Positions 1 through 64,000 of a stretch of 64,000 nucleotides of DNA are shown here, one piece after another (positions within the stretch are counted from its first letter, which is position 1; each line of letters begins with the position of its first letter). Under the pieces are notes generated by a model, which saw only the letters and a list, made by a program, of their open reading frames with translations, did no database searches and was not told the origin of the DNA. Source of the stretch: Ilumatobacter fluminis (GTDB lineage: Bacteria; Actinomycetota; Acidimicrobiia; Acidimicrobiales; Ilumatobacteraceae). The stretch lies in the NCBI RefSeq assembly GCF_004364865.1, contig NZ_SOAU01000001.1, positions 4,248,001-4,312,000 of the forward strand, written 5' to 3'. A program made the translations under genes and the position numbers.

Positions 1-221
1 CGCATGAGGATCGCCGCCTCGGTGATGCCTCGACCGCCGCCGCCGTACTCCTCGGGGAGCGCCATGCCGAGCCAGCCGTCCTCGGCCATCGCGCCGTAGA
101 ACTCCCACGGGAAGCGGTGCTCTTCGTCGCACGACGCCCAGTACTCGTCGCCGAAGTCGGCGCACCGTTTGGCGACCGCGTCGGCGATCAGTTCATGATC
201 GTCGTTCGGGGTGAAGTCCAT
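1..221 (-). CDS. Acyl-CoA dehydrogenase, N-terminal part (cut by window edge)
   Basis: Only the first 73 residues lie in the window; the gene runs off the left edge. The start MDFTPNDDHE and the later LPEEYGGGGRG match the N-terminal helical domain of acyl-CoA dehydrogenases, FAD enzymes that introduce an alpha,beta double bond into acyl-CoA and pass electrons to ETF. The catalytic glutamate region is outside, so activity cannot be judged. The ATG is supported by a one-base TGATG overlap with the stop of the upstream hydrolase. It is the third visible gene of a minus-strand unit (LLM oxidoreductase, hydrolase, dehydrogenase) that starts from the operator and promoter at 2336-2383. Confidence 0.85.
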   Translation of the reverse strand, partial: MDFTPNDDHELIADAVAKRCADFGDEYWASCDEEHRFPWEFYGAMAEDGWLGMALPEEYGGGGRGITEAAILM

Positions 222-1030
222 CAGCTCGCTGCGACCTTGGTGCGGACGACGTCGAGCAGTTGGGCGCCGAAGTCGGCGTCTTCGTACGGGAGCATGTGTG
301 CCATGCCGTCGACAGTACGGACATCGGCGTGGGGCAGCGAGGCGGACCACGCGCTCGCGAGCGACGGCGGCACGACGCCGTCGGCGCTGCCGAACCAGAC
401 GGTCGTCGGGATGTCGGCGAGGCGGTAGGCACGGCCGACCACGTTCGTGTCGGGGATCGGGAACAGGTAGCGGCTGGTCGAGCCGAGCACCTCGACACGT
501 CGGATGGCGGCGAGGCCGCGGTCGTGAGCGTCGACGGGCGGCGGGAAGTGCTCGAGCACCAGATCGCTCGCCGGATCGGCGTAGAGGTGCGGGTTCAAAT
601 CGCGCGGCATCAGGGCGAAGAAGTCGACGCCGGGGTCGTCGGTGTCGAACATGCCGAACGGCGTGGCGAGCGCGAGGCCGGCGACCGATGACGCCTGCTG
701 GATCGCCATCTCGACGGCGAGGGTGGCGCCGAGGCCGTGCCCGGCGAGCACGGGCTGGTCGACGTCGAGCTGATCGAGCGCCCACCACACCGCCGTCGCG
801 AGATCGCCGATCGAATCGAAGCGGTCACCGCCGGGCGAGACGCAGAAGCCGGGCAGGTGCACCTCGATCACGTCGAGGTGCTCGGCGAGGGCGTCACGGC
901 CGGGGACGCCGGACAGCGCCCCGTACTCACCGTGCAACCAGACGAGGGTCTGGGCCGACGGGTCGCCGCTGCGGTCGACGGCGATGGACGTGCCGGGGAT
1001 CGGGATGTCGAGTTCGATGCGTTCGCTCAT
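221..1030 (-). CDS. Alpha/beta hydrolase lacking the usual nucleophile serine
   Basis: 269 residues with an alpha/beta-hydrolase layout: oxyanion loop WLHGEYGALSG near residue 30, a nucleophile-elbow segment AGHGLGA near residue 95, an acid candidate in FGSADGVVPP and a C-terminal histidine in DGMAHMLP. The elbow normally reads G-x-S-x-G; here the codon in the serine position is GGC, giving GHGLG, so the standard nucleophile is absent. It may be catalytically altered (lyase or cofactor-free oxygenase-type chemistry occurs in this fold) or inactive; I cannot tell which. Its ATG overlaps the stop of the LLM gene by four bases (ATGA), and its stop overlaps the next start, so translation is probably coupled. 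Confidence 0.85.
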   Translation of the reverse strand: MSERIELDIPIPGTSIAVDRSGDPSAQTLVWLHGEYGALSGVPGRDALAEHLDVIEVHLPGFCVSPGGDRFDSIGDLATAVWWALDQLDVDQPVLAGHGLGATLAVEMAIQQASSVAGLALATPFGMFDTDDPGVDFFALMPRDLNPHLYADPASDLVLEHFPPPVDAHDRGLAAIRRVEVLGSTSRYLFPIPDTNVVGRAYRLADIPTTVWFGSADGVVPPSLASAWSASLPHADVRTVDGMAHMLPYEDADFGAQLLDVVRTKVAAS

Positions 1031-2295
1031 CGGGCAACCTCTCGGGCGACGGGGTCGACGTGGGTGGGTTGGAAGCCGTCGATGGGTCGCGGCCACCAGT
1101 TGTGTTCGTGCTCGTCCGCGAACATCGTCTGCAGACCGGGCATCACCTTCTCGGAGAAGAGATCGATGTTGTGCTTGGCGAGGTCCTTCGGCATCGAACC
1201 GATGTGCATGAGGAGCACCCAGTTGCCGATCGACGACTGCTTGGCCGCCGCCTCGAGACGCTCGCGCACCGTGTCGGGGCCACCGCCGATGACGATGCCC
1301 TTCTCGATGAAGTCGTCCCAGCCGTACGACTGGGCCGCGGCGAAGGAGTCCGGTCGGCTCGCCTTTTCGGCGCCTTTGGCAGGGAGCACCTCTTCGAGCG
1401 ACCGGACGGTCTTGTAGCCCGGCGCCTCGGTGAAGCCCGGGTAGATGTGGGTGCACTTCTGGTAGAAGTACTGGACGTGCGGCTCGTACAGGCGACGGGC
1501 CTCCTCGTCGGTGTCGGCCACCATGACGAGCTGCACGATGCCCGAGCGGTACGGGTTGCGCTCTCGGCCGGCGAGCTCGACTCGCGACCAGTACTTCTCG
1601 AACATCTGCGATGCGAAGTCGGCACCGAAGTACGAGAGCAGGAAGAACGGTGCATCGAGTTCGACGGCGAAGTCCATCGTCTCGACCGAACCGCTGCCCG
1701 GGATCCAGATCGGGGGGTGCGGGTTCTGGAGCGGCTTGGGCCACGGGTTGACGTAGCGGAGCTTGCTGAAGCGGCCGTTGTGGGAGAAGACCTCACGTGA
1801 GGTCCAGGCCTTCCGGATCAGTTCGAAGCCTTCGCGGTGCTGCTCACGCATGGTGGCGGGCTTCACGCCGTAGGCGAAGTTCGAGTCCTGGCTGCTGCCG
1901 AGCGGGAATCCGGTGATCAGACGACCGCCGCTCATCACGTCGAGCATCGCCAGTTCCTCGGCGATACGGATCGGGGGGTCGTAGAGCGGCACGGCGTCGC
2001 CCATCACGAGCAACTTGGCGTCGGTGTCGGTCATCCGCCGCGACAGCGCAGCACCCATCATGTTCGGGCTCGACATGAGGCCGTAGGCGTTGCTGTGGTG
2101 CTCGTTGACGCCGATCGCGTCGAAGCCCTTGACCGCGGCGTACTCGAGCTCGTCGAGGTAGTCGTTGTACAGCTGATGGATGCGCGGGACGTCCTGCACT
2201 TCCGGCGGGATGTCGACCCACACGCTGCGGTATCGATCGCCGAAGTCGTCCGGCAAGCCGTCGAACGGCATGAGATGGAAGTACGTGAACTTCAC
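1027..2295 (-). CDS. LLM class flavin-dependent oxidoreductase
   Basis: 422 residues of the bacterial luciferase-like (TIM barrel) superfamily, which use FMNH2 or F420H2 for mono-oxygenation or hydride transfer. The N-terminus (KFTYFHLMPFDGLPDDF), the INEHHSN-like segment GVNEHHSNAYG, GFPLGSS and the PHPPIWIPGSGS segment are typical of the long alkanal-monooxygenase-like subgroup. I chose the GTG at 2295 because a GGGAGGG ribosome site lies about 6-10 bases upstream; an upstream extension would run into the operator. It is the first gene of the unit. The physiological substrate is not visible from sequence. Confidence 0.87.
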   Translation of the reverse strand: MKFTYFHLMPFDGLPDDFGDRYRSVWVDIPPEVQDVPRIHQLYNDYLDELEYAAVKGFDAIGVNEHHSNAYGLMSSPNMMGAALSRRMTDTDAKLLVMGDAVPLYDPPIRIAEELAMLDVMSGGRLITGFPLGSSQDSNFAYGVKPATMREQHREGFELIRKAWTSREVFSHNGRFSKLRYVNPWPKPLQNPHPPIWIPGSGSVETMDFAVELDAPFFLLSYFGADFASQMFEKYWSRVELAGRERNPYRSGIVQLVMVADTDEEARRLYEPHVQYFYQKCTHIYPGFTEAPGYKTVRSLEEVLPAKGAEKASRPDSFAAAQSYGWDDFIEKGIVIGGGPDTVRERLEAAAKQSSIGNWVLLMHIGSMPKDLAKHNIDLFSEKVMPGLQTMFADEHEHNWWPRPIDGFQPTHVDPVAREVAR

Positions 2296-2335
2296 CGGTT
2301 GATCCCTCCCAAGATCCGGTCGGTGCCGAACACCA

Positions 2336-2353
2336 ACCAAGCAGTTGCTCGGT
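2336..2353. promoter_or_regulatory. Operator site 1 of shared 18-bp palindrome
   Basis: ACCAAGCA-GT-TGCTCGGT, 7 of 8 arm positions symmetric. It abuts the -10 of the minus-strand promoter at 2354-2383. The same motif recurs at six other sites in the first 28 kb. Confidence 0.75.
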
Positions 2354-2383
2354 AACCTAACGCAGCTCGAACGAGCCGGTCAA
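2354..2383 (-). promoter_or_regulatory. Predicted promoter of the LLM-hydrolase-dehydrogenase unit
   Basis: On the minus strand, TTGACC (2383-2378), an 18-base spacer and TAGGTT (2359-2354). Operator site 1 follows directly downstream of the -10, a position that would suit a repressor. Predicted from hexamers and spacing only. Confidence 0.55.
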
Positions 2384-2406
2384 TCCCGAGCGCGAATATC
2401 AGTGAT

Positions 2407-3321
2407 TCAGTCGGTGCTGCCGAGCCAGTCGGTCAGCACGGCGAACTCCTGCTCGACCGCCTCGACGACGGGGGCGTCGGTCGGGTCGAGGATCGTGTCG
2501 ACGTTGGCCAACACCGACTCCGGGGTCGGCGCCTCGTCGAACCAGCCACGCGTCTGCGCCGAGTGGACACGGGCGACGCGCCCACCGGCCGCGAGCAGCA
2601 GCTCACCGTTCAGCGGGCACGACTCGTGGGCGAGCATCGCCACCACCGGCGAGACGAACGACGGATCGAGCCGATCTGCGAGCGGGCCGAGTACCTGCTC
2701 CGTCATGCGGGTCCGGGCGCCGGGGGCGATGGCGTTCACCTTGATGTTGCGACGACCGCCCTCGATCGCCAGGGTCTTGGTGAGCCCGATCAGCCCGGCC
2801 TTGGCGCTGGCGTAGTTCGCCTGACCGAAGTTGCCGAGATACCCGGCGACCGAGGTCGTCATGACGACGCGACCACCGTTCTGCTCACGCAGGTGCGGCC
2901 ATGCGGCGCGGGTCACCCAGGCGCTGCCGTACAGATGGACGTCGAGCACCTTCTGCATGTCGGCCGGATCGAGCTGATGGAACGTCTTGTCACGCAGGAT
3001 GCCGGCGTTGTTGACGACGATGTCGATGCGACCGAACTCGTCGATCGCCGTCTGCACGATCTGCGCTGCCGACTCGGGCGTCGACACATCGTGGTGGTCG
3101 GCAACGGCATGGCCGCCCGCAGCCGTGATCTCGGCAACGAGTTCCTGTGCCGGCGACGCTCCCTCGTCGGCCGAGCCGTCGAGCGACCCACCGACGTCGT
3201 TGACGACGACCATGGCGCCACGCGCCGCGAGCAGTCGTGCGTGGGCGGCGCCGAGGCCGCGACCGGCGCCGGTGATGACGGCGACCGCGCCGTCGAAACG
3301 GAGTTCGTTGTTGTCGGTCAT
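2407..3321 (-). CDS. SDR family dehydrogenase, HSD17B4/MFE-2-like
   Basis: 304 residues. Classical short-chain dehydrogenase features are visible: TGAGRGLG cofactor loop near residue 15, VNNAGIL, the catalytic serine in TTSVAG and YASAK for the Tyr-Lys pair. The insertion VVNDVGGSLDGS after beta-strand 2 resembles the N-terminal 3-hydroxyacyl-CoA dehydrogenase domain of peroxisomal multifunctional enzyme type 2, which suggests a (3R)-hydroxyacyl-CoA substrate; this is inference. ATG 3321 is preceded by AGGGGA. The gene is divergent from the CoA transferase, and two operator palindromes lie between them. Confidence 0.88.
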   Translation of the reverse strand: MTDNNELRFDGAVAVITGAGRGLGAAHARLLAARGAMVVVNDVGGSLDGSADEGASPAQELVAEITAAGGHAVADHHDVSTPESAAQIVQTAIDEFGRIDIVVNNAGILRDKTFHQLDPADMQKVLDVHLYGSAWVTRAAWPHLREQNGGRVVMTTSVAGYLGNFGQANYASAKAGLIGLTKTLAIEGGRRNIKVNAIAPGARTRMTEQVLGPLADRLDPSFVSPVVAMLAHESCPLNGELLLAAGGRVARVHSAQTRGWFDEAPTPESVLANVDTILDPTDAPVVEAVEQEFAVLTDWLGSTD

Positions 3322-3348
3322 GGAATCCCCTCGAGATCGGTTGAGCGC

Positions 3349-3372
3349 AACGTAGCCAAGCAGATGCTTGGC
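3349..3372. promoter_or_regulatory. Operator site 2 with adjoining -10 for the SDR gene
   Basis: GCCAAGCA-GA-TGCTTGGC at 3355-3372 is a perfect 8-bp-arm palindrome, the best copy of the shared motif. On the minus strand a -10-like TACGTT occupies 3354-3349, immediately next to it. The -35 is unclear (TTCGTG with a 19-base spacer at best). Confidence 0.7.
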
Positions 3373-3383
3373 ACACGAACCCA

Positions 3384-3401
3384 ACCTAGCATTTGCTTGC
3401 C
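3384..3401. promoter_or_regulatory. Operator site 3 of shared palindrome
   Basis: ACCTAGCA-TT-TGCTTGCC, 29 bp centre-to-centre from site 2. Its right arm contains the -35 hexamer TTGCTT of the plus-strand promoter, so a bound protein would block RNA polymerase. Confidence 0.7.
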
Positions 3402-3421
3402 TGTAGCTGGAGGGGTAGCTT
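3393..3421 (+). promoter_or_regulatory. Predicted promoter of the CoA-transferase unit
   Basis: TTGCTT (3393-3398), a 17-base spacer and TAGCTT (3416-3421). The -10 ends seven bases before the GTG at 3429, so the transcript may be leaderless. Confidence 0.6.
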
Positions 3422-3428
3422 GCGGATC

Positions 3429-4688
3429 GTGGGGAATGCCGGGACCATCATGTCGCCCGACGAGGCACTGCGCCTGATCGAGCCCGACGCCAAGGTCGTC
3501 GCCGCTCCGGGTTGCGGGAGCCCGACGACGCTGCTCGGCGCGCTCGCACGTCGATCGCACGAGGTCCCGGTGACGCTCTATCTCGGCCTGCAGGTCGACG
3601 ACTACCCGTGGCTCGACCACGTCGACGCCGACCGGTTCCGACTCATGACGTGGCACGTGGCCGGGCCACTGCGACGGCGCCTCGGTGACGGGGTCGTCGA
3701 GTACGTCCCCGCCCGCGCCACCCAGGTGCCCGACCTGCTCCAGCGGTGGGACGTCGACGCTACGTTGATCCGGGTCTCGCCCGCCGACGACTACGGGTTC
3801 CACAGCCTCGGCCCGACCGCCAGCTACGCGTTGACCAGCGCACGACGCAGCCGGGTCGTCATCGCGGAGATCGACCCCGACGTCCCCCGGACGTTCGGCG
3901 CGTGGATCCACCGGTCACAGATCACCGCCACCGTCGAGTCAGAGCAGCCGATGCCGCTCTACGAGGCGGCGACGCCCGACCCCACGAGCGTCGCCATCGC
4001 CGATCGCGTCCTCGGGTTGCTGCCCGAGCGACCGACCCTGCAACTCGGCATCGGCGGCGTGCCGGAAGCGCTCACCGCGAGCCTCGCAGACGTCGACCTC
4101 GGCCCGTTGCGTTTCGTGGGCATGGTGACCGACGCGATGGCCGACCTGTTCGACGCGGGCAAGCTCGACATCGACGCCGTCTACCCCGACCCGGCGATCC
4201 TTGCCGCCGAGGTGATGGGCACCCGACGCGTCATGGACTTCGTCGACGGCAACCCGCTCGTCGGCGTCCGCGAATCGGCCCACAGCCACCATCCGGCAGC
4301 GCTCGGCGACCTCGACCGGTTCGTCAGCATCAACTCGGCGATCGACATCGACCTCACCGGCCAGGTGAACGCCGAATCGGTGCGCGGGCGCCAGATCTCC
4401 GGCGTCGGCGGCAGCATCGACTACGCCGAGACCGCCTTCCACTCCGACGGCGGGCTGCGCGTGCTCGCACTGTCGTCCACCACACCGGACGGCAAGCACA
4501 GCCGCATCGTCCCGGCGATCGACGCCGGCAACACGATCACGCACCCACGAACCTCGATCGATCTCGTCGTGACCGAACACGGCGTCGCCGACCTGCGCGG
4601 CCGATCGCTCACCGAACGCCGGTCGGCACTCATCTCCGTCAGCGACCCGTCGTTCCGCGACGAGCTCGCGGACCCCGCATCCACCTGA
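3429..4688 (+). CDS. Acetyl-CoA hydrolase/transferase family CoA transferase
   Basis: About 419 residues of the acetyl-CoA hydrolase / 4-hydroxybutyrate CoA-transferase family, which moves CoA between carboxylic acids. Seen: MSPDEALRLI with a following VVAAPGCGSP loop, the LGIGGVPEAL segment, and the C-terminal ISGVGGSIDY glycine motif (GGxGGxxD type). The start is uncertain: GTG 3429 fits a leaderless transcript (-10 TAGCTT ends at 3421); TTG 3420 lies 4 bases after GGAGGGG; ATG 3450 begins the family-typical MSPDEAL. First of five plus-strand genes (CoA transferase, MaoC, LLM, SnoaL, nitroreductase) with short gaps. Confidence 0.85.
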   Translation: MGNAGTIMSPDEALRLIEPDAKVVAAPGCGSPTTLLGALARRSHEVPVTLYLGLQVDDYPWLDHVDADRFRLMTWHVAGPLRRRLGDGVVEYVPARATQVPDLLQRWDVDATLIRVSPADDYGFHSLGPTASYALTSARRSRVVIAEIDPDVPRTFGAWIHRSQITATVESEQPMPLYEAATPDPTSVAIADRVLGLLPERPTLQLGIGGVPEALTASLADVDLGPLRFVGMVTDAMADLFDAGKLDIDAVYPDPAILAAEVMGTRRVMDFVDGNPLVGVRESAHSHHPAALGDLDRFVSINSAIDIDLTGQVNAESVRGRQISGVGGSIDYAETAFHSDGGLRVLALSSTTPDGKHSRIVPAIDAGNTITHPRTSIDLVVTEHGVADLRGRSLTERRSALISVSDPSFRDELADPAST

Positions 4689-4712
4689 CCCCTGCCAACG
4701 AGGACACCCACC

Positions 4713-5204
4713 ATGACGATCTACGAACGCCGCGGCCGCTTCTACGACGAGTACGAGATCGGCGACGTCTTCCGGCACAAGCCGGGCCGCACGATCACCG
4801 AAGCGGACAACACCTTGTTCACGACGCTCACGATGAACACACAGAGCCTGCACCTCGACGCCGAGGTCGCGGCCAAGAGTGAGTTCGGTCAGCGGCTCGT
4901 GAACAGCCTGATGACCCTGGCGATCGCCGCCGGACTCAGCGTCGGCGACACGACCGAGGGCACGACGATCGCGAACCTCGGCTTCGGGGAGATCTCCTTC
5001 CCCCGCCCCGTGTTCATCGGCGACACGCTCTACGCCGAGACCGAGATCATCGACAAGCGCGAGTCGAAGTCGCGCCCCGGCCAGGGCGTCGTCACCTTCG
5101 AGCACCGGGCGCGCAACCAGCGCGACGAGATCGTGTGCACCGCACGCCGTTCTGCGCTCGTGTGGTTCGCCGACGCCCACGCCGCCGCGACCGCCGAGGC
5201 GTGA
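4713..5204 (+). CDS. MaoC family (hot-dog fold) dehydratase
   Basis: 163 residues, the usual size for a single hot-dog MaoC domain. The EYEIGDVFRHKPGRTITEAD start, followed by MNTQSLHLD and FGEISFPRPVFIGDTLYAETEI, resembles mesaconyl-CoA/beta-methylmalyl-CoA hydratases and (R)-specific enoyl-CoA hydratases. It would add water to an enoyl-CoA or remove it from a hydroxyacyl-CoA. GAGGA lies upstream of ATG 4713, 24 bases after the CoA-transferase stop. Its neighbours supply a possible CoA donor step and an oxygenase, so it probably acts on the same acyl-CoA intermediate; the exact substrate is inference. Confidence 0.85.
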   Translation: MTIYERRGRFYDEYEIGDVFRHKPGRTITEADNTLFTTLTMNTQSLHLDAEVAAKSEFGQRLVNSLMTLAIAAGLSVGDTTEGTTIANLGFGEISFPRPVFIGDTLYAETEIIDKRESKSRPGQGVVTFEHRARNQRDEIVCTARRSALVWFADAHAAATAEA

Positions 5205-5214
5205 GGAGCCGACC

Positions 5215-6234
5215 GTGCTCATCGATCACAGCTTGATCGGCCACACCTCGACCCGAGCCGCGACCGACGCGGCTTGGGCCGAATCGGCGGGCTTCGACGG
5301 TGTCTGGACCACCGAGAGCGTCACCGACGCGTTCCTGCAGTCGATGGCGGTGTCACTCACCACCGAACGCATCGGAGTCGGCACTGCCATCGCCGTCGCA
5401 TTCGCCCGCAACCCGATGTCGACCGCCTACGCCGCCTGGGATCTCGCCGCCGCCTCCGACGGTCGCTTCTCACTCGGCCTCGGCTCACAGATCGAGGCCC
5501 ACATCACCCGCCGCTTCTCGATGCCCTGGAGTCCGCCGGTCGACCGCATGCGCGACTACGTGGCGGCGATGCGAGCGATCTTCGACGCCTGGCGCAACGG
5601 GACGAGGCTGCGGTACGAAGGCGACACCTACCGGCACACCCTGATGTCACCGGTGTTCACACCACCGCACCACGACCACGAGATCCCGATCGGTGTCGCT
5701 GCCGTCGGCCCGAAGATGACCGAACTGGCCGGCGAGTCGTGCGACTTCGCCATCCTCCACGGGATGATCCATCCGGCATACTTCGACGACGTCACCCTGC
5801 CGGCGCTGCAGCGCGGTTTGGACACCTCGGGCCGGGAGCGCAGCGCGGTCACCCTGTCGTGCCCGCTGTTCATGGTGATGGGCGACGACGAGGAGGCGAT
5901 CGCCGCCTCGACCGCCGAGACGAAGGGCCAGATCGCGTTCTACGCGTCGACACCCGCCTACCGACGCGTGCTCGACCCGATCGGCTACGGCGAGTTGCAG
6001 CCCGAGCTGCAGCAGCTGTCGAGAGAGGGAAAGTGGCAGGAGATGAGCGGGTTGATCGACGACGACCTGCTGCACCACCTGGCGTTCGTCGGGCGCCCCG
6101 AGGACATGCCGTCGCTCGTGCGCGAGCGCTTCGACGGTCGACTCGACCGGGTGTCGTCCTACTTCGGGTGGCCCGTCGACGACCCCGACCGCCTCGGCGA
6201 GATCCTCGCCGGGTTCCACACCGACGACGACTGA
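5215..6234 (+). CDS. LLM class flavin-dependent oxidoreductase (TIGR03617-like)
   Basis: 339 residues of the luciferase-like superfamily. The sequence opens LIDHSLIGHTS and has AESAGFDGVWTTE, GTAIAVAFARNPM and FSLGLGSQIEAH, features of the F420/FMN-dependent mycobacterial-type subgroup. GTG 5215 is chosen because GAGGAG sits just upstream, ten bases after the MaoC stop. It is one of five LLM enzymes in the window and one of four in the regulon, so sequential or alternative oxidations of the same compound are possible. The cofactor (FMN or F420) cannot be decided by eye. Confidence 0.85.
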   Translation: MLIDHSLIGHTSTRAATDAAWAESAGFDGVWTTESVTDAFLQSMAVSLTTERIGVGTAIAVAFARNPMSTAYAAWDLAAASDGRFSLGLGSQIEAHITRRFSMPWSPPVDRMRDYVAAMRAIFDAWRNGTRLRYEGDTYRHTLMSPVFTPPHHDHEIPIGVAAVGPKMTELAGESCDFAILHGMIHPAYFDDVTLPALQRGLDTSGRERSAVTLSCPLFMVMGDDEEAIAASTAETKGQIAFYASTPAYRRVLDPIGYGELQPELQQLSREGKWQEMSGLIDDDLLHHLAFVGRPEDMPSLVRERFDGRLDRVSSYFGWPVDDPDRLGEILAGFHTDDD

Positions 6235-6269
6235 CCCGATCGACACGCAGCACGACAGAGGGAACAGCG

Positions 6270-6734
6270 ATGAGCCGACCACCGACCGAGACCGAACGCC
6301 ACGAGATCGAGCGCGTGCTGTTCGCGTACTGCGACCTCGTCGATCGCGCCCACGTCGACGAACTGGCCGAACTGTTCACCGACGATGCGGTGATCGACTA
6401 CGGCTACGACCGCCTGATCACCGGCCGCGAGCAGATCCGCAACCTGTTCCACGACCGACTCGCCCGCTACCTGGGCACCAGCCATCACGCGTCGAACGTC
6501 ACGGTCGAGCTGACCGATGACGCCGCCGCCATCGCCTCGAGCGCGGTGTACGCGTGGCATCGCCTGCCGAACGGCGACACCGCCGAGGTGTGGGGCCGCT
6601 ACGACGACGAACTCGCCCACGACGGGACGACATGGCGGCTCGCCCGCCGAACCATCCGCGCCGCCGGGTGGCAGGGCTTCGAGGTGCCCGACGGGTTGCC
6701 GGGTCCGTTCGAGCCGATCGAGCGGGGGGTCTGA
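6270..6734 (+). CDS. SnoaL-like (NTF2 fold) protein
   Basis: 154 residues. The pattern ERVLFAYCDLVDRAHVDEL, LFTDDAVIDYG and a C-terminal strand with RLARRTIRAAGW is that of SnoaL/limonene-epoxide-hydrolase-like cone-shaped folds, used by small isomerases, hydrolases and cyclases. It is clearly related to the gene at 25558-25998. AGAGGG precedes ATG 6270. It lies between the LLM oxidoreductase and the nitroreductase, with a two-base gap to the latter, so it is probably co-translated and could process an oxygenated product; that role is inference. Confidence 0.82.
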   Translation: MSRPPTETERHEIERVLFAYCDLVDRAHVDELAELFTDDAVIDYGYDRLITGREQIRNLFHDRLARYLGTSHHASNVTVELTDDAAAIASSAVYAWHRLPNGDTAEVWGRYDDELAHDGTTWRLARRTIRAAGWQGFEVPDGLPGPFEPIERGV

Positions 6735-6736
6735 TC

Positions 6737-7378
6737 ATGGACGCGGAACGCACGGCGGCGCAGACCGCGGCGGTGGTCCACGAGGTGATGAGCACCGCCA
6801 AGGCGACCCGGAAGTTCGACGACCGCCCGGTCGACCGGCCGGTGCTGCGCGAGATCGTCGAGGCGGCGACGTGGGCACCGAGCCCGCGCAACACGCAGCC
6901 GTGGGAGTTCGTCGTCGTCGACGATCCCGAGGTCCGTCGGCCGATCGGCGACCTCCTCGAACCGCGCGCCGCCGAGGTCGAAGCCGCCATCCCCAGGCTC
7001 CGCGACCCGTCGAAGCAGAAGATGTACCAGGGAGCGGCCGACCTGATCCGCTCGCTCGGCACGGCGCCGGCGATCGTGTTCGTGTGCGGCCGCGAGCACG
7101 ACTACGGCCCCGAGTTCCCGGCCCACAGCATGGTGTTGAGTGCCGCCTACACCTCGGCGCAGAACCTGCTGCTCGCCGCACGAGCGCGCGGCCTGGGCGC
7201 CGCGTTCACCACCTTGCACCTCCATGCCGAACCGGAGATCCGCGAGCTCTTGGCCCTCCCCGACGAGGTGAGCATCGAGGTCACGATCCCGGTCGGCTGG
7301 CCGGTCTCCACCCGCTGGGGCCCACTCCGCCGCAACCCCGTCGACACCGTCCTCCACTGGAACACCCTCCGCCCCTGA
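6737..7378 (+). CDS. Nitroreductase family FMN oxidoreductase
   Basis: 213 residues. The segments STAKATRKFDDRPVDR, ATWAPSPRNTQPWEF and AAYTSAQNLLLAARARGLGA are the FMN-binding signatures of the nitroreductase family, dimeric NAD(P)H:flavin enzymes that reduce nitro groups, quinones or conjugated double bonds. ATG 6737 follows the SnoaL stop by two bases and has a run of six G just upstream. It closes the five-gene plus-strand unit; the long hairpin at 7419-7459 follows. Its proximity to LLM enzymes could mean it supplies reduced flavin, but this is only inferred. Confidence 0.87.
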   Translation: MDAERTAAQTAAVVHEVMSTAKATRKFDDRPVDRPVLREIVEAATWAPSPRNTQPWEFVVVDDPEVRRPIGDLLEPRAAEVEAAIPRLRDPSKQKMYQGAADLIRSLGTAPAIVFVCGREHDYGPEFPAHSMVLSAAYTSAQNLLLAARARGLGAAFTTLHLHAEPEIRELLALPDEVSIEVTIPVGWPVSTRWGPLRRNPVDTVLHWNTLRP

Positions 7379-7418
7379 CCCCACCCGACCCAACCCGACC
7401 CGACCTGACCCGACCAAT

Positions 7419-7459
7419 GCGTGAACAAACTGCGGAATAGTTCCGCAGTTTGTTCACGC
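7419..7459. terminator. Bidirectional hairpin with 19-bp perfect stem
   Basis: Arms 7419-7437 and 7441-7459 are perfectly complementary with a 3-base loop (TAG). It lies between the convergent nitroreductase and double-SnoaL genes, and its right arm contains the stop codon of the latter (7456-7454). There is no U tract, as is common for terminators in high-GC actinobacteria. Confidence 0.7.
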
Positions 7460-8404
7460 CTTCGGGGTGGTGGGGAGGCCGAAGGTGGTGAAGGCGTGGA
7501 GGGTGTCGCAGTACTCGCGGACCTGGGTGATGCGGCCTCGTTCGACATCGAGCACGAAGCAGTACCGGTTCTGGTAGCGGGCGCCGTCGGCTCGAAGACC
7601 GTCGCTCGCTGCTTCGACGGCGACCGACCCGTCGCCGACGATCACGCGTCGTGGCACGAGTGTCCACCCGCCGGTGAACGACCGGGTGATCCCCGGCAGA
7701 TGCTTGATCCGGTCGTGGAGCGAGGCGAGGCCGACGAGCGGCGCCCGGTCGCCTCGATAGGGCTCGACGTCACGGCGGCCGCGTTCGCGATCCGCCCCCG
7801 AGTCGGCCCACCACGTGGCGTCGGGCGCGGCCAGCGGCGCGATGATCGACGGATCGGCGGCAGCGACGCCGACGACGAACGACAGTGCGATGTCGGCGAG
7901 CGCCTCGTCGGGGATCGCATCGGTCGCGACCGGGGCCGGCGCCTCCGTCGACCGATCGAGGTGGCGGCCCGAGAAGACGTCGGCGGCGTGCGCCGTGTCG
8001 AGGTACTCGCGAACCAGATCGACGCGACCGTCGGTCACGCCGATCACGAACGCGTACCGGTTCCGGTACGGCCGTTCTCCCTGGTACATCCCATCGCCGT
8101 CGACCTCGACGACGGCGAACCCGTTGCTCCCGAACGAATGCCACCGCTGCTGGCGGACGCCGCCGGGGAAGCGTTCGGGAAGACCCGAGAAGAGGTCGAG
8201 CTTGTCGCCGAGTCGCATGTTGCCGTGGAGCGGCCACGGTCGGTCGTCACCCGGGTCGACGTCGTCGACGCCGGACGCCCGGTCGAGGCCGGTGTCGACC
8301 CACCAGACGCCGTCCGGATCGACGAGCGCGCGCATCGCGTCGACGTCGTTGCGATCGAGCGCGTCGATGAACTCGGTCGCCGTGGAGACGGTGGCGTCAC
8401 TCAT
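7454..8404 (-). CDS. Tandem double SnoaL-like (NTF2 fold) protein
   Basis: 316 residues, about twice a single NTF2 domain. Half one (residues about 1-145) has FIDALDRNDVDAMRALV, VWWVDTG and YRNRYAFVIGVTDGRVDLVREYLDT; half two (about 165-316) repeats the plan with TWWADSG and YQNRYCFVLDVERGRITQVREYCDT. The two halves are therefore an internal duplication. ATG 8404 lies inside the 3' end of the upstream synthetase gene (8-base overlap), so it is last in the LLM / dehydrogenase / synthetase / SnoaL unit. Function unknown beyond the fold; a ketosteroid-isomerase-like role is possible. Confidence 0.82.
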   Translation of the reverse strand: MSDATVSTATEFIDALDRNDVDAMRALVDPDGVWWVDTGLDRASGVDDVDPGDDRPWPLHGNMRLGDKLDLFSGLPERFPGGVRQQRWHSFGSNGFAVVEVDGDGMYQGERPYRNRYAFVIGVTDGRVDLVREYLDTAHAADVFSGRHLDRSTEAPAPVATDAIPDEALADIALSFVVGVAAADPSIIAPLAAPDATWWADSGADRERGRRDVEPYRGDRAPLVGLASLHDRIKHLPGITRSFTGGWTLVPRRVIVGDGSVAVEAASDGLRADGARYQNRYCFVLDVERGRITQVREYCDTLHAFTTFGLPTTPKA

Positions 8405-9941
8405 CGTCGGCGAGCATGTCGCGCACGAGGTGCTTCTGGACCTTCATGCTGGCGTTGCGCGGCAGGTCGTCGACGAAGCGCACCTTGGTGGGCTTCTTGT
8501 AGCTGGCGAGGTCGCGGCGGGCGTACTCGGCGATCGCCTCCTCCGACAGGTCGGCGCCGGCCTCGGGCACGACGACGGCGGTGACGGCCTCGCCCCACTT
8601 CTCGTGCGGCGTGCCGATCACGGTGACCTGGGCGACGCCGGGCATGCCGGCCAGGACAGCCTCGACCTCGGCGGGGTACACGTTCATACCGCCGCTGATG
8701 ATGAGGTCCTTCGCCCGGTCGGTCACGTAGACGAAGCCGTGATCGTCGAGGCGACCCAGGTCGCCGGTGTAGTACTCACCGTCGACCAGCACCTCGGCCG
8801 TCTTGTCGGGGTTGCCCCAGTAGCCGGAGAACATCGTGTCGGCTTCGACGACGAGTTCGCCGACGGAACCGTCGGTGATCGGGTTGCGGTCGGAGTCGAC
8901 GACGCGCACCCCGGCCGACGCCAGCGGCCGGCCGACACTCGCGTAGATGTCGTCCGCCGGCGTGCCACCGCGCCAGTCCTCGCGGGCGGTCACCGTGAGC
9001 GGCGCGACGGTCTCGGTCATGCCCCACACCTCGACGTACCGCTCACCGATCACGTCGACGAGCTGGCGGGCGTGTTCGGGCGGCAACGGCGACGCCGAAT
9101 GCAGGACCGACTCGAGGTGGGTGAGCACCTCGGGACGGAGCGTGGCCTGTTCGACGAATCCGGGGACGAGCGGTGACGGCGCATACGTGAACGTCGACCG
9201 GTGCTCGATCATGTGGTCGACCCATGTCTCGACGGTGTACGGCATGAGGAACGAGACCGTGCCTCCGACATAGAGATGCGGGAGGATGACGCCCCAGATG
9301 CCGCTGACGAACGAGAGCGTCCCGGTGAACGCGCATCGCCCGTACATCGGCAGGCGGTACGCGAACGGGATGAGCTTGATGCAGCCGACGACGGCGCGGT
9401 GACTGGCCATCGCTCCTTTCGGAAAGCCGGTGGTCCCCGACGTGTAGCCGAGGATCGCCAGGTCCTCGGGCCCGCGTCGGGGGTCGACGTACAGGGTCGA
9501 TGCAGCGGACAGCAGGTCTTCGTAGCCCTGAGCGCCCGGTGCCCGATCGTCACCGATCGTCACCACGGCGCGCAGCTCGGCGGTCGACTCGAGCTCGCTC
9601 ACCACCGGAGTGCGGCCGTCGGTGTGGACCAACGCCTTCGCAGCAGAGTCCCCGATGATGTAGTCGATCTCGCGGGCGACGAGACGGTCGTTGACGTGCA
9701 CGATCGGGTAGCCGCCGATCGCACACCCGACGTACACCTCGAATGCAGTGACGGTGTCCTCGAGCAGTGCGGCGACGTGGTCGCCGGGTTCGAGGCCGAA
9801 GCCTCGGAGCGCGTTGGCGAGGCGGGTCCCTCGGTCGAGCAGCTGCCGGTAGGTGCGCATCCCGTCGCGGCCCGTCAGGGCGACGCGGTCGCCGTATCGA
9901 CGGCAGGCGTTGATCAGGACGTCGCCGAGTGTGTCGTTCAT
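8397..9941 (-). CDS. Acyl-CoA synthetase (AMP-forming)
   Basis: 514 residues of the ANL superfamily: it adenylates a carboxylic acid with ATP and transfers it to CoA. Visible motifs are YTSGTTGFPKG (P-loop-like, near residue 167), the WGMTE motif, YTGDLGRLDDHG and the C-terminal hinge and lysine region ASMKVQKH. GGAGGAA lies six bases before ATG 9941. One of three such synthetases in the regulon, which suggests several acid intermediates, or an initial acid and later breakdown products. It follows an acyl-CoA dehydrogenase with a 37-base gap. Confidence 0.9.
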   Translation of the reverse strand: MNDTLGDVLINACRRYGDRVALTGRDGMRTYRQLLDRGTRLANALRGFGLEPGDHVAALLEDTVTAFEVYVGCAIGGYPIVHVNDRLVAREIDYIIGDSAAKALVHTDGRTPVVSELESTAELRAVVTIGDDRAPGAQGYEDLLSAASTLYVDPRRGPEDLAILGYTSGTTGFPKGAMASHRAVVGCIKLIPFAYRLPMYGRCAFTGTLSFVSGIWGVILPHLYVGGTVSFLMPYTVETWVDHMIEHRSTFTYAPSPLVPGFVEQATLRPEVLTHLESVLHSASPLPPEHARQLVDVIGERYVEVWGMTETVAPLTVTAREDWRGGTPADDIYASVGRPLASAGVRVVDSDRNPITDGSVGELVVEADTMFSGYWGNPDKTAEVLVDGEYYTGDLGRLDDHGFVYVTDRAKDLIISGGMNVYPAEVEAVLAGMPGVAQVTVIGTPHEKWGEAVTAVVVPEAGADLSEEAIAEYARRDLASYKKPTKVRFVDDLPRNASMKVQKHLVRDMLADDE

Positions 9942-9978
9942 GGGCGTTCCTCCGAAGGTCGGTCGTGGATGGCGCCGA

Positions 9979-11502
9979 TCACCAGAGCAGATCGGCGAGG
10001 TCGAGCAGGATCACGTCGGGCGAGCGGACGGCGGTGCGCCGGAGCGAGTCGGCGGTCCCACCGACGACGACGTCGGGCGAGCGTCGGGCCAGATCAGTGA
10101 TGAGATCCGCTGCCGAGTCGGTGGCGTCGACGAGGGTGAGCTCGGCGACGAGCGCGAACCGGGCCGCCCGATCGTCGGCCGTCTCGGCGAGCCGGTCGGC
10201 CTGCGCAGCGACGAGGTCGGCGGCGTCGAGCGCGATGCACACATCCGCCAACCGGGCTCGAACGCTGTCGTTCGACAGCAGCGCCCGGCCCACCTCGCTC
10301 CCACGGATCGAGTCGAGTGCCTGTCGCAGGTGCGCCGTCGGCCCGGTCGCCTCGTCGGTGGGCGGCTCGACGGCGCTGCGACCGATGATCAGGCGCTGGA
10401 TCTCCGACGTGCCCTCGTAGATGGTCGCCTGGCGTGCGTGGCGAGCGAGCGCCTCGACGTGGTAGCCGACCGTCACGCCACGAGCACCGTGGATCTGTTG
10501 GCTCTCGTAGACGGCCCGGCATGCGGCCTCGGTGGCGGCGAGCTTCGACATCGCCGCCTGCACGACCGAACGCTCGCCGGCGTCGCGCGTCGCTGCTGCC
10601 CGGTAGACCAGGGCTCGGCACCAGGTGGCGTCGGCCCACATGCGGGCGAGCTTGAGCCGGATCACCTCGAGGTCGGCGAGGCGGCGGCCACCGACTTCAC
10701 GTTCGAGTGCGATCTCGAGTGCATGGTCGTAGGCACTGCGAGTCATACCGACGGCGAGCGCTCCCACCGACGGCCGGTAGACCTCGAGCGTGCCGAGCGC
10801 GACCTTGAGGCCGTCTCCTTCGGCACCGATGAGGCTCGACGTGGGGACGAAGTGGTCGGTGAACACGATCGTGCCGATCGAGTGCGGCGCCCCGAGTTCG
10901 ATGTCCTGGCGCACCTCGACCCCGGCTTCGGACGGGTCGACGACGAACGCCGAGTACCCGGCGCTGCCGGCCCCCGGCGTGCGGGCGACGACGACCATCA
11001 GGTCGGCATCGGGCGCACCGGAGATGTAGGTCTTGGTGCCGCTGATGCGATAGCCGCCATCGACCGGTTCGGCCGTCGTGGTCATGCCGCGCACGTCGGA
11101 TCCGGCGTGCGGTTCGGTCACCGCGAAGGCGAACACCTTCTTGCCGTCAACGAGATCGGGCAGGATCGCCGAGCGTTGTGCATCGTCACCGTTCTTGACG
11201 ATGGCGACCGTGCCGAGGCCCTGGAGCCCGAACGTGAAGTCGACGCCGGGCTCGTGATAGCCGAGGTGCTCACGCAAGATGCACAGCAGCGTGGAGTAGC
11301 GGTGGTCGTTCCCGCGGCCTCCGTACTCGCTGGCGATGTTGAGTCCGAAGTAGCCGCGGTCGGCCATCGCCGTGACGAGGTCGCGGCAGATGGCGTGTTG
11401 CTCGCCGAACTCCTCGGCGATCGGGACCAGCGTGGCGACCGCGAACTCGTCGACGTCGGCGGCGAGTTCCTGCTCGTCGGCGGTCAGCCCGAGTTCGATC
11501 AT
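9979..11502 (-). CDS. Acyl-CoA dehydrogenase with C-terminal extension
   Basis: 507 residues, roughly 120 more than a typical 380-390 residue family member. The core is standard: AFAVTEPHAGSDVRG (FAD/substrate loop), ISGTKTYISGA and the C-terminal IYEGTSEIQRLIIGRS, whose Glu is the expected catalytic base. After this comes an alanine-rich, probably helical tail (from about residue 390) with no motif I recognise. It dehydrogenates an acyl-CoA with FAD and ETF. ATG 11502 overlaps the stop of the LLM gene by one base (TGATG). Confidence 0.88.
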   Translation of the reverse strand: MIELGLTADEQELAADVDEFAVATLVPIAEEFGEQHAICRDLVTAMADRGYFGLNIASEYGGRGNDHRYSTLLCILREHLGYHEPGVDFTFGLQGLGTVAIVKNGDDAQRSAILPDLVDGKKVFAFAVTEPHAGSDVRGMTTTAEPVDGGYRISGTKTYISGAPDADLMVVVARTPGAGSAGYSAFVVDPSEAGVEVRQDIELGAPHSIGTIVFTDHFVPTSSLIGAEGDGLKVALGTLEVYRPSVGALAVGMTRSAYDHALEIALEREVGGRRLADLEVIRLKLARMWADATWCRALVYRAAATRDAGERSVVQAAMSKLAATEAACRAVYESQQIHGARGVTVGYHVEALARHARQATIYEGTSEIQRLIIGRSAVEPPTDEATGPTAHLRQALDSIRGSEVGRALLSNDSVRARLADVCIALDAADLVAAQADRLAETADDRAARFALVAELTLVDATDSAADLITDLARRSPDVVVGGTADSLRRTAVRSPDVILLDLADLLW

Positions 11503-12392
11503 CAGACGGCGGCGTCGGAGCCGAGCGGCAGCGCAGCGGCGTACTTCTCGAGGAACTGACGGGTGTCGCGCCGCGGGATGGAGAGGCCCAGCACGAACTC
11601 GTCGACGCCGAGCGCCTCCACCTGTTCGAGGTACGGGGCGAGGTCGTCGGTGTCGCCCCAGTGCGGCATGCCGAGCACGATGCGGAAGTCGTCACGGTCG
11701 CGACCGGCCGCCTCGAGTTCGCTGTCGAGCAGCGCGAGCCCGTCGCGCAACTCGTCCGGTGTCATCTTCCAGCCGTACCACCCCTCACCGAAGCGGGCGG
11801 CGCGTCGGATGGCACCCTTGGAGATGCCGCCGACCAGCACCGGCGGGTGCGGATCTTGGACGGGCTTGGGGAATGCGACGACGTCGCGGAACGAGACGAA
11901 CTCGCCTTCGAAGGTGGCGCGGTGCTGCGTCCACAGCGCCTTCATCACCTGGATGTACTCGTCGGCTCGCGCGCCGCGCCGTTCCCACGGGACGCCGACG
12001 GCGGCGTACTCCTCACGGTTCCAGCCGATGCCGACGCCGTAGTCGACGCGACCTCCGGAGAAGTGGTCGAGCGTCGTGACGTGCTTGGCACGCTCGACCG
12101 GGTGCCGTTCGGTGATGACCTCGACCGAGGTGCCGAGCCGGATTCGGCTCGTGACCGCAGCGGCGGCCTGGAGCACCATGAGCGGTTCGAGCAGACCCTG
12201 GTCCTGCTTGAACCCGAACGTGCCGTCGTCGCTGTGTGGATACTCCGACTCGAACTCGTCGAAGAACACCACGTGATCGGGCGCCCAGTAGCTGTCGAAC
12301 CCGAGTTCTTCGACGGCGACCGCCGTCGACTGTGCGAACTCGATGCCGCGCCCTGGTTCGCCGTCGACGATCTGGACCACTCCGTACCGCAT
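11502..12392 (-). CDS. LLM class flavin/F420-dependent oxidoreductase
   Basis: 296 residues. YWAPDHVVFF, SRIRLGTSVEVITERHP, GRVDYGVGIGWNREEY and FPKPVQDPHPP are luciferase-like signatures of the group often annotated as F420-dependent. It is a close paralogue of the gene at 21195-22070; both share the PHSDDG, DQGLLEPLM and ERRGAR blocks. GAGAGGGGA lies upstream of ATG 12392. First gene of the unit running down to 7454, under the promoter and operator at 12436-12464. Confidence 0.87.
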   Translation of the reverse strand: MRYGVVQIVDGEPGRGIEFAQSTAVAVEELGFDSYWAPDHVVFFDEFESEYPHSDDGTFGFKQDQGLLEPLMVLQAAAAVTSRIRLGTSVEVITERHPVERAKHVTTLDHFSGGRVDYGVGIGWNREEYAAVGVPWERRGARADEYIQVMKALWTQHRATFEGEFVSFRDVVAFPKPVQDPHPPVLVGGISKGAIRRAARFGEGWYGWKMTPDELRDGLALLDSELEAAGRDRDDFRIVLGMPHWGDTDDLAPYLEQVEALGVDEFVLGLSIPRRDTRQFLEKYAAALPLGSDAAV

Positions 12393-12435
12393 CGCTCAAT
12401 TCCCCTCTCCGTCACCGCTCCCGGTGAGCATCATG

Positions 12436-12464
12436 ACCGTACACCAACCAAGCACTTGCTTCAA
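12436..12464 (-). promoter_or_regulatory. Predicted promoter overlapping operator site 4
   Basis: On the minus strand TTGAAG (12464-12459), a 17-base spacer and TACGGT (12441-12436). The operator ACCAAGCA-CT-TGCTTCAA at 12447-12464 (5 of 8 symmetric positions in the right arm) covers the -35 and most of the spacer. It separates the E2 gene from the downstream LLM gene. Confidence 0.6.
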
Positions 12465-12501
12465 TTGGATGATCCGCAGTCGACGACGATTCGTCGTTCA
12501 C

Positions 12502-13785
12502 TCATGCGCCGGTGCCCTCGAACGAGGTACGCAGCACCTGGAGCGCCTTCGCGGCGGTCGCACCGTCGATCAGACGATGGTCGCACGTGAGGCTCAACCA
12601 CATCATCGGACGAACGACGATCTCACCGTCGACCACGACCGGTCGTTCGACCACCGAGCCGGCGAACAGCATCGCCGTCTGGCGGGGCGGGATGATCGGC
12701 GTGCCCGCCTGGACGCCGTAGGCGCCGAGGTTCGACAGTGCGACGTGCCCGCCCTCGACGTCGGAGATCTGGAGGCGGCGCGCCCGAGCGCGCTCGGCCA
12801 GATCGCGGAGCTGCTCGCCGATCTCGACCACGTGGAGCCGGTCGGCGCCGCGCATCACGGGAGCGACGAGGCCCTGATCGGTGTCGACGGCGACCGCCAT
12901 GTCGACCTGATCACGCTCGATCATGCCGCCCTCCACGAGGCCGGCGTGCAGCATCGGCACGGCCCGACACGCCGCAGCGAACTCACGGATCAGATATGCG
13001 GTCACCGTCGGCGCCTTGCCGGGGCCGTCGTAGTGGGCACGTTCGCGCTGCAGCGACGACACGTCGACCTCGATCATCTCCGTGAAGTGGGGGATCGTCG
13101 ACCAGCTCGTCGACATCGACGCCACCATCGCTCGGCGGTTGCCGTCGAGCCGGATCGGCTCGGGGCCGCCGGCGGGCGCGTCGGGCAGTGGTGCGGCAGC
13201 GGGCGGAGCAGCCGGAACCGGAACGACCGGGGCGACAGGCCTCGAGACGGGCTGCGCCGGTGTGGGCGGAACCGGTGGCGCTGCGAGTCGGGCGATGTGG
13301 GCCTCGACGTCCGGCACCGTGATCGGACGGTCGCCGCCGACCACGATCGTCGACAGGTCGATCCCGTGCTCACGGGCGATCGCCCGCGCCTTCGGAACCG
13401 CGCGCACCCGCCCGGACGCCGCAGTCGGTGCCGGTGACGACGGCGGTGGCGGGAGGTCACTCGCCGGGGGCGCCGGTGCCGACTCGGGCACCGAGCTCGG
13501 CGCGTCGCCGGAGAGGAAGCGGTCGACCGAGGCATCGTCGGTCGGGTCGCCGGCGTGGGCGAGGACGGCGACGGGAGCGCCGACGGCGACCTCCTCGCCG
13601 TCCGCGGCCAGCCACCGGAGCATCCGGCCGTCGGTCTTGGCCTCGACGTCGGTCTCGACCTTCTCGGTTTCGACCGTGTACAGCAAGTCGCCGGCGGCGA
13701 ACGGTGCGCCGGCATCGACGTGGCGGGCGACGATCACGCCGACGTCCATCGTCTGGCCGAGGCGGGGCATCGAGAGCAGATCCAT
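12502..13785 (-). CDS. 2-oxoacid dehydrogenase E2, dihydrolipoamide acyltransferase
   Basis: 427 residues with the full E2 order: lipoyl domain at about 1-78 with the lipoylated lysine in ETEKVETD (Lys42), a Pro/Ala linker, an E3/E1-binding domain around RAVPKARAIAREHGIDLS, a second Pro/Ala linker and the catalytic domain ending in DHRLIDGATAA (active-site His and Asp). It accepts the acyl group from E1 and hands it to CoA. AGGAGG precedes ATG 13785, 15 bases after the E1-beta stop. Last gene of the 12-gene operon. No E3 gene is in the window, so E3 is probably shared with another complex. Confidence 0.92.
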   Translation of the reverse strand: MDLLSMPRLGQTMDVGVIVARHVDAGAPFAAGDLLYTVETEKVETDVEAKTDGRMLRWLAADGEEVAVGAPVAVLAHAGDPTDDASVDRFLSGDAPSSVPESAPAPPASDLPPPPSSPAPTAASGRVRAVPKARAIAREHGIDLSTIVVGGDRPITVPDVEAHIARLAAPPVPPTPAQPVSRPVAPVVPVPAAPPAAAPLPDAPAGGPEPIRLDGNRRAMVASMSTSWSTIPHFTEMIEVDVSSLQRERAHYDGPGKAPTVTAYLIREFAAACRAVPMLHAGLVEGGMIERDQVDMAVAVDTDQGLVAPVMRGADRLHVVEIGEQLRDLAERARARRLQISDVEGGHVALSNLGAYGVQAGTPIIPPRQTAMLFAGSVVERPVVVDGEIVVRPMMWLSLTCDHRLIDGATAAKALQVLRTSFEGTGA

Positions 13786-13800
13786 GGCAGTCCTCCTGGG

Positions 13801-14775
13801 TCAGACGAAGGTCGAGTGCACCGCGGCGACGATGTCGTCGTTGGTCGGCAGCATCATCCGCTCGAGGTGCACGCTCTGCGGGAAGTAGGTGTCGGGCGTC
13901 GTGACGCGGGCGATCGGCCCCTCCAGCACGTCGATCGCCCGCTCGGCGACGACGGCCGCGACCTCGGCGCCGGGTCCGCCGGGTCCGGGTGCTTCGTGCA
14001 CCAGCACCAGGCGTCCGGTGCGTTCGACCGAGGCGAGGATCGTGTCGAGATCGAGCGGGCGGATCCCTCGCGGGTCGATGATCTCGACGTCGATCCCGTC
14101 GCCGGCGAGTTGCTCCGATGCCGCGACCGCTCGACCCACGAGGCTGCCCCACGCGACGACGGTGACGTCGGAGCCGCTGCGAACCGTCGCGGCCCGGCCG
14201 ATCGGCACGAGATGCTCGCCGTCGGGCACGGGACCGCGCCGGTTGTACAGGGCCTTGTGTTCGAGGAACAGCACCGGGTTCTCGTCTCGGATCGCCGACT
14301 TCAGGAGTCCCTTGGCGTCGGCCGGGTTCGACGGCATCAGCACGTACATGCCGAACGCGCTCTGGAACAGACCACCGGGCGACTGCGAGTGCTCGGCACC
14401 GCCGCCACCCTTCGCTCCCTCCGGCGCCCGGATGACCATCGGCACGGACAACTTGCCGCCGTGCATGTACCGCCACTTCGCCGCCTTGTTGTAGACCTCG
14501 TCCATCGCGATGCCCACGAAGTCGGAGTACTGGAGCTCGGCGACGGGACGCGTGCCGGTCATGGCGGCGCCGACGGCCGCGCCGGCGATCAGCGTTTCCG
14601 ACAGGGGTGAGTCGAACACCCGCTTCTTGCCGTACTTGTCGTGGAGTCCCTTGGTCACGCCGAACACGCCGCCGAATCCGGCGACGTCCTCGCCGAACAG
14701 GAAGACGTTCTCGTCTCGGGCCATCTCCTCGTCGAGGGCCTCGTTGATGGCCTGCGCCATCGTGATCTCCCTCAT
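13801..14775 (-). CDS. 2-oxoacid dehydrogenase E1 beta subunit
   Basis: 324 residues, the normal length for PdhB/AcoB/BkdB-type subunits. MREITMAQAINEALDEEM, FGEDVAGFGG, PLSETLIAGAAVG and the C-terminal transketolase domain (LDLDTILASVERTGRLVLVHEA) are clear. With the alpha subunit it forms the thiamine-diphosphate site that decarboxylates a 2-oxoacid or cleaves acetoin. ATG 14775 overlaps the alpha-subunit stop by four bases. Whether the substrate is pyruvate, a branched 2-oxoacid or acetoin cannot be settled by eye; the subunit sizes fit the acetoin/branched-chain style. Confidence 0.92.
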   Translation of the reverse strand: MREITMAQAINEALDEEMARDENVFLFGEDVAGFGGVFGVTKGLHDKYGKKRVFDSPLSETLIAGAAVGAAMTGTRPVAELQYSDFVGIAMDEVYNKAAKWRYMHGGKLSVPMVIRAPEGAKGGGGAEHSQSPGGLFQSAFGMYVLMPSNPADAKGLLKSAIRDENPVLFLEHKALYNRRGPVPDGEHLVPIGRAATVRSGSDVTVVAWGSLVGRAVAASEQLAGDGIDVEIIDPRGIRPLDLDTILASVERTGRLVLVHEAPGPGGPGAEVAAVVAERAIDVLEGPIARVTTPDTYFPQSVHLERMMLPTNDDIVAAVHSTFV

Positions 14776-15722
14776 GCCAGCACTCCTTCGAAGAGTCGTT
14801 CGCGGGTGGGCAGCGGGGCCTGCTTCGCCTGTTCGGCCGCGGCGCCCATCTCCGTGTCGGCCTCCTCGGCGATGCGGTCGAGATCGGCCTGCGTGGCGAT
14901 GCCGTCGCCCAGGATGCGGGATGCGAGCAGCTCGATCGGGTCGCGCCACTGTTCACGGTCGGTGTCGGTGCGGTACTGCTGCGGGTCGCCTTCGAAGTGG
15001 CCACGGAAGCGCGTCGTCTTGGCCTCGATGAAGGTCGGCCCGTGTCCGGCGCGTGCCCGGTCGACCGCCTCCGAAACGGCGTCGTGCATCGCGACGGCGT
15101 CCTGGCCGTCGACGATCACGCCGGGCATGCCGTATCCCGCGGCTCGAGTCGCGAGATCGGTGACCGCCGTCGACTCCGACAGCGGCACCGAGACGGCGTA
15201 GCCGTTGTTCTCGCACAGCCAGATCACCGGCAGCTTCCACGCGCCTGCGGCGTTGGCGGCCTCGTGGAACGTGCCGCGGTTGGCCGTGCCGTCACCGAAC
15301 ATGCACATGACGACCTGACCGCTCTCGCGGTACTTGGCCGACATCGCAGCCCCTGCGGCGAGCACGAAGGTGCCGCCGACCGTGCCGCTCTGCCCGAGCA
15401 CGCCGACATCGGGATCGACGGTGTGCACGATGCCGGCACCGAGACCGCCGGTCGAGCCGGCGGTGGTGGCGAGCACGTCGCCGAACAGTTCGACGGCCGA
15501 CACGCCCTTGGCGAGCAGCTGGCCGACGCCGCGGTGGCTGTAGAAGAGGTAGTCGGAACGCTCGAGCGCTGCGGTCGCGCCGGCCATCACGCCTTCCTGG
15601 CCGCGCCCCGAGTGATAGAGCACGATCGCGTCGCCGCTGTCGACGAGGCGCAGGATCCAGCGCTCGGCGGCACTGGCGCGCATCATGTCGCGGTACATCC
15701 GCAACAGGGTCTGGTCGTCCAT
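14772..15722 (-). CDS. 2-oxoacid dehydrogenase E1 alpha subunit
   Basis: 316 residues. The thiamine-diphosphate motif is intact: GDGTANRGTFHEAANAAG, followed about 15 residues later by CENNGYAVS (the GDG-to-NN motif). YSHRGVGQLLAKG and GGTFVLAAGAAMSAKY also fit. It binds ThDP and decarboxylates the 2-oxo substrate together with the beta subunit. ATG 15722 overlaps the stop of the upstream SDR by one base. Its position directly after a zinc dehydrogenase and an SDR suggests that these make the 2-oxo or hydroxyketone substrate; this is inference from order. Confidence 0.92.
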   Translation of the reverse strand: MDDQTLLRMYRDMMRASAAERWILRLVDSGDAIVLYHSGRGQEGVMAGATAALERSDYLFYSHRGVGQLLAKGVSAVELFGDVLATTAGSTGGLGAGIVHTVDPDVGVLGQSGTVGGTFVLAAGAAMSAKYRESGQVVMCMFGDGTANRGTFHEAANAAGAWKLPVIWLCENNGYAVSVPLSESTAVTDLATRAAGYGMPGVIVDGQDAVAMHDAVSEAVDRARAGHGPTFIEAKTTRFRGHFEGDPQQYRTDTDREQWRDPIELLASRILGDGIATQADLDRIAEEADTEMGAAAEQAKQAPLPTRERLFEGVLA

Positions 15723-16558
15723 CAGTGGACCTCCTCTCCACCGGTGACGTTCAACGCCTCTCCGGTGACGAACGAGGCGGCGTCGGATGCGAGGTACCAC
15801 GCCGCCTCGGCGATGTCGTCGGGCGCCGCGAACCGACGCAGCGGGATGAGCTTTTGCTGCTTCCTGCGGGCTTCCTCGCGGGTGATGCCGCTGCGGCTGG
15901 TGAAGGCGTCCATCGGGCCGCCGGGCAGGTCGAGCAAGGGTGTGTCGACGGTGCCGGGGCAGATCGCGTTGACGCGGATGCCGGCGGGTCCGAGCTCGCG
16001 GGCGACCGACTGGGTGAAGCCGACGATCGCGAACTTCGCCGCGCTGTAGGCGCTCAACAACGGCCAGCCGGTCTTGCCGGCCTGGCTCGCCATGTTGATG
16101 ATCGAACCGCCGCCGTGCTCGGCCATGTGCCGGGCGGCGGCGCGCGTGCCGTAGAACGTGCCGGTCGCCATCACGTCGACGTTGCGCGCCCACTCGTCGT
16201 CGGAGAGTTCGGTCACCGGGCGCAGGCCGAGGCTGATGCCGGCGTTGTTCACCATCACGTCGAGGCGGCCGAACTCGTCGACGGCGCGGGCCACGAGCGC
16301 GTCGACTTCGGCCGACTTCGTGACGTCGCAGGCATGGGCGACAACGGTGCCGCCGCCGGCCTCGGCGACGCGTTCGGCGGCCAGTTCGAGATCGGTCGGT
16401 GGCGGCACCTGATAGTCGGGGAACGACTCGAGCGGGCGTCCGATGTCGGACACGACGACGTCGAAGCCGCCGCGTGCGAATCGTTCCGCGATCGCGAGGC
16501 CGATGCCGCCGGAGCGGGAGGCCCCGGTGACGACGACGACGGGACGGTCGCCGCTCAC
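15722..16558 (-). CDS. SDR family oxidoreductase
   Basis: 278 residues with SDR features: a cofactor loop TGASRSGGIG that carries one or two extra residues compared with the usual TGxxxGxG, VNNAGIS, the serine in NMASQAG and YSAAK, then CPGTVDTPLL. The C-terminal SFVTGEALNVTGG is typical of the family. GTG 16558 is fixed by a GTGA overlap with the zinc dehydrogenase stop. It probably oxidises or reduces a hydroxyl/keto group on the pathway intermediate fed to the E1/E2 complex. Confidence 0.88.
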   Translation of the reverse strand: MSGDRPVVVVTGASRSGGIGLAIAERFARGGFDVVVSDIGRPLESFPDYQVPPPTDLELAAERVAEAGGGTVVAHACDVTKSAEVDALVARAVDEFGRLDVMVNNAGISLGLRPVTELSDDEWARNVDVMATGTFYGTRAAARHMAEHGGGSIINMASQAGKTGWPLLSAYSAAKFAIVGFTQSVARELGPAGIRVNAICPGTVDTPLLDLPGGPMDAFTSRSGITREEARRKQQKLIPLRRFAAPDDIAEAAWYLASDAASFVTGEALNVTGGEEVH

Positions 16559-17610
16559 AGCGCCGCTCCCGGCTCGATCAGGACCTTCACCGACTGGTCG
16601 GCGTCGGCCTGGGCCTCGAATCCCTCGGTGATCCGGTCGAGATCGAAACGATGGCTCACCAACGAGTCGGCGGTGACGGTGCCGTCGGCGACCATGCGTG
16701 CCGCGGTGGCGAAGTCGTCGTCGTAGCCGAAGGTACCGAGGATGCGCACCCCGCGCCGCACGACCGAGGTCGCGTCGACCGGCAGTGGGCGATCGTGGAG
16801 GGCGGCGAGCACCAGCGCTCCTCCGGCTCGGATGCACGGCATGACCGAGTCGATCAGGCCGTGGGCACCGGCGCAGTCGAACACGACGTCGCACGCGGCG
16901 GGCGCTCGGTACGCACCCGGCCCGGTGTGCTCTCGGATGACGTCGACGAGGTCGTCGGTCGTCGGGTCGACGACGTGGGCCCCGACGACGGCGGCCGCGG
17001 CTCGGCGTCGTTCGGAGAGGTCGGTGGCGATGATGCTGCGGACGCCCGACGCGGCGAGGGCGTGCACCACGGCGAGCCCGACGGTGCCGAGACCGAGGAC
17101 CACGGCGACGTCGTCCTGGTCTGGTTCGGCGAGGTTGACGGCGTGGACCCCGACCGCCAATGGCTCGACGAGCGCCCCGCTCCCGGCGGCCATGCCGTCG
17201 GGCAACGCGAACACGGTGCGGTCACGACGGGCGTGCGGGATGTGGAGGTACTCGGCGAATCCGCCCGGCTCGCCGTTCGCGATGCTGCACAGCAGCGCGG
17301 TGTCGCACAGCGACGTTCGACCTTCCCGACAACGGTCGCACTCCCCGCACGGGGTGTACGGCAGCGCCGTCACGTACTCCCCGACCGACAGGTCGCCCGC
17401 GTCACGTCCGGTCGACACGATGCGACCGGAGAACTCGTGGCCGAGCACCTGGCCGGGCCGGACGAACCGGCCACTCCGCCAGGTCTTCAGATCGGACCCG
17501 CAGACGCCGCAGGCGTCGACGGCGATCACGATGCCGTCGGTCGACGGTTCGGGGTCGGGGATCTCCTCGACCCGGAACTCCCCAGGGCCCCGGAACACGG
17601 CTGCTCTCAT
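16555..17610 (-). CDS. Zinc-dependent medium-chain dehydrogenase
   Basis: 351 residues. The catalytic zinc ligands are visible in GVCGSDLK (Cys) and GHEFSG (His-Glu); the structural zinc site CGECDRCREGRTSLC has all four cysteines; GLGTVGLAVVHAL is the NAD(P) Rossmann loop. The family contains sorbitol, butanediol and threonine dehydrogenases. Together with the acetoin-type E1/E2 genes downstream, a diol or hydroxyketone substrate is an attractive guess, not a demonstrated one. GAGGAGCGAG precedes ATG 17610, 28 bases after the synthetase stop. Confidence 0.9.
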   Translation of the reverse strand: MRAAVFRGPGEFRVEEIPDPEPSTDGIVIAVDACGVCGSDLKTWRSGRFVRPGQVLGHEFSGRIVSTGRDAGDLSVGEYVTALPYTPCGECDRCREGRTSLCDTALLCSIANGEPGGFAEYLHIPHARRDRTVFALPDGMAAGSGALVEPLAVGVHAVNLAEPDQDDVAVVLGLGTVGLAVVHALAASGVRSIIATDLSERRRAAAAVVGAHVVDPTTDDLVDVIREHTGPGAYRAPAACDVVFDCAGAHGLIDSVMPCIRAGGALVLAALHDRPLPVDATSVVRRGVRILGTFGYDDDFATAARMVADGTVTADSLVSHRFDLDRITEGFEAQADADQSVKVLIEPGAAL

Positions 17611-17638
17611 CTCGCTCCTCGTCTCGTTCGGCGGTCCG

Positions 17639-19183
17639 TCAGGACCCGTCGTAGATGGTCCGCAGCTCGCGTCGCAGCACCTTGCCGGTCGGGTTGAGCG
17701 GCAGCGGTTCGTCGCGCACCTCGACCCGGGTCGGACACTTGTAGTGGGCCAGCCGTTCTCGGCAGAACGCGATGACCTCGTCGGGTTCGACCGGGGCGCC
17801 GGGTCGGGGGACCACGACGGCGAGCACGGTCTCGCCCCACCGCTCGTGCGGGATGCCGACGACGGCCGCTTCGCGGACGGCCGGGTGTTCGAACAGCACG
17901 TTCTCGACCTCGGCGGGATAGATGTTCTCGCCACCCGAGATGATCATGTCCTTCACCCGGTCGGTCAGGTACAGGTAGCCGTCCTCGTCGAGGTAGCCGG
18001 CGTCGCCGGTGTGCAACCAGCCGTCGGTGATCGCGTCGGCGGTCTCGTCGGGCTTGCCGTGGTAGCCCTTCATCACGGTCGTCCCGCGCATCCAGACCTC
18101 GCCCACCTCGCGCACCTCGACCTCGCGACCGTCGTTCGGGTCGACGAGCTTCATCTCGACCCACGGCAACGCACGCCCGCACGACTTCATCCGTTCCTCA
18201 CCGACACGGTGCTCGTGCCACTGCATCGTGGTGACGGTTCCGGTCGATTCGGTGAGGCCGTAGGCGTGGTGGAACTCGCAGCCGGGCATCAATTCGATCG
18301 CACGGGCGAGCACGGCCTGCGAGATCGGCGCGGCGCCGTAGACGATGTCGCGCAAGCTCGACAGGTCGGCGTCGGAGCCGTCGGCCTCGTCGAGCACCAT
18401 GTTGAGCACCGCCGGGACCATCATCGTGAGCGTGACGCCCTCGGTGTCGACGTGGTGGAGGAAGTCGGCCGGGTCGAACGCGCGACGAAGCAGCACGGTG
18501 CCGCCGCGTGACATCGTGAGGATCGGCCAGGCCGTGCCGACCGCGTGGAACGACGGGTAGGGCACGTACACGACGCAGCCCGGGTCGAAGTGCCAGGCGT
18601 CCGCGAGCCCGTCCGCGGTCAGCAGCAGGTTGAGATGCATCAGCATGACGCCCTTCGGCTGGCCGGTCGTGCCCGAGGTGTAGAGCTGCCACATGACGTC
18701 GGTGTCGACGACGTCGACGAGCGGGTCGTCGTCCGCAGCGGCGTCGACCAGCGTGTCGAATGAGGGCCTGCCGTCACCGTCGGGATGTGCTCCGACCACG
18801 ACGATCCGGTCGGCCAGCCGGTCCGGGGCATCGGCGACGAGTGCGAGCAGGTCGCCTTCGACCACGAGCACGCTCGGGTCGGCGTCATCGAGGACCGCGC
18901 CGACCTCACCGGGCGCGAGGCGCCAGTTGACCGGCACCGTGACGGCGCCGAGCTTGGCCGCACCGAGCATCGTCTCGAAATACTCGATGCGGTTCATCGA
19001 GAGGAAGCCGACACGGTCGCCGTGGCCGATGCCGCGTGCTGCGAGCGCGTTGGCGACCTGGTTGGAACGCCGGTCGAGTTCGGCGTACGTGACGGTGCGC
19101 TCGTCGGACACGATCGCCCGTCGGTCGGGCCACTGCGAGGAACCGTTGCGGACGATGTCGGCGAGCACGGCCGGTCGGTTCAC
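17639..19183 (-). CDS. Long-chain-type acyl-CoA synthetase (AMP-forming)
   Basis: 514 residues of the ANL superfamily with YTSGTTGQPKG near residue 170, YGLTESTG, WLHTGDAGYLDEDGY and the C-terminal LNPTGKVLRREL containing the adenylation lysine. It makes an acyl-CoA from ATP, CoA and a free acid. The GTG at 19183 follows GAAGGAG and overlaps the stop of the small SnoaL gene by four bases (GTGA). Second of three synthetases in the regulon; it is about as different from the others as from outside family members, so a distinct acid substrate is likely. Confidence 0.9.
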   Translation of the reverse strand: MNRPAVLADIVRNGSSQWPDRRAIVSDERTVTYAELDRRSNQVANALAARGIGHGDRVGFLSMNRIEYFETMLGAAKLGAVTVPVNWRLAPGEVGAVLDDADPSVLVVEGDLLALVADAPDRLADRIVVVGAHPDGDGRPSFDTLVDAAADDDPLVDVVDTDVMWQLYTSGTTGQPKGVMLMHLNLLLTADGLADAWHFDPGCVVYVPYPSFHAVGTAWPILTMSRGGTVLLRRAFDPADFLHHVDTEGVTLTMMVPAVLNMVLDEADGSDADLSSLRDIVYGAAPISQAVLARAIELMPGCEFHHAYGLTESTGTVTTMQWHEHRVGEERMKSCGRALPWVEMKLVDPNDGREVEVREVGEVWMRGTTVMKGYHGKPDETADAITDGWLHTGDAGYLDEDGYLYLTDRVKDMIISGGENIYPAEVENVLFEHPAVREAAVVGIPHERWGETVLAVVVPRPGAPVEPDEVIAFCRERLAHYKCPTRVEVRDEPLPLNPTGKVLRRELRTIYDGS

Positions 19184-19647
19184 GGTTCGCTCCTTCGGAA
19201 TCGGTCGAGCAGCGGCCACACCTCGGAGGCGGCGTCGAACTCCTCGGCCATGTGGACGCGAACGGTGCGGCGGGCGATGCGCCACGCGTCGTCGCGTCGC
19301 TCGAAGCGGTCGTCGTAGTCGGCCACCATCACGAGGTGCCGTCCGCCCGACCCGGCGGGCGGCCAATGGAGCGCGAGACACAGGGTCGACGAGTCGATGG
19401 TCGTGTCGTCGACGCGTCGGAGGTCGGAACCGGTCATGACGTGCAAGGTGCCGTCGTAGACACCGGCGAGGTGCTCGTCGAAGTGCGCGACGAGCCCGGC
19501 GGGGTCGCCGACGTACACGCCGTGGTCGTCGACGGCGTCGGCGTGGTAGCAGCGTTCGACCCGCTTCCAGTCGCGGTCGTCGACCCCGCGTGCGTAGTCG
19601 TGCAGCACCGCCCGGATGGCGTCGGCGTCCGGACCGGTGACCGTCAT
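19180..19647 (-). CDS. SnoaL-like (NTF2 fold) protein
   Basis: 155 residues: IRAVLHDYARGVDDRDWKRV, YHADAVDDHG and a C-terminal ERRDDAWRIARRTVRV strand mark a SnoaL_4-like domain. ATG 19647 is coupled to the upstream synthetase by an ATGA overlap and its stop overlaps the next synthetase start, so it is tightly embedded between two acyl-CoA synthetases. A hydratase, isomerase or dehydrase role on a pathway intermediate is possible; nothing in the sequence fixes it. Confidence 0.82.
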   Translation of the reverse strand: MTVTGPDADAIRAVLHDYARGVDDRDWKRVERCYHADAVDDHGVYVGDPAGLVAHFDEHLAGVYDGTLHVMTGSDLRRVDDTTIDSSTLCLALHWPPAGSGGRHLVMVADYDDRFERRDDAWRIARRTVRVHMAEEFDAASEVWPLLDRFRRSEP

Positions 19648-21170
19648 CCCTGGTTCGCCGTCTCCCAGTAGGGGTCGCGCAGCAGGCGCTTGTACAGCTT
19701 GCCGTTCGGGTCACGCGGCAGCTCGTCGACGATGTCGATCGAACGCGGGGCCTTGTACGCAGCCAGGTGTTCCTTGCAGTGGTCGAGCAGCTCGTCGGTG
19801 GTCGCCTCGCCGGCGAGTTCGACGACGGCCTTGATCTGTTCGCCCCACTCGGGGTCGGGGATGCCGAACACGGCGACGTCGCCGACGGCCGGGTGTTGGA
19901 TCAGGACGCCCTCGATCTCGGACGGGTGGATATTGACGCCGCCGGTGATGATGATGTCGCTCGATCGACCCTGGAGGAAGAGGTAGCCACCTTCGTCCAT
20001 GTAGCCGACGTCGCCGACGGTGAAGTAGCCGTCGCGCTTCGACGACGAGGTGCGCTCGCTGTTCTTGTGGTACTCGAAGTCGAGTGCGCCGGCGAGCATC
20101 CAGACCTCGCCGGTCTCACCACGGGGCACCTCGTTGCCGTCGGCGTCGAAGATGCGGATGTCGGCGTTCGGCCAGGCGGCACCGACGGTGCCAGGGCGCT
20201 CGAGCCACTCGGTCGGGCTGACGGTGGTGCCGCCGCCTTCCGACGCGCCGTAGTACTCGTAGATCTTCGGCCCCCACCATTCGATCATCGCCCGCTTGGT
20301 CTCGATCGGGCAGGGTGCGGCACCGTGCACGGCGTACTCCATCGACGACAGGTCGTACGCGGCCTTCACGTCGTCGGGGAGCTGCAGCATCCGGTGGAAG
20401 TGGGTCGGCACCATGTGGCTGGTGGTGACCCGGTGGCGTTCGATCTGGCGGAGGGCGTCTTCGGCATCCCAGCGACGCATCATCACGATCGTGTGACCGA
20501 ACTGGGCCGACGCATTGGCGTAGACGAGGACGGCGGTGTGGTACACGGGCGACTGGAGCATGTGGATGTGGCGATCGCCCTCGATGCCGAAGATCCGCAT
20601 CGGCAGGCTCCACACCTCGCCCACGTCGTCGGGATCCATGCCACTGAGCGGACGCTTGATGCCCTTCGGCGAACCCGTGGTGCCGGAGGTGTAGGTCATC
20701 ATCCAGCCGGCGGTGCGACCGTCGGGCTCGGCGTCACTGGCGGCGCCCACCACGGCGTCGTAGTCCTCGAAGCCCTCGTGCCCGTCGACGCACAGGCGCA
20801 TCGAGTTCGGGATACCCGCCCGTTCGGCGGCGACGGCCACGGTGTCGGCGTACCGCTTCGAGCACACGACGGCCTCGGCGTCGCTGTCGGCGAGGATGTA
20901 GCCGATCTCGTCGCTGGTGAAGTGGTAGTTCAACGGCACCACGTACCAACCGGCCTGGAGCCCGGCGAAGAAGACCTCGAGGAACGGGATCTCGTTCTCG
21001 AGCACGATGCCGATGACCGAGCCCTCCTTCATGCCGCGCTCGCGGAGCGCGTTCACGACCTGGTGGGTGCGCGCGGCGAGTTCGCCACGGGTGACGCTGC
21101 GCCCGGTGTCGGTTTCGATCGCTGCGACGTGCGACGGGTTGGCGCGGGCGAGATTCCAGAGTCCGATCAC
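19644..21170 (-). CDS. Acyl-CoA synthetase (AMP-forming)
   Basis: 508 residues. YTSGTTGSPKG near residue 164, YEYYGASEGGG, YFTVGDVGYMDEGGY and RDPNGKLYKRLLRD (C-terminal lysine) identify an ANL-family acid:CoA ligase. GTG 21170 follows CGAGGAGCAACC and is 24 bases after the LLM stop. Third synthetase of the regulon and the first in this operon, downstream of the importer and an LLM enzyme, so it is a candidate for activating the imported acid itself; that assignment is inference from gene order. Confidence 0.9.
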   Translation of the reverse strand: MIGLWNLARANPSHVAAIETDTGRSVTRGELAARTHQVVNALRERGMKEGSVIGIVLENEIPFLEVFFAGLQAGWYVVPLNYHFTSDEIGYILADSDAEAVVCSKRYADTVAVAAERAGIPNSMRLCVDGHEGFEDYDAVVGAASDAEPDGRTAGWMMTYTSGTTGSPKGIKRPLSGMDPDDVGEVWSLPMRIFGIEGDRHIHMLQSPVYHTAVLVYANASAQFGHTIVMMRRWDAEDALRQIERHRVTTSHMVPTHFHRMLQLPDDVKAAYDLSSMEYAVHGAAPCPIETKRAMIEWWGPKIYEYYGASEGGGTTVSPTEWLERPGTVGAAWPNADIRIFDADGNEVPRGETGEVWMLAGALDFEYHKNSERTSSSKRDGYFTVGDVGYMDEGGYLFLQGRSSDIIITGGVNIHPSEIEGVLIQHPAVGDVAVFGIPDPEWGEQIKAVVELAGEATTDELLDHCKEHLAAYKAPRSIDIVDELPRDPNGKLYKRLLRDPYWETANQG

Positions 21171-21194
21171 GGTTGCTCCTCGAGATGTCGTGGG

Positions 21195-22070
21195 TCAGGC
21201 GGCGACGCCGGCGGCGTCGGCCAGTTCGGTCAGTTGTTCGCGGAACCGGGTGCGTGACACACCGGCGGCGATGATCAGTTCGTCGATGCCGAGCCCGCGG
21301 CAGATCTCCGCGTACTCGGCGAGTTCGTCGAGCGATCCCTTGAACGGGATGCCGACGTTGAGCTTGACGTCGTCTCGCGAGCGGCCGTGTTCGTCGAGTT
21401 GGACGTGCAGGTCGTCGAGCGTCCGCTTCAGCTCGTCGGGTTCGAGGCGCCAGCCGTGCCATCCGTCGCCGCGCGTCGCCACCCGCCGCAGCGCCGCAGG
21501 GCTGTTGCCGCCGACCACGATCGGGATGGTGCCGCGCACCGGCTTGGGCATGAAGATGAGCGGCTCGAACGAGACGAACTCGCCGTCGAACGACGGGCGA
21601 TGCTCGCCCCACAGTGCCTTGAGGGCGTCCATGTACTCGTTGAGTCGGGCGCCGCGTCGCTCGAACGTGATCCCCATCGCCGCGTACTCCTCGCGTGACC
21701 AGCCGCTGCCGACGCCGTACTCGACGCGGCCGTTGCTGGCGACGTCGAGCGTGGCGAGCTCGCGACCGCGGATGATCGGGTGCCGCTCGGTGAGGATGTC
21801 GACCGACGTACCGAGTCGGATCTTCTCGGTGACCAGCGCGGCGGCCATCAGGGTCATCAGCGGTTCGAGCAGACCCTGGTCGGTCTTGAAATCGATGTTG
21901 CCGTCGTCGCTGTGCGGATACGCCGAGTCGTACTGGTCGAAGAAGATCACGTGGTCGGGCACCCACAGCGAGGTGAAGCCGAGTGCCTCCACCGTCGTCG
22001 CGTACTCCCGCACGTGATCGAGTCCTCGGCCCTCGGTTCCGTCGAAGACCTGCACCATTCCTACGTCCAT
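21195..22070 (-). CDS. LLM class flavin/F420-dependent oxidoreductase
   Basis: 291 residues from ATG 22070; GTG 22073 or 22076 are alternatives and all lie a few bases after the ATPase stop. WVPDHVIFF, KIRLGTSVDILTERHP, GRVEYGVGSGWSREEY and the GW-GW segment near residue 190 are luciferase-like signatures. It is a paralogue of the gene at 11502-12392. Located between the importer and an acyl-CoA synthetase, it may carry out the first oxidative attack on the imported compound. The flavin (FMN or F420) is not determinable by eye. Confidence 0.87.
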   Translation of the reverse strand: MDVGMVQVFDGTEGRGLDHVREYATTVEALGFTSLWVPDHVIFFDQYDSAYPHSDDGNIDFKTDQGLLEPLMTLMAAALVTEKIRLGTSVDILTERHPIIRGRELATLDVASNGRVEYGVGSGWSREEYAAMGITFERRGARLNEYMDALKALWGEHRPSFDGEFVSFEPLIFMPKPVRGTIPIVVGGNSPAALRRVATRGDGWHGWRLEPDELKRTLDDLHVQLDEHGRSRDDVKLNVGIPFKGSLDELAEYAEICRGLGIDELIIAAGVSRTRFREQLTELADAAGVAA

Positions 22071-22077
22071 CACCACA

Positions 22078-22779
22078 TCACCCCAGGTATGCGTCCATGA
22101 CTTCGGGCGAGTCGGCGAGATCGGAGGGCTTGCCCTCGATCACCAACCGGCCACGTTCGAGCACGTAGGCGTAGTCGGCCATCGCCAACGCCAACGTTGC
22201 GTTCTGTTCGACCAGCAGGATCGCCAGGTCGAGCTCGCGGATTCGTTCGATCGCGGCGAACACCACGTCGACGATCGCCGGGGCGAGCCCCATCGACGGT
22301 TCGTCGAGGAGCAGCACCTTCGGATCGGTCATCAGGGCACGGCCCAGTGCCAGCATCTGCTGCTCGCCGCCACTCATGAGGCCGGCGTGCTGCTTGCGGC
22401 GCTCGGCGAGCCGTGGGAACAGGTCGTACACCTGAGCCAGCCGCTCGTCGAACGTGTCGTGGTTGCGGCCGACGGCCTTGGCCAGTCGGAGATTCTCCTC
22501 GACGGTCAGGGGCGCGACGACCATGCGCCCCTCGGGCACGATGGCCATGCCGCGTTTGACGACCTGGTGGGCCTTCTTGCCCAGGATCTCCTCGCCGTCG
22601 AGCGTGACGCTGCCCGAACGGGCCGGATGGAGACCGGAGATGGTGTTGAGCGCGGTCGACTTGCCTGCCCCGTTCGAACCGATCAGCGCGACGAAGCCGC
22701 GTGCCGGGACGACCAGGTTCAGGTCAGTCAGTGCCGTGATCGCCCCGTACCCGGAGCACAGTGTTGAGACGTTCAGCAT
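22078..22779 (-). CDS. ABC transporter ATPase, LivF type
   Basis: 233 residues. Walker A GSNGAGKST, signature LMSGGEQQM, Walker B VLLLDEPSMGL and the H-loop region LLVEQN are present; sequence style is that of LivF in branched-chain amino acid type importers. It energises uptake together with the LivG-like ATPase next to it. The start ATG 22779 (MLNVSTLCSGYG) lies inside the 3' end of the LivG-type gene, a 56-base overlap; upstream in-frame starts would lengthen the overlap. Cytoplasmic, bound to the two permeases. Confidence 0.92.
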   Translation of the reverse strand: MLNVSTLCSGYGAITALTDLNLVVPARGFVALIGSNGAGKSTALNTISGLHPARSGSVTLDGEEILGKKAHQVVKRGMAIVPEGRMVVAPLTVEENLRLAKAVGRNHDTFDERLAQVYDLFPRLAERRKQHAGLMSGGEQQMLALGRALMTDPKVLLLDEPSMGLAPAIVDVVFAAIERIRELDLAILLVEQNATLALAMADYAYVLERGRLVIEGKPSDLADSPEVMDAYLG

Positions 22780-23605
22780 CGGATTGCTTTCCGAAATAGG
22801 CGGCTTGGACATCGGGATCTTCGACACACGCACGCGGGTCGCCTTCGGCGATCAGCTCACCGAAGTTGATGACGGCGGCGTCGGAGCAGAACTTCAGGAC
22901 GAGCTTCACGTTGTGCTCGATGAGGACGAGCGAGATGCCCTCCTCACGCAGCGAGAACATCAGCTGGCCGAGCGACTCGGATTCGACGTCGTTCATGCCG
23001 GCGGTGGGCTCGTCGAGCATCAGCACCTTGGGTTGGGTGGCCAGTGCTCGCGCGATCTCGACCCGTCGCTGCTCCCCGTAGGGCAGCGCTTCGGCGAGAC
23101 GCTCGGGCGGCGCGGTGACGCCGACGCGGTCGAGCAGCTCGCGAGCCCGCTCGGCGACCTCGCGACGTTCGCGACGCTCCGACGGCAGACACAACACCGA
23201 GTGCCACAGCTGCGCTTGGCGATGTTGGTAGAAGCCGGTCATCACGGTCTCGAGGACGGTGAGGGCCGGGAACAAGCGCACGTTCTGGTAGGTGCGGGCG
23301 ACGCCGGCGCGGGCCACACGGTGCGCCGGTTCACGTGCGATCTCGTCGCCGAACACGGTGATGCTCCCGTGGTCGGGTTTGATCAGCCCGGAGATCAGGT
23401 TGAGGACCGTGGTCTTGCCGGCGCCGTTGGGTCCGAGGAGACCGAAGATCGACTGTGGCGGGACCCGGAACGAGAGATCGTCGACGGCGCGGAGGCCACC
23501 GAACGTCTTCGACAGGCCGCGGACGTCGAGGGCGGCCGAGTCGGCGTCGACCGTGTGGGTGGCCTGCGCGTGACCGGTCGCGGCGTGGGCGTTGTCGGCG
23601 TTCAC
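22724..23605 (-). CDS. ABC transporter ATPase, LivG type
   Basis: 293 residues. Walker A GPNGAGKTT, the ARAGVARTYQNVRLF region, signature-like LPYGEQRRVEIARAL, Walker B VLMLDEPTAGM and LIEHNVKLV fit LivG. The N-terminal 25 residues are an extra His/Ala-rich lead, and about 20 residues follow the normal family end at AAYFG; this tail is what overlaps the LivF gene. GTG 23605 is set by a GTGA overlap with the permease stop. Confidence 0.92.
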   Translation of the reverse strand: MNADNAHAATGHAQATHTVDADSAALDVRGLSKTFGGLRAVDDLSFRVPPQSIFGLLGPNGAGKTTVLNLISGLIKPDHGSITVFGDEIAREPAHRVARAGVARTYQNVRLFPALTVLETVMTGFYQHRQAQLWHSVLCLPSERRERREVAERARELLDRVGVTAPPERLAEALPYGEQRRVEIARALATQPKVLMLDEPTAGMNDVESESLGQLMFSLREEGISLVLIEHNVKLVLKFCSDAAVINFGELIAEGDPRACVEDPDVQAAYFGKQSDAERLNTVLRVRGDHGTD

Positions 23606-24537
23606 GATCCCACCGCCTCGGTGACGGTCGTCGGTGCCGGGTCTGCCGCGGGCGGCTCGGCGACGTCGCTCTTGCGCTTCCAGATCGGCCGCTCACGCTT
23701 CTTGCGTCGGCGTGGATCGACGATGCCGCGGGGCATGTAGATCATGATGACGACGAGCAGGATGCCGTTCGCGATCTCGTGCCCGTCGTCGATGTAGTCG
23801 GACAGGATCTCCGGCAGGAAGCGGAAGACCATGGCGCCGACGATCGCGCCGAACCAGTGGAACGCACCACCGAGCACGACGGCAGCGAGCATGGTGAACG
23901 CCAGATCGACGTAGAAGGTGTTCGGACCGATGAACTGGAGCTGGTCGGCCATCAGCACGCCGGCCAACCCGCCGACGGCGCCGCTGAGCACGAAGCCGAT
24001 CCGTTGGATGTGCCGCGTGTTGACGCCGAGGGTCGACGCCGCAGCCGGGTCTTCGTGCACGGTGGTGGCGGCGAGACCGAAACGCGACTGGTCGAGTCGC
24101 CAGAACACGAACAGGCAGACCGCGACGATCAGGGTGATCATCCACAGGGTCGACTGGCGGGTGAGCGGGGTTCCGTTCGCGCCGCCCGTCGCATCGGGCA
24201 GGTTCAGGATGAACACTCGCGTGATGAGGACCATCGCGATCGTCGCCATCGCCATGTAGTGGCTCGACAGCCGCAGGATCACGAACGAGAACAGGAGCGC
24301 CGCGACGGAACCGACCGCCACACCGGCGGCGATGCCGACCCACAGGCTGACATCGTGATCACGCTGCAGGGCGGCGTAGACGAATCCGCCGAACGCTCCG
24401 AAGGTGACTGGCGCGACGCTGAGGACGCCGGTCCACAGCGAGGCATACGTGGCGAGTGCGAACAGCCCGTAGATCAGGCCGAACGTGAACGTCGATCGGT
24501 ACTCGACGAGGAAGTCTGCGATGGCCAGCATCGTCAC
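23602..24537 (-). CDS. ABC transporter permease, LivM type
   Basis: 311 residues, strongly hydrophobic with about eight to ten predicted membrane segments and the conserved block RAxxE-like LAATTVHEDPAAASTLGVN that contacts the ATPase, followed by GGLAGVLMADQL. It forms half of the membrane channel of a branched-chain-amino-acid-type importer. A charged, Pro-rich tail of about 40 residues is cytoplasmic. GTG 24537 gives a GTGA overlap with the LivH-type gene; ATG 24531 is an alternative. Confidence 0.9.
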   Translation of the reverse strand: MTMLAIADFLVEYRSTFTFGLIYGLFALATYASLWTGVLSVAPVTFGAFGGFVYAALQRDHDVSLWVGIAAGVAVGSVAALLFSFVILRLSSHYMAMATIAMVLITRVFILNLPDATGGANGTPLTRQSTLWMITLIVAVCLFVFWRLDQSRFGLAATTVHEDPAAASTLGVNTRHIQRIGFVLSGAVGGLAGVLMADQLQFIGPNTFYVDLAFTMLAAVVLGGAFHWFGAIVGAMVFRFLPEILSDYIDDGHEIANGILLVVIMIYMPRGIVDPRRRKKRERPIWKRKSDVAEPPAADPAPTTVTEAVGS

Positions 24538-25421
24538 GCTCGCTTGAGCTCGAGTTCCGAGAAGAGGCCGCGGGGTCTGATCAACAGCACCGCCAGCAGG
24601 AGGCCGAACGTGATCGCCTCACGGAAGCTCGACGAGATGTACTGGGCTCCCAACACCTCGGCGACGCCGATCAGGAGGCCACCGGCCAACGTGCCGCGGA
24701 CATCGCCGAAGCCGCCGACGACGACGGCGGCGAAGCCCTTGAAGAGGAGGCCGTCGCCCATCGCTCGAGAGATGTTGCTGGTGGCGGCGCCGGACAGGAC
24801 GCCGGCGAGTCCGGCGAGCGCGGCGGCGAGGAAGGCCGTCAGCAGGATGATCCGGCCGGCGTTGACGCCCGAGATGGTGGCCGACTTCGGGTCCCAGCCG
24901 ACGGCACGGATCGATGCGCCGGTCTGGGTGTGACGCATCAGGACGTGCAAGCCGAACGCGAGGAGGAGCGCCACGACGATGTTGACGATCTGGATGAACT
25001 GGAGGCCGAGGTCGCCGATGGTGATCAGTTCTTCGGAGAAGGTGCCGACGGGGAAGCGCTTCGACCGGTGATCGGTGAAGCGATCGACGAGCGTTCCGAG
25101 GACGATCGCGACGCCGATGCTGGTGATGATCGTGCCGAGCAGGCCGACGTCGCGTTTGCGGAGCGGGTTGAACGCGAGGCGATCGACGGCGATGCCGATG
25201 ACGCCGGCACCGACGACGCCGCCGACGACGGCCAACGCGAAGGGGAGGTCGTACTTCTCGACACACCAGAGCGCGATCAGGGCACCCCACGAGGCGAACA
25301 TGCCGTGGGCGACGTTCAAGATGCCCAGGGTCGCGAAGATGAGGCCGAAGCCGAAGGCGAAGATCGCATACGTCGATCCGAGTGCGAGCCCGTTGAGCAG
25401 CTGTTGTAAGAAGAGCGTCAT
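24534..25421 (-). CDS. ABC transporter permease, LivH type
   Basis: 295 residues with about eight membrane segments; FLQQLLNGLALGSTYAIFA at the start, TGASIRAVGWDPKSATISGVN (coupling loop, EAA-like) and GGFGDVRGTLAGGLLIGVAE at the end are LivH features. AGGGGGAT precedes ATG 25421. First gene of a 12-gene minus-strand operon that continues to 12502. Transporters of this family import amino acids but also amides, aromatic acids and other small carboxylates, so the substrate should be inferred from the downstream catabolic genes. Confidence 0.9.
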   Translation of the reverse strand: MTLFLQQLLNGLALGSTYAIFAFGFGLIFATLGILNVAHGMFASWGALIALWCVEKYDLPFALAVVGGVVGAGVIGIAVDRLAFNPLRKRDVGLLGTIITSIGVAIVLGTLVDRFTDHRSKRFPVGTFSEELITIGDLGLQFIQIVNIVVALLLAFGLHVLMRHTQTGASIRAVGWDPKSATISGVNAGRIILLTAFLAAALAGLAGVLSGAATSNISRAMGDGLLFKGFAAVVVGGFGDVRGTLAGGLLIGVAEVLGAQYISSSFREAITFGLLLAVLLIRPRGLFSELELKRA

Positions 25422-25463
25422 GCCATCCCCCTCAGGTGGCGGTTGCGGTCTGATCCGCGACCA

Positions 25464-25481
25464 ACCAAGCGATTGGTAGAG
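25464..25481. promoter_or_regulatory. Operator site 5 (degenerate copy)
   Basis: ACCAAGCG-AT-TGGTAGAG: left arm 7 of 8, right arm weak (4 of 8). It overlaps the -10 of the promoter at 25478-25507 and lies between the divergent permease and SnoaL genes, so it could control both. Confidence 0.5.
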
Positions 25482-25507
25482 TATGGGCCGAAGGACCCTG
25501 ATGTCAA
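25478..25507 (-). promoter_or_regulatory. Predicted promoter of the 12-gene operon
   Basis: On the minus strand a perfect -35 TTGACA (25507-25502), an 18-base spacer and TACTCT (25483-25478). It is the best hexamer pair in the window and lies 57 bases upstream of the permease ATG. Confidence 0.65.
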
Positions 25508-25557
25508 GCCGAACCGGTCCGAAACAGCGGTCGAATCGACGTCCTGGAGGTCGCCGG

Positions 25558-25998
25558 ATGGAACACGACGAAGCCCAGCAACGACGGGCGATCGAGCGAA
25601 CCGTCGTCACGTACTGCGACGCAGTGGATCGTGGCGATATCGAGGCCGTTGTCGGTCGGTTCACCGTCGACGCGGTCGTCGACTACGGGCCCCGCACGTC
25701 GGCGACCGGTCGCGAGGCGATCGCCCGACTGTTCGGCGGGCTGCGCACCACGGCGACGGCGACGAGCCACCGGCTGACCAACCTCGTGGTCGATCTCGGC
25801 GACGACGCCGCACGGGCGACGTCGTACGTGACGGCATGGCACGCCCTCGTCGAACCGGCCGGCGAACAACTGGTCATCCACGGTCGCTATCTCGATCGCC
25901 TCGAGCAGGTCGACGGCGACTGGTTGATCGCCGAGCGCCGCCTCGAAGTCCACGGCTCGACCGCCCCCGTCCCCTTCCACCCCCTCCCCCGCCGCTGA
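25558..25998 (+). CDS. SnoaL-like (NTF2 fold) protein
   Basis: 146 residues; RAIERTVVTYCDAVDRGDIEA, FTVDAVVDYG and TGREAIARLF match the protein at 6270-6734 closely, so the two are paralogues within one regulon. The C-terminal EQVDGDWLIAERRLEVHG strand completes the NTF2 fold. GGAGGT lies eight bases before ATG 25558; in-frame codons upstream would start inside the promoter region. Divergent from the importer operon with operator site 5 between them. Enzymatic role unknown. Confidence 0.82.
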   Translation: MEHDEAQQRRAIERTVVTYCDAVDRGDIEAVVGRFTVDAVVDYGPRTSATGREAIARLFGGLRTTATATSHRLTNLVVDLGDDAARATSYVTAWHALVEPAGEQLVIHGRYLDRLEQVDGDWLIAERRLEVHGSTAPVPFHPLPRR

Positions 25999-26013
25999 CG
26001 ACTGACCGGCGGT

Positions 26014-26158
26014 CCGGGTCGGGTGTCGGACGGAACGGCGAGGCTCAGCCGAGCCGTTTCGGGAGATCACAGGACCCGGACGCGCACCCGCGTCACCGGA
26101 GTCGGGTGATCTCCGGAAACGTCGACTCCGTCGCCGTTCCCTCCGACACCCGACCCGG
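26014..26158. repeat. 145-nt imperfect palindrome with branched fold
   Basis: Outer arms 26014-26041 and 26131-26158 pair over 28 bp with one mismatch. Inside are a small hairpin (26042-26055), a second stem (26055-26070 with 26106-26121, one mismatch in 16) and an apical hairpin (26079-26094). It lies downstream of the SnoaL gene and could terminate it, but is much larger and more branched than a normal terminator. Confidence 0.7.
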
Positions 26159-26192
26159 TGACACCCCGCCACCACCGCACCCGGGACGCGGA

Positions 26193-26224
26193 ACGGCGGG
26201 CCGGGATTGCTCCCGGCCCGCCGT
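26193..26224 (-). terminator. Terminator hairpin of the binding-protein gene
   Basis: Perfect 14-bp arms (26193-26206 and 26211-26224) with a TTGC loop, 38 bases downstream of the minus-strand stop at 26262. No U tract. Confidence 0.65.
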
Positions 26225-26261
26225 CAGGCCACATGGGGTTGGCGCTGGTTCCGTTGGGGGG

Positions 26262-27584
26262 TCAGGGTGTCCAGATCGACTGCGTGCCGTCGGCGTTCCA
26301 CTGCATGAAGGTGGTCTCGCCGGCGAGCGACGCCTGGCCGTTCTCGAACACGATGTCGCCGTAGGGCGAGCTCATCTCGGTGATGGTCGCCATGGCCTGG
26401 GCGACGGCGTCGCTGTCGCCGTCACCGGCGATCGCGAGGCCCTCGGCCACCATCTTGATGGCGGTGTAGCCCTGGGCGGCGAACACGTCGGGCACTTCGC
26501 CGTACTCGGCTTCGTAGAGCTCGGTGAACGCAACGGCGGCCGGGTCGGTCATCTGCGGGGTGAACGCGACGGGGAAGATGATGCCCTCGAGCGTCTCGCC
26601 GCCGATCTCGTAGTTGGCCTCGTTGCTGATGCCGTACGTGGTGACGAGCTGGCCCTCGTAGCCGCGGTCACGCAGTGCCTTGGCCATCAAGGTCGCCTCC
26701 TGGCCGAGCTGTGACAGCGCGACGACGTCGGGGTTCTGGTCGATGATCTGGGTGGCGGGGCCGCTGAAGTCGGTGTCACCGGTGGCGGTGTCGATCGTGC
26801 CGAGCACCTCGACGCCGTTGTCGGCGAAGGCCGCTTCCCAGACGACACCCTCGTTCACCATGCCGTCGTTGTCGGCGGTGACGACGATCGTGGCGCTGGC
26901 GAGCGAACCGTCGGCGTTGAGACCGGCGACCATCTCGCCGTAGGCAGGGTCGCCGAGCAGCAGCACCGGGCGGTACATGTACGGCGGCTCGTTGAGGCCG
27001 GGCAGGATCGCCGAGGTCACGATGCCGGCGGTCTGGTTGTCGGCGAGGATCGGCTTGACCGAACCGGCGACGCTCGACAGGGCGCAGCACAGGGCAGCCG
27101 AGACGTCGTCGTTCAAGAAGCTCTCGATGTGGCCGATCGCCGATGCGGGATCGCCGCCGGCGTCTTCTTCGAGGAGTTCGATGGTGACGCCCTCACCGAG
27201 GAGTGCGTTGTCGTTGATCTCCTTGACGGCGAGGCGGGCACCCTGCGCGAGCGGTACACCGGCGAATGCGGCCGGGCCGCTCGTGAGCGACTGGAAGCCG
27301 ACCTTGTACTCGCCGGCGGGCAGCGACGACTCCATCGGCTCGGTCGTCTCCGACCCCTCGGTCGTCTCGGTCGCGTCGTCGGCGGGTTCCTCGGCGGGCT
27401 CCTCCGACGGTTCTTCGGCGGGCTCCTCGGCGGGTTCGTCACTCGGCTCGTCGGCCGGCGCCTCGGTGGTGTCCGAATCGGCGTCGTCGTCATCGTCACC
27501 GCCGCAGGCGCCCAGGACGAGCGCTCCGACTGCGACCATGCCGACCAAGCGGCGCCCGAACGTGGAACGTGAATGTCGTTGCAA
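26262..27584 (-). CDS. ABC transporter substrate-binding lipoprotein, LivK type
   Basis: 440 residues. Signal peptide with twin-arginine-like RRLVGMVAVGALVLGAC; the lipobox LGAC places the lipidated cysteine at about residue 27. A very acidic Glu/Pro/Asp linker (about 30-85, with EEP repeats) joins it to a type I periplasmic-binding fold (KVGFQSLTSGPAAFAGVPLAQGA, then GYTAIKMVAEGL). It captures the substrate outside the membrane for the LivHMGF-type genes. The TTG at 27584 is chosen because AGGGGGA lies six bases upstream and it includes the positively charged n-region; an ATG 15 codons later would remove it. Confidence 0.88.
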   Translation of the reverse strand: MQRHSRSTFGRRLVGMVAVGALVLGACGGDDDDDADSDTTEAPADEPSDEPAEEPAEEPSEEPAEEPADDATETTEGSETTEPMESSLPAGEYKVGFQSLTSGPAAFAGVPLAQGARLAVKEINDNALLGEGVTIELLEEDAGGDPASAIGHIESFLNDDVSAALCCALSSVAGSVKPILADNQTAGIVTSAILPGLNEPPYMYRPVLLLGDPAYGEMVAGLNADGSLASATIVVTADNDGMVNEGVVWEAAFADNGVEVLGTIDTATGDTDFSGPATQIIDQNPDVVALSQLGQEATLMAKALRDRGYEGQLVTTYGISNEANYEIGGETLEGIIFPVAFTPQMTDPAAVAFTELYEAEYGEVPDVFAAQGYTAIKMVAEGLAIAGDGDSDAVAQAMATITEMSSPYGDIVFENGQASLAGETTFMQWNADGTQSIWTP

Positions 27585-27622
27585 GGTCTTCCCCCTCTGC
27601 AGTGTCGGTCGCCCCTCCGGCA

Positions 27623-27640
27623 ACCAAGCAACTGCTTGTT
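27623..27640. promoter_or_regulatory. Operator site 6 of shared palindrome
   Basis: ACCAAGCA-AC-TGCTTGTT, 7 of 8 arm positions symmetric. It overlaps the -10 of the binding-protein promoter. Confidence 0.72.
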
Positions 27641-27665
27641 TAGTCGATGGACGCGCTCGACGCAA
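27637..27665 (-). promoter_or_regulatory. Predicted promoter of the binding-protein gene
   Basis: On the minus strand TTGCGT (27665-27660), a 17-base spacer and TAAACA (27642-27637), overlapping operator site 6. Confidence 0.5.
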
Positions 27666-27702
27666 GAACGGATTGAGACGAACTCGCCATCTTCCGTTCA
27701 CA

Positions 27703-27720
27703 ACCAAGCGCTTGCTTTGT
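27703..27720. promoter_or_regulatory. Operator site 7 of shared palindrome
   Basis: ACCAAGCG-CT-TGCTTTGT. Its right half contains the -35 TTGCTT of the riboflavin kinase promoter, the same arrangement as at site 3. Confidence 0.7.
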
Positions 27721-27740
27721 TAACGGAACTTCTCTACGGT
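27712..27740 (+). promoter_or_regulatory. Predicted promoter of the riboflavin kinase gene
   Basis: TTGCTT (27712-27717), a 17-base spacer and TACGGT (27735-27740), which ends six bases before ATG 27747. A leaderless transcript is likely. Confidence 0.6.
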
Positions 27741-27746
27741 GGGCGC

Positions 27747-28208
27747 ATGGACGCACCCGAACGACCCACCGTCATCGCGACCCGCGGCGTCGTCGAACAC
27801 GGCGATCAGCGCGGCCGGACCATCGGCTTTCCGACCGCCAACCTGCCCCTCGAGACCGACGACCTGCTCGACGGCGTCTGGGCCGGCTGGGTCGACGTCG
27901 CCGGTGATCGCCACCTGGCTGCGGTCTCGATCGGCAATCGTCCGACGTTCTACGGCACGGTCGGCTATCGCCTGCTGGAGGCCCATCTGCTCGACTTCGA
28001 GGGCGATCTGTACGGCACCGAGATCACCGTCGTCCTGTGGCACCACCTTCGGGAACAGGTTCGTTTCGACTCGATCGATGACCTCGTCGCGCAGCTCGCC
28101 CACGACGTCGAACACTGTCGAGAACTGGCCACGACGTGTCCGGACGACCTCCGTGCGCTCCGTCCGATGCGCACGCCCGTCGGCGTCGCGACCGCCGTCG
28201 CCGTCTGA
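27747..28208 (+). CDS. Stand-alone riboflavin kinase domain protein
   Basis: 153 residues that match only the C-terminal kinase half of bacterial RibF. GDQRGRTIGFPTANL carries the PTAN nucleotide-binding motif, SIGNRPTFYG the second conserved block, and LEAHLLDFEGDLYG the catalytic glutamate segment. The FAD-synthetase (nucleotidyltransferase) domain is absent, so it should turn riboflavin into FMN but not FAD. Monofunctional kinases are usual in eukaryotes and rarer in bacteria. It carries the same operator as the flavoenzyme operons, so a role in FMN supply for the LLM enzymes is a reasonable inference. Start ATG 27747 fits a leaderless -10. Confidence 0.85.
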   Translation: MDAPERPTVIATRGVVEHGDQRGRTIGFPTANLPLETDDLLDGVWAGWVDVAGDRHLAAVSIGNRPTFYGTVGYRLLEAHLLDFEGDLYGTEITVVLWHHLREQVRFDSIDDLVAQLAHDVEHCRELATTCPDDLRALRPMRTPVGVATAVAV

Positions 28209-28250
28209 CGTCCTCGATCGACACTCGGGCATCCGTGACGACGACGGGTT

Positions 28251-29450
28251 CTACGTCGTCGCCGGAACGGGTCGCTTCGCCATGAATCGGGCCGGGATCG
28301 GGATGCTGTCGGCGTAGCGAGCGGCGATCGGACCGACGATCGCGAGGAACAGCACGTACGCAGCGGCGAGGGCTTCGAGGTCGGGACCGTCGACGAGCGA
28401 CGAGCCGAGCGCGGCGATGACGATCGAGAACTCGCCGCGTGCGATCAGCACGGTGCCGGCACGGACACGGCCTCGGGCTGCGACGCCGGCACGACCGGCG
28501 GCGTACCAGCCGGTGACGAGCTTGCCGCCGATCGAGACGATGCCGAGCCCGATCGCCGCGGGGATCATCGGGATGAGGTCGGACGGGTCGATCTGGAACG
28601 AGAAGAACAGGAAGAAGGTCGCTGCGAACAGGTCGCGCAGCGGGCTGATCAGCTCCATCGAACGCTCTCCGACCGATCCCGACAAGGCCAGACCGACGAG
28701 GAACGCACCGATCGCACCGGACACCTCGATCCGCTGTGCCAGTCCGGCGACCAGCAGCGTGAGACCGAACACGGCGAGGAGCAGCGACTCGTCGGTGCCG
28801 CCGGCGAGCATCCCCGACAGCTTGTCGCCGAAGCGCAGCGCGAGCACGAGGATGACGATCACCGCCGTGACGGCGACGACCACACTCACGGTCGTCTCCT
28901 GCGCCGAACCCCCGACGACCAGGGCGGCGACGATCGGCAGGTAGACCGCCATCGCGAGGTCTTCGATGACGAGCACGTTCAACACCGACGGCGTCTCGCG
29001 GTTGCCGAGCCGGTCGAGGTCGAACAGCACCTTCGACACGATGCCCGACGACGAGATCCACGTGACACCGCCGAGCAGGATCGATGCGAGCAGGCTCCAG
29101 CCGAGGAGCAGGCCGACGGCGACGCCCGGGATCGCGTTGGCGACCATGTCGACCAGCCCGGGTCTGGTGCCGGTCTTCAAGCCGTGACGGAGCTCGTCCT
29201 GGTCGTACTCGAGACCGAGCGCCAGCAGCAGCAGGAGCACGCCGATCTCGGCGGCGAGCGAGATGAAGTCCTCGGTGACGTCGAGCTGCGCGATGCCGCC
29301 CTCGCCCACCGCCAGACCGGCGAGCAGGTAGAGCGGCACGGCGGAGATGCCGAGCCTCGACGCGAACCGGGAGAGGATCGCGAGCGCGAGTACCACCGCG
29401 CCGATCTCGATGAAGGCGAGCGCCGCCTCCGCCGAGCCGGCGGCGATCAC
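28251..29450 (-). CDS. CPA2-family cation/proton antiporter (KhtU-like)
   Basis: 399 residues, about 12 membrane segments, typical of the KefB/KhtU branch of CPA2 monovalent cation:proton antiporters: PLYLLAGLAVGEGG, LLLLLALGLEYDQDELRHGL, VLVIEDLAMAVYLP and LIARGEFSIVIAALG. It lacks a C-terminal RCK domain; the preceding gene supplies one. It would exchange K+ or Na+ for protons at the membrane. GTG 29450 is fixed by a GTGA overlap with the regulator gene. Confidence 0.88.
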   Translation of the reverse strand: MIAAGSAEAALAFIEIGAVVLALAILSRFASRLGISAVPLYLLAGLAVGEGGIAQLDVTEDFISLAAEIGVLLLLLALGLEYDQDELRHGLKTGTRPGLVDMVANAIPGVAVGLLLGWSLLASILLGGVTWISSSGIVSKVLFDLDRLGNRETPSVLNVLVIEDLAMAVYLPIVAALVVGGSAQETTVSVVVAVTAVIVILVLALRFGDKLSGMLAGGTDESLLLAVFGLTLLVAGLAQRIEVSGAIGAFLVGLALSGSVGERSMELISPLRDLFAATFFLFFSFQIDPSDLIPMIPAAIGLGIVSIGGKLVTGWYAAGRAGVAARGRVRAGTVLIARGEFSIVIAALGSSLVDGPDLEALAAAYVLFLAIVGPIAARYADSIPIPARFMAKRPVPATT

Positions 29451-29929
29451 GGGATGACCAGCTCCCGCATGCGGTCGAGGCCCTCGGCGGTACCGACGGC
29501 GACGAGCGTGTCACCGCTCTCGAGGCCGAACTCCGGACCGGGCGCCGGAATCGACGTACCGTTGCGGAGCACGGCGACGACCGAGCAACCGGTCTTGGTG
29601 CGGTACATGCCGTCGCCGATCGTGGCACCGACGGCCACCGAGTCGGCGGGCAGCGTCATCCACTCGAACGCGAGGCCCTCGACCTCCTGCTGAACGGCGC
29701 CCATGCTCTCGGTGATCTGGCTCGCACCCAGGAGCGACGCCAGGGTGCGGGTGTCGTCGGGGTCGAGGTGCAGGATCGAGGTGCACTTGTCGGGGTCGAC
29801 GGAGTCGTACACCATGATGTCGCGACGTCCGTCGTGATGGTTGAGGACGCCGATGATGTTGCCCTGGGCGGTGGAGAACTCCTGGCGGACGCCGACGCCG
29901 GGCAACTTGGTCTCGGAAACGATCGCCAT
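29447..29929 (-). CDS. TrkA-C (RCK_C) regulatory subunit of the antiporter (KhtT-like)
   Basis: 160 residues. The N-terminal part (KLPGVGVRQEF, GRRDIMVYDSVDP, HLDPDDTRTLASLLG) and a C-terminal TrkA_C domain (DSVAVGATIGDGMYRTKTG, FGLESGDTLVAVGTAEGLDRM) match the KhtT family, which gates the KhtU antiporter in response to pH and nucleotide ligands. Cytoplasmic. ATG 29929 is preceded only by weak purine sequence. Gene order KhtT then KhtU with translational overlap is the same as in Bacillus, supporting a two-component antiporter. Confidence 0.85.
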   Translation of the reverse strand: MAIVSETKLPGVGVRQEFSTAQGNIIGVLNHHDGRRDIMVYDSVDPDKCTSILHLDPDDTRTLASLLGASQITESMGAVQQEVEGLAFEWMTLPADSVAVGATIGDGMYRTKTGCSVVAVLRNGTSIPAPGPEFGLESGDTLVAVGTAEGLDRMRELVIP

Positions 29930-29988
29930 GCCACCAGTCTGCCCGATCGCACCGCAGCCGACGGTCGTCACCGGACCGGCACGGCACC

Positions 29989-30006
29989 GGGTGACCCACG
30001 TCACCC
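29989..30006. promoter_or_regulatory. Small palindrome in a divergent promoter region
   Basis: GGGTGAC-CCAC-GTCACCC, perfect 7-bp arms, between the antiporter regulator and the large surface-protein gene. It could be an operator or a short hairpin; nothing decides. Confidence 0.35.
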
Positions 30007-30078
30007 AATGTCAGGGTTCGTGAAGATTTCTGTCAGAACGAGCTCAAGTCCCCAGCTCAGCCGCCCGATACCTGCCCC

Positions 30079-33000
30079 GTGCATCAACCCACTATCACAC
30101 CGTTCTGGCAACGGTGGTCGGTTCCTGTCCTGGCCGCCCTTGCCATGTTCCTCTCCACCGTCACGCTCATCTCGACGCCCATCGCCGAAGCGAACGGCCT
30201 GACGGCGACCCCGACCACGACCGCCCGAGTGGCGCCGTCGTCGACCACGACGTTGAGCGGCCTGTCGATCGCCGGCGCCACCGGCACCGTGCGGGCCACC
30301 CTCTCCACCGACCGCGGCACGCTCCAGATCACCTCGACCGGCGGCCTCACGCTCGGCTACGGGAACAACTGGAGCGGTACGGCGTCGATCACCTTCAGCG
30401 GCAGCCAGAGCGACATCAACGCCGGTCTCGCCTCGGCCCGCCTGACCGTGCCCGCCGGCGACGCAACGGCGAACGTCTCGTTGACCGCAATGCCGGACGA
30501 GGCGGCGTACAACTACCTGCCGTCGAACCAGCACTTCTACGAGTACGTCGCGGCGCCGAACATCACGTGGAGCAGCGCCCAGGTGGCGGCTCTCGGCCGC
30601 ACCTATCGCGGTCAGTCGGGCTACCTCGCCGCGGTCGTCAGCGCCGAGATCAACAGCTTCCTGGCCAGCAAGATCCAGAACGCGGACAACGTCTGGTTCG
30701 GCCTGCGCGCCCATCAGTCTGCGCCGGGCAACGTCTACAACGGGACGGCCTACGCACGCGTCTGGCGTGTTCCGAGCGGCCCCGCCGCCGGCACCGTCGG
30801 CGCCGTGTGCTCGAACCTCGACGGTGCCTGCACCTTCGTCGACCAGGCGAACTACTTCAGCAGCTGGGCGTCGGGCGAGCCGAACAACTCCGGCCTCACC
30901 GAGAACTCGGCCGTCACCAACTGGGGCGGCAGCGTCGGCAACTGGAACGACCTGCCGAACTCGGCGAACGGCATCGCCGGCTACATCGTGGAGTACGGCG
31001 GCCAGCAGAACAGCGACTCCTCACTCGGCACCGGCTTCGCCGGCATCGTGACCGCCTCGACCGCGATCACGGTCGCCGCGGCCGCGTCTGCTCCGGCAGC
31101 GCCGGTCGTCAGCGGGAGCGCCGGTGACGAATCGATCTCACTCAGTTGGAACCCGCCCGCCAACGGCGGTGCCGAGATCACCGGCTACGAGGTCTCGATC
31201 GACGGGGGCAGCTGGACGTCGATCGCCACGACGTCGTCGAGCGACACCGTCGACGGCAACCTCGTCACGACCGTCTCGGCGACGATCGGGAACCTGAGCA
31301 ACGGCGTCGACTACGACGTGCGCATCCGCGCGGTCAACTCGGCCGGCTCGGGTGCTGCGAGCAACACCATCAGCGCCACACCGATCGGTCTCGCCGATGC
31401 CCCGACCTCGGTCGTCGCGAACGGCGGCAACGCATCGGCGTCGGTCGCATTCGTCGCCCCTGCCGACGACGGCGGCGCCGCGATCACCGGCTACACCGTC
31501 ACCGCATCGCCCGGCGGCGCGAACGCCTCGTGTGCGGCCTCGCCGTGCACCGTCAGCGGCCTCACCAACGGCACCACCTACACCTTCACCGTCACCGCCA
31601 CCAACGCCGTCGGCACCGGCCCGGCATCGACCCCGTCGAACGCCGTGACGCCCGCGACCACGCCCGGCGCTCCGACCGGCGTCAGCGCGACCGAGGGCGA
31701 CACCGAGGCGACCGTGTCGTTCACCGCCCCCGCCTCCACCGGCGGCAGGGCGATCACCGGCTACACGGTGACCGCTCAGCCCGGCGGCGCCCAGACCGCG
31801 TGCGCCGCATCGCCCTGCGACGTCACCGGCCTCACCAACGGCACCACGTACACCTTCACCGTCGCCGCCATCAATGTCGTCGGCACCGGCCCGGCATCGA
31901 ACCCGTCGAACGCCATCACCCCGCACACGACGCCGGGGGCACCGGAGTCGGTCGTCGTCACCCGTGGCGATCAGCAGGTGTCGGTGTCGTTCGACGCGCC
32001 CGTCTCCGACGGCGGCGGTGCGATCACCGGCTACTCGATCTCCGTTCAGCCCGGCGACAGAACCGTGCCGTGTGCCGCGTCGCCGTGCGACGTCACCGGC
32101 CTCACCAACGGCACCTCGTACTCGGTGACGGTCGTCGCCGTGAACGACATGGGGGCCGGCTCTCCGTCGGCGCCGGTCTCGGCCACACCGGCGACGGTGC
32201 CCGATGCCCCGACCGCCGTCGAGGCTGTGCGCACCGATGCCGGCTCGACCGTGACCTTCGTCGCCCCGGCGGCGAACGGCGATGCCATCACCGGTTACAC
32301 GGTGACCGCCCAGCCCGGCGGCACCGAGACCCCCTGCGCCGCATCACCCTGCGACGTCACCGGCCTCACCAACGGCACCACCTACACCTTCACCGTCACC
32401 GCCACCAATGGCGTCGGCACCGGCCCGGCATCGACGCCGAGCTCGGACGTCGTTCCGGCCGGCGTTCCTGGGGCACCGTTCGACGTGACGGCGAGCCGTG
32501 GGAACGGTTCGGCGACGATCGCCTTCACCGAACCGAACTCGAACGGTGATGCCGTCACCGGTTACACGGTGACCGCCCAGCCCGGCGGTGCCCAGACCCC
32601 CTGCGCCGCGTCGCCGTGCGACGTCACCGGCCTCACCAACGGCACCACCTACACCTTCACCGTCACCGCCACCAACGGCGTCGGCACCGGCCCGGCATCG
32701 ACCCCGTCGAACACCGTCGTTCCCGCCACCGTGCCGGGCGCACCCACCGGCGTGTCGGCGGTGCGGGGCAACGCACAGGCCACCGTGTCGTTCACCGCTC
32801 CGGCGCCCAACGGCGCCGCCGTCTCCGGCTACAACGTGACCGTCCAGCCCGGTGGGCGCACGATCGCCTGCTCGGCGTCGCCGTGCGTCATCGACGGGTT
32901 GACCAACGGCACCGCCTACACCTTCACCGTCGCCGCCACCAACGGCGTCGGTACCGGCCCGGCGTCGCAGCCCAGCTCTGCCGTCACGCCGGCCACCGTC

Positions 33001-33699
33001 GCCGATGCGCCGATGAACGCGGTCGCCGTCGCTGGCGACCGACAGGCCACGATCAGCTTCGATGCGCCGGCCACGAACGGCGGCAGCCCGATCACGGGCT
33101 ACGTCGTCACGGCGTCGTGCGGGAACGCACTGTGCCCATTGGCCGACATCTCGTCGAGCTTCATCGAGGCGGCCGAGGGCACCGAGTGCGACTCGTCGCC
33201 GTGCATCATCGACGGACTGGTCAACGGGACGTCGTACACGTTCGAGGTCGTCGCCGTGAACGCCGTCGGGTCCAGTGCGGCGTCGGCACCGACCGAAGCC
33301 GTCGTGCCCGCGGGCGCCCCCTCGGCGCCGATGACCCCGACCGTGCGCCAGATCGCCGGTGGCGTGACCGTGTCGTGGGCAGCGCCGCTCGACGTCAACG
33401 GATCGCCGGTCACCGGCTACGTCGTGAGCGGTGGCGGCCAGACCTGCGAAACCGACGCGCAGACCACCTCGTGCACGTTCGAGGGGCTGTCACTCGGCAC
33501 GGTGTTCACCGTCGTGGCCCAGAACGCCGCCGGTGAGTCGGCCGCCGTCACGGCCACACCGGAAACGCCGACCGGCACGCTGCCCAGCACCGGCTCGGAC
33601 ACGACCGGAAGCATCGTCGCAATGGCGTTTGCGTCGGTCGTGCTGGGCGCTGCACTGCTGATGCAGGCACGGCGCCGACGCAACGACGTCGCCTGCTGA
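30079..33699 (+). CDS. Surface protein: lectin-like domain, nine FN3 repeats, LPSTG anchor
   Basis: 1206 residues. A signal peptide (hydrophobic VPVLAALAMFLSTVTLI) is followed by a Ser/Thr-rich beta domain, then a C-type lectin-like domain at about 150-310 with FSSWASGEPNN (EPN motif for Ca2+ and sugar in mannose-type lectins) and WNDLP (WND motif). Nine fibronectin type III repeats of about 89 residues follow (about 335-1165), many with CAASPCDVTGLTNGTTYTF. The end is LPSTG, a hydrophobic stretch and RRRR, a sortase signal. No sortase gene is in the window. Likely an adhesin or glycan-binding wall protein. GTG 30079 is the start giving a full signal peptide. Confidence 0.87.
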   Translation: MHQPTITPFWQRWSVPVLAALAMFLSTVTLISTPIAEANGLTATPTTTARVAPSSTTTLSGLSIAGATGTVRATLSTDRGTLQITSTGGLTLGYGNNWSGTASITFSGSQSDINAGLASARLTVPAGDATANVSLTAMPDEAAYNYLPSNQHFYEYVAAPNITWSSAQVAALGRTYRGQSGYLAAVVSAEINSFLASKIQNADNVWFGLRAHQSAPGNVYNGTAYARVWRVPSGPAAGTVGAVCSNLDGACTFVDQANYFSSWASGEPNNSGLTENSAVTNWGGSVGNWNDLPNSANGIAGYIVEYGGQQNSDSSLGTGFAGIVTASTAITVAAAASAPAAPVVSGSAGDESISLSWNPPANGGAEITGYEVSIDGGSWTSIATTSSSDTVDGNLVTTVSATIGNLSNGVDYDVRIRAVNSAGSGAASNTISATPIGLADAPTSVVANGGNASASVAFVAPADDGGAAITGYTVTASPGGANASCAASPCTVSGLTNGTTYTFTVTATNAVGTGPASTPSNAVTPATTPGAPTGVSATEGDTEATVSFTAPASTGGRAITGYTVTAQPGGAQTACAASPCDVTGLTNGTTYTFTVAAINVVGTGPASNPSNAITPHTTPGAPESVVVTRGDQQVSVSFDAPVSDGGGAITGYSISVQPGDRTVPCAASPCDVTGLTNGTSYSVTVVAVNDMGAGSPSAPVSATPATVPDAPTAVEAVRTDAGSTVTFVAPAANGDAITGYTVTAQPGGTETPCAASPCDVTGLTNGTTYTFTVTATNGVGTGPASTPSSDVVPAGVPGAPFDVTASRGNGSATIAFTEPNSNGDAVTGYTVTAQPGGAQTPCAASPCDVTGLTNGTTYTFTVTATNGVGTGPASTPSNTVVPATVPGAPTGVSAVRGNAQATVSFTAPAPNGAAVSGYNVTVQPGGRTIACSASPCVIDGLTNGTAYTFTVAATNGVGTGPASQPSSAVTPATVADAPMNAVAVAGDRQATISFDAPATNGGSPITGYVVTASCGNALCPLADISSSFIEAAEGTECDSSPCIIDGLVNGTSYTFEVVAVNAVGSSAASAPTEAVVPAGAPSAPMTPTVRQIAGGVTVSWAAPLDVNGSPVTGYVVSGGGQTCETDAQTTSCTFEGLSLGTVFTVVAQNAAGESAAVTATPETPTGTLPSTGSDTTGSIVAMAFASVVLGAALLMQARRRRNDVAC
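32281..32702 (+). repeat. Near-identical DNA repeat in FN3 domains 5 and 6
   Basis: About 155 bp at 32281-32435 recur at 32548-32702 (offset 267 bp, 89 codons) with only a few differences, including synonymous sites. This indicates recent duplication or gene conversion of FN3 units. Confidence 0.75.
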
Positions 33700-33701
33700 A
33701 C

Positions 33702-33766
33702 TCGAGTCGGCTCGGCGGGAGCCGACTCGACGATCGTCGATCCCCCGGACTCCGGTCCGGGGGATC
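33702..33766 (+). terminator. Tandem hairpin terminator after the lectin/FN3 gene
   Basis: Two perfect hairpins: 33702-33713 with 33719-33730 (12-bp arms, 5-base loop) and 33739-33750 with 33755-33766 (12-bp arms, 4-base loop). They begin three bases after the stop and precede the next plus-strand gene. Confidence 0.75.
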
Positions 33767-33807
33767 GGCGCGTCCCGGCCGGTCGGACCGACGGGTGCGT
33801 GGGCGGT

Positions 33808-33813
33808 TACCGT
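33808..33813 (+). promoter_or_regulatory. Leaderless-type -10 for the small SnoaL gene
   Basis: TACCGT ends six bases before ATG 33820, with no ribosome site between. No convincing -35. Confidence 0.4.
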
Positions 33814-33819
33814 CGCCGC

Positions 33820-34260
33820 ATGATCAGCGACGAACTGCGGGAGCGTCGGCTCGCCACCCTCGACGTGCACTTCCGGTCGGAGGTCGACCACGACTGGGAC
33901 GCGTGCCTGGCCACGTTCGCCGGCACGCCGCGATACGAGATCGTGCCGCTCGACCAGGTGCACGAGGGCGACGACGAGGTGCTCGCCTACCACCGGGCGC
34001 AGCGGCAGGCGTTCCCCGACCAGCGGCACGAGAACGCCCGCTTCCATGTGGCCGACGACGACACGGTGATCGCCGAGTTCGACCTGATCGGCACCAACAC
34101 CGGCGAGTTCGTCGGCGGCGCCCCGACCGGGCAGGCGTTCCGGGTCCCGACGATCGCCGTGTTCTCCTTCGACGGCGACAAGATCACCAACGAACGCGTC
34201 TACCTCGACGTCCTCAGCCTCCTCACCCAGATCGGCCGCACCGACCTCCTCCCCACCTGA
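33820..34260 (+). CDS. SnoaL-like polyketide-cyclase-type (NTF2 fold) protein
   Basis: 146 residues: ATLDVHFRSEVDHDWDACLATF, YHRAQRQAFPDQRHENARFHV and FRVPTIAVFSFDGDKITNERVYLD are characteristic of the SnoaL ester-cyclase group. ATG 33820 lies just downstream of a TACCGT -10, so a leaderless transcript is likely; an in-frame GTG seven codons upstream would begin before that -10. Monocistronic: it sits between a double terminator and a convergent SDR gene. The substrate is unknown. Confidence 0.83.
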   Translation: MISDELRERRLATLDVHFRSEVDHDWDACLATFAGTPRYEIVPLDQVHEGDDEVLAYHRAQRQAFPDQRHENARFHVADDDTVIAEFDLIGTNTGEFVGGAPTGQAFRVPTIAVFSFDGDKITNERVYLDVLSLLTQIGRTDLLPT

Positions 34261-34291
34261 CCCACATCGGGCGGTCGGGCGCCGTCCGAGG

Positions 34292-35053
34292 TCAGTAGCG
34301 GGCGGCTCGGACGAGGCCGCCGTCGATGTGGAGGTTGGCGGCGGTGGTGTAGGCGTTGACCGGGGCGAGCAGGAACACGACCCCGGCGGCGACCTCCTCC
34401 GGGCGGCCGAGCCGACCGAAGACCGATCGCGCCGCCACGCCGTCGTAGACCTCGGGCATCCCGTCGCGCACCTGCCCCCAGAATCCGTCGTCGACGTGGA
34501 TAGGTCCGGGTGAGACGACGTTCACGCGCACGCCGTTGCGTCCCTCCAGTTGGGCGAGCTGCGACGCGTACTGCGTCAGGGCCGCCTTCATCGGGCCGTA
34601 GGCACGGTCCAGGTCGGGCAGTTCGGACAGGACGGCGGCGATCGACGAGATCACGACGAGTGACCCGTTCGACTCGCGCAGGTGCGGCACGACCGCATCG
34701 ATGGCGCGCACGTGCTGATAGAGGTCGATGTCGAACGTCTCGGGCCAGCGCCCGATGTCGGTCCGGTACACGCGCGCCGACACGTTGCTGACGAACCCGT
34801 CGATACCACCCCACGCGTCGGCGACGTCGGAGATCCACTCCTCGACGGCGCCGTCGGCCGTCACGTCGACCTGGTCGGTTCGGAGCCGGTCACCGACGTC
34901 GACCGCAGCGGCGAGATCGTCGAGCGACTCACGCCCGCGTGCGCACGTCGCAACCCGTGCCCCTTCGGCCACGAGCAGTTCGACGGTCGCCCGTCCGATC
35001 CCGCGGCTCCCACCGGTGACGACGATGCGCGCTCCGCTCAATCCCAGGTCCAT
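34292..35053 (-). CDS. SDR family oxidoreductase
   Basis: 253 residues. TGGSRGIGRATVELL is the cofactor loop; the usual NNAG motif is replaced by SNVSA; the catalytic serine is in ISSIAA and the Tyr-Lys pair in YGPMK. INP-like SPGPIHVDDGFW and HIDGGLV complete the fold. NNAG replacement is seen in some SDRs and does not by itself abolish activity. Single gene, divergent from the VOC-SDR pair across an AT-rich promoter region. Confidence 0.86.
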   Translation of the reverse strand: MDLGLSGARIVVTGGSRGIGRATVELLVAEGARVATCARGRESLDDLAAAVDVGDRLRTDQVDVTADGAVEEWISDVADAWGGIDGFVSNVSARVYRTDIGRWPETFDIDLYQHVRAIDAVVPHLRESNGSLVVISSIAAVLSELPDLDRAYGPMKAALTQYASQLAQLEGRNGVRVNVVSPGPIHVDDGFWGQVRDGMPEVYDGVAARSVFGRLGRPEEVAAGVVFLLAPVNAYTTAANLHIDGGLVRAARY

Positions 35054-35085
35054 GTCTGCTGCCTCCGATCCGTGCGCCGCGACCC

Positions 35086-35114
35086 TTGCGGCGCGGTCGA
35101 TCTCTTATTAGATT
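35086..35114 (+). promoter_or_regulatory. Predicted promoter of the VOC-SDR pair
   Basis: TTGCGG (35086-35091), a 17-base spacer and TAGATT (35109-35114), in an AT-rich island that is unusual here. On the other strand a TTGACA lies at 35123-35118 but without a matching -10. Confidence 0.45.
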
Positions 35115-35147
35115 TACTGTCAACAAGCGGCCGTGTCAACGGCCGAC

Positions 35148-35207
35148 GAGCCGACGAACCATGAGCTGACGAACCACGACACGACGAGGAACGACATGAC
35201 GACGATG
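35148..35207 (+). repeat. Four degenerate 15-nt direct repeats upstream of the VOC gene
   Basis: Units start at 35148, 35163, 35178 and 35193. Units 1 and 2 differ at two positions; units 3 and 4 are looser. They include the Shine-Dalgarno-like GAGGA at 35185-35189. Confidence 0.5.
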
Positions 35208-35225
35208 ACGAGCACGACATGCTGA
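35196..35225 (+). CDS. Possible 9-residue leader peptide
   Basis: An ATG at 35196, six bases after GAGGA, opens MTTMTSTTC and ends in TGA at 35223-35225, overlapping the VOC start (35219) in another frame. The VOC ATG has no good ribosome site of its own, so translation of this leader could deliver ribosomes to it. Speculative; no further evidence. Confidence 0.3.
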   Translation: MTTMTSTTC

Positions 35226-36145
35226 TCGGGCTGCACCACGTGGGCCGTGCGGTCGCCGACGTGGCGACCGTCGCCGACGACCACGCGGCGATCACCGGCT
35301 GGCCGGTCACGCACACGGCAGCCGGCGACTCGCCGCTCTGCGCCGGCAGGAACGTCGGCGCCACCGCGTTGCTGCACGGACCCAACGGCTGGCTCGAGCT
35401 CGTCGGCGCCACCACCGGCGAACCGACCCTCCGCAGCGTCAACGTGGCCGGTGTCGCCCACTCCTCCATCCAGACCGGCAACACCACTCCGATCGACACG
35501 CGCCTCGCCGATCGCGAGATCACCCGCCACGACGGACCGATCGAACTCGGCACCGGATTCACCTACCTCTACGTGCGAGACGCCGAGCACGACATCATCG
35601 AAATCGAAGGCGCACCGCACGCACCCGCCGATCTCGACCCGTGGTTGTCGCACGGAGCGATCGTCAGCCCCGACATCGACCGCCTCGCCGCTTCGTACGC
35701 GACGGTGCTCGACGCCGAGCCGACGCCACCGATCCGTCTCGCCGGGCACTCCGAGTTCGACCGGGGAACGGGCCTCGCCGGCGTCGACGTGCGTGTCACG
35801 TTCGTCAGGGTGCCGAACGGCTCGGTGGAGATGTGGCAGTACGACGCCCCGGCGCCGGTCGGTGAACCGGTCCGCGACTACGAAGCGGTCGGTGCCGGGC
35901 ACCTCGCGTTCGAGACGACGTCGATCGACGACACGGTCGAGCGGGCGCTCGCCAACGGCTTCGCGCTCGCCGACGAGACGATCGAAGTCGACGGACTCCG
36001 GATCGCCCGCATGACCGACCTCGACGGCAACTGGGTCGAGTTCGTCGAGTTCGACGACCTCGACGACCCGTGTTCGCTGCGGACCCGGCCCGATCTCCGA
36101 CGTCCGGCCAAGATGGACGCCCTGCTCGCGGCGGCTCGCTCGTGA
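35219..36145 (+). CDS. VOC superfamily (glyoxalase/extradiol dioxygenase fold) protein
   Basis: 308 residues with two vicinal-oxygen-chelate modules: GLHHVGRAVADVATVADDHA at the start and a second at about 145-270 (WLSHGAIVSPDIDRLAASY, then GAGHLAFETTSIDDTVERA and DLDGNWVEFVEF). Metal ligands are plausible as the first His of the HHVGRAV or HLAF strand and the terminal Glu, but a full ring-cleaving dioxygenase triad is not obvious. It overlaps the downstream SDR by four bases (GTGA), so the two probably act on one substrate. Confidence 0.82.
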   Translation: MLIGLHHVGRAVADVATVADDHAAITGWPVTHTAAGDSPLCAGRNVGATALLHGPNGWLELVGATTGEPTLRSVNVAGVAHSSIQTGNTTPIDTRLADREITRHDGPIELGTGFTYLYVRDAEHDIIEIEGAPHAPADLDPWLSHGAIVSPDIDRLAASYATVLDAEPTPPIRLAGHSEFDRGTGLAGVDVRVTFVRVPNGSVEMWQYDAPAPVGEPVRDYEAVGAGHLAFETTSIDDTVERALANGFALADETIEVDGLRIARMTDLDGNWVEFVEFDDLDDPCSLRTRPDLRRPAKMDALLAAARS

Positions 36146-36906
36146 ACGGCCCCCGACCCGTCGTCGTCGTCACCGGCGCCGCGCGCGGCATCGGCCGCGC
36201 CACGGTCGAGCGCTTCGCAGATGCGGGCTACGACATCGTCGCCACCGACCTCCCCGGAGCCCCGTTCGACGACCTGGCCGACGCCGCCCGCATCACGGCG
36301 ATCGAGTACGTGGAGGCCGACGTCGCCTCGTCGGACGACTGGGCGCGCGTGATCGAGCGGTGCACCGTCCGGTTCGGACGTCTCGATGCGTTGTTCAACA
36401 ACGCCGGCATCGAAGGCCCGGCGGCGCCGATCGCCGAGTACCCCGACGACGAGTTCGACCGCATCATGGCGATCAACGTGCGCGGCGTCTTCCTGGGCAT
36501 CAAGCACGCCGCACCGCTGATGTTGCGGTCGGGCGGCGGCGCGATCGTCAACAACTCCTCGATCGCCGGGCTGGGCGGCGGTGCGCGCATCGCCGGCTAC
36601 GCAGCGAGCAAGCACGCCGTCATCGGCCTCACGAGGTCGGCCGCGATCGAGTTCGCTGGGACGATCCGGGTCAATGCGATCTGTCCGTCGCCGACCGGTA
36701 CCCGGATGATGTGGGACCTGCGCGACCGGATCGGCGGCGACATGTCGGACGCCGACTTCGAGCGGGCCTTCACCGGCGACACTCCGATGGGCCGGTTCGC
36801 CGAACCCGGCGAGATGGCCGACGTCGTCGTCTTCCTCGCCGGCTCCGCCGCCTCCTACATCACCGGCGCAATCCTGCCCGTCGACGGCGGCACCACCGCC
36901 AAGTGA
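36142..36906 (+). CDS. SDR family oxidoreductase
   Basis: 254 residues with all classical motifs: TGAARGIGRATVERF, FNNAGIEG, the serine in NNSSIAG and YAASKHA for Tyr-Lys; CPSPTGTRMM and ASYITGAILPVDGG at the end. NAD(P)-dependent oxidation or reduction of a hydroxyl/keto group. GTG 36142 overlaps the VOC stop (GTGA). The following hairpin at 36905-36939 begins within its stop codon. Confidence 0.88.
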   Translation: MNGPRPVVVVTGAARGIGRATVERFADAGYDIVATDLPGAPFDDLADAARITAIEYVEADVASSDDWARVIERCTVRFGRLDALFNNAGIEGPAAPIAEYPDDEFDRIMAINVRGVFLGIKHAAPLMLRSGGGAIVNNSSIAGLGGGARIAGYAASKHAVIGLTRSAAIEFAGTIRVNAICPSPTGTRMMWDLRDRIGGDMSDADFERAFTGDTPMGRFAEPGEMADVVVFLAGSAASYITGAILPVDGGTTAK

Positions 36907-36939
36907 CCCGCGGAAGAAGTCGGACTGCTTCCGCGGGTC
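36905..36939. terminator. Bidirectional hairpin spanning two convergent stop codons
   Basis: Arms 36905-36916 and 36928-36939 pair over 12 bp with an 11-base loop. It touches the SDR stop (36904-36906) on one side and the LLM stop (36940-36938) on the other. Confidence 0.68.
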
Positions 36940-37846
36940 AGCGGGCGGCGAGGAGGGCGGCTCGGGTGGCGGCGTGTTCGTCGGGGTTGCCGCCCATCAC
37001 GACGGCGGTGAAGTCGGTGGCGCCGGCAGCGCGGATCTTCTCGATACCGTCGACGACCTCCTCGTGGCTACCGATCAGCGACAGTTCGGCCAGTCCGTGC
37101 ACGCCCTCGATGTCGAGCATCGCCCGGTACGACGGCAGCTCGGCGTAGATCGACAGGATCTGGCCGACAAAGTCGCGCGCCGACTGCGGGTCGTCGGTGA
37201 CCCAGACCGGCAGGCTGCACACGATGCTGGGCGTCGGCCGGCCGGCCTCGTCGGCGGCGGCGTCGATCGCCGGCTTGATCTGCTGCTCGATCGTCTTCGG
37301 GCCGACGCACCACAGGATCGTGCCGTCGGTGCGCTTGCCCGCGACCCGCAGCATCTGGTCGCCGAGCGCGGCGAGCATCACCTTCGGCGGGGTCGTGGTC
37401 GGGCGGGTGCCCTCGCCCACGAAGCTGAAGAACTCGCCCTCGTGGTTCGACGAACCCGTCTCGAGCAGCGGGAGCAGGATGTCGAGGTAGTCGAGCATGT
37501 GGCGGACCGGCTTGCGCCACTCCATCTTGTAGTAGTTCTCGACGACGGGTCGATGCGACAGACCGATGCCGAGCACGAACCGGCCGTCGGACGCCGCCTG
37601 CGCCGTGAGCGCCGACGCCGCCATGGCGTGCGGGTGTCGCGGCCACGTCGGCACCACCGCGGTGCCGAGCGTCAGCGACTCGGTCTTCGTGCCGACCAGC
37701 CCGAGCGTGGCCTGGGCGTCGACCAGCGCCGTCTGGGCGAGCCAGTAGCTGTCGAAGCCGGCCGCTTCGGCGTCGACCGCTGCCGCGGTGATCGTGCCGA
37801 GGTCGGGTTGGGCGAGTTGGTCGGAGCCGTTGATGCCGATCTTCAC
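36938..37846 (-). CDS. LLM class flavin/F420-dependent oxidoreductase
   Basis: 302 residues. KIGINGSDQLAQPDLGTI, GFDSYWLAQT, LTLGTAVVPTWPRHP and FVLGIGLSHRPVVENYYKM are features of the F420-dependent luciferase-like group. GTG 37846 starts the first beta-strand (VKIGING); GTG 37855 three codons earlier is the alternative. Single gene, outside the operator-controlled regulon (I see no copy of the palindrome upstream), divergent from the phosphodiesterase gene. Confidence 0.86.
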   Translation of the reverse strand: MKIGINGSDQLAQPDLGTITAAAVDAEAAGFDSYWLAQTALVDAQATLGLVGTKTESLTLGTAVVPTWPRHPHAMAASALTAQAASDGRFVLGIGLSHRPVVENYYKMEWRKPVRHMLDYLDILLPLLETGSSNHEGEFFSFVGEGTRPTTTPPKVMLAALGDQMLRVAGKRTDGTILWCVGPKTIEQQIKPAIDAAADEAGRPTPSIVCSLPVWVTDDPQSARDFVGQILSIYAELPSYRAMLDIEGVHGLAELSLIGSHEEVVDGIEKIRAAGATDFTAVVMGGNPDEHAATRAALLAAR

Positions 37847-37900
37847 GCTCGTCACCGTACGTGTTGCGACCGGCCGCGGAAGGATCGCGAGAATGGGGTC

Positions 37901-38401
37901 GTGCCGAGACTGTTCGTGGCCGCCTTCCCGACGCCCGAGATCGCCGACGTGCTGGCGACGATCCCGGTCGACGACTCGTCGGGCGTTCGGATGGTGCCGC
38001 CCGAGAACTGGCACGTGACACTGCGCTTCCTCGGCGACGCCGACACGGCCACCGTGATCGAGCGACTTCGGGCCACGGCCACGCCGTTCGCCGAGGCCGA
38101 GATGGGGCCGCATCTCGAGCACCTCGGGCCACGGCAGGTCGTCGCACCCGTGGCCGGCGTCGACCACCTCGCTGCGTCGGTCACGCGCGCCACGGCCGAC
38201 CTCGGCGATCCGCCTCGTCACTCGTTCCGAGGGCACCTCACCGTCGCCCGCCTCCGCCGGGGTGCGACGTCTCGGCTGCCGGGCGAGCCGGTCGGCGGGC
38301 GCTTTCCCGTCGACGAGATCGTGCTCGTCGAGAGCACGCTGTCGGACACCGGTTCGCGCTACGAGGCGGTCGCGAGGTTCTCGACCGTTCGGGCCGTCTG
38401 A
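37901..38401 (+). CDS. thpR: RNA 2',3'-cyclic phosphodiesterase (2H family)
   Basis: 166 residues. Both catalytic H-x-T motifs are present: HVTLRFLG (His38, Thr40) and HLTVARL in the C-terminal half. The start PRLFVAAFP and the end LVESTLSDTGSRYEAVARF match ThpR/LigT, which opens 2',3'-cyclic phosphates on RNA ends and was first described as a tRNA ligase. GTG 37901 gives the normal N-terminus. Its 3' end overlaps the convergent FtsK-like gene by 43 bases. Confidence 0.9.
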   Translation: MPRLFVAAFPTPEIADVLATIPVDDSSGVRMVPPENWHVTLRFLGDADTATVIERLRATATPFAEAEMGPHLEHLGPRQVVAPVAGVDHLAASVTRATADLGDPPRHSFRGHLTVARLRRGATSRLPGEPVGGRFPVDEIVLVESTLSDTGSRYEAVARFSTVRAV

Positions 38402-41400
38402 TCGGCGAACGCATCGACCACCTGGACCGTCGTCGGGAGGCGGTCGACGAGGAGCACCCCACGGCCGGGCACGAGTCGCAGACCGGGCCGGAGGCGAAGC
38501 TTCGTGCCGGTGAGTTGGAGGAAGTCGGTCGGGTCGTCGGGCTGCAGCACGAGCATCCGGCGCGCCCGCCGAAGTTCGTTGACGGCGCTGCTCGTCGTGT
38601 AGCCCGACATCGACCGGGTGTCCATCGTCGCGACGACGCGCACGGCATCGTGTTCGAGCAGCCGCGCCCAGATCGGCTCGAGCACCGGGTCGTCGAACGC
38701 GTCGAGATCGTCGACGAACAGCACGACCCGGTCGTCGGGGAGCAACCCCACGAGACGGTTGGCGACGCGGTCGAGCAGTTCGGCGACAGCCGGCGCACGA
38801 CCGAATCGGCTCCGACTCGGCGGCAACCCCCGATCGGCCAGTGGGCTCGATGCCGGCCCGACGACGTAGCACTCGCCGGCGGCGATCGCGTCGAACGCCG
38901 CCGCCAGCGCCGTCGACCGCCCCGACCGGCCCGGTCCGACGATCACGGCGTGCGACCACTCGATGTCGATCCCGACCCGCCGGCCAGTGACGTCGGCGAC
39001 GGCGAACCCCGGTCCGGACGCGCGCTCGGGCAACGGCTCGCTTCGCAACCGCTCGGTGCCGGCGTCCGTCCGGTCCGCGGCGAGGAGCCCGATGGCAGCA
39101 GCCTGGCCGCGAGCCGTCGGGTCGTCTCCTTCGACCGCGACCTGCACGGTGACACCGTCGAGCAACCCTCGGCCGGCATTGTCGGCGATGCCGGCAGCAC
39201 GGTCGGCCGGCACGCCGAGGTCGGCGTACGACTGCGGGTCTGCGTGGTGCAGCACGAGCCTCGCTCCGATCGCGGACTGGAGTCGCGTCGGGATCGCCGC
39301 CCGCCGGTCGGCCGTGACGACGACGTGCATGCCGACCTGTCGCCCGTCGACGACGATGCGCTGCACCAGGTCGGACCAACCGTCCCCGCCCGATCCCGCC
39401 GCGAGCGGGTCGAGCAGGACGTCTGCCAGCGCGCCGAACCCGTCGATCAGCACGACGATGCGTTCGAGCCGTTCGCCCCCGGCCCGATGGTGTGCCGTCA
39501 GGTGCTCGGCCCCGGACGCTGCCAGGATCGAGCGTCGTCGGTGGAGTTCCTCGTCGAGCACCATCAGCTGTCGGGTCACCGCTTCGAGGTCGTCACCGGT
39601 CGCGACCCCGATCACCGACGGCAGCGCGCGCAGCGAGACCAGCCCGCGCGACGCGAAGTCGAGCACCATCGTCCGTGCACCGGCACGCTCGGCGTCGGCG
39701 GCGATGGTGCGCAGCGCCGTCGTCTTGCCGGCGCCGCCCGATCCGTACACCGTGAGTCCGCCGGTGCGTTCGAGGTCGACGATCGCCACGCCCTGCTCCT
39801 GGCGTTCCGGCGCGTCGAACAGGCCGATCGCGATCCGCCGACCCGGCTCGTCGTGCCGGTCGTGCTCGAGGTCGCCGGCGTCGACAGCAGCGGGCAGGTT
39901 CTCGCGCCACGGTCGCCGAGGCGGCTCGAGACCGAGTCGCGTGTTCGCCTCGGCGATCGCGTCGAGCACGACCTCGAGTTGGGTGCGCCCGTCGCCCGCC
40001 GATGCCGTCGCGATGGCAGCGGTCGCATCCGGACGGTCGAACGGGGCGACGGCGACCGGTGGTCGTTCGACGGCGCCGATCGACGGCGCCCCGGCGAAGG
40101 CACTCTGGAACTCGACGAGGGTGCGCGGGCCACGCCGAACGAGCCCTCGCCCGCGCAGCGGTGCCGGGATGTCGGCGGCGTCCGGGCTGTCGAGGATCGC
40201 CGACGACTCGGATCGATCGAGCATGCGGAGCGAGATGCGCAAGTTCGTGTTCGCGAGGATGTTCTCGTCGACCGCTCCGGTCGGCCGTTGTGTGGCGAGC
40301 ACCAGGTGGATGCCGAGGCTGCGGCCGCGCTGGGCGATGTCGACGATGCCGGCGACGAAGTCGGGCACCTCCTTGACGAGGGTGGCGAACTCGTCGACGA
40401 CGATGACGAGCGACGGGGGCGTCAGCGCCGGATCGCGTTCGAGCAGCTCGGCGAGATCCTTCGCTCGCCCTTCGAGCAGCGCCATGCGTCGTTCGAGTTC
40501 GGCGCGCAACGACACGAGCGCCCGCAGCGCAAGGCCGGCCGACAGGTTCGTGACGTAGCCGACCGTGTGCGGCAACCGCTCGAACACCTGTGACGACGCC
40601 CCGCCCTTGTAGTCGACGAACAAGAAGTTGAGCCGCTCCGGTGAGTGCCGCGCCGCGAGGGCGGCGACCATCGACTGGAGCAGCTCGCTCTTGCCGGATC
40701 CCGACGTGCCGCCGATCAGGGTGTGGGGGCCGTCGGCGACCAGGTCGAGTTCGACCGGGCCGTCCGCACCGACGCCGATCGAGAACGGCAGGGCAGGGGT
40801 CGTTGCCGACACCGACCACGCCGTGGCGACCGAGTCGGGCGTCGGCGCTCCGATCACGTCGAACAGCGGCACGGTGCGCGGGATCGCCGTGGCGAGCGAC
40901 GCCGTCGACGCGTCGCGCACGGGTGCCAGCGCACGTGCTGCCCGTTCGGCGACGACCGGACGGACGTGGTCGAGTTCGAGATCGCGATCGGCGACGTCGG
41001 GGTCGGTCGACCAGAGGCGGCCGACGAGACGCGCCCCGTCGGCCTGCGACACGGCGAGAATGCCGCCCGCCTGTCGCGGCACGTCGGCGGCACGGTCGGC
41101 CAACCACACGATGCTGATCCCGACGTCGAGCGCCTGGTCGAGCAGACGGGCGACCGCCGTCGGGTCGGGTCGCAGCGTCGCGTCGAGCACGACGACCATT
41201 CGAGGCCGGGTGGTCATGGTGCCGTGTATCGGGTGGTCGAGCCGTTGCTCGACCACGTCGATGAGGCGGGCGACGAGGTCGTCGGCACCGTCGGTGTCGT
41301 CGGCCAGATGCGGGCCCGCCAGGGGCGACGTCACGGCGCGCAGATGTGGGAGCCACTTCGTCCACCCGAGGTTGCGCACCGGAGAGGCAGCGAGTGCGAT

Positions 41401-42678
41401 GGCGACGTCGTCGGGGCTGTGGAGGGCGGCCGTGTGCAGGACGACCGACGACGCCGCTCCGTCGACGAGGACCGGATCGCCGTGCACCGCCAGATGCCGT
41501 TCGGTGAGCGGGTGACAGACCGGCACCGCCGACAATCGTTCGGCGCCTCGGACGGCATGCTCGGCCTCGACCCGCAGGTCGGCGTCGCCGCCGGACTCGA
41601 GCGCCACCTCGAACGCGGCTCGGTCGTCGCCGAGGCCGAGCCGCACGTGCAGGACGTCGGGCGCGTCGCGTCCTCGTTCCCACAGGTCGACCGTGCGGAG
41701 AGCGGCGCGACGGGCGAGATCGGCGACGTCGGGCGAGGCCACGTGACGTCGCCGGGCTTCGTCGGCGGCGAGTTCGTCGAGTTGTCGGCGACGCTCGCTC
41801 AGCATCGACCGGAACGTCGCCAGGTCGTCGACGACGTTGCGGCGACCCGATCGTCGGTCGTCGATCGCCGTCCCGATCATCACGACCGGCGAGATGAGGG
41901 TGAACAGGAGGAAGGTCGCCTGTCCGGTGATCAGGTACATGGCGACACCGGCGACGAGCGGTGCCAGCACGGCGATGAACTGGAGGCGGCGAGGTTCGGG
42001 GCGCGTTGGGATCGGACCGATCGGGTCGACGGCGACGGGCCGGACGGTCGGTGGTCGGTAGGGCGTGCGGTGGAAGGCGAGTTGCCCGAGACGGTCGCGC
42101 CCATCACACGGCTGCCGCTCGAACCGTCGGACGACGGCTCGGGTTCCTCCCAAGACGACCGTCTGGCCGACACAGAGCCGGCGGCTGTCACCCGGGGCGA
42201 CCGGATCGCCGTCGACCGCTGCGCCGTTCGATGCGTCGGGGGCGACGGCCAGTTCGATCGAACCGGTCCGATCGACCGACAGGGTCGCATGCACGCGCGA
42301 CACGGTGGGATCACCGATCGTGCAGTCGGCGGCCGAACTCCGACCGATCGTGTTGGCCCCGGTCCGCAGGACGAACGACTCGCCCGACGCCGGTCCCGCC
42401 ACAACATCGAGTGCGAGCGCCCGTCGCGGGGTCGAATCGGGTGCAGCGGTGCCTCCGACGACGAGTTCGTCGCCGGTCAGCAGGTCGAGTTCGCCGACCG
42501 GGCGGTCGAGATCGATCGACCGGCCGGTACGCCGGATCGTGAACCGGGTGGCCGGACCGAGCCCGGTGGACGCGGCGATCGCCAGGCTGAGGTCGGCGCC
42601 GACGTGATCGTCGTCGACCGCGGCGACCACGTCGCGGGTCTCGTCACCGAGGCGGAGGCGGAGGGCGATCTCGTGCAC
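38359..42678 (-). CDS. EssC/EccC-like T7SS ATPase: ubiquitin-like, FHA, membrane, three FtsK domains
   Basis: 1439 residues. Order: a beta-grasp YukD-like region (about 1-78, ending LLTGDELVVGG); an FHA domain (about 95-180, GANTIGRSSAADCTIG and SRVHATL); two membrane segments (about 230-275); then three FtsK/SpoIIIE-type domains with Walker A GGTSGSGKSE (near 657), GSGGAGKTT (near 981) and GPGRSGRST (near 1250). The last has Arg for the invariant Lys, so it is probably non-hydrolytic, as the third domain often is in EssC. Walker B VIVVDEFA belongs to domain 1. Role: motor of a type VII-like secretion system. GTG 42678 is the only plausible start; it lacks a strong ribosome site. Confidence 0.87.
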   Translation of the reverse strand: MHEIALRLRLGDETRDVVAAVDDDHVGADLSLAIAASTGLGPATRFTIRRTGRSIDLDRPVGELDLLTGDELVVGGTAAPDSTPRRALALDVVAGPASGESFVLRTGANTIGRSSAADCTIGDPTVSRVHATLSVDRTGSIELAVAPDASNGAAVDGDPVAPGDSRRLCVGQTVVLGGTRAVVRRFERQPCDGRDRLGQLAFHRTPYRPPTVRPVAVDPIGPIPTRPEPRRLQFIAVLAPLVAGVAMYLITGQATFLLFTLISPVVMIGTAIDDRRSGRRNVVDDLATFRSMLSERRRQLDELAADEARRRHVASPDVADLARRAALRTVDLWERGRDAPDVLHVRLGLGDDRAAFEVALESGGDADLRVEAEHAVRGAERLSAVPVCHPLTERHLAVHGDPVLVDGAASSVVLHTAALHSPDDVAIALAASPVRNLGWTKWLPHLRAVTSPLAGPHLADDTDGADDLVARLIDVVEQRLDHPIHGTMTTRPRMVVVLDATLRPDPTAVARLLDQALDVGISIVWLADRAADVPRQAGGILAVSQADGARLVGRLWSTDPDVADRDLELDHVRPVVAERAARALAPVRDASTASLATAIPRTVPLFDVIGAPTPDSVATAWSVSATTPALPFSIGVGADGPVELDLVADGPHTLIGGTSGSGKSELLQSMVAALAARHSPERLNFLFVDYKGGASSQVFERLPHTVGYVTNLSAGLALRALVSLRAELERRMALLEGRAKDLAELLERDPALTPPSLVIVVDEFATLVKEVPDFVAGIVDIAQRGRSLGIHLVLATQRPTGAVDENILANTNLRISLRMLDRSESSAILDSPDAADIPAPLRGRGLVRRGPRTLVEFQSAFAGAPSIGAVERPPVAVAPFDRPDATAAIATASAGDGRTQLEVVLDAIAEANTRLGLEPPRRPWRENLPAAVDAGDLEHDRHDEPGRRIAIGLFDAPERQEQGVAIVDLERTGGLTVYGSGGAGKTTALRTIAADAERAGARTMVLDFASRGLVSLRALPSVIGVATGDDLEAVTRQLMVLDEELHRRRSILAASGAEHLTAHHRAGGERLERIVVLIDGFGALADVLLDPLAAGSGGDGWSDLVQRIVVDGRQVGMHVVVTADRRAAIPTRLQSAIGARLVLHHADPQSYADLGVPADRAAGIADNAGRGLLDGVTVQVAVEGDDPTARGQAAAIGLLAADRTDAGTERLRSEPLPERASGPGFAVADVTGRRVGIDIEWSHAVIVGPGRSGRSTALAAAFDAIAAGECYVVGPASSPLADRGLPPSRSRFGRAPAVAELLDRVANRLVGLLPDDRVVLFVDDLDAFDDPVLEPIWARLLEHDAVRVVATMDTRSMSGYTTSSAVNELRRARRMLVLQPDDPTDFLQLTGTKLRLRPGLRLVPGRGVLLVDRLPTTVQVVDAFADQTARTVENLATAS

Positions 42679-42730
42679 GTGATCGACCGTACGGACGTCG
42701 GGTCGCCGTGGACATGGGGACGACTCCCCG

Positions 42731-43396
42731 TCACCCGACCGCTGCCAGGTGTCGGCGTCGGGCGCGCCCGTCGACCCACGTGTACGAGACGACGCCGTCG
42801 GGCCGGTGGACGCGAACGAGTCGGCGCAGGCCGTCCCGGTCGATCTCGTAGCGGTAGGTGACGGTCTGGCCCCGGTCGGTCGCTGCCTGCGCGATCGAGC
42901 CGTCGGCCCAGTCGAGGTGGAGCCGGTGGCCCCCGTCGTCGATCGAGATCGCCCGGCCCGCGGCATCTCGCCGCAGCCGGATCGAGGCGGCACTCGACGT
43001 CCAGGCGGTGAGCCGCCCGAGTTCGTCGAACCGGGCCGTCGCCGCGCCGTGGGCGGCGTCGAGACCGAGGTGCCAGGTCCGGTCGTCGACGGTGAGGGTG
43101 TGGAGCGGTCCGGCGGTGCACAGCCAGCCGGTCGAGGTGGGCACGAACCGCAGGGTTCGGGCGTCGGCGAACTCGAGCACGATGTGACCGTCGACCGGAA
43201 CGAGCGCCAGGTCGATGAGGGTTCGGAAGCCGCTCCCGAACACTCCGGCCGTCGTGAAGTCGGGTCGGTGGCGGCGGGCCAACGACGGGCGGCCGGGTGG
43301 GAGGTCGTGCTCGACCGGTGCCGCGTGGGACGGGACGGCACCGGTCGGCACGCCGGCTCGCACGTCGGACCGACGGGTTGGGTCATCGGTGGACAT
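42731..43396 (-). CDS. Miniature RHS protein (DUF6531-like cap plus YD repeats)
   Basis: 221 residues. PTGAVPSHAAPVEHDLPPGR, then a LARRHRPDF segment and GVFGSGFRTLIDLAL, follows the pattern of the N-terminal cap of actinobacterial RHS polymorphic toxins. FDELGRLTAW, YRYEIDRDGLRRLVRV and HRPDGVVSYTW are degenerate YD repeats. RHS proteins are normally 1000-3000 residues and end in a toxin; here the frame stops after a few repeats (VDGRARRRHLAAVG). No signal peptide. It lies 13 bases after the WXG gene and 52 before the ATPase gene. It may be a secreted partner or the remnant of a toxin. Confidence 0.72.
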   Translation of the reverse strand: MSTDDPTRRSDVRAGVPTGAVPSHAAPVEHDLPPGRPSLARRHRPDFTTAGVFGSGFRTLIDLALVPVDGHIVLEFADARTLRFVPTSTGWLCTAGPLHTLTVDDRTWHLGLDAAHGAATARFDELGRLTAWTSSAASIRLRRDAAGRAISIDDGGHRLHLDWADGSIAQAATDRGQTVTYRYEIDRDGLRRLVRVHRPDGVVSYTWVDGRARRRHLAAVG

Positions 43397-43409
43397 GCGG
43401 CGGGCCGGA

Positions 43410-43994
43410 TCAGACGTCGGCGAGGACGGCGCTGTCGATCTGGTTGCGGATGAAGGTGGTCAGCTGGGTGCGTGCCTCGTCACAGGTCGACGACGCGCTG
43501 CCGGTCAGGGCCTGCACGGCGCCGACGGCGTTCTGCTTCGCGTTGCCTTCCCAGTCGGTGCGCTGGAGGGCTGCGAGGTTGCGCTGCATCGACTCGCGGA
43601 TCGAGGCGAAGTGTGCGTCGACGACGGGCATGAGCGCCTCGAGGGCGGCGGTATCGACGTCGACGTAGTCGACGACTGCGGGGGCCGGAGCGCTGATCGC
43701 CTTGTCGGCGAGCGTGATGTCGATCGGTGCGCCGCCGAGGCTGGCGGCGATGTTCGACGTCGAGACGCGGACGGCGTCGGCCATCGCTCCCATGCTGCGG
43801 TGCAGCGCCCGGCCGAACTCCTCGGCGAGCCGGCCGCACTCGGTCTTGAACTGGACGGCGTTCGGGCCGAAGTAGTGGACCGAGACGACGTCGTCGGCGA
43901 GCCGGCCGAGCTCGGCGGTGATGGCGTCGAACTCACCTTGGGCGGCGGCTCCGTAGCTGCGGACGCTTGCGGGATTGACTCGGATGAGGGTCAT
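43410..43994 (-). CDS. WXG100-like T7SS substrate or partner
   Basis: 194 residues, almost entirely helical and without a signal peptide. The WXG motif is Trp-Glu-Gly at about residue 148 in LQRTDWEGNAKQNAV, between two helices as in WXG100 proteins, but the protein is twice the standard length of about 100. The first half (NPASVRSYGAAAQGEFDAI, FGPNAVQFKTECGRLAEEF) looks like a second helical hairpin. AAGGAG precedes ATG 43994. Association with the FtsK-type ATPase gene supports export through a type VII-like machine. There is no C-terminal YxxxD/E signal that I can point to with confidence. Confidence 0.78.
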   Translation of the reverse strand: MTLIRVNPASVRSYGAAAQGEFDAITAELGRLADDVVSVHYFGPNAVQFKTECGRLAEEFGRALHRSMGAMADAVRVSTSNIAASLGGAPIDITLADKAISAPAPAVVDYVDVDTAALEALMPVVDAHFASIRESMQRNLAALQRTDWEGNAKQNAVGAVQALTGSASSTCDEARTQLTTFIRNQIDSAVLADV

Positions 43995-44107
43995 TGGGGT
44001 GCTCCTTCTCTGCGGCCCCGCTCGTCGGAAGCCGGTCGTGCTTGACACGAGCGACGGTACGGATCGTCGCCGTTGCACGGAATGGGGAGGAGTCCCCCGC
44101 CGGGCCG

Positions 44108-44395
44108 TCAGGGGGCGTCGGCGAGCACGAGCTCGCGCTTGGGGGAGGCCCCGTCGGAGGTTCCTTCGACGAGCACGCCCGGCACTCCGCGGTCGCGGAC
44201 TTCTTGCACCGTGATCCAGCCGCGTGATCGCCGAGCGACGATGTCCTCGGCGATCGCCGTCACCAACGAGGTCACCTGCGAGGTCCGTCCCGTGCCGAGG
44301 CCGACACTCTCGGAGAAGACGATCGACTCGTTCACGACGGCACCGACGTCGTCGTGCGTGCGGACCGGGAGATGCGATGACCTCACGTGGCCCAC
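44108..44395 (-). CDS. Small hypothetical protein upstream of the WXG gene
   Basis: 95 residues from GTG 44395 (GTG 44386 is an alternative). I do not recognise the family. The third codon positions are almost all G or C, as in neighbouring genes, so it is probably coding. A central helix SLVTAIAEDIVARRSRGW is followed by ITVQEVRDRGVPGVLVEG. It precedes the WXG gene in the same orientation (113-base gap), so it may belong to the secretion locus. Confidence 0.5.
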   Translation of the reverse strand: MGHVRSSHLPVRTHDDVGAVVNESIVFSESVGLGTGRTSQVTSLVTAIAEDIVARRSRGWITVQEVRDRGVPGVLVEGTSDGASPKRELVLADAP

Positions 44396-44499
44396 CCCGA
44401 TCGGGTCGGTGCCGCGGTGTGTCGGGCGTGCGTTGTCACTGGCGGGTTCCTCACGATGTGCTCGACTCCTTCGTCGAGCCCCAGTGAGCCACCGGAACT

Positions 44500-44527
44500 C
44501 CTTGATCCGGTCGACCCCGGATCAAGG
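44500..44527 (-). terminator. Terminator hairpin of the DUF7064-type gene
   Basis: Perfect 11-bp arms (44500-44510 and 44517-44527) with a 6-base loop, just past the minus-strand stop at 44538. An outer pairing (44483-44490 with 44526-44533) is an alternative fold. Confidence 0.65.
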
Positions 44528-44537
44528 CTCACTCAAG

Positions 44538-45584
44538 TCAGGTGTCCTCGCGTGGGACGTCGGGGCCGACCGGTCGGCCGTCGACGACCTGGTCGAGGTA
44601 CTCCGACATGCCGACGCCGGTCAGGTCTCCGCACTGGTATCGGGTCATCGCCTCGGTGATGCGCGTCGTCATGAACTCGCCATCGGGGTTCGCCCGCCGG
44701 TTGCGCAACGGGATGAGCGAGATGACCTCACCGGTGACCTCGTACGTCTCCCCGTCCTCGGTCACGGCGCGGCAGCGCATGGCGGTCTGGTTGCCGTGCT
44801 CGTCGAAGTCGCTGTCGATGTCGACCTCGGTGAGCTTGCGGTAGCGGCCGCCGCTGTAGACCATGCCGCCCTGACGGGGCGGACGGTCGGGGCCGCCGTC
44901 GATGACCGACAGCATCATCGCCAGGTCGGGGCCGAGCATGATCGGCAGCCAGCGGTACCACGAGATCGCCTGCCAGTAGCGAGGGCCCCATGACTTGTCA
45001 CGCAACCCGTAGCCGTCGATGGTGACGGCCTCGTCGCCGACGACGATCGTGCCGGTCACGGTCGTGTGCTGCTCGTAGTGGGCCTTGGCAAAGCTCTTCT
45101 CGGGGTCGGTCTCGAGTTCGGTCCCGTCGTCGTACTGCGGCTTGCCGCCGTACATGGGCGACATGCCGCGAACGGTCAGATCGACGGTGCAGGGCACGTG
45201 CGGGTTGTCACGGAACGCCTGGCGCGGGTCGGCCATCTGGAGCGGGTCGTCGAGCACGCACAGGTTGCCGTCGTAGGTGATGCGCAGCTCCTCGAACGGG
45301 GTGACGACCTCGATACGGAGACCGCCGGCGTCCATGGCGTCGTTCGTGTCGATCGTGGGTCGCTGGTACATGAACCCGACACGTCCACCGGGCAGATAGA
45401 CGCACACCGTCATCTCGGCGTAGCCCTCGTTGACCCGGTTGCCGAGTCGGAACCATCCGCCCACCTCGCGCTCGAGATCGAACGCGTTGAGGTACATCGA
45501 CTCGTTGTAGTTCTCGGCCGCGTCGGGTTCGTGCGGGTACTCGTCGTGCGGTTCGAGGACCGTGATGACCGTGCGCTCCGTCAT
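44538..45584 (-). CDS. DUF7064/DUF7065-type (AttH/CrtC-like) protein
   Basis: 348 residues, no signal peptide. The sequence NESMYLNAFDLEREVGGWFRLGNRVNEGYAEM, GRVGFMYQRP, YEQHTTVTGTI, DGYGLRDKSWGPRYWQAISWYRW fits the two-beta-barrel lipocalin-like family around CrtC/AttH, here the actinobacterial DUF7064 group (family naming from memory). These proteins occur near steroid or fatty-acid catabolic genes but their reaction is not established. ATG 45584 is chosen; a GTG six codons upstream is possible. Single gene with its own terminator. Confidence 0.7.
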   Translation of the reverse strand: MTERTVITVLEPHDEYPHEPDAAENYNESMYLNAFDLEREVGGWFRLGNRVNEGYAEMTVCVYLPGGRVGFMYQRPTIDTNDAMDAGGLRIEVVTPFEELRITYDGNLCVLDDPLQMADPRQAFRDNPHVPCTVDLTVRGMSPMYGGKPQYDDGTELETDPEKSFAKAHYEQHTTVTGTIVVGDEAVTIDGYGLRDKSWGPRYWQAISWYRWLPIMLGPDLAMMLSVIDGGPDRPPRQGGMVYSGGRYRKLTEVDIDSDFDEHGNQTAMRCRAVTEDGETYEVTGEVISLIPLRNRRANPDGEFMTTRITEAMTRYQCGDLTGVGMSEYLDQVVDGRPVGPDVPREDT

Positions 45585-45644
45585 GGGCCGAGTCTGTTGC
45601 ACATGCCGGAGGCCCGACGAGCCGGACGACGTGGAGGGCCGTGC

Positions 45645-46040
45645 TCAGCGGCGTCGGCGACGGATCCGGATCGGGCCCTTGGCAGTCGACGGGTCGACGA
45701 CCTGCGACCGTTGCACGATCTCGACGGAACCGCCGACGACCAGACGGCGGGCGGCGGCACGGGCAGGTTCCATCAGGTCACGCCACTCCTCGCCGATCGC
45801 CCCGTTGCGGCCGGCGACGAGGCGGGCTGCCTCGGACGGACAGATGGTGGCCGTCCGCGCCCGCTCCTCGAGGAGCTCGAGGATCGCCACCTCCAGTGCC
45901 TCGTCGTCGGGTCGCCGGCCGCGACGACGGCACATCGACGAGCAGTACTTCACCGCGTCCCAGTCGCGCTCCCACTTCTTCCGCCACGTGATCGTGCGAC
46001 CGCACACGACGCACGACTTGGCGGCGGGAGCGGCAGGCAT
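45645..46040 (-). CDS. DUF2256-DUF3253 fusion protein
   Basis: 131 residues. The N-terminus has a four-cysteine knuckle (Cys10, Cys13, then the KYCSSMC pair) with the KWERDWDAVKYC block of DUF2256; the rest (AILELLEERARTATICPSEAARLV, WRDLMEPARAAARRLV) is DUF3253. The pair is also found as separate genes elsewhere. A nucleic-acid-binding role is suggested by zinc-knuckle plus helical, basic tail (RIRRRRR), but no function is known. ATG 46040 gives the compact form. Confidence 0.78.
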   Translation of the reverse strand: MPAAPAAKSCVVCGRTITWRKKWERDWDAVKYCSSMCRRRGRRPDDEALEVAILELLEERARTATICPSEAARLVAGRNGAIGEEWRDLMEPARAAARRLVVGGSVEIVQRSQVVDPSTAKGPIRIRRRRR

Positions 46041-46044
46041 GACG

Positions 46045-46094
46045 CCAGTGTTCCCGGTCGGGCACTGGTCGAACCCGGCCGGATCGAACCGGGT
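46045..46094 (-). terminator. Weak hairpins downstream of the IPT/TIG gene
   Basis: Two short stems on the minus strand: 46073-46078 with 46089-46094 and 46045-46050 with 46063-46068, each 6 bp, directly after the stop at 46094-46096. Confidence 0.4.
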
Positions 46095-49000
46095 CAGATC
46101 GTCGTGCGACGTCGGGTCCACACGGTCAGCGTCAGGCCGAGACCGACCAGGAGACCACCGGCGAGCAGCGCGCTCGTCGTTCCCGATCCGGTGGCCGGGA
46201 GTTCCACGTCGGGCGCGGGCTCCGGGATCGTCGTCGTCGTCGTCGTGGTCGTCTCGGGCGCAGGGTCGACGTACAGATACGTCGCGGCCAGCGGCTCGCC
46301 GGAGCAGACCGCCGAGCCGATGACGACGACGTCGACGGAAGCGGCCGCGTGGGCAGGGGTGACCGCGGTGATCGTCGTGTCGTCGACGACGGTGAAGCTC
46401 GTCGCGGACACACCGTCGAAGGTCACGTCGATCGCTCCGGTGAAACAGACGCCGGTGATCGTCACGGTCGTGCCGCCCGACGTCGGGCCCTGCGGCGGAT
46501 CGATCGTCGCGACTCGCGTGGCGCCGATGTAGGTGAAGGCGAGCGGGCCACCGTCGCCGTACGGCGAGACGACGATCACGTCGACCGGGCCGCGGGTGCC
46601 GGCCGGGGTGACGACCCGGACGGTCGTGTCGTCGACCACGGTGAACGACGTCCCGGCCGTTCCGTCGAAGGTGACGCCGGTCGCATGGGTGAGATTCGTC
46701 CCGGTGATGGTCACGGTGGTCCCGCCGGTGTCGGGGCCGCTGGCCGGAGTGAGCGAGGCCGCGCTCGCGGCGACGGAGGTGTAGGTGAACGTCAGCGGCG
46801 CTGCGTCGCCGAACGCCGACCGCACGACGACGTCGACGGGGCCGGGCGCGTGGGGCGGGGAGACGACCGTGATCTCGTCGTCGCTCACGACCGTGAACGA
46901 CGTGCCGGGCATCCCGTCGAAGGTGGCGGCGGTCGCATCCGTGAAGTTGTCGCCGCTGATCGTCACCGCGGTACCTCCGACCTCGGGCCCGGTGGCGGGG
47001 TCGATCGACGTCGCGTCGGCGGGGCCGGGGACGTAGGTGAAGGTGAGCGGCGCCGAGTCGCCGTACGGCGAGGTCACCACGACGTCGACCGGACCGGGGG
47101 CATGGGGAGGGGTCGCGACGCTGATCGTCGTGTCGTCGACCACCGTGAACGCCGTGCCGGCGACGCCGTCGAACGTGGCCGACGTGGCGTCGTCGAAGCC
47201 GGAGCCCGTGATCGTGACGGTGGTGCCGCCGTCTTCCGGACCGCTGGTCGGGGTGAGCGACGTGGCGGAGGCCGGGTCGGGCAGGTAGTCGAAGGCGAGC
47301 GCGTTCGAGTCGCCGCCCGACTGCTGCACGATCACCGCGACCGAACCGGGTGCGTGCGGCGGGGTCGAGGCCGTGATGGTCGAGTCGTCGACGACGGCGA
47401 ACGAGGTACCGGCGATGCCGTCGAACGTGACGCCGGTCGCCCCGGTGAAGTTGGAGCCGGTGATCGTGACGGCCGTACCGCCGCTCTCGGGCCCGGAGCC
47501 GGGCGTGATCGAGACGGCGTCGGCAGCGTCGTCGAGGTACGTGAAGGTGAGGGGATCGGCGTCACCGAGCGGTGACTGCACGACGACGTCGACGGCACCC
47601 GGCGCATGCGCCGGAGACACGACCGTGATCTCGTCGTCGTCCACCACCGTGAACGACGTGCCCGGGATGCCGTCGAACGTCACACCCGTCGCGTTCACGA
47701 ACCCGGTCCCGGAGATCGTCACGGTCGTCCCACCGTCGTCGGGCCCGGAGTTCGGGTCGAGCGACAGCGCGACCGGCGACTCCAGGTACGTGAAGGTGAG
47801 GGGATCGGCGTCACCGAGCGGTGACTGCACGACGACGTCGACGGCACCCGGCGCATGCGCCGGCGACACGACCGTGATCTCGTCGTCGTCCACCACCGTG
47901 AACGACGTGCCCGGGATGCCGTCGAACGTCACACCCGTCGCGTTCACGAACCCGGATCCGGAGATCGTCACGGTCGTGCCTCCGGTGTCGGGACCCTCGG
48001 TCGGGTCGAGCGACGTGGCGACCGGCGTCTCGAGGTAGGTGAACGTCAGCGGGTCGGCGTCGCCGAGCGGGGATTCGACGACGACGTCGACGGCACCCGG
48101 GGTGTGGGGCGGGGAGACGACGGTGATCGTCGAGTCATCGACGATCGTGAACGAGGTGCCCGGGGTGCCGTCGAACGTCGCCGCGGTCGCGGGCGTGAAG
48201 TTCGAGCCCGTGATCGTCACGGTCGTGCCTCCGGTGTCGGGACCCTCGGTCGGGTCGAGCGACACGGCGATCGCGTCGTCGGGGACGTAGGTGAACGTCA
48301 GGGGTGCGCTGTCTCCTCGGGGCGACTCGACGACGACGTCGACGGCGCCGGGGGCATGCGCCGGGGTCACGGTCGTGATCGTCGAGTCGTCCACGATCGT
48401 GAACGAGGTGCCGGGCGTCCCGTCGAAGGTGGCGGCCGTGGCGTTCGTGAAGCCGGACCCGGTGATCGTGACGGCGGTGCCGCCCGAGTCGGGACCGGTG
48501 TCGGGGGTGATCGTCGACGCCGACGCTGCGGGGGCCAGCGAGTTCGGGCCGACGGTTGCGTTGCCGATGTCGAGGGTGAGCGCACCGGTACCGGGGAGGA
48601 GGGTGACGCGGAGGGCGGTCTCGGTGAAGGCCCCCGCCGTCGTCGACTGGCTGTTGACGGTGAGCGCCAGGGCTGCGGACAGGACCGGGTCGAGTGCGGG
48701 TCCCAGGTCGGAGGCGATCGTGGTCGCGAGCCCGCCACCCAGGCCCGACAAGGCGCCGACGACGCCGGTCACGTCGGCCAGCAGTCCCGAGAGGATGGCC
48801 AGTTCGAACGGCAGCGCTGCCCCGACCACGCTGATGCCGGTGGTCGTCCCGTCGGCCAGGTCGCCGAGCGTGGTGTCGATGGTGACGATGTCGAGGCCCA
48901 GCAGCTGGACGCCGCCGGTCACGGTGATGGCGTCGAGCGCACCTTCGATCGCTGTGTCGAGATCGGCGAGGACGCTGGACGTCAGACCGGTGATGTTGGC

Positions 49001-49933
49001 GACGATCGTGGCGATCTGTGCCGAGGTCAGCACATCGGTGTCGGCCGGCTGTCCTTCCAGCGCGGTGATCTCGTCGAGATCGACGGTGACCAGGCCGCTG
49101 TTCAGGTCGACGGTGACACCCGGGTAGGTCGGATCGGACGCCGGGGCGGCGAGGAACGGGGCGACCGCCGCGGTGAGCCCGCTCGCACCGACCGTGACGT
49201 CGACGTCGATCAACCCGAGCCCGCCGAGCAGGCCGCCGAGGGTCGTCTCGAGCACGCCGTCGAGACCGGCGATGCCTGTCTCGGCGGTGGCGACGGTCGT
49301 GGTCACGGTCGAGCCGACGGCGGCGACGGTGGGGCTCGTGATCTCGAGCCCGACGTCGGCGATCGCATAGTCGCCGGTCGCCGTTCCGGGTGCCGCCTGC
49401 GACGCCCTGGCGGCGACGCCGTCGACGGTGAGATCGAGTTCGGCGATCTCGGCGAGGAGCGCGGGCGACAGGCCGAGGTCGGCGACCAGGTCGCCGAGTG
49501 ACAGTCGCAGCGGCCCGGGGGCGACACCCGGCGCCGGCGTGATCCCGGTACCGATCGCTCCGTCGGACGCGACGAGACCGCTGGCGGCGACCGACGAACC
49601 GTCGGACAGGGCGCTGGCGTACTGTCCGACGACGCCCGCCTCGGTCAGTGCGAGGGGCACCTGGACACCGCCGCCGATGTCGAGCACGCGGAGTCCGAGC
49701 ACGCCGAGGTCGAGGTTGCCCGAGTTCGTCTCCGTGGCCGTGCCGTCGCTGTCGGCCTCCTCGACGCCGATCGAGGCGACCAGCGTGGCGTCGAGTCCGA
49801 GCAGGGAGCCGTCGAGGAAGACCGTGTCGGCGTGCGAGGTGTCGCCCGGCAGCGCCTGGACCGGCGGGGCGAACGCAGCGATCGCACACAGACCGACGGT
49901 GGACGCAACGGCGAGGAGTCGGCGGGTGACCAT
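46094..49933 (-). CDS. Surface protein: choice-of-anchor-G-like region, nine IPT/TIG repeats, LPATG anchor
   Basis: 1279 residues. Signal peptide (RRLLAVASTVGLCAIAAFAPPVQA) then a Leu/Gly/Ala-rich beta region to about residue 490 that resembles the choice-of-anchor G adhesive domain. Nine IPT/TIG immunoglobulin-like repeats of about 83 residues follow, each with GP-x-x-GGTxVTITG, AT-x-x-TFDG and the PVDVVV-type strand. A Thr/Pro stretch leads to LPATG, a hydrophobic helix and RRR: a sortase signal. Likely a long cell-wall stalk or adhesin. ATG 49933 is chosen because earlier in-frame codons add a non-hydrophobic lead. Confidence 0.85.
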   Translation of the reverse strand: MVTRRLLAVASTVGLCAIAAFAPPVQALPGDTSHADTVFLDGSLLGLDATLVASIGVEEADSDGTATETNSGNLDLGVLGLRVLDIGGGVQVPLALTEAGVVGQYASALSDGSSVAASGLVASDGAIGTGITPAPGVAPGPLRLSLGDLVADLGLSPALLAEIAELDLTVDGVAARASQAAPGTATGDYAIADVGLEITSPTVAAVGSTVTTTVATAETGIAGLDGVLETTLGGLLGGLGLIDVDVTVGASGLTAAVAPFLAAPASDPTYPGVTVDLNSGLVTVDLDEITALEGQPADTDVLTSAQIATIVANITGLTSSVLADLDTAIEGALDAITVTGGVQLLGLDIVTIDTTLGDLADGTTTGISVVGAALPFELAILSGLLADVTGVVGALSGLGGGLATTIASDLGPALDPVLSAALALTVNSQSTTAGAFTETALRVTLLPGTGALTLDIGNATVGPNSLAPAASASTITPDTGPDSGGTAVTITGSGFTNATAATFDGTPGTSFTIVDDSTITTVTPAHAPGAVDVVVESPRGDSAPLTFTYVPDDAIAVSLDPTEGPDTGGTTVTITGSNFTPATAATFDGTPGTSFTIVDDSTITVVSPPHTPGAVDVVVESPLGDADPLTFTYLETPVATSLDPTEGPDTGGTTVTISGSGFVNATGVTFDGIPGTSFTVVDDDEITVVSPAHAPGAVDVVVQSPLGDADPLTFTYLESPVALSLDPNSGPDDGGTTVTISGTGFVNATGVTFDGIPGTSFTVVDDDEITVVSPAHAPGAVDVVVQSPLGDADPLTFTYLDDAADAVSITPGSGPESGGTAVTITGSNFTGATGVTFDGIAGTSFAVVDDSTITASTPPHAPGSVAVIVQQSGGDSNALAFDYLPDPASATSLTPTSGPEDGGTTVTITGSGFDDATSATFDGVAGTAFTVVDDTTISVATPPHAPGPVDVVVTSPYGDSAPLTFTYVPGPADATSIDPATGPEVGGTAVTISGDNFTDATAATFDGMPGTSFTVVSDDEITVVSPPHAPGPVDVVVRSAFGDAAPLTFTYTSVAASAASLTPASGPDTGGTTVTITGTNLTHATGVTFDGTAGTSFTVVDDTTVRVVTPAGTRGPVDVIVVSPYGDGGPLAFTYIGATRVATIDPPQGPTSGGTTVTITGVCFTGAIDVTFDGVSATSFTVVDDTTITAVTPAHAAASVDVVVIGSAVCSGEPLAATYLYVDPAPETTTTTTTTIPEPAPDVELPATGSGTTSALLAGGLLVGLGLTLTVWTRRRTTI
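47535..47978 (-). repeat. Near-identical tandem DNA repeat in IPT/TIG domains 3 and 4
   Basis: 47535-47729 and 47784-47978 (offset 249 bp, 83 codons) differ at only a handful of positions over about 195 bp; the first 150 bp differ at one. Other IPT units are much more diverged. Confidence 0.8.
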
Positions 49934-50067
49934 GTCAACCCGATCGGGGAACCGACGTCGATCTTGACTGATTACTGAGCGATAACAGACCGATACCGAA
50001 GCTTTGACGCGAACGCACCACACCGGGACCGCTTCCACCCATCGACGGGCGGTCGCGTCGCGGGCTC

Positions 50068-50073
50068 TAGCGT
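50068..50073 (+). promoter_or_regulatory. Leaderless-type -10 for the TRIC gene
   Basis: TAGCGT ends six bases before GTG 50080 and no ribosome site lies between. Confidence 0.4.
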
Positions 50074-50079
50074 GACAGC

Positions 50080-50724
50080 GTGAACGTGACCGACGTCCTC
50101 GACCTGCTCGGCATCTTCGTGTTCGCCGTGTCGGGGTGCGTCGTTGCGGTCAAGCACCGCTTCGACATGGTCGGCCTCGTCGCGCTCGGCACCGTGACCG
50201 GCCTCGCCGGCGGCATCACCCGCGACGTGTTGATCGGCGAGATCCCGCCGGTCGCGTTGCGCGAATGGGAGTGGCTGGTCGTGCCGATCGTGGCGGCGGT
50301 CGTGGTCGCCGTGCTGCCCGGTTGGGTCGAACGTCTCAGCCAGCCGGTGCTCGTGTTCGACGCGGCCGGTCTCGGCTTGTTCGCCGCCGTCGGCGCGTCC
50401 CGCGCCGTCGATGCCCCGGTGAGCATTCCGGCGGCGGTGCTCGTCGGCGCGATCTCCGCGATCGGGGGTGGCCTGCTGCGCGACGTCCTGGCCGGTGAGG
50501 TGCCCCAGATCTTCTCCGCCGACAGCAAGCTGTACGCGATCCCGGCGACCGTCGGCGCTCTGGTCGTCGTGATCGGCGACGAACTCGCACTGCCCGACAC
50601 CCCGGTCCAGATCGGCGCCGCGGTGATCGCATTCGGGTTGCGGATGGGCGCGCTCCACTTCGGATGGCATGCGCCGATCCCACGCCGCGCGATCGAGGTC
50701 GACGACCTACGCTCGCGCCCATGA
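50080..50724 (+). CDS. TRIC-type trimeric cation channel family protein (UPF0126/YadS)
   Basis: 214 residues. Two homologous halves of three membrane helices each plus a seventh: FAVSGCVVAVKHRFDMVGL and TGLAGGITRDVLIGEIPP in the first, DAAGLGLFAAVGA and SAIGGGLLRDVLAGEVP in the second. The repeated GGxxRDVLxGExP motif is diagnostic. Prokaryotic TRIC proteins are potassium-permeable monovalent cation channels. GTG 50080 fits a leaderless start. The next gene overlaps by four bases. Confidence 0.9.
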   Translation: MNVTDVLDLLGIFVFAVSGCVVAVKHRFDMVGLVALGTVTGLAGGITRDVLIGEIPPVALREWEWLVVPIVAAVVVAVLPGWVERLSQPVLVFDAAGLGLFAAVGASRAVDAPVSIPAAVLVGAISAIGGGLLRDVLAGEVPQIFSADSKLYAIPATVGALVVVIGDELALPDTPVQIGAAVIAFGLRMGALHFGWHAPIPRRAIEVDDLRSRP

Positions 50725-51041
50725 GCGAGCAGCGGGTCTTTCGGGTGACGGTTCGTGGACGATTCCACGAGCTGACCGACCGGGCGCGCCGCTATCTGAC
50801 CGGCGCCCAGGCCGAGCACGACATCTTCGTGTCGGCGTTCACGCCGGAGGGGACGTTCACCTACGACGATCGGATCCTGTTCTTCAATCTGCGCTACGAG
50901 ATCCGTGCCGACGGCCCCGACGCCGAGTCGGACGCCGTCACCGAGGGGCTGCTCGAAGCCGAGGCGTTCCTCACGACGATGGGGTTCGGCTACCAGGGCC
51001 TGTCGGCCAAGGCCGCCGACCTCTCCGCCATGTGGCCCTGA
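50721..51041 (+). CDS. DUF6204 family protein
   Basis: 106 residues: VFRVTVRGRFHELTDRARRYL, AEHDIFVSAFTPEGTFTYDD, LFFNLRYEIRADG and EAEAFLTTMGFGYQGL match a small actinobacterial family of unknown function (family name from memory). Mixed alpha/beta, no signal or membrane segment. ATG 50721 overlaps the channel-gene stop (ATGA). Confidence 0.78.
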   Translation: MSEQRVFRVTVRGRFHELTDRARRYLTGAQAEHDIFVSAFTPEGTFTYDDRILFFNLRYEIRADGPDAESDAVTEGLLEAEAFLTTMGFGYQGLSAKAADLSAMWP

Positions 51042-51111
51042 CCTGCCGACGCGATCACCGCCGGGCACGGCGCAGCCGGGGTCACCGACTCACCGTGCCC
51101 GTCGGGCGGCG

Positions 51112-52173
51112 TCAGCTGCCCCCGCAGTCGTGCGACAACGGTTGCACGATCATCGTGACGTCACGAGAGCTGAAACTTCCGGCCGAGTCGTACTCGACCT
51201 CGCCGGTCCACTCGAAGTCGATTGTCCCGGACTCGACGGAGGCCAAGTACGAACGACTGAACGGGATCTCCGGGACGAGACCGGATTCGTCGGCCGCCGT
51301 GTCGGTCTGCAACTGCACGTCCAGGTGAGCCTCGTCGATCGTCTCGCCGCCGATCACCAACTCGAACTCCGCGTCGATCGCGTCGGTGCCACTCGAGACG
51401 TAGTGGACGTAGCCGGACACATCGACCCGCACCAGGTACCGGTCGGAGCCGGTGGTGCAGTGTTGAGCGAGGTCGAGACTGAGCGACGTGATCGTGACCG
51501 GCGACTCGGACGTATGGGCGACGTTGCTTGCCGTTGACTGCATCGCCTCCGGGAGATCCGGAGCCGGCTCGCCTTCATCACCGGCTTCGGCGATGAGATC
51601 GGCCACTTCCGCCTTCGTGAAGTAGCGATCGTCGTGGTGATGGTCCTCGTAGTAGCCGACGACGTCGATCACGACATCGAGGGACCCGTAGGCGTTGTAG
51701 ACACTGAACCGTTGATCGTCATCGATGTCGACCTCGACCGCATTCGGCGTCGGGGGTTGGTCCGGTGACGGGTTGAGGTTGGACGAATCGTCATAGCGAC
51801 TGCCGTTGGTCGGTGGGTCGAGCACGCCGGGGACGAAGGACAGGTACGTCGGGTCGGACGGTCCGACGGGCGTCACGTTGAGCGACAGGCCGGTCGCGTT
51901 CGAGAACGCTCCGCAGTTCCCGACGGCACCCCCGACGTCGAGCGTGAAGGACTCGTTGTCACCGAGCCTGCTGTTGCGGCCCGGCACACCTTGAGCCGGG
52001 CGGGTGTCGACGAGACGACACGCCTCGACGGGAACGAAAACGGCTCGCTCGCCGGAGCCGATCGTCGCCTGTGCGATACCGACGCTGCCCGCACCGAGCG
52101 CGATGGCGACGGCAGCTCCGATGGCCGCCCAACGAGCCCGATTCGGGTGGTCTGAAGATGATCCGATTCTCAT
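51112..52173 (-). CDS. Secreted protein with actinobacterial LVDTR...VDVVGYY domain
   Basis: 353 residues. A signal peptide (WAAIGAAVAIALGAGSVGIAQA) is followed at about 45-180 by a domain reading VEACRLVDTRP, GLSLNVTPVGP and SLDVVIDVVGYY, a pattern I know from many secreted actinobacterial proteins, often of unknown role. A His/Asp-rich stretch (EDHHHDDRYF) and a beta-rich C-terminal half with two cysteines follow. No anchor motif, so probably released or wall-associated. ATG 52173 gives the signal peptide directly. Confidence 0.75.
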   Translation of the reverse strand: MRIGSSSDHPNRARWAAIGAAVAIALGAGSVGIAQATIGSGERAVFVPVEACRLVDTRPAQGVPGRNSRLGDNESFTLDVGGAVGNCGAFSNATGLSLNVTPVGPSDPTYLSFVPGVLDPPTNGSRYDDSSNLNPSPDQPPTPNAVEVDIDDDQRFSVYNAYGSLDVVIDVVGYYEDHHHDDRYFTKAEVADLIAEAGDEGEPAPDLPEAMQSTASNVAHTSESPVTITSLSLDLAQHCTTGSDRYLVRVDVSGYVHYVSSGTDAIDAEFELVIGGETIDEAHLDVQLQTDTAADESGLVPEIPFSRSYLASVESGTIDFEWTGEVEYDSAGSFSSRDVTMIVQPLSHDCGGS

Positions 52174-52330
52174 CCGGGCGACGCTAAGGAGCACCCGTGA
52201 ATCAGGCGTGAACGTCGGACTCCCGATCCGTCGGGACGACGGCGTCGCTGCTGCGGTGTCGCAGAACTCCATCGGCGGTGCCGCGCTGTCGGGCGCGACA
52301 CCACCGATCAGGAGTGGATCGTCGGTTGTG

Positions 52331-54637
52331 TCAGAGGTCGGCCGGTCGGCGTGCGTCGCCCTGGGCGTAGTCGCAGACTCCGTCCGGGAACGTCGCCGAC
52401 AACACCGCGAGCTGTTCGTCGGTGAAGGTGACGTCGCCGTACACGCCGTCGGCGATCGCCTGGGCGAACGGCTGCAGTACGCACTTGAAGACGTCACCGG
52501 TGATCGGGCCGCCGGCGACGATGCGTGACGTGGTGTACGTCGGGAACTGCTGGGTGCAGACGCCCGCCGCTCCGTCGTCGAGAATGCCCGACCACGCGTC
52601 GGCACCGGCGTAGATCAGCTCGCCGTTCGTGTCGAAGCACGAGTCGACCGCACGCGACGGCTTGTTGCCGGCGACGCCGGCGTTCGGGTTCGCCTCGATG
52701 TTGCGCATCCACTCGTCGATCACCTCGAACGCCAGCGGCGTCTGATCGAAGCGGTCGCCACCGACGTCGGCCACGTCGGTGAACCAGATGATCTGGTTCG
52801 ACGCGTCACCGTCCCAGTCGAGGAGGCGCTGGCGGGCAGCGAACGACTGGTGGCTGTTGTGCATGTCGAGCTCGCGCTCCAGGTAGTTGCGCCAGTCGAT
52901 CATCGGGATCTCGATGTCACCGTGGTTGACGAGCCCCGACTGGTACGCCGCTTCGATGGCGTCGGGGTCGGCCTCCGTGCGCGGAGCGACCGCAGTGGGG
53001 TTCGACAGGTCGAATGTCTGGTTGCGGACGCTCCAGACGTCGACGTTGTCGGGTGACGTGCACAGCTCGGGGATGAACGGGCAGCCTTCCTGCACCATGT
53101 CGGGTTCGTTCTTCCAGCCGCCCGCCGTGGCGTTGAGTGCGACGAACTCGTCGGTCGTGATCGTCCCGTCGAGCAGGGCCTGGAGTCCGTACTGCACGCC
53201 GACGTTGTCCCACGTCCGGGCGGCGAAACCGTCCTCGGCGGTGCCGTAGACGTTGATCGCGTCGCCGTAGTGCGTCCACTCCGTGCTGACCTGGTCGGGT
53301 CCGGAGATGCCGGGTGCAGTCCCGAAGTTCGGGTTGAGCGTGAGTGGCGACAGTCCGCGCCACGCGTTCATGCATTCGGTCGCGCCGCGTGGCAGGTACG
53401 GCTGCAAGGCCGCCGCCTGGTTGTCGACCGCGTCGGTGGCGTTGAGTCCTTCGATCGCCGAACGAAGAGCCCAGTCGGTCCATCTGGCGTTGCCCTGCAG
53501 CACGTTGAGATCCATCCAACGCTCCAGCAGTTCGCAGTCGCCGATGTGGATCGTCTGGGTGATCATGTCGGGGTACGAGTACTGCGGCACACCGGCGTCG
53601 ATGAGGCCCGGGTGATTCTGCGCGTAGACGTACTGCTGGATGCCGCCGCCGGAGCCGCCGACGCCGACCGTGTAGTCGGGATCGTCGTAGGCGGACACGA
53701 AGCGGTCCTTGACCATGACGGCGGTCTCGCCGCCGACCTGCAGGTTGTAGTGCTCACCGGTCTTGGTGCCGGTCGAGTACGCGATGGCGTAGCCCAGGGA
53801 CAGCCCGTGCTCGTAGAGCATTCGGCTGCCGCTCGGGTTGCCCTGGTAGTGGCCGATGCCGACGCCGCCCTGGAAGTAGTAGATCAATCGCTCGTTCCAC
53901 GCCGACAGATCGGGCGTGTCGAGTTCCTGCGCGTCGGGTGACAGCACGGCGATCGAATAGATGAACCGGTTGATGGTGCCACGTTCCCAGCGCACGATGT
54001 AGTCGACGGTGTCGCCGTCCATCGTCGTGGTGGTCGCCATGTCGTCGGGCCGCGCCGTGTCAGGGTCGTAGTCGGCCCACGAACCACCGGTGGTGCGGTA
54101 CTTGAACGACACGACGGTTTCCATCGAGCAGTCGTCGTCGAGGATCGGTCCGAGTTCGGCGTTGCCACGGTGGCCGGTCGTCGAACACTGGAACGGCTGC
54201 TGCTGCGGGCCGGAGAAGATCGGGCCGGTGATCGGATGATTCGTCAACGTCACCGTCGTCGACATCCGCCCGTTGCCGGGCCGGTTGCGGGAGACCACCA
54301 ACTCGTTGTCGCCGAGTTCGAGCCCGGTGATCACGCCCTCGAGTCGTCGACCGTCGTCGGGGTCGGGCGTGAACAGGTCGGTGATCACCTCGCCGTCGAG
54401 TGTGACCTGCACCTGCTTCATCTTCACCACGTCCGGGACCCGGATCGAGACGCGGGCATCGTCGCCCGACACCTGATCGGGCGGACTCGACAACACCTCC
54501 ACCACGAAGTCCTTGGTCGGCGGTGACGTGTCACCGGGTGGCGCGGCATCGGCCGGCACCGCAGCGAGTACGAACGCAGTAGCCGCCGCCGCGACCACTG
54601 CCACTGACGCGCGCAAAGAACGGCGTCCCCCCATCAT
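52331..54637 (-). CDS. Secreted DUF6351-type alpha/beta-hydrolase-like protein
   Basis: 768 residues with a signal peptide (SVAVVAAAATAFVLAAVPADA). An N-terminal Ig-like part (VSIRVPDVVKMKQVQVTLDG) precedes a large catalytic region: IYYFQGGVGIGHYQG, then GVGGSGGGIQQY, a nucleophile-elbow candidate of the GxSxG type, and a late WFTDVADVGGD segment. It fits DUF6351, which resembles tannase-like hydrolases; an extracellular esterase or polymer hydrolase is likely but unproven. AGGAG lies seven bases before ATG 54637. Confidence 0.78.
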   Translation of the reverse strand: MMGGRRSLRASVAVVAAAATAFVLAAVPADAAPPGDTSPPTKDFVVEVLSSPPDQVSGDDARVSIRVPDVVKMKQVQVTLDGEVITDLFTPDPDDGRRLEGVITGLELGDNELVVSRNRPGNGRMSTTVTLTNHPITGPIFSGPQQQPFQCSTTGHRGNAELGPILDDDCSMETVVSFKYRTTGGSWADYDPDTARPDDMATTTTMDGDTVDYIVRWERGTINRFIYSIAVLSPDAQELDTPDLSAWNERLIYYFQGGVGIGHYQGNPSGSRMLYEHGLSLGYAIAYSTGTKTGEHYNLQVGGETAVMVKDRFVSAYDDPDYTVGVGGSGGGIQQYVYAQNHPGLIDAGVPQYSYPDMITQTIHIGDCELLERWMDLNVLQGNARWTDWALRSAIEGLNATDAVDNQAAALQPYLPRGATECMNAWRGLSPLTLNPNFGTAPGISGPDQVSTEWTHYGDAINVYGTAEDGFAARTWDNVGVQYGLQALLDGTITTDEFVALNATAGGWKNEPDMVQEGCPFIPELCTSPDNVDVWSVRNQTFDLSNPTAVAPRTEADPDAIEAAYQSGLVNHGDIEIPMIDWRNYLERELDMHNSHQSFAARQRLLDWDGDASNQIIWFTDVADVGGDRFDQTPLAFEVIDEWMRNIEANPNAGVAGNKPSRAVDSCFDTNGELIYAGADAWSGILDDGAAGVCTQQFPTYTTSRIVAGGPITGDVFKCVLQPFAQAIADGVYGDVTFTDEQLAVLSATFPDGVCDYAQGDARRPADL

Positions 54638-54824
54638 GGATCAGCTCCTTTCCCGCCGGGGCATTCCCCCACCCCGGTGGATCCGTGAATCCCGCCTGCC
54701 CCTCGATGGTGCCAACCCGGCAACGGGGAGAGCGAGTCGGAGCGACGACGATCTCGGTCGGGTGCGTCACGATCGGTGCGCTGGTGACGTCTCGCCAGGC
54801 ACCGGCACCGCCGCCGGTGAGCAC

Positions 54825-55274
54825 TCAGTCGGCGGGGGTGATGACGGTGACCGGCACCGAGACGGCGCGGCAGATGCGTGTCGGCAGGTCCTGGCGGAGC
54901 CAGCGTGAGATCCGGCCCGGGAGGGTCGAGACGATCACCTCGTCGAAGTCGACGCGCTCGGGGAGTTCCGACAGGGTGCGGACCGCGTCGCTCAACGTGA
55001 TCTCACCGTCGGCGTTGCAGCCCTGTTCGCGCAGCCACTCGAGACCGGCCTGGAGTCGCTCGGTTGCCATGGCCCGTTCGTCGGGGAGCTCGTGATCGCC
55101 GATCATCACCACGTCGGCTCCGGCCATACCGGCGCTGACGGTGGGCGGCAGGCTGAGCTTGACGGGGACGACCACGTGGAAGTCACGGGCGCCGGCGGCG
55201 ATGCGGTTCTCGAGCACCGCCCGCAGGTCGGCGCCCGCCAACGTCTCGTTGGCGACGATCACGATGACCCCCAT
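54825..55274 (-). CDS. Universal-stress-like (USP fold) protein
   Basis: 149 residues with an alternating alpha/beta plan: VIVIVANETLAGADLRAVLE, DFHVVVPVKLSL, FDEVIVSTLPGRISRWL and a last strand VPVTVITPAD. This is the layout of UspA-like domains, and the LPGRISRWLRQDLP segment takes the place of the ATP-binding loop GSxGRxxxxxxxxGS, although it is not an exact match. Single gene, divergent from the MFS transporter. Confidence 0.72.
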   Translation of the reverse strand: MGVIVIVANETLAGADLRAVLENRIAAGARDFHVVVPVKLSLPPTVSAGMAGADVVMIGDHELPDERAMATERLQAGLEWLREQGCNADGEITLSDAVRTLSELPERVDFDEVIVSTLPGRISRWLRQDLPTRICRAVSVPVTVITPAD

Positions 55275-55390
55275 GGCCTCATCTTGGCAGACGCCCGCAC
55301 CGCTCGCATCCGGGTCGGCCGAACTGTCGCACGGTTGCAAGACGACGGAAACGAGGGCGGTTCGGTGGGGTCACGGGGCGTCGAGGGCCG

Positions 55391-55396
55391 TAGGGT
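55391..55396 (+). promoter_or_regulatory. Leaderless-type -10 for the MFS gene
   Basis: TAGGGT ends six bases before GTG 55403. No clear -35. Confidence 0.4.
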
Positions 55397-55402
55397 CGAT
55401 CC

Positions 55403-56785
55403 GTGGCCCAGACCGACGGCTCCCCCACCGTCGCCGACCGAAGCAACGAACGACTCGATCGGCGAGTGCTCCTCACGGTGCTGTCGTGCGTGGTCGTCTT
55501 CACCGCCTCGATGACGATCGTGTCGGCGTCGTTGCCGACGATGGCCGACGACCTCGACTCGTCCGAGTCACTGTTGTCGTGGGCGGTGACGGGGCTGTTC
55601 CTCGTGATGAGTGTGAGCACGCCGGTGATGGGTCGGCTCGGCGACGGGTACGGCCACCGCCGGGTGTTCCTCGCCGGCACCGTCGTGCTGGCCGTCGGCA
55701 CGCTCGCGTGCGCCGTGGCACCGACGGCGATCCTCTTCGTGGCCGCTCGGATGGTGGTCGGGCTCGGCATCTCCGCGACGATGCCGAACGGCATCGCGAT
55801 CATCATGGAGGCGCATCCCGTCGCACTGCGCGGCGAGGCGATGGGCTGGTTCCAGATGGCGATGACCGGGGCGCCGGTGCTCGGGCTCGTGGTCGGCGGT
55901 CCGTTGATCGAGGCGTTCGGGTGGCGGTCGGTGTTCGGCGTGCTGTTCCCGATGTCGCTCGTGGGGTTCGCACTGGCGATCAAGGTGATCCCCGACGATC
56001 GCGACAGCCGCACTCCCGTGCCGATCGACGTACGCGGCGCATTGACGCTCGCCACCGCGACACTCGGCTTCCTCCTCTGGTTGCAGTTCGGCGGTTCCGA
56101 CGGGCTGCTCACCCCGATGCCGCTCGCGCTGTTGGCGATCGGTGCGGTGTCGCTCGTGGCGTTCGTGATGATCGAGCAGCGAGTCGAGTTCCCGTTGCTG
56201 CGCCTCGACTACTTCAGTCGCCGCAACTTCACCGGCCCGCTGATCAACCATCCGCTGAGCCAGTTCGCCTACATGGGCAGCTTCCTGATCTCGCCGATCA
56301 TGCTCGACGAGGCGTTCGGCTACTCCGTCGCAGCCGTGGCCCTCATCCTGTTGTTCCGTCCGGCCGCGTTCTCGATCACGTCACCGGCGGGCGGCAAGCT
56401 GGCGAGCCGCGTCGGTGAGCGCCCGATGCTGATCGTCGGCACGGCGTTGATGGTTGCGTCGATGCTGACGTGGGTGTTCGCCGCGCTGTGGGTCGACCTG
56501 TGGCTGGTGATCCTGGGTCTCGTGTTGTCGGGGCTGGCAATGGGACTGTCGTCGCCGTCGTACCAGACGGCGGTCGCCAACGCCGTCGAGCCGTCCGACC
56601 TCGGTATCGCCAACGGCATGGGGTCGACGTTGATGAACATCGGCATGCTCACCGGCATCCAGGTCATGTTCACCGTGCTCGGCGACGGGCGCGAACCGGC
56701 CGACTTCGCCCGCACCTTCGCCGTCGGTGCGCTCGCCGCCGCGATCGGCGTCACCGGCGCCCTGGTCATGGACCGCCGCCGCTGA
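55403..56785 (+). CDS. MFS transporter, drug:H+ antiporter type
   Basis: 460 residues with about 12-14 membrane segments. The loop-2/3 motif GRLGDGYGHRRVF, ASLPTMADDLDSS after the first helix, and GVLFPMSLVGFALAIKVIP point to the DHA2-like efflux group. It would export small molecules in exchange for protons. GTG 55403 is consistent with a leaderless start. Convergent with the deacetylase-like gene; a functional link with that cluster is possible but not shown. Confidence 0.87.
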   Translation: MAQTDGSPTVADRSNERLDRRVLLTVLSCVVVFTASMTIVSASLPTMADDLDSSESLLSWAVTGLFLVMSVSTPVMGRLGDGYGHRRVFLAGTVVLAVGTLACAVAPTAILFVAARMVVGLGISATMPNGIAIIMEAHPVALRGEAMGWFQMAMTGAPVLGLVVGGPLIEAFGWRSVFGVLFPMSLVGFALAIKVIPDDRDSRTPVPIDVRGALTLATATLGFLLWLQFGGSDGLLTPMPLALLAIGAVSLVAFVMIEQRVEFPLLRLDYFSRRNFTGPLINHPLSQFAYMGSFLISPIMLDEAFGYSVAAVALILLFRPAAFSITSPAGGKLASRVGERPMLIVGTALMVASMLTWVFAALWVDLWLVILGLVLSGLAMGLSSPSYQTAVANAVEPSDLGIANGMGSTLMNIGMLTGIQVMFTVLGDGREPADFARTFAVGALAAAIGVTGALVMDRRR

Positions 56786-56811
56786 CGTCGACCGGGCCGA
56801 CTGCGGGTCGC

Positions 56812-57738
56812 CTACTGCTGGTCTCGCCAGCGGGTGAGGATCTCCGAGGCGCTCGCCGACCACACGCCGTCCTGGGCGGTGACGTACTCGAGCACCCGCT
56901 CGAGCTTGCCGATTCGGTGGGGCTGACCGAGCAACCAGGGATGGATGTTGAGCGAGAGGATGCGACCACCCTGCTCGTCGGCTTCGGCCAACAGGAAGTC
57001 GCAGGCGTCGCAGACCTGGTCGACCCAGCTGTCCTCCGCATGACCGTTGTTGACGATGACGAAGCGATCCTCCAGCTCGAGCGAGAGCGGCATCGCCGTC
57101 AACTCACCGTGCTCCGTGCGGAATCCGTACGGCATGTCGTCGTTCACCCAGTCGCAGAAGTACTCGACGCCGTTCGCGGCGAGGAGATCCGGGGTGTTCG
57201 CCGACTCGCTCCGAGCCGGCGAGATCCAACCGGTGACGTCCTGTCCGGAGAGTGCTCGGAGACCGTCGAGCGCCCGTTCGATCAGTGCCGCCTCCTCGGC
57301 CGCATCTTGGCCGCCGTAGTGCAGGGCGTCCATGTGATAGCCGTGGCAGAGGATCTCGTCGCCGCGTTCTTTCAACACGTCCATGAGGTACGGAACTCGT
57401 TCGGCGAGTCGGGTGTTCACGGCGAACGTCGGAGTGACGCCGAAGCGGTCGAACGCGTCGAGGAACCGGAAGATCCCGACACGATTGCCGTAATCACGCA
57501 GCGAGTAGTGGCGCAGATCGGGGTAGGGCATCGTCATGCCACCGGGCACCTTGAACGGCTTCCCCTCCTGGTTCAGCGGGAAGTACTGCAACCCGACGTT
57601 GACCCACAGCGCGACACGCTTGCCGTCGGGCCAGGCGACGGGTTGCCGGTCGACGAGCATCGACCAGTCGTACCGGCCGTGATCCATCCCGTAGCTGCGC
57701 TCGGGATACTGCAGGTAGCTGTCGTCCAGGTTCGTCAT
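56812..57738 (-). CDS. Polysaccharide deacetylase-family (PuuE-like) hydrolase
   Basis: 308 residues of the NodB-homology superfamily in its allantoinase/PuuE-like branch. RVALWVNVGLQYFPLN takes the place of the usual DD motif; NRVGIFRFLDAFDRFGVTPTFAVN and EILCHGYHMDAL (His-x2-His) give metal-ligand candidates; SPARSESANTPDLLAANGV follows. Such enzymes hydrolyse C-N bonds in ring or linear amides. It overlaps the upstream paralogue by four bases (ATGA). Substrate unknown. Confidence 0.83.
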   Translation of the reverse strand: MTNLDDSYLQYPERSYGMDHGRYDWSMLVDRQPVAWPDGKRVALWVNVGLQYFPLNQEGKPFKVPGGMTMPYPDLRHYSLRDYGNRVGIFRFLDAFDRFGVTPTFAVNTRLAERVPYLMDVLKERGDEILCHGYHMDALHYGGQDAAEEAALIERALDGLRALSGQDVTGWISPARSESANTPDLLAANGVEYFCDWVNDDMPYGFRTEHGELTAMPLSLELEDRFVIVNNGHAEDSWVDQVCDACDFLLAEADEQGGRILSLNIHPWLLGQPHRIGKLERVLEYVTAQDGVWSASASEILTRWRDQQ

Positions 57739-58679
57739 GAGCTCGCCTCCGTCTTGTCGGCGATGTCCGCCAGCGTGCTGTCGTAGTAGTGCTCGAGGAA
57801 GTACTCGGCGATCTCGCGTCCGGTCGTGACCCACACATCGTCGTGGCCGGTGATGTACTCGAGCGCGTCCTCGAACGCGCTCATGCGGTGCGGGAAGCTG
57901 ACCTGGTAGTTGTGCGTCGGAACGCACATGATCGTGCCGCTCGTGGCACCCTCCTGATAGAGGCGGTCGAAGTTCTCCTTGATCTGCTGGCCGTAGCGGC
58001 GTGGTTCGATCTTGTTCACCACGTAGGCGATGGTGTCGTTCATCTCGAGCGAGTACGGGATCGACACGAAACGCTTGTCGCTCCGGAGGCGGATCGGGGT
58101 CGGCTGGTCGTCGTGGAACAGGTCGCAGGTGTAGAAGCCGCCGTCGTCGCCGAACAACTCGGTGCCGACCTCGGCGAACAGGTCGAGGGTTCGTTCCGAG
58201 TGCGAGAGCGCCGGAGCCAGGTAGCCGGCACACGTCTGGCCCGTGTGGCGATGGATCGTCTCCATCGAGTCGCGGATCATGTCGCGCTCTTGCTGTTCGG
58301 TCATGCCGTACGTGTAGCGCGTGTTGTAGATGCCGTGGCTGAAGAACTCCCAGTCGCGTTCCTTGCAGAGCTCGATGATCTCGGGGTGATGGTCGCACAG
58401 GGCGGTGCTCAGCGAGATGGAGCCACGAATGCCGTACTTGTCGAGGAGCTCCATCTGCCGCATGTGGCCGACGCGGTTGCCGTAGTCGCGTGTGCTGTAG
58501 CCGAGCACGGCCGGAGAGGCCTGCGGCCATGGTGTGCGAAAGGGGTTGTTCGGCGGGTCGAGCTCGTAGAACTCGATGTTCGGCGCCACCCAGAACGCCA
58601 CGCGTGCGCCGTTGGGCCACTCGATCTTCGGGCGGTCGCGATACGGCCAGTAGTCGTAGAAGCCTGGATCTTCTTGCAT
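57735..58679 (-). CDS. Polysaccharide deacetylase-family (PuuE-like) hydrolase
   Basis: 314 residues, a diverged paralogue of the next gene: RVAFWVAPNIEFYELDPPNN, TRDYGNRVGHMRQMELLDKYGI, FFSHGIYN and YLAPALSHSERTLDLFAEVG. The active-site residues differ between the two (SHG here, CHG-H there), so they may act on different substrates or as a heteromer. GGAAGGA precedes ATG 58679, 18 bases after the amidase stop. Confidence 0.83.
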   Translation of the reverse strand: MQEDPGFYDYWPYRDRPKIEWPNGARVAFWVAPNIEFYELDPPNNPFRTPWPQASPAVLGYSTRDYGNRVGHMRQMELLDKYGIRGSISLSTALCDHHPEIIELCKERDWEFFSHGIYNTRYTYGMTEQQERDMIRDSMETIHRHTGQTCAGYLAPALSHSERTLDLFAEVGTELFGDDGGFYTCDLFHDDQPTPIRLRSDKRFVSIPYSLEMNDTIAYVVNKIEPRRYGQQIKENFDRLYQEGATSGTIMCVPTHNYQVSFPHRMSAFEDALEYITGHDDVWVTTGREIAEYFLEHYYDSTLADIADKTEASS

Positions 58680-58697
58680 CGTGTCGAGTCCTTCCGG

Positions 58698-59363
58698 TCA
58701 GGCCTGCGAGTCGAGCCAGCCGAAGACCTCCTGGACGTCGAGCACGTCGGCGTACTTCAACGAGAGGTCGGTCAGGTTGGCGTAGTGGTAGCTCTCGTGC
58801 TTGTCGGCCACGCACTGCTCGGGAACGATCGTGCGGTAGCCACGCGACAGGGAGTCGACCGCGGTCGCACGAATGCAACCCGAGGTCGAACCCCCGGTCA
58901 CGATCACGGTGTCGACGCGATGCCAGACGCACAGCGATTGCAGCTGGGTCTCGAAGAACGCCGAGGGCATCTTCTTCAGATAGACGACGTCGCGCACGGC
59001 GTCGATCTCGAGTCGGTCGTCGAACTCGCTGCGCTCGGAGTCGAACTTGATGTTCTGGAGACTGTCCGGCGTGTCGGTCCGCGTGCCCCAGATGCCTGCG
59101 TCCTCGCCCGAGTCCATGTACGCGACATGCGTCCAGACGACCGGCCAGCCGAGGGCCCGGAATCGCGTGGCGAGATCGTTGATGTACTCGAGCTGGCGAG
59201 GGTCGGTCTCGTAGGCCGTGGCGAACAGGTCGGTGCGGGTGTACGCCTTCTGCGGATCGACGTTGACGAGGATGGCCTTCTCGCCGAAGCCAAACCGCTT
59301 CCGGGCGGGATTCGCCTGGACCTCGAGATAGATCTCCTTGGCTGTCTTGGTCGTACTTTCCAT
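58698..59363 (-). CDS. Isochorismatase-family cysteine hydrolase (N-carbamoylsarcosine amidase-like)
   Basis: 221 residues. The Asp-Lys-Cys catalytic triad is visible: LVNVDPQKAY (Asp36), LKKMPSAF (Lys) and GGSTSGCIRATAVDSL (Cys). The long N-terminus and the SESYHYANL-like segment HESYHYANLTDL are closer to N-carbamoylsarcosine and maleamate amidases than to isochorismatases, so hydrolysis of a ureido or amide bond is likely. First gene of a three-gene unit with the two PuuE-like hydrolases; together they suggest breakdown of a cyclic amide, ureide or N-heterocycle. Confidence 0.86.
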   Translation of the reverse strand: MESTTKTAKEIYLEVQANPARKRFGFGEKAILVNVDPQKAYTRTDLFATAYETDPRQLEYINDLATRFRALGWPVVWTHVAYMDSGEDAGIWGTRTDTPDSLQNIKFDSERSEFDDRLEIDAVRDVVYLKKMPSAFFETQLQSLCVWHRVDTVIVTGGSTSGCIRATAVDSLSRGYRTIVPEQCVADKHESYHYANLTDLSLKYADVLDVQEVFGWLDSQA

Positions 59364-59454
59364 GTCGCCTCCAGTTGTCGGTGGTGGTGGCCGACCGTCG
59401 TCGGCACCGTTGTCGGTTCGGGTGTCAGGATCGAGTGTCGGGACCGATCGTCCG

Positions 59455-59504
59455 GCGGTGCCACCCGTCGGTTCCAGTGAACCAGCCGGTGGGCAACGCC
59501 GATC
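59455..59504. terminator. Possible imperfect hairpin after the MmgE/PrpD gene
   Basis: GGTTC-CAGT-GAACC at its apex with imperfect GC-rich flanks that pair partly. It lies between the MmgE/PrpD stop and the amidase start on the same strand, in a 156-base gap that must also hold the amidase promoter. Confidence 0.3.
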
Positions 59505-59519
59505 GTCGATCCGGCGGCA

Positions 59520-60938
59520 TCACGGCCGCGTCGCTTCGAAGACCGTGCTGACGTCGTCGAGTCGGGCGAGGCCCTCGACCAACTCGACGATGCCGCCGAT
59601 CCGATCGGCCGGCAGCCGGCGCCCGGCGTTGTCGGAGAACTTCCGGGCGAGCTCCGCGCTGGTCAGCGGCGCGCCCGGGCCGCCCCGGTTCTGCAGCCGC
59701 TCGATCACGACGGTGCCACGAGATCGGGTGTCGATGGTGACCACCGCCGGGAACTGGTCGGGGAAGATCTCGTCGCACGCGGCGTCGGCCACGACGTCGA
59801 TGCGTTGCATCAGCGCGCGGCAGTCGGGGTCGTTGGCCCGTTCGTCCGAGAAGTCGTCGAGTGCGAGACCGAGGCCGCCACCCCCGGCGAGCGCCGCCGC
59901 GAAGACGAAGGGTGCGCTGAACTGGGCTTGGTAGCCGGTCTCGGGCGCACGCTTGACCTCGATCGGTTCTCCGACCGTTCGCACCGTCGGGCCTGCGACA
60001 CCGATGGTGACCCGTTCGATGTCGTCGGCGGTGACGCCTTGCTCTCTCGCTGCGATCCCGGCGTCGATCACCGCGTGGGTGAAGTGGTTGGCCGGATACG
60101 GCTTGAAGAAGATGTCGGGGACGTCCCAGCGTTCCCCGAACCCGTCGAGCAGGGCATCGGCGTCGAGGAACTCGCCGACGTGGGCCTGGAAGAAACCGAA
60201 CCGTCCCTCGAGCACCGTCGGTGGGCCGGTGATGCCGGCGACGGCGAGATCGGCGGCGGAGACACCGCAGTTCGCGGCCCAACCGCAATGGATGCGCTTG
60301 ACCGTCCCACCGGTTCGGTTCGCCTCGATGATGCCGGCGGCCATACTCGCGGCGATGCCACATGCGTCGGCGATCGTGGCCGGGTCGGCACCCCGCAGCG
60401 CAGCGACGGCGCCTGCCGCAGCGATCGCACCGCAGATCGACGTGGCGTGTTGTCCACGCTCGAAGAACAGCGAGTTCCCGGCGTCGCGGTCGTAGCCGGC
60501 CATGCCGAGCCGACAGCAGAGTTCGAGCCCGATCGCCGATGCGAGGATCAAGTCCTCACCGCTGCGGTGATCGCGTTCCGCTGCAGCCCACACGGCGGGC
60601 AGCACCGGCGCCGACGGGTGGAGGACCGACGGGAGATGGGTGTCGTCGTAGTCGAGCGAATGGGCGAGGACACCGTTGGCGAAGGCGGCGGCACGCGCCG
60701 GGACCATGACGTCGTGACCGACCACGTGGGCCTGCGGGAGTCCTCCGTCGGCGGTGGCGAATCGGAGTGCCGCGTCGCTGGTCGGCAACTCGGCTGCAGC
60801 GAGACAGAGGCCCATCAGGTCGAGGGTTCGCTGTCCGACGCTCGCGACGACGGCGTCGGGCAGGTCGGTGAACGTCAGGGCTGCAGCGGTGTCGGCCAGG
60901 CGTTCGATGTAGCCGGTGGTCTGGGAGACGTCGGTCAT
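59520..60938 (-). CDS. MmgE/PrpD family protein
   Basis: 472 residues, the usual length. LDLMGLCLAAAELPTSDAALRF, FANGVLAHSLDYDDTH, GLELCCRLGMAGYDRDAG and KPYPANHFTHAVIDAGIA are family hallmarks. Members include 2-methylcitrate dehydratase, cis-aconitate decarboxylase and epimerases of carboxylic acids. The neighbours (CoA transferase, CitE-like lyase) suggest a polycarboxylic or branched acid. ATG 60938 overlaps the cyclase stop by four bases. Confidence 0.87.
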   Translation of the reverse strand: MTDVSQTTGYIERLADTAAALTFTDLPDAVVASVGQRTLDLMGLCLAAAELPTSDAALRFATADGGLPQAHVVGHDVMVPARAAAFANGVLAHSLDYDDTHLPSVLHPSAPVLPAVWAAAERDHRSGEDLILASAIGLELCCRLGMAGYDRDAGNSLFFERGQHATSICGAIAAAGAVAALRGADPATIADACGIAASMAAGIIEANRTGGTVKRIHCGWAANCGVSAADLAVAGITGPPTVLEGRFGFFQAHVGEFLDADALLDGFGERWDVPDIFFKPYPANHFTHAVIDAGIAAREQGVTADDIERVTIGVAGPTVRTVGEPIEVKRAPETGYQAQFSAPFVFAAALAGGGGLGLALDDFSDERANDPDCRALMQRIDVVADAACDEIFPDQFPAVVTIDTRSRGTVVIERLQNRGGPGAPLTSAELARKFSDNAGRRLPADRIGGIVELVEGLARLDDVSTVFEATRP

Positions 60939-61777
60939 GGTTCCAGCACCGCCACCGGGCGCACGGGCGAGCCGGTGCCACCGACGATCTTCAGCGGGGA
61001 CAGGACGAACACGAACTCGTGCACACCCGTCGCCGCGAGCCCTTCGAGGTCGAGGGTCTCGATGATGTAGATCCCGTTCTCGACCAACAGCACACGGTGC
61101 GCCGGGAGGAGCGCATGACCTGCGCCCGGCTTGAGGCACTCGAACGCGATCGTGTCCGCGCCGACGGCGTGGCACTGCTTGTCGGCGAGCCAGTGCGCGC
61201 CCGCTTCGCTCACGCCGGGAACTCCCGAGTCGCGGCCGACGTAGGCGTCGCCTTCGTCCCAACGCTGACCCCAGCCGGACCGGATGAGGACGACGTCACC
61301 GGCGTCGATCGAGCTGCCTTGCGCGGCGACGGTGGCGTCGAGGTCGTCGGTCGTGATCTCGTAGCCGTCGTCGAGTCGGTCGACGCCGAGCGCCGCGGGC
61401 ACGTCGAGCAGCACGCCCGGACGCACCATCGGCTCGATGGTCTCGGCGCCGTGCTCGGAGAACGCGCCTCCCATCTGGGCCTCGGCCGCGTCGACCTCGC
61501 CGTGCAGCATCCCGCAGTGGGACACGTGCGACAGTGCATCGATGTGCGTTCCGACGTGGCAGCCGGTGACGAGCATCTCGGCAGCCGCCGAACCGCCGTC
61601 GGCTCGGACCATGTCCCCGTGGCGACGGGTGAGCGCCATTCGGTAGGTGGCGTGGTTGGGTGACTGCGGCATCCCGAGGAACATCGGGCGGCCGAGATCG
61701 ACCGTGCGAACGCCGCGCCGGACCGCGTCGAGCAATGGTCCGGATGTCGTGGTCGTCGTGGTGGACGTGTTGGTCAT
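60935..61777 (-). CDS. Cyclase family (kynurenine-formamidase-like) metal hydrolase
   Basis: 280 residues. The zinc motif H-x-G-x-H-x-D is present in GCHVGTHIDALSH; LGRPMFLGMPQSPNHATY precedes it and DVVLIRSGWGQRW follows. Family members hydrolyse formamides (KynB), isatin or cyclic amides and esters. With an unusual Thr-rich start (TNTSTTTTTTSG). ATG 61777 overlaps the lyase stop. A ring-opening or amide-cleaving step is a reasonable inference. Confidence 0.86.
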   Translation of the reverse strand: MTNTSTTTTTTSGPLLDAVRRGVRTVDLGRPMFLGMPQSPNHATYRMALTRRHGDMVRADGGSAAAEMLVTGCHVGTHIDALSHVSHCGMLHGEVDAAEAQMGGAFSEHGAETIEPMVRPGVLLDVPAALGVDRLDDGYEITTDDLDATVAAQGSSIDAGDVVLIRSGWGQRWDEGDAYVGRDSGVPGVSEAGAHWLADKQCHAVGADTIAFECLKPGAGHALLPAHRVLLVENGIYIIETLDLEGLAATGVHEFVFVLSPLKIVGGTGSPVRPVAVLEP

Positions 61778-62673
61778 GATGACTCCTCGAAGTGTTGGGC
61801 GAGCGCCACGAGGTTGCGCGCTCGTGCCGCGACGGCGGCGTCGACGAACGCCCCGGCCTCGGCCGAGGCGCCGCGTCCGGCGGCGTCGTTGAGTTGATGC
61901 GCCTCGACGGTTCGGCGCGCGGCTTCGATCTCTGCCTCGGTCGGGGTGAACACCCGGTGGACGGCTTCGATCTGACGGGGGTGGACGATCGACTTGCCGA
62001 AGAAGCCGAGTGAGCGAGCCCAGCGCGCTCCGGCCTCGAGTCCGGCGACGTCGTCGATCGCCGTGTGGACGCTGTCAATCGGCGGGCCGATCTCGGCCGA
62101 GCGAGACGCGATCACGATCGCCGACCGGGCAGCCACGGTCGCGAGCTGTTCGTCGTCGGGGGCGAGCAGCGCCATGTCGGCGAGGAAGTCGGTGGATCCG
62201 AACGCGATCCGGGCGACCCGGTCGGCGCCGGCGATGGTGTCGATCGCGGTCAGGCCGGCCACCGACTCGATGGTGGGATACAGACCGATCGCTGCAGGGT
62301 CGACCCCGGCGTCGGCCGCGGCGGCGTCGATCCATCCGACCACTTCGCGGAGCGCGTCGGCCGACTCGGCTTTGGGCAGCCGGAGACCGTCGACGCCGTC
62401 CGCGACCGCTGCGACGACGTCGTCGTGGTCGTAGTGACCGTCGGGGCCACGGTTGACCCGGACGTGCAGTGACCCGACCGGACGCGACCTCAGCTCGTCG
62501 AGGAGCCCGACGAGCGACGCCCGGGCGACCTGCTTGTTGGCAGGCGCCACGGCGTCCTCGAGGTCGAAGATCACGGCGTCGGCGGTCGACGCCCACGCCT
62601 TCCGGCAGTGCTCGGGACGTTCGGCGCTCGCGTACAGGTACGACCGGTGCAGACGGCGGTCAGCCAACGACAC
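61774..62673 (-). CDS. HpcH/HpaI aldolase / CitE-like acyl-CoA lyase
   Basis: About 299 residues. RSYLYASAERPEHCRKA, AVIFDLEDAVAPANK (metal-binding Glu and Asp), RVNRGPDG, LRLPKAES and GKSIVHPRQIEAVHRVF are typical of CitE-like beta-subunits, which cleave (3S)-citramalyl-, malyl- or related CoA esters to acetyl- or propionyl-CoA and a 2-oxoacid. Start is uncertain: GTG 62676, GTG 62673 or TTG 62667, all overlapping the CoA-transferase 3' end; GGGAG lies just upstream. Paired with a class III CoA transferase it fits a CoA-ester cleavage route. Confidence 0.87.
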   Translation of the reverse strand: MSLADRRLHRSYLYASAERPEHCRKAWASTADAVIFDLEDAVAPANKQVARASLVGLLDELRSRPVGSLHVRVNRGPDGHYDHDDVVAAVADGVDGLRLPKAESADALREVVGWIDAAAADAGVDPAAIGLYPTIESVAGLTAIDTIAGADRVARIAFGSTDFLADMALLAPDDEQLATVAARSAIVIASRSAEIGPPIDSVHTAIDDVAGLEAGARWARSLGFFGKSIVHPRQIEAVHRVFTPTEAEIEAARRTVEAHQLNDAAGRGASAEAGAFVDAAVAARARNLVALAQHFEESS

Positions 62674-63895
62674 CACGCTCCCGCAGTTCGACGATGCGTT
62701 CGGCGTCGACGCCGAGCGATGCCAGGACGTCATCGGTGTCCGCGCCGACGGCGCGGCCCGTGTGGCGAATCGAACCGGGCGTGTCGCTGAAGCGACAGAT
62801 GACGTTCTGCATCGCCACCCGTCCGAGCTCGTCGTCGTCGACCTCGGTGATCATCTGGCGAGCGCGGACCTGCGGATCGGCCATCAGGTCGTCGATCTCG
62901 TAGACGGTCGCGATCGCGGCTTCTGCTTCCTCGAACGAAGCGACGACGTCGGCGTGGGACCGCTCGGCGACCCAGGTGCTGACGGCGCTGTCGATCTCGT
63001 CGGCGTGCTCGACACGCCCGGATCCGCTGGAGAACCAGTCCTGTTCGGCCAGGTCGGCACGTCCCACGAGTCGCATGACCCGCTCGGCGACCGGTGTCGC
63101 ACTGGCCGACACGGCGACCCACTTACCGTCGGCGGTGCGGTACGTGTTGCGGGGCGCGTTGTTCTCCGAGCGGTTCCCCCGGCGGGCCGGGATCTCACCG
63201 AGCTGTTGGTACGCACTCGGCTGAGGGCCGAGCACGGTCACGAGCGGTTCGAGGATCGCGAGGTCGACGACCTGGCCGTCCGACGACGTCGTGTCGCGGT
63301 GGTACAGCGCTGCGACGGTCGCGTACGCAGCGGTGATGCCGGCGATGCCGTCGGCGAGGCCGAACGGGGGCAGCGTCGGCGGGCCGTCCGGCTCACCGGT
63401 CATGGCGGCGAATCCGCTCATCGCCTCGGCGAGGGTGCCGAACGCCGGACGGGTCGCGTACGGGCCCTCCTGTCCGAACCCGGTGACCCGCACCAGGACG
63501 ATCTTCGGGTTGATCTCGCGGAGCCGGTCGTAGCCGAGTCCCCACCGCTCGAGCGTGCCCGGGCGGAAGTTCTCGATGACGACGTCGGCGCCGCGGACCA
63601 TGTCGAGGAACACGCCCGCGCCGTCGGGGTCGGAAAGCTTCAGGCCGACGCAACGCTTGTTGCGTCCGACCATCTTCCACCAGAGCCCGATGCCGTCCTT
63701 CGACGGTCCGTGGGTGCGCAGCGGATCGCCGCGGTCGGGGTGTTCGATCTTGACGACGTCGGCGCCGAGATCGCCCAGCAGCTGGGCACCGAGCGGCCCC
63801 GCGTAGACGGTCGAGATGTCGAGCACCCGCACGCCGGTCAGCGGACCGGACGCGCCAGGCTCACCGTTGGTCGAAGGAGTGGTCACCGTCGTCAC
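62660..63895 (-). CDS. Class III CoA transferase (CaiB/BaiF family)
   Basis: 411 residues. LTGVRVLDISTVYAGPLGAQLLGDLGADVVKIE, RNKRCVGLKL, VIENFRPGTLERWGLGYD and the SGF-AAMTG segment are family signatures; the catalytic Asp expected near residue 170 falls in the GLADGIAG region. It transfers CoA from a donor such as succinyl-CoA to an acid, or between acids. GTG 63895 is fixed by GTGA overlap with the stop of the gene entering from the right. Together with the CitE-like lyase this resembles itaconate/citramalate-type routes, though the substrate is not proven. Confidence 0.88.
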   Translation of the reverse strand: MTTVTTPSTNGEPGASGPLTGVRVLDISTVYAGPLGAQLLGDLGADVVKIEHPDRGDPLRTHGPSKDGIGLWWKMVGRNKRCVGLKLSDPDGAGVFLDMVRGADVVIENFRPGTLERWGLGYDRLREINPKIVLVRVTGFGQEGPYATRPAFGTLAEAMSGFAAMTGEPDGPPTLPPFGLADGIAGITAAYATVAALYHRDTTSSDGQVVDLAILEPLVTVLGPQPSAYQQLGEIPARRGNRSENNAPRNTYRTADGKWVAVSASATPVAERVMRLVGRADLAEQDWFSSGSGRVEHADEIDSAVSTWVAERSHADVVASFEEAEAAIATVYEIDDLMADPQVRARQMITEVDDDELGRVAMQNVICRFSDTPGSIRHTGRAVGADTDDVLASLGVDAERIVELRERGVVG

Positions 63896-64000
63896 CAGCA
63901 ACCACACCCGGGGGCGGGCTGGCCGTAGGGCTGGAGCTCCGGCGGGAGGATCGGCTTGTGCTCGGGCGACCAGGTGAAGTCGACCTCGTGCTCGGTGTAC
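63892..64000 (-). CDS. C-terminal end of an unrecognised protein (cut by window edge)
   Basis: Only the last 35 residues are inside: YTEHEVDFTWSPEHKPILPP, then a Pro/Gly-rich end finishing GCGCW. The frame is credible because its stop overlaps the CoA-transferase GTG in the same GTGA fashion as the rest of the operon. I do not recognise the family. Confidence 0.6.
   Translation of the reverse strand, partial: YTEHEVDFTWSPEHKPILPPELQPYGQPAPGCGCW

What the first reader, a model, noticed from the sequence alone, without database searches (positions are those of the whole stretch)
38359..44395. Minimal type VII secretion-like locus with a miniature RHS protein
Gene order is small unknown protein, WXG protein (194 residues), 221-residue RHS-cap/YD protein, then an EssC-like ATPase. 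EccB, EccD, EccE, mycosin and a long RHS toxin are all absent. A short YD-repeat protein coupled to a WXG protein and its motor is not a system I know, and may be a stripped-down secretion or contact-dependent device.
Basis: partly seen in the sequence, partly recalled or inferred. Interest (0 to 1): 0.76.

Follow-up and report, generated by a model that had tools for sequence, protein, structure and literature searches.

The report
Secretion locus with truncated RHS toxin
A compact bacterial protein-export gene pair looks intact here, but the large toxin that sits beside it in related bacteria has shrunk to a small shell fragment, which two species nevertheless seem to keep as a working gene.

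Summary
The gene order is real: tandem-WXG protein (194 aa), 221-aa RHS-shell protein, EssC-like ATPase, all minus strand. The "small unknown protein" is probably not a part. The 221-aa protein matches only the first part of the RHS shell. The locus most likely descends from a full type VII/RHS-toxin cassette by deletion. Yet it does not look like neutral decay: one sister species keeps the mini-RHS at 57% identity with the same ends, and codon models show purifying selection (omega 0.20-0.28 by likelihood, 0.47 by counting), from a single pair of sequences. The exporter is unusual: two fused WXG hairpins, and a probably ubiquitin-like plus FHA N-terminus on the ATPase. No subtype in the parts I read of PMC11217815 matches it. 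New variant of a known kind, moderate interest.

The parts
43410..43994 (-). tandem (double) WXG protein, 194 aa; partner or substrate of the exporter (inferred)
   Evidence: Start codon with AGAAGGAG upstream. Model with helices 8-37, 46-80, 115-144, 151-193, mean pLDDT 91.8. Profile meets EsxA 2vs0 at E 0.0034 over positions 1-87 and EsxB 6j19 at E 0.013 over 120-182; these are weak, and unrelated coiled-coil chains appear from E 0.016. 91% identical in the sister species, 29-67% in the other 12 relatives aligned.
42731..43396 (-). mini-RHS, 221 aa: N-terminal piece of an RHS shell (DUF6531 region plus first YD repeats), without the N-terminal region, rest of the cage and C-terminal region of the full RHS relatives
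   Evidence: Pfam RHS_repeat; alignment to full RHS proteins of relatives; profile hits to N-terminal parts of solved RHS cages, e.g. 8h8a E 1.4e-23; model mean pLDDT 80.2, residues 1-24 below 50; TMq 0.64 to 8qjc and 8qjb; codon tests.
38359..42678 (-). EssC/EccC-like ATPase, 1439 aa: probably ubiquitin-like N-terminus, FHA domain, two membrane helices (by eye), FtsK/SpoIIIE ATPase domains
   Evidence: N-terminal region; relatives
44108..44335 (-).
   Evidence: no match at E<=0.001 in the other 9 genus genomes; no room for it in the sister locus
42679..42730 (-). spacer between mini-RHS and ATPase with a small inverted repeat (by eye) and a stretch conserved in the sister species; role unknown
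   Evidence: DNA alignment

Best explanation
The locus is a compact type VII-like exporter whose linked RHS toxin has been deleted down to a short shell fragment. Shown: the WXG and ATPase genes are intact and constrained; two relatives carry a small partner gene plus a full RHS protein in the same slot, and others carry RHS beside the WXG gene in other orders; here the partner gene, the RHS protein's N-terminal region, most of its cage and its C-terminus are not found; what is left is an open frame shared by two species whose codons look selected. Inferred: the deletion direction (full to mini); that the ATPase still exports the tandem WXG protein, which stands in for the usual EsxA/EsxB pair; that the FHA and ubiquitin-like N-terminus replace separate EsaB-type and regulatory subunits; and that the mini-RHS can no longer enclose a toxin and is kept as a non-toxic accessory, either bound to the exporter or WXG protein or interfering with RHS assembly.
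For: Of 19 genomes with this WXG protein, 2 have full RHS in the same slot (L075, L076) and 7 more have RHS, or its start, beside WXG in another order or on a contig that ends there; 1 has RHS with its partner gene on another contig. Same-genus G005: WXG, a 147-aa partner gene (matches the partner of L076, E 6.8e-18), then the start of an RHS N-terminal region (profile E 9.3e-13; best of 2000 shuffles 0.023). On the ATPase tree the mini and bare loci are nested among RHS-bearing ones. The mini-RHS covers only the first part of the shell, and no other RHS or partner remnant beyond chance stood out at 37,001-46,500. Selection: omega WXG 0.05, ATPase 0.155, mini-RHS 0.20, 2dL 56.5 for the last; with one base frequency for all positions 0.276, 2dL 40.9; for codons 38-220 the observed 2dL (67.7 and 63.6) exceeded all 40 neutral simulations under each of two frequency models.
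Against: Only two genomes have the mini-RHS (2 of 10 in the genus), so selection rests on one pair; counting methods give a higher dN/dS of about 0.47; for codons 38-220 the F3x4 estimate ran to a boundary and one null run reached 2dL 24.7, so the fits are rough; codons 1-37 alone show no significant selection (2dL 1.9). Synonymous divergence rises within the gene, so recombination between alleles is possible. The NGN motif seen in most of the aligned relatives is lost. The G005 evidence links two contigs by inference: its ATPase end lies on another contig, with an extra gene before the shared flanking genes, and its upstream flank differs. No expression, export or binding data. Three genus members keep WXG and ATPase with no such cargo between them, so the pair does not need the fragment.
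Confidence: 0.6

Rival explanations
1. The mini-RHS is a neutral leftover: the toxin was deleted and the fragment has simply not yet been lost. High GC keeps frames open by chance.
For: Relatives have full RHS in the slot; three bare loci in the genus show that complete absence is tolerated; RHS signature residues are missing; many long antisense frames show that open frames are cheap at this GC; codons 1-37 show no significant selection.
Against: Codon models reject neutrality. Third positions differ more than first and second: 91 of 215 against 119 of 430, p 2.5e-4. In a DNA alignment the gaps inside the frame are 6, 6 and 3 bases; one further gap of 11 bases at the 3' end can be placed after the stop codons, by eye.
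Confidence: 0.22
2. A stripped-down contact-dependent device in which the mini-RHS is itself the delivered effector of the WXG/ATPase pair.
For: Same three-gene order in two species; mini-RHS frame selected.
Against: It lacks the partner gene and the N-terminal region that the full RHS relatives have and any C-terminal region beyond the early shell; 2 of 19 genomes with this WXG protein have it.
Confidence: 0.1
3. The ATPase-WXG pair is broken or used for something other than protein export, and the whole locus is on its way out.
For: No membrane partner gene is linked among the neighbours scanned. Four genus members show no match to this WXG protein at E<=0.001 (G001, G004, G006, G009), though G004's contig ends inside the ATPase.
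Against: WXG and ATPase are strongly constrained. The ATPase lies on the same fetched stretch as WXG in 17 of 19 genomes; G005 has its end on another contig and G323's contig is short. Several of these have long RHS cargo.
Confidence: 0.08

Closest known systems
T7SS loci with small partner proteins and RHS toxins (LrhA beside EssC8 in Listeria, PMC10327511; T7SSc and T7SSd examples in PMC11217815)
   Same: EssC-type ATPase, WXG protein, small partner, long RHS protein with DUF6531 and repeats, a further small gene (immunity candidate by position): the arrangement of L075 and L076
   Different: In the window the partner, the cage body, the C-terminal region and the further small gene are not found; the WXG proteins are fused in tandem; no other type VII subunit gene is linked among the neighbours scanned
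T7SSd of Actinomycetota (PMC11217815)
   Same: Actinomycetota; FHA on the ATPase; no separate ubiquitin-like gene; RHS cargo in one example
   Different: T7SSd has kinase TsdD, TsdH and TsdI; I saw none linked here. Kinase-like genes lie near some distant relatives (by eye)
RHS cage proteins (RhsP 8h8a, RhsA 7q97, Salmonella bongori Rhs core 8qjc)
   Same: Sequence profile and predicted fold of the first part of the cage
   Different: About 200 residues against about 1000: too short for a closed cage, no C-terminal part (inference)

Membership tests
Type VII secretion (common core) | FtsK-related EssC/EccC ATPase | tested here: met
   TIGR03928 E 2.6e-150 and TIGR03924 E 1.4e-98, both below the curated cut-offs; FtsK_SpoIIIE over its Pfam cut-off
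Type VII secretion (common core) | WXG100-family helical hairpin protein | tested here: met
   two predicted hairpins; weak profile matches to EsxA and EsxB; WXG100 below Pfam and NCBIfam cut-offs. Foldseek gave no match at E<=0.001, the best being Dps-type helical bundles
Type VII secretion (common core) | ATPase-dependent export of the WXG protein | not testable with these tools
   needs a secretome
T7SSa | EccB, EccD, EccE, mycosin | tested here: inconclusive
   no match among 6 neighbouring proteins; genome-wide EccB search had no ringing control; EccD, EccE and mycosin not searched genome-wide
T7SSb | separate YukD/EsaB protein | tested here: not met
   no YukD match in the genome at E<=0.001, B. 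subtilis control rang
T7SSb | EssA, EssB, EsaA | not tested
   no genome-wide search; none among the 6 neighbours scanned
T7SSd | linked kinase TsdD, TsdH and Ig-like TsdI | tested here: inconclusive
   none among the 6 neighbours scanned. A TIG-domain protein lies at 46094-49933 but none was called in the sister stretch L069. No T7SSd sequence was compared
RHS polymorphic toxin | DUF6531 and a long run of RHS repeats forming a cage | tested here: not met
   one RHS_repeat stretch over cut-off, DUF6531 below it, 221 aa; the 5 long RHS proteins or parts scanned have 10-14 stretches
RHS polymorphic toxin | variable C-terminal toxin domain with immunity gene | tested here: not met
   the frame ends within the early shell and the ATPase starts 52 bases later

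The most novel reading that the evidence does not exclude
The mini-RHS is a domesticated piece of a former toxin: a shell-start fragment kept by selection as an accessory or RHS-blocking factor of a two-gene type VII exporter made of a fused WXG pair and a ubiquitin-FHA-ATPase fusion, a subtype not among those I saw described.
Probability: 0.3. Interest if true: 0.62.

Novelty: new variant of a known kind. Interest (0 to 1): 0.42.

Why it matters
It shows a type VII/RHS-toxin cassette in several states around a conserved WXG-ATPase pair: full, placed elsewhere in the genome, cut to a shell fragment, or missing. One can therefore ask what the exporter does without its toxin and whether toxin shells are reused. 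The relatives also point to a compact exporter in Ilumatobacter and its order that would suit work on the smallest working type VII machine.

Tried and rejected
Rejected: that the mini-RHS continues by frameshift into more RHS sequence. tblastn with partner and full RHS proteins of relatives gave its strong hits on the mini-RHS itself (best E 6.8e-16); the best hits elsewhere at 37,001-46,500 were E 0.025 or worse. Rejected as a part: the 75-aa frame. Considered: another full RHS of this type elsewhere in the genome. A search with the I. nonamiensis RHS found none, but scored only 2 of 21 first-look candidates and missed even the mini-RHS. An RHS_repeat search scored 60 of 60 candidates and rang in one gene only, 3020 aa, about G000:C1:372348-381410; it also missed the mini-RHS, so it is blind to short pieces. 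The mini-RHS itself as query found only itself in this genome. So a long RHS of this type elsewhere is unlikely, not excluded. A search of the genus with the G005 partner protein found only G005's own copy; partner proteins are only 37-45% alike, so a distant one could be missed. The TIG-domain neighbour was considered as a TsdI-like part and dropped because the sister stretch shows none.

Weak or empty results: the 145-150-aa partner proteins and the RHS N-terminal region have no clear Pfam family (one of 5 partners meets WXG100_2 at E 0.044, none of 4 N-termini meets a WXG or LXG model), so 'Lap-like' and 'WXG-like' for these rest on position, size and my eye. The PDB profile search of the ATPase N-terminus listed ubiquitin-fold chains but also MamM chains, and no chain named YukD among the 49 sequences. 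Foldseek gave no match at E<=0.001 for the WXG model. The WXG100 search of the genome is unusable: it rang in all 14 controls at the loose threshold. IQ-TREE failed on thread count, so FastTree was used. My simple gene caller mis-framed some loci (L041, L052, L070/L082, L123, L127); for those I needed I used tblastn placements. In the tally I dropped G480 (WXG profile E 9e-5; no WXG by tblastn).

Papers: eight searches. 'Ilumatobacter' with 'type VII secretion' gave 0 papers and 'Acidimicrobi' with 'WXG100' 0 papers. The other six gave listings, in which I saw no title or abstract start describing this; apart from the two papers named in the report I read none of them.
Full report
What is there. 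The three genes are as described, on the minus strand: a 194-aa WXG protein (43410-43994), 13 bases on a 221-aa RHS-like protein (42731-43396), and 52 bases on a 1439-aa ATPase (38359-42678). Pfam finds RHS_repeat over its cut-off and DUF6531 below it in the 221-aa protein, WXG100 below cut-off in the WXG protein, and FtsK_SpoIIIE and FHA in the ATPase. NCBIfam puts the ATPase closest to EssC, below that model's cut-off. The 75-aa frame upstream has no match at E<=0.001 in the other 9 genomes of the genus, and the nearest relative has only 121 bases between its DUF7064 gene and WXG. I do not count it as a part.

The exporter pair. With 14 sequences the WXG protein is modelled as two helical hairpins (mean pLDDT 91.8). 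Its profile meets EsxA with the first half (E 0.0034) and EsxB with the second (E 0.013), weak matches with unrelated coiled coils close behind. I read it as a fused WXG pair. The first 85 residues of the ATPase look ubiquitin-like: 4 of 11 relatives meet YukD (best E 7.3e-4) while the window's own member does not, and the profile's best solved match is a redesigned ubiquitin at E 6e-6. An FHA domain follows. No separate YukD was found in the genome, with B. subtilis as positive control; the EccB search had no ringing control and says nothing.

Relatives. The WXG protein was found in 13 of 221 family genomes, this one included. A search of 298 genomes of the order gave 6 matches: G000 itself, four clear ones outside the family (G307, G350, G354, G323) and G480 at E 9e-5, where tblastn saw no WXG; I dropped G480. 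That makes 19 genomes. What lies beside WXG: two have WXG, partner gene, full RHS, small gene(s), ATPase in that order, namely Ilumatobacter nonamiensis L075 (RHS 1565 aa) and L076/G020 (1621 aa). Six have RHS next to WXG in another order or on a cut contig: RYN_267, L080/G350, Desertimonas flava L081, G307, G354 (cut) and G323 (cut, ATPase not on the contig). G005, same genus, has WXG, the partner gene and the start of an RHS protein at the contig end. G017 has the partner and RHS on another contig. Two have the mini-RHS (G000, G003). Three have WXG and ATPase with nothing between (G002, G008, G007). Three have other neighbours (G236, with a calpain-like protein; RYN_106; G218). G233 is cut by the contig end. 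The mini-RHS as query found 2 of 10 genus genomes and 3 of 61 relatives, the third being a weak RHS match.

Origin. The mini-RHS aligns with the DUF6531 region and first repeats of the full proteins, after their N-terminal region and before the long repeat run. Its profile meets the N-terminal part of solved RHS cages (8h8a E 1.4e-23, residues 172-384). Its model (mean pLDDT 80.2) matches the Salmonella bongori Rhs core with TMq 0.64, other top RHS hits being 0.31-0.46; the model was built with RHS relatives in its alignment, so this is not independent. No other partner or RHS piece stood out at 37,001-46,500. On the ATPase tree, RHS-bearing lineages lie outside and around the mini and bare ones, one inner node having support of only 0.54. 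On the WXG tree G005 is the sister of the mini pair with local support 0.97. The G005 RHS start is a relative of the other RHS N-termini: profile E 9.3e-13, best of 2000 shuffles 0.023. Its ATPase end lies on another contig beside relatives of the two genes downstream here (77.6% and 52.8% identity), with one extra gene before them, and its upstream flank lacks the DUF7064 gene. So same place is likely but inferred for G005. G004, the nearest ATPase on the tree, is cut inside the ATPase, so its cargo is unknown.

Decay or retention. The two mini-RHS proteins are 57-58% identical, with the same start context and nearly the same end. Codon models give omega 0.05 for WXG, 0.155 for the ATPase and 0.20 for the mini-RHS, where 2dL against omega 1 is 56.5. 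With one base frequency for all positions it is 0.276 and 40.9. For codons 38-220, 40 neutral simulations per frequency model reached at most 24.7 (F3x4) and 4.6 (F1x4), against 67.7 and 63.6 observed; the F3x4 estimate itself ran to a boundary. Counting methods give dN/dS of about 0.47. Third positions differ more than the others, p 2.5e-4. Against this: codons 1-37 are slow at all three positions and show no significant selection; synonymous divergence rises within the gene and stays high through the ATPase and ligase-like genes, which could mean allelic replacement, or only the common link between fast protein change and synonymous change. With two sequences I call retention likely, not proven.

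Function. I found no other long RHS of this type in this genome, with the limits of sensitivity told under Tried and rejected, and no partner gene. WXG and ATPase are kept here and, in three genus members, without this cargo, so the pair probably has a use of its own, most simply export of the WXG protein or of unlinked substrates; G017 shows that RHS cargo can be unlinked. The mini-RHS lacks the N-terminal region, partner gene, closed cage and C-terminus of the full proteins, so I do not think it is a delivered toxin. An accessory or blocking role is my best guess, without direct evidence.

Known ground. From PMC11217815 I saw the abstract and section list, passages of sections 2, 5, 9, 11, 14 and 15, and sections 15 and 16 whole. 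It describes T7SSc-j, small partner proteins (Laps) and RHS cargo. From PMC10327511 I saw the abstract and section list and section 15, on LrhA beside EssC8. The full loci of the relatives are this known kind. The tandem WXG and ubiquitin-like ATPase N-terminus, with no other subunit seen nearby, did not match a subtype in the parts I read; the sections on T7SSc, T7SSg and T7SSh/i were not read. The genus name Ilumatobacter is taken from record titles of relatives; the window's own record is unnamed.

I left the odds as they were, since one change strengthens and the others weaken the case slightly.

Noticed in passing
window 46094-49933 (-): 1279-aa protein with 9 TIG stretches, a signal-like start and an LPATG-like end (by eye); none was called in the sister stretch L069.
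   Followed up: partly
window 42679-42730: Spacer between mini-RHS and ATPase holds a small inverted repeat and a stretch conserved in the sister species.
   Followed up: no
window 37901 to about 43200 against L069: Synonymous divergence from the sister species is higher from within the mini-RHS through the ATPase to the 2'-5' ligase-like gene than in the WXG, DUF7064 and LLM genes around them; possible allelic replacement.
   Followed up: partly
L069:226-4413: The sister species has a second EssC-like ATPase (29% identity) a few kb from this locus; the window's genome shows only an FtsK-like second match.
   Followed up: no
L126:3226-5934: Partner-like region fused to an RHS protein in one frame, cut by the contig end.
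   Followed up: no
L072:6625-7983: Calpain-family protease-like protein near the WXG gene, a possible alternative cargo.
   Followed up: no
L123 (G307): Two WXG copies on either side of a long RHS match; possible duplication.
   Followed up: no
L055:349-9411: The window's genome has a 3020-aa RHS-repeat protein with a signal-like start (by eye), far from this locus.
   Followed up: partly
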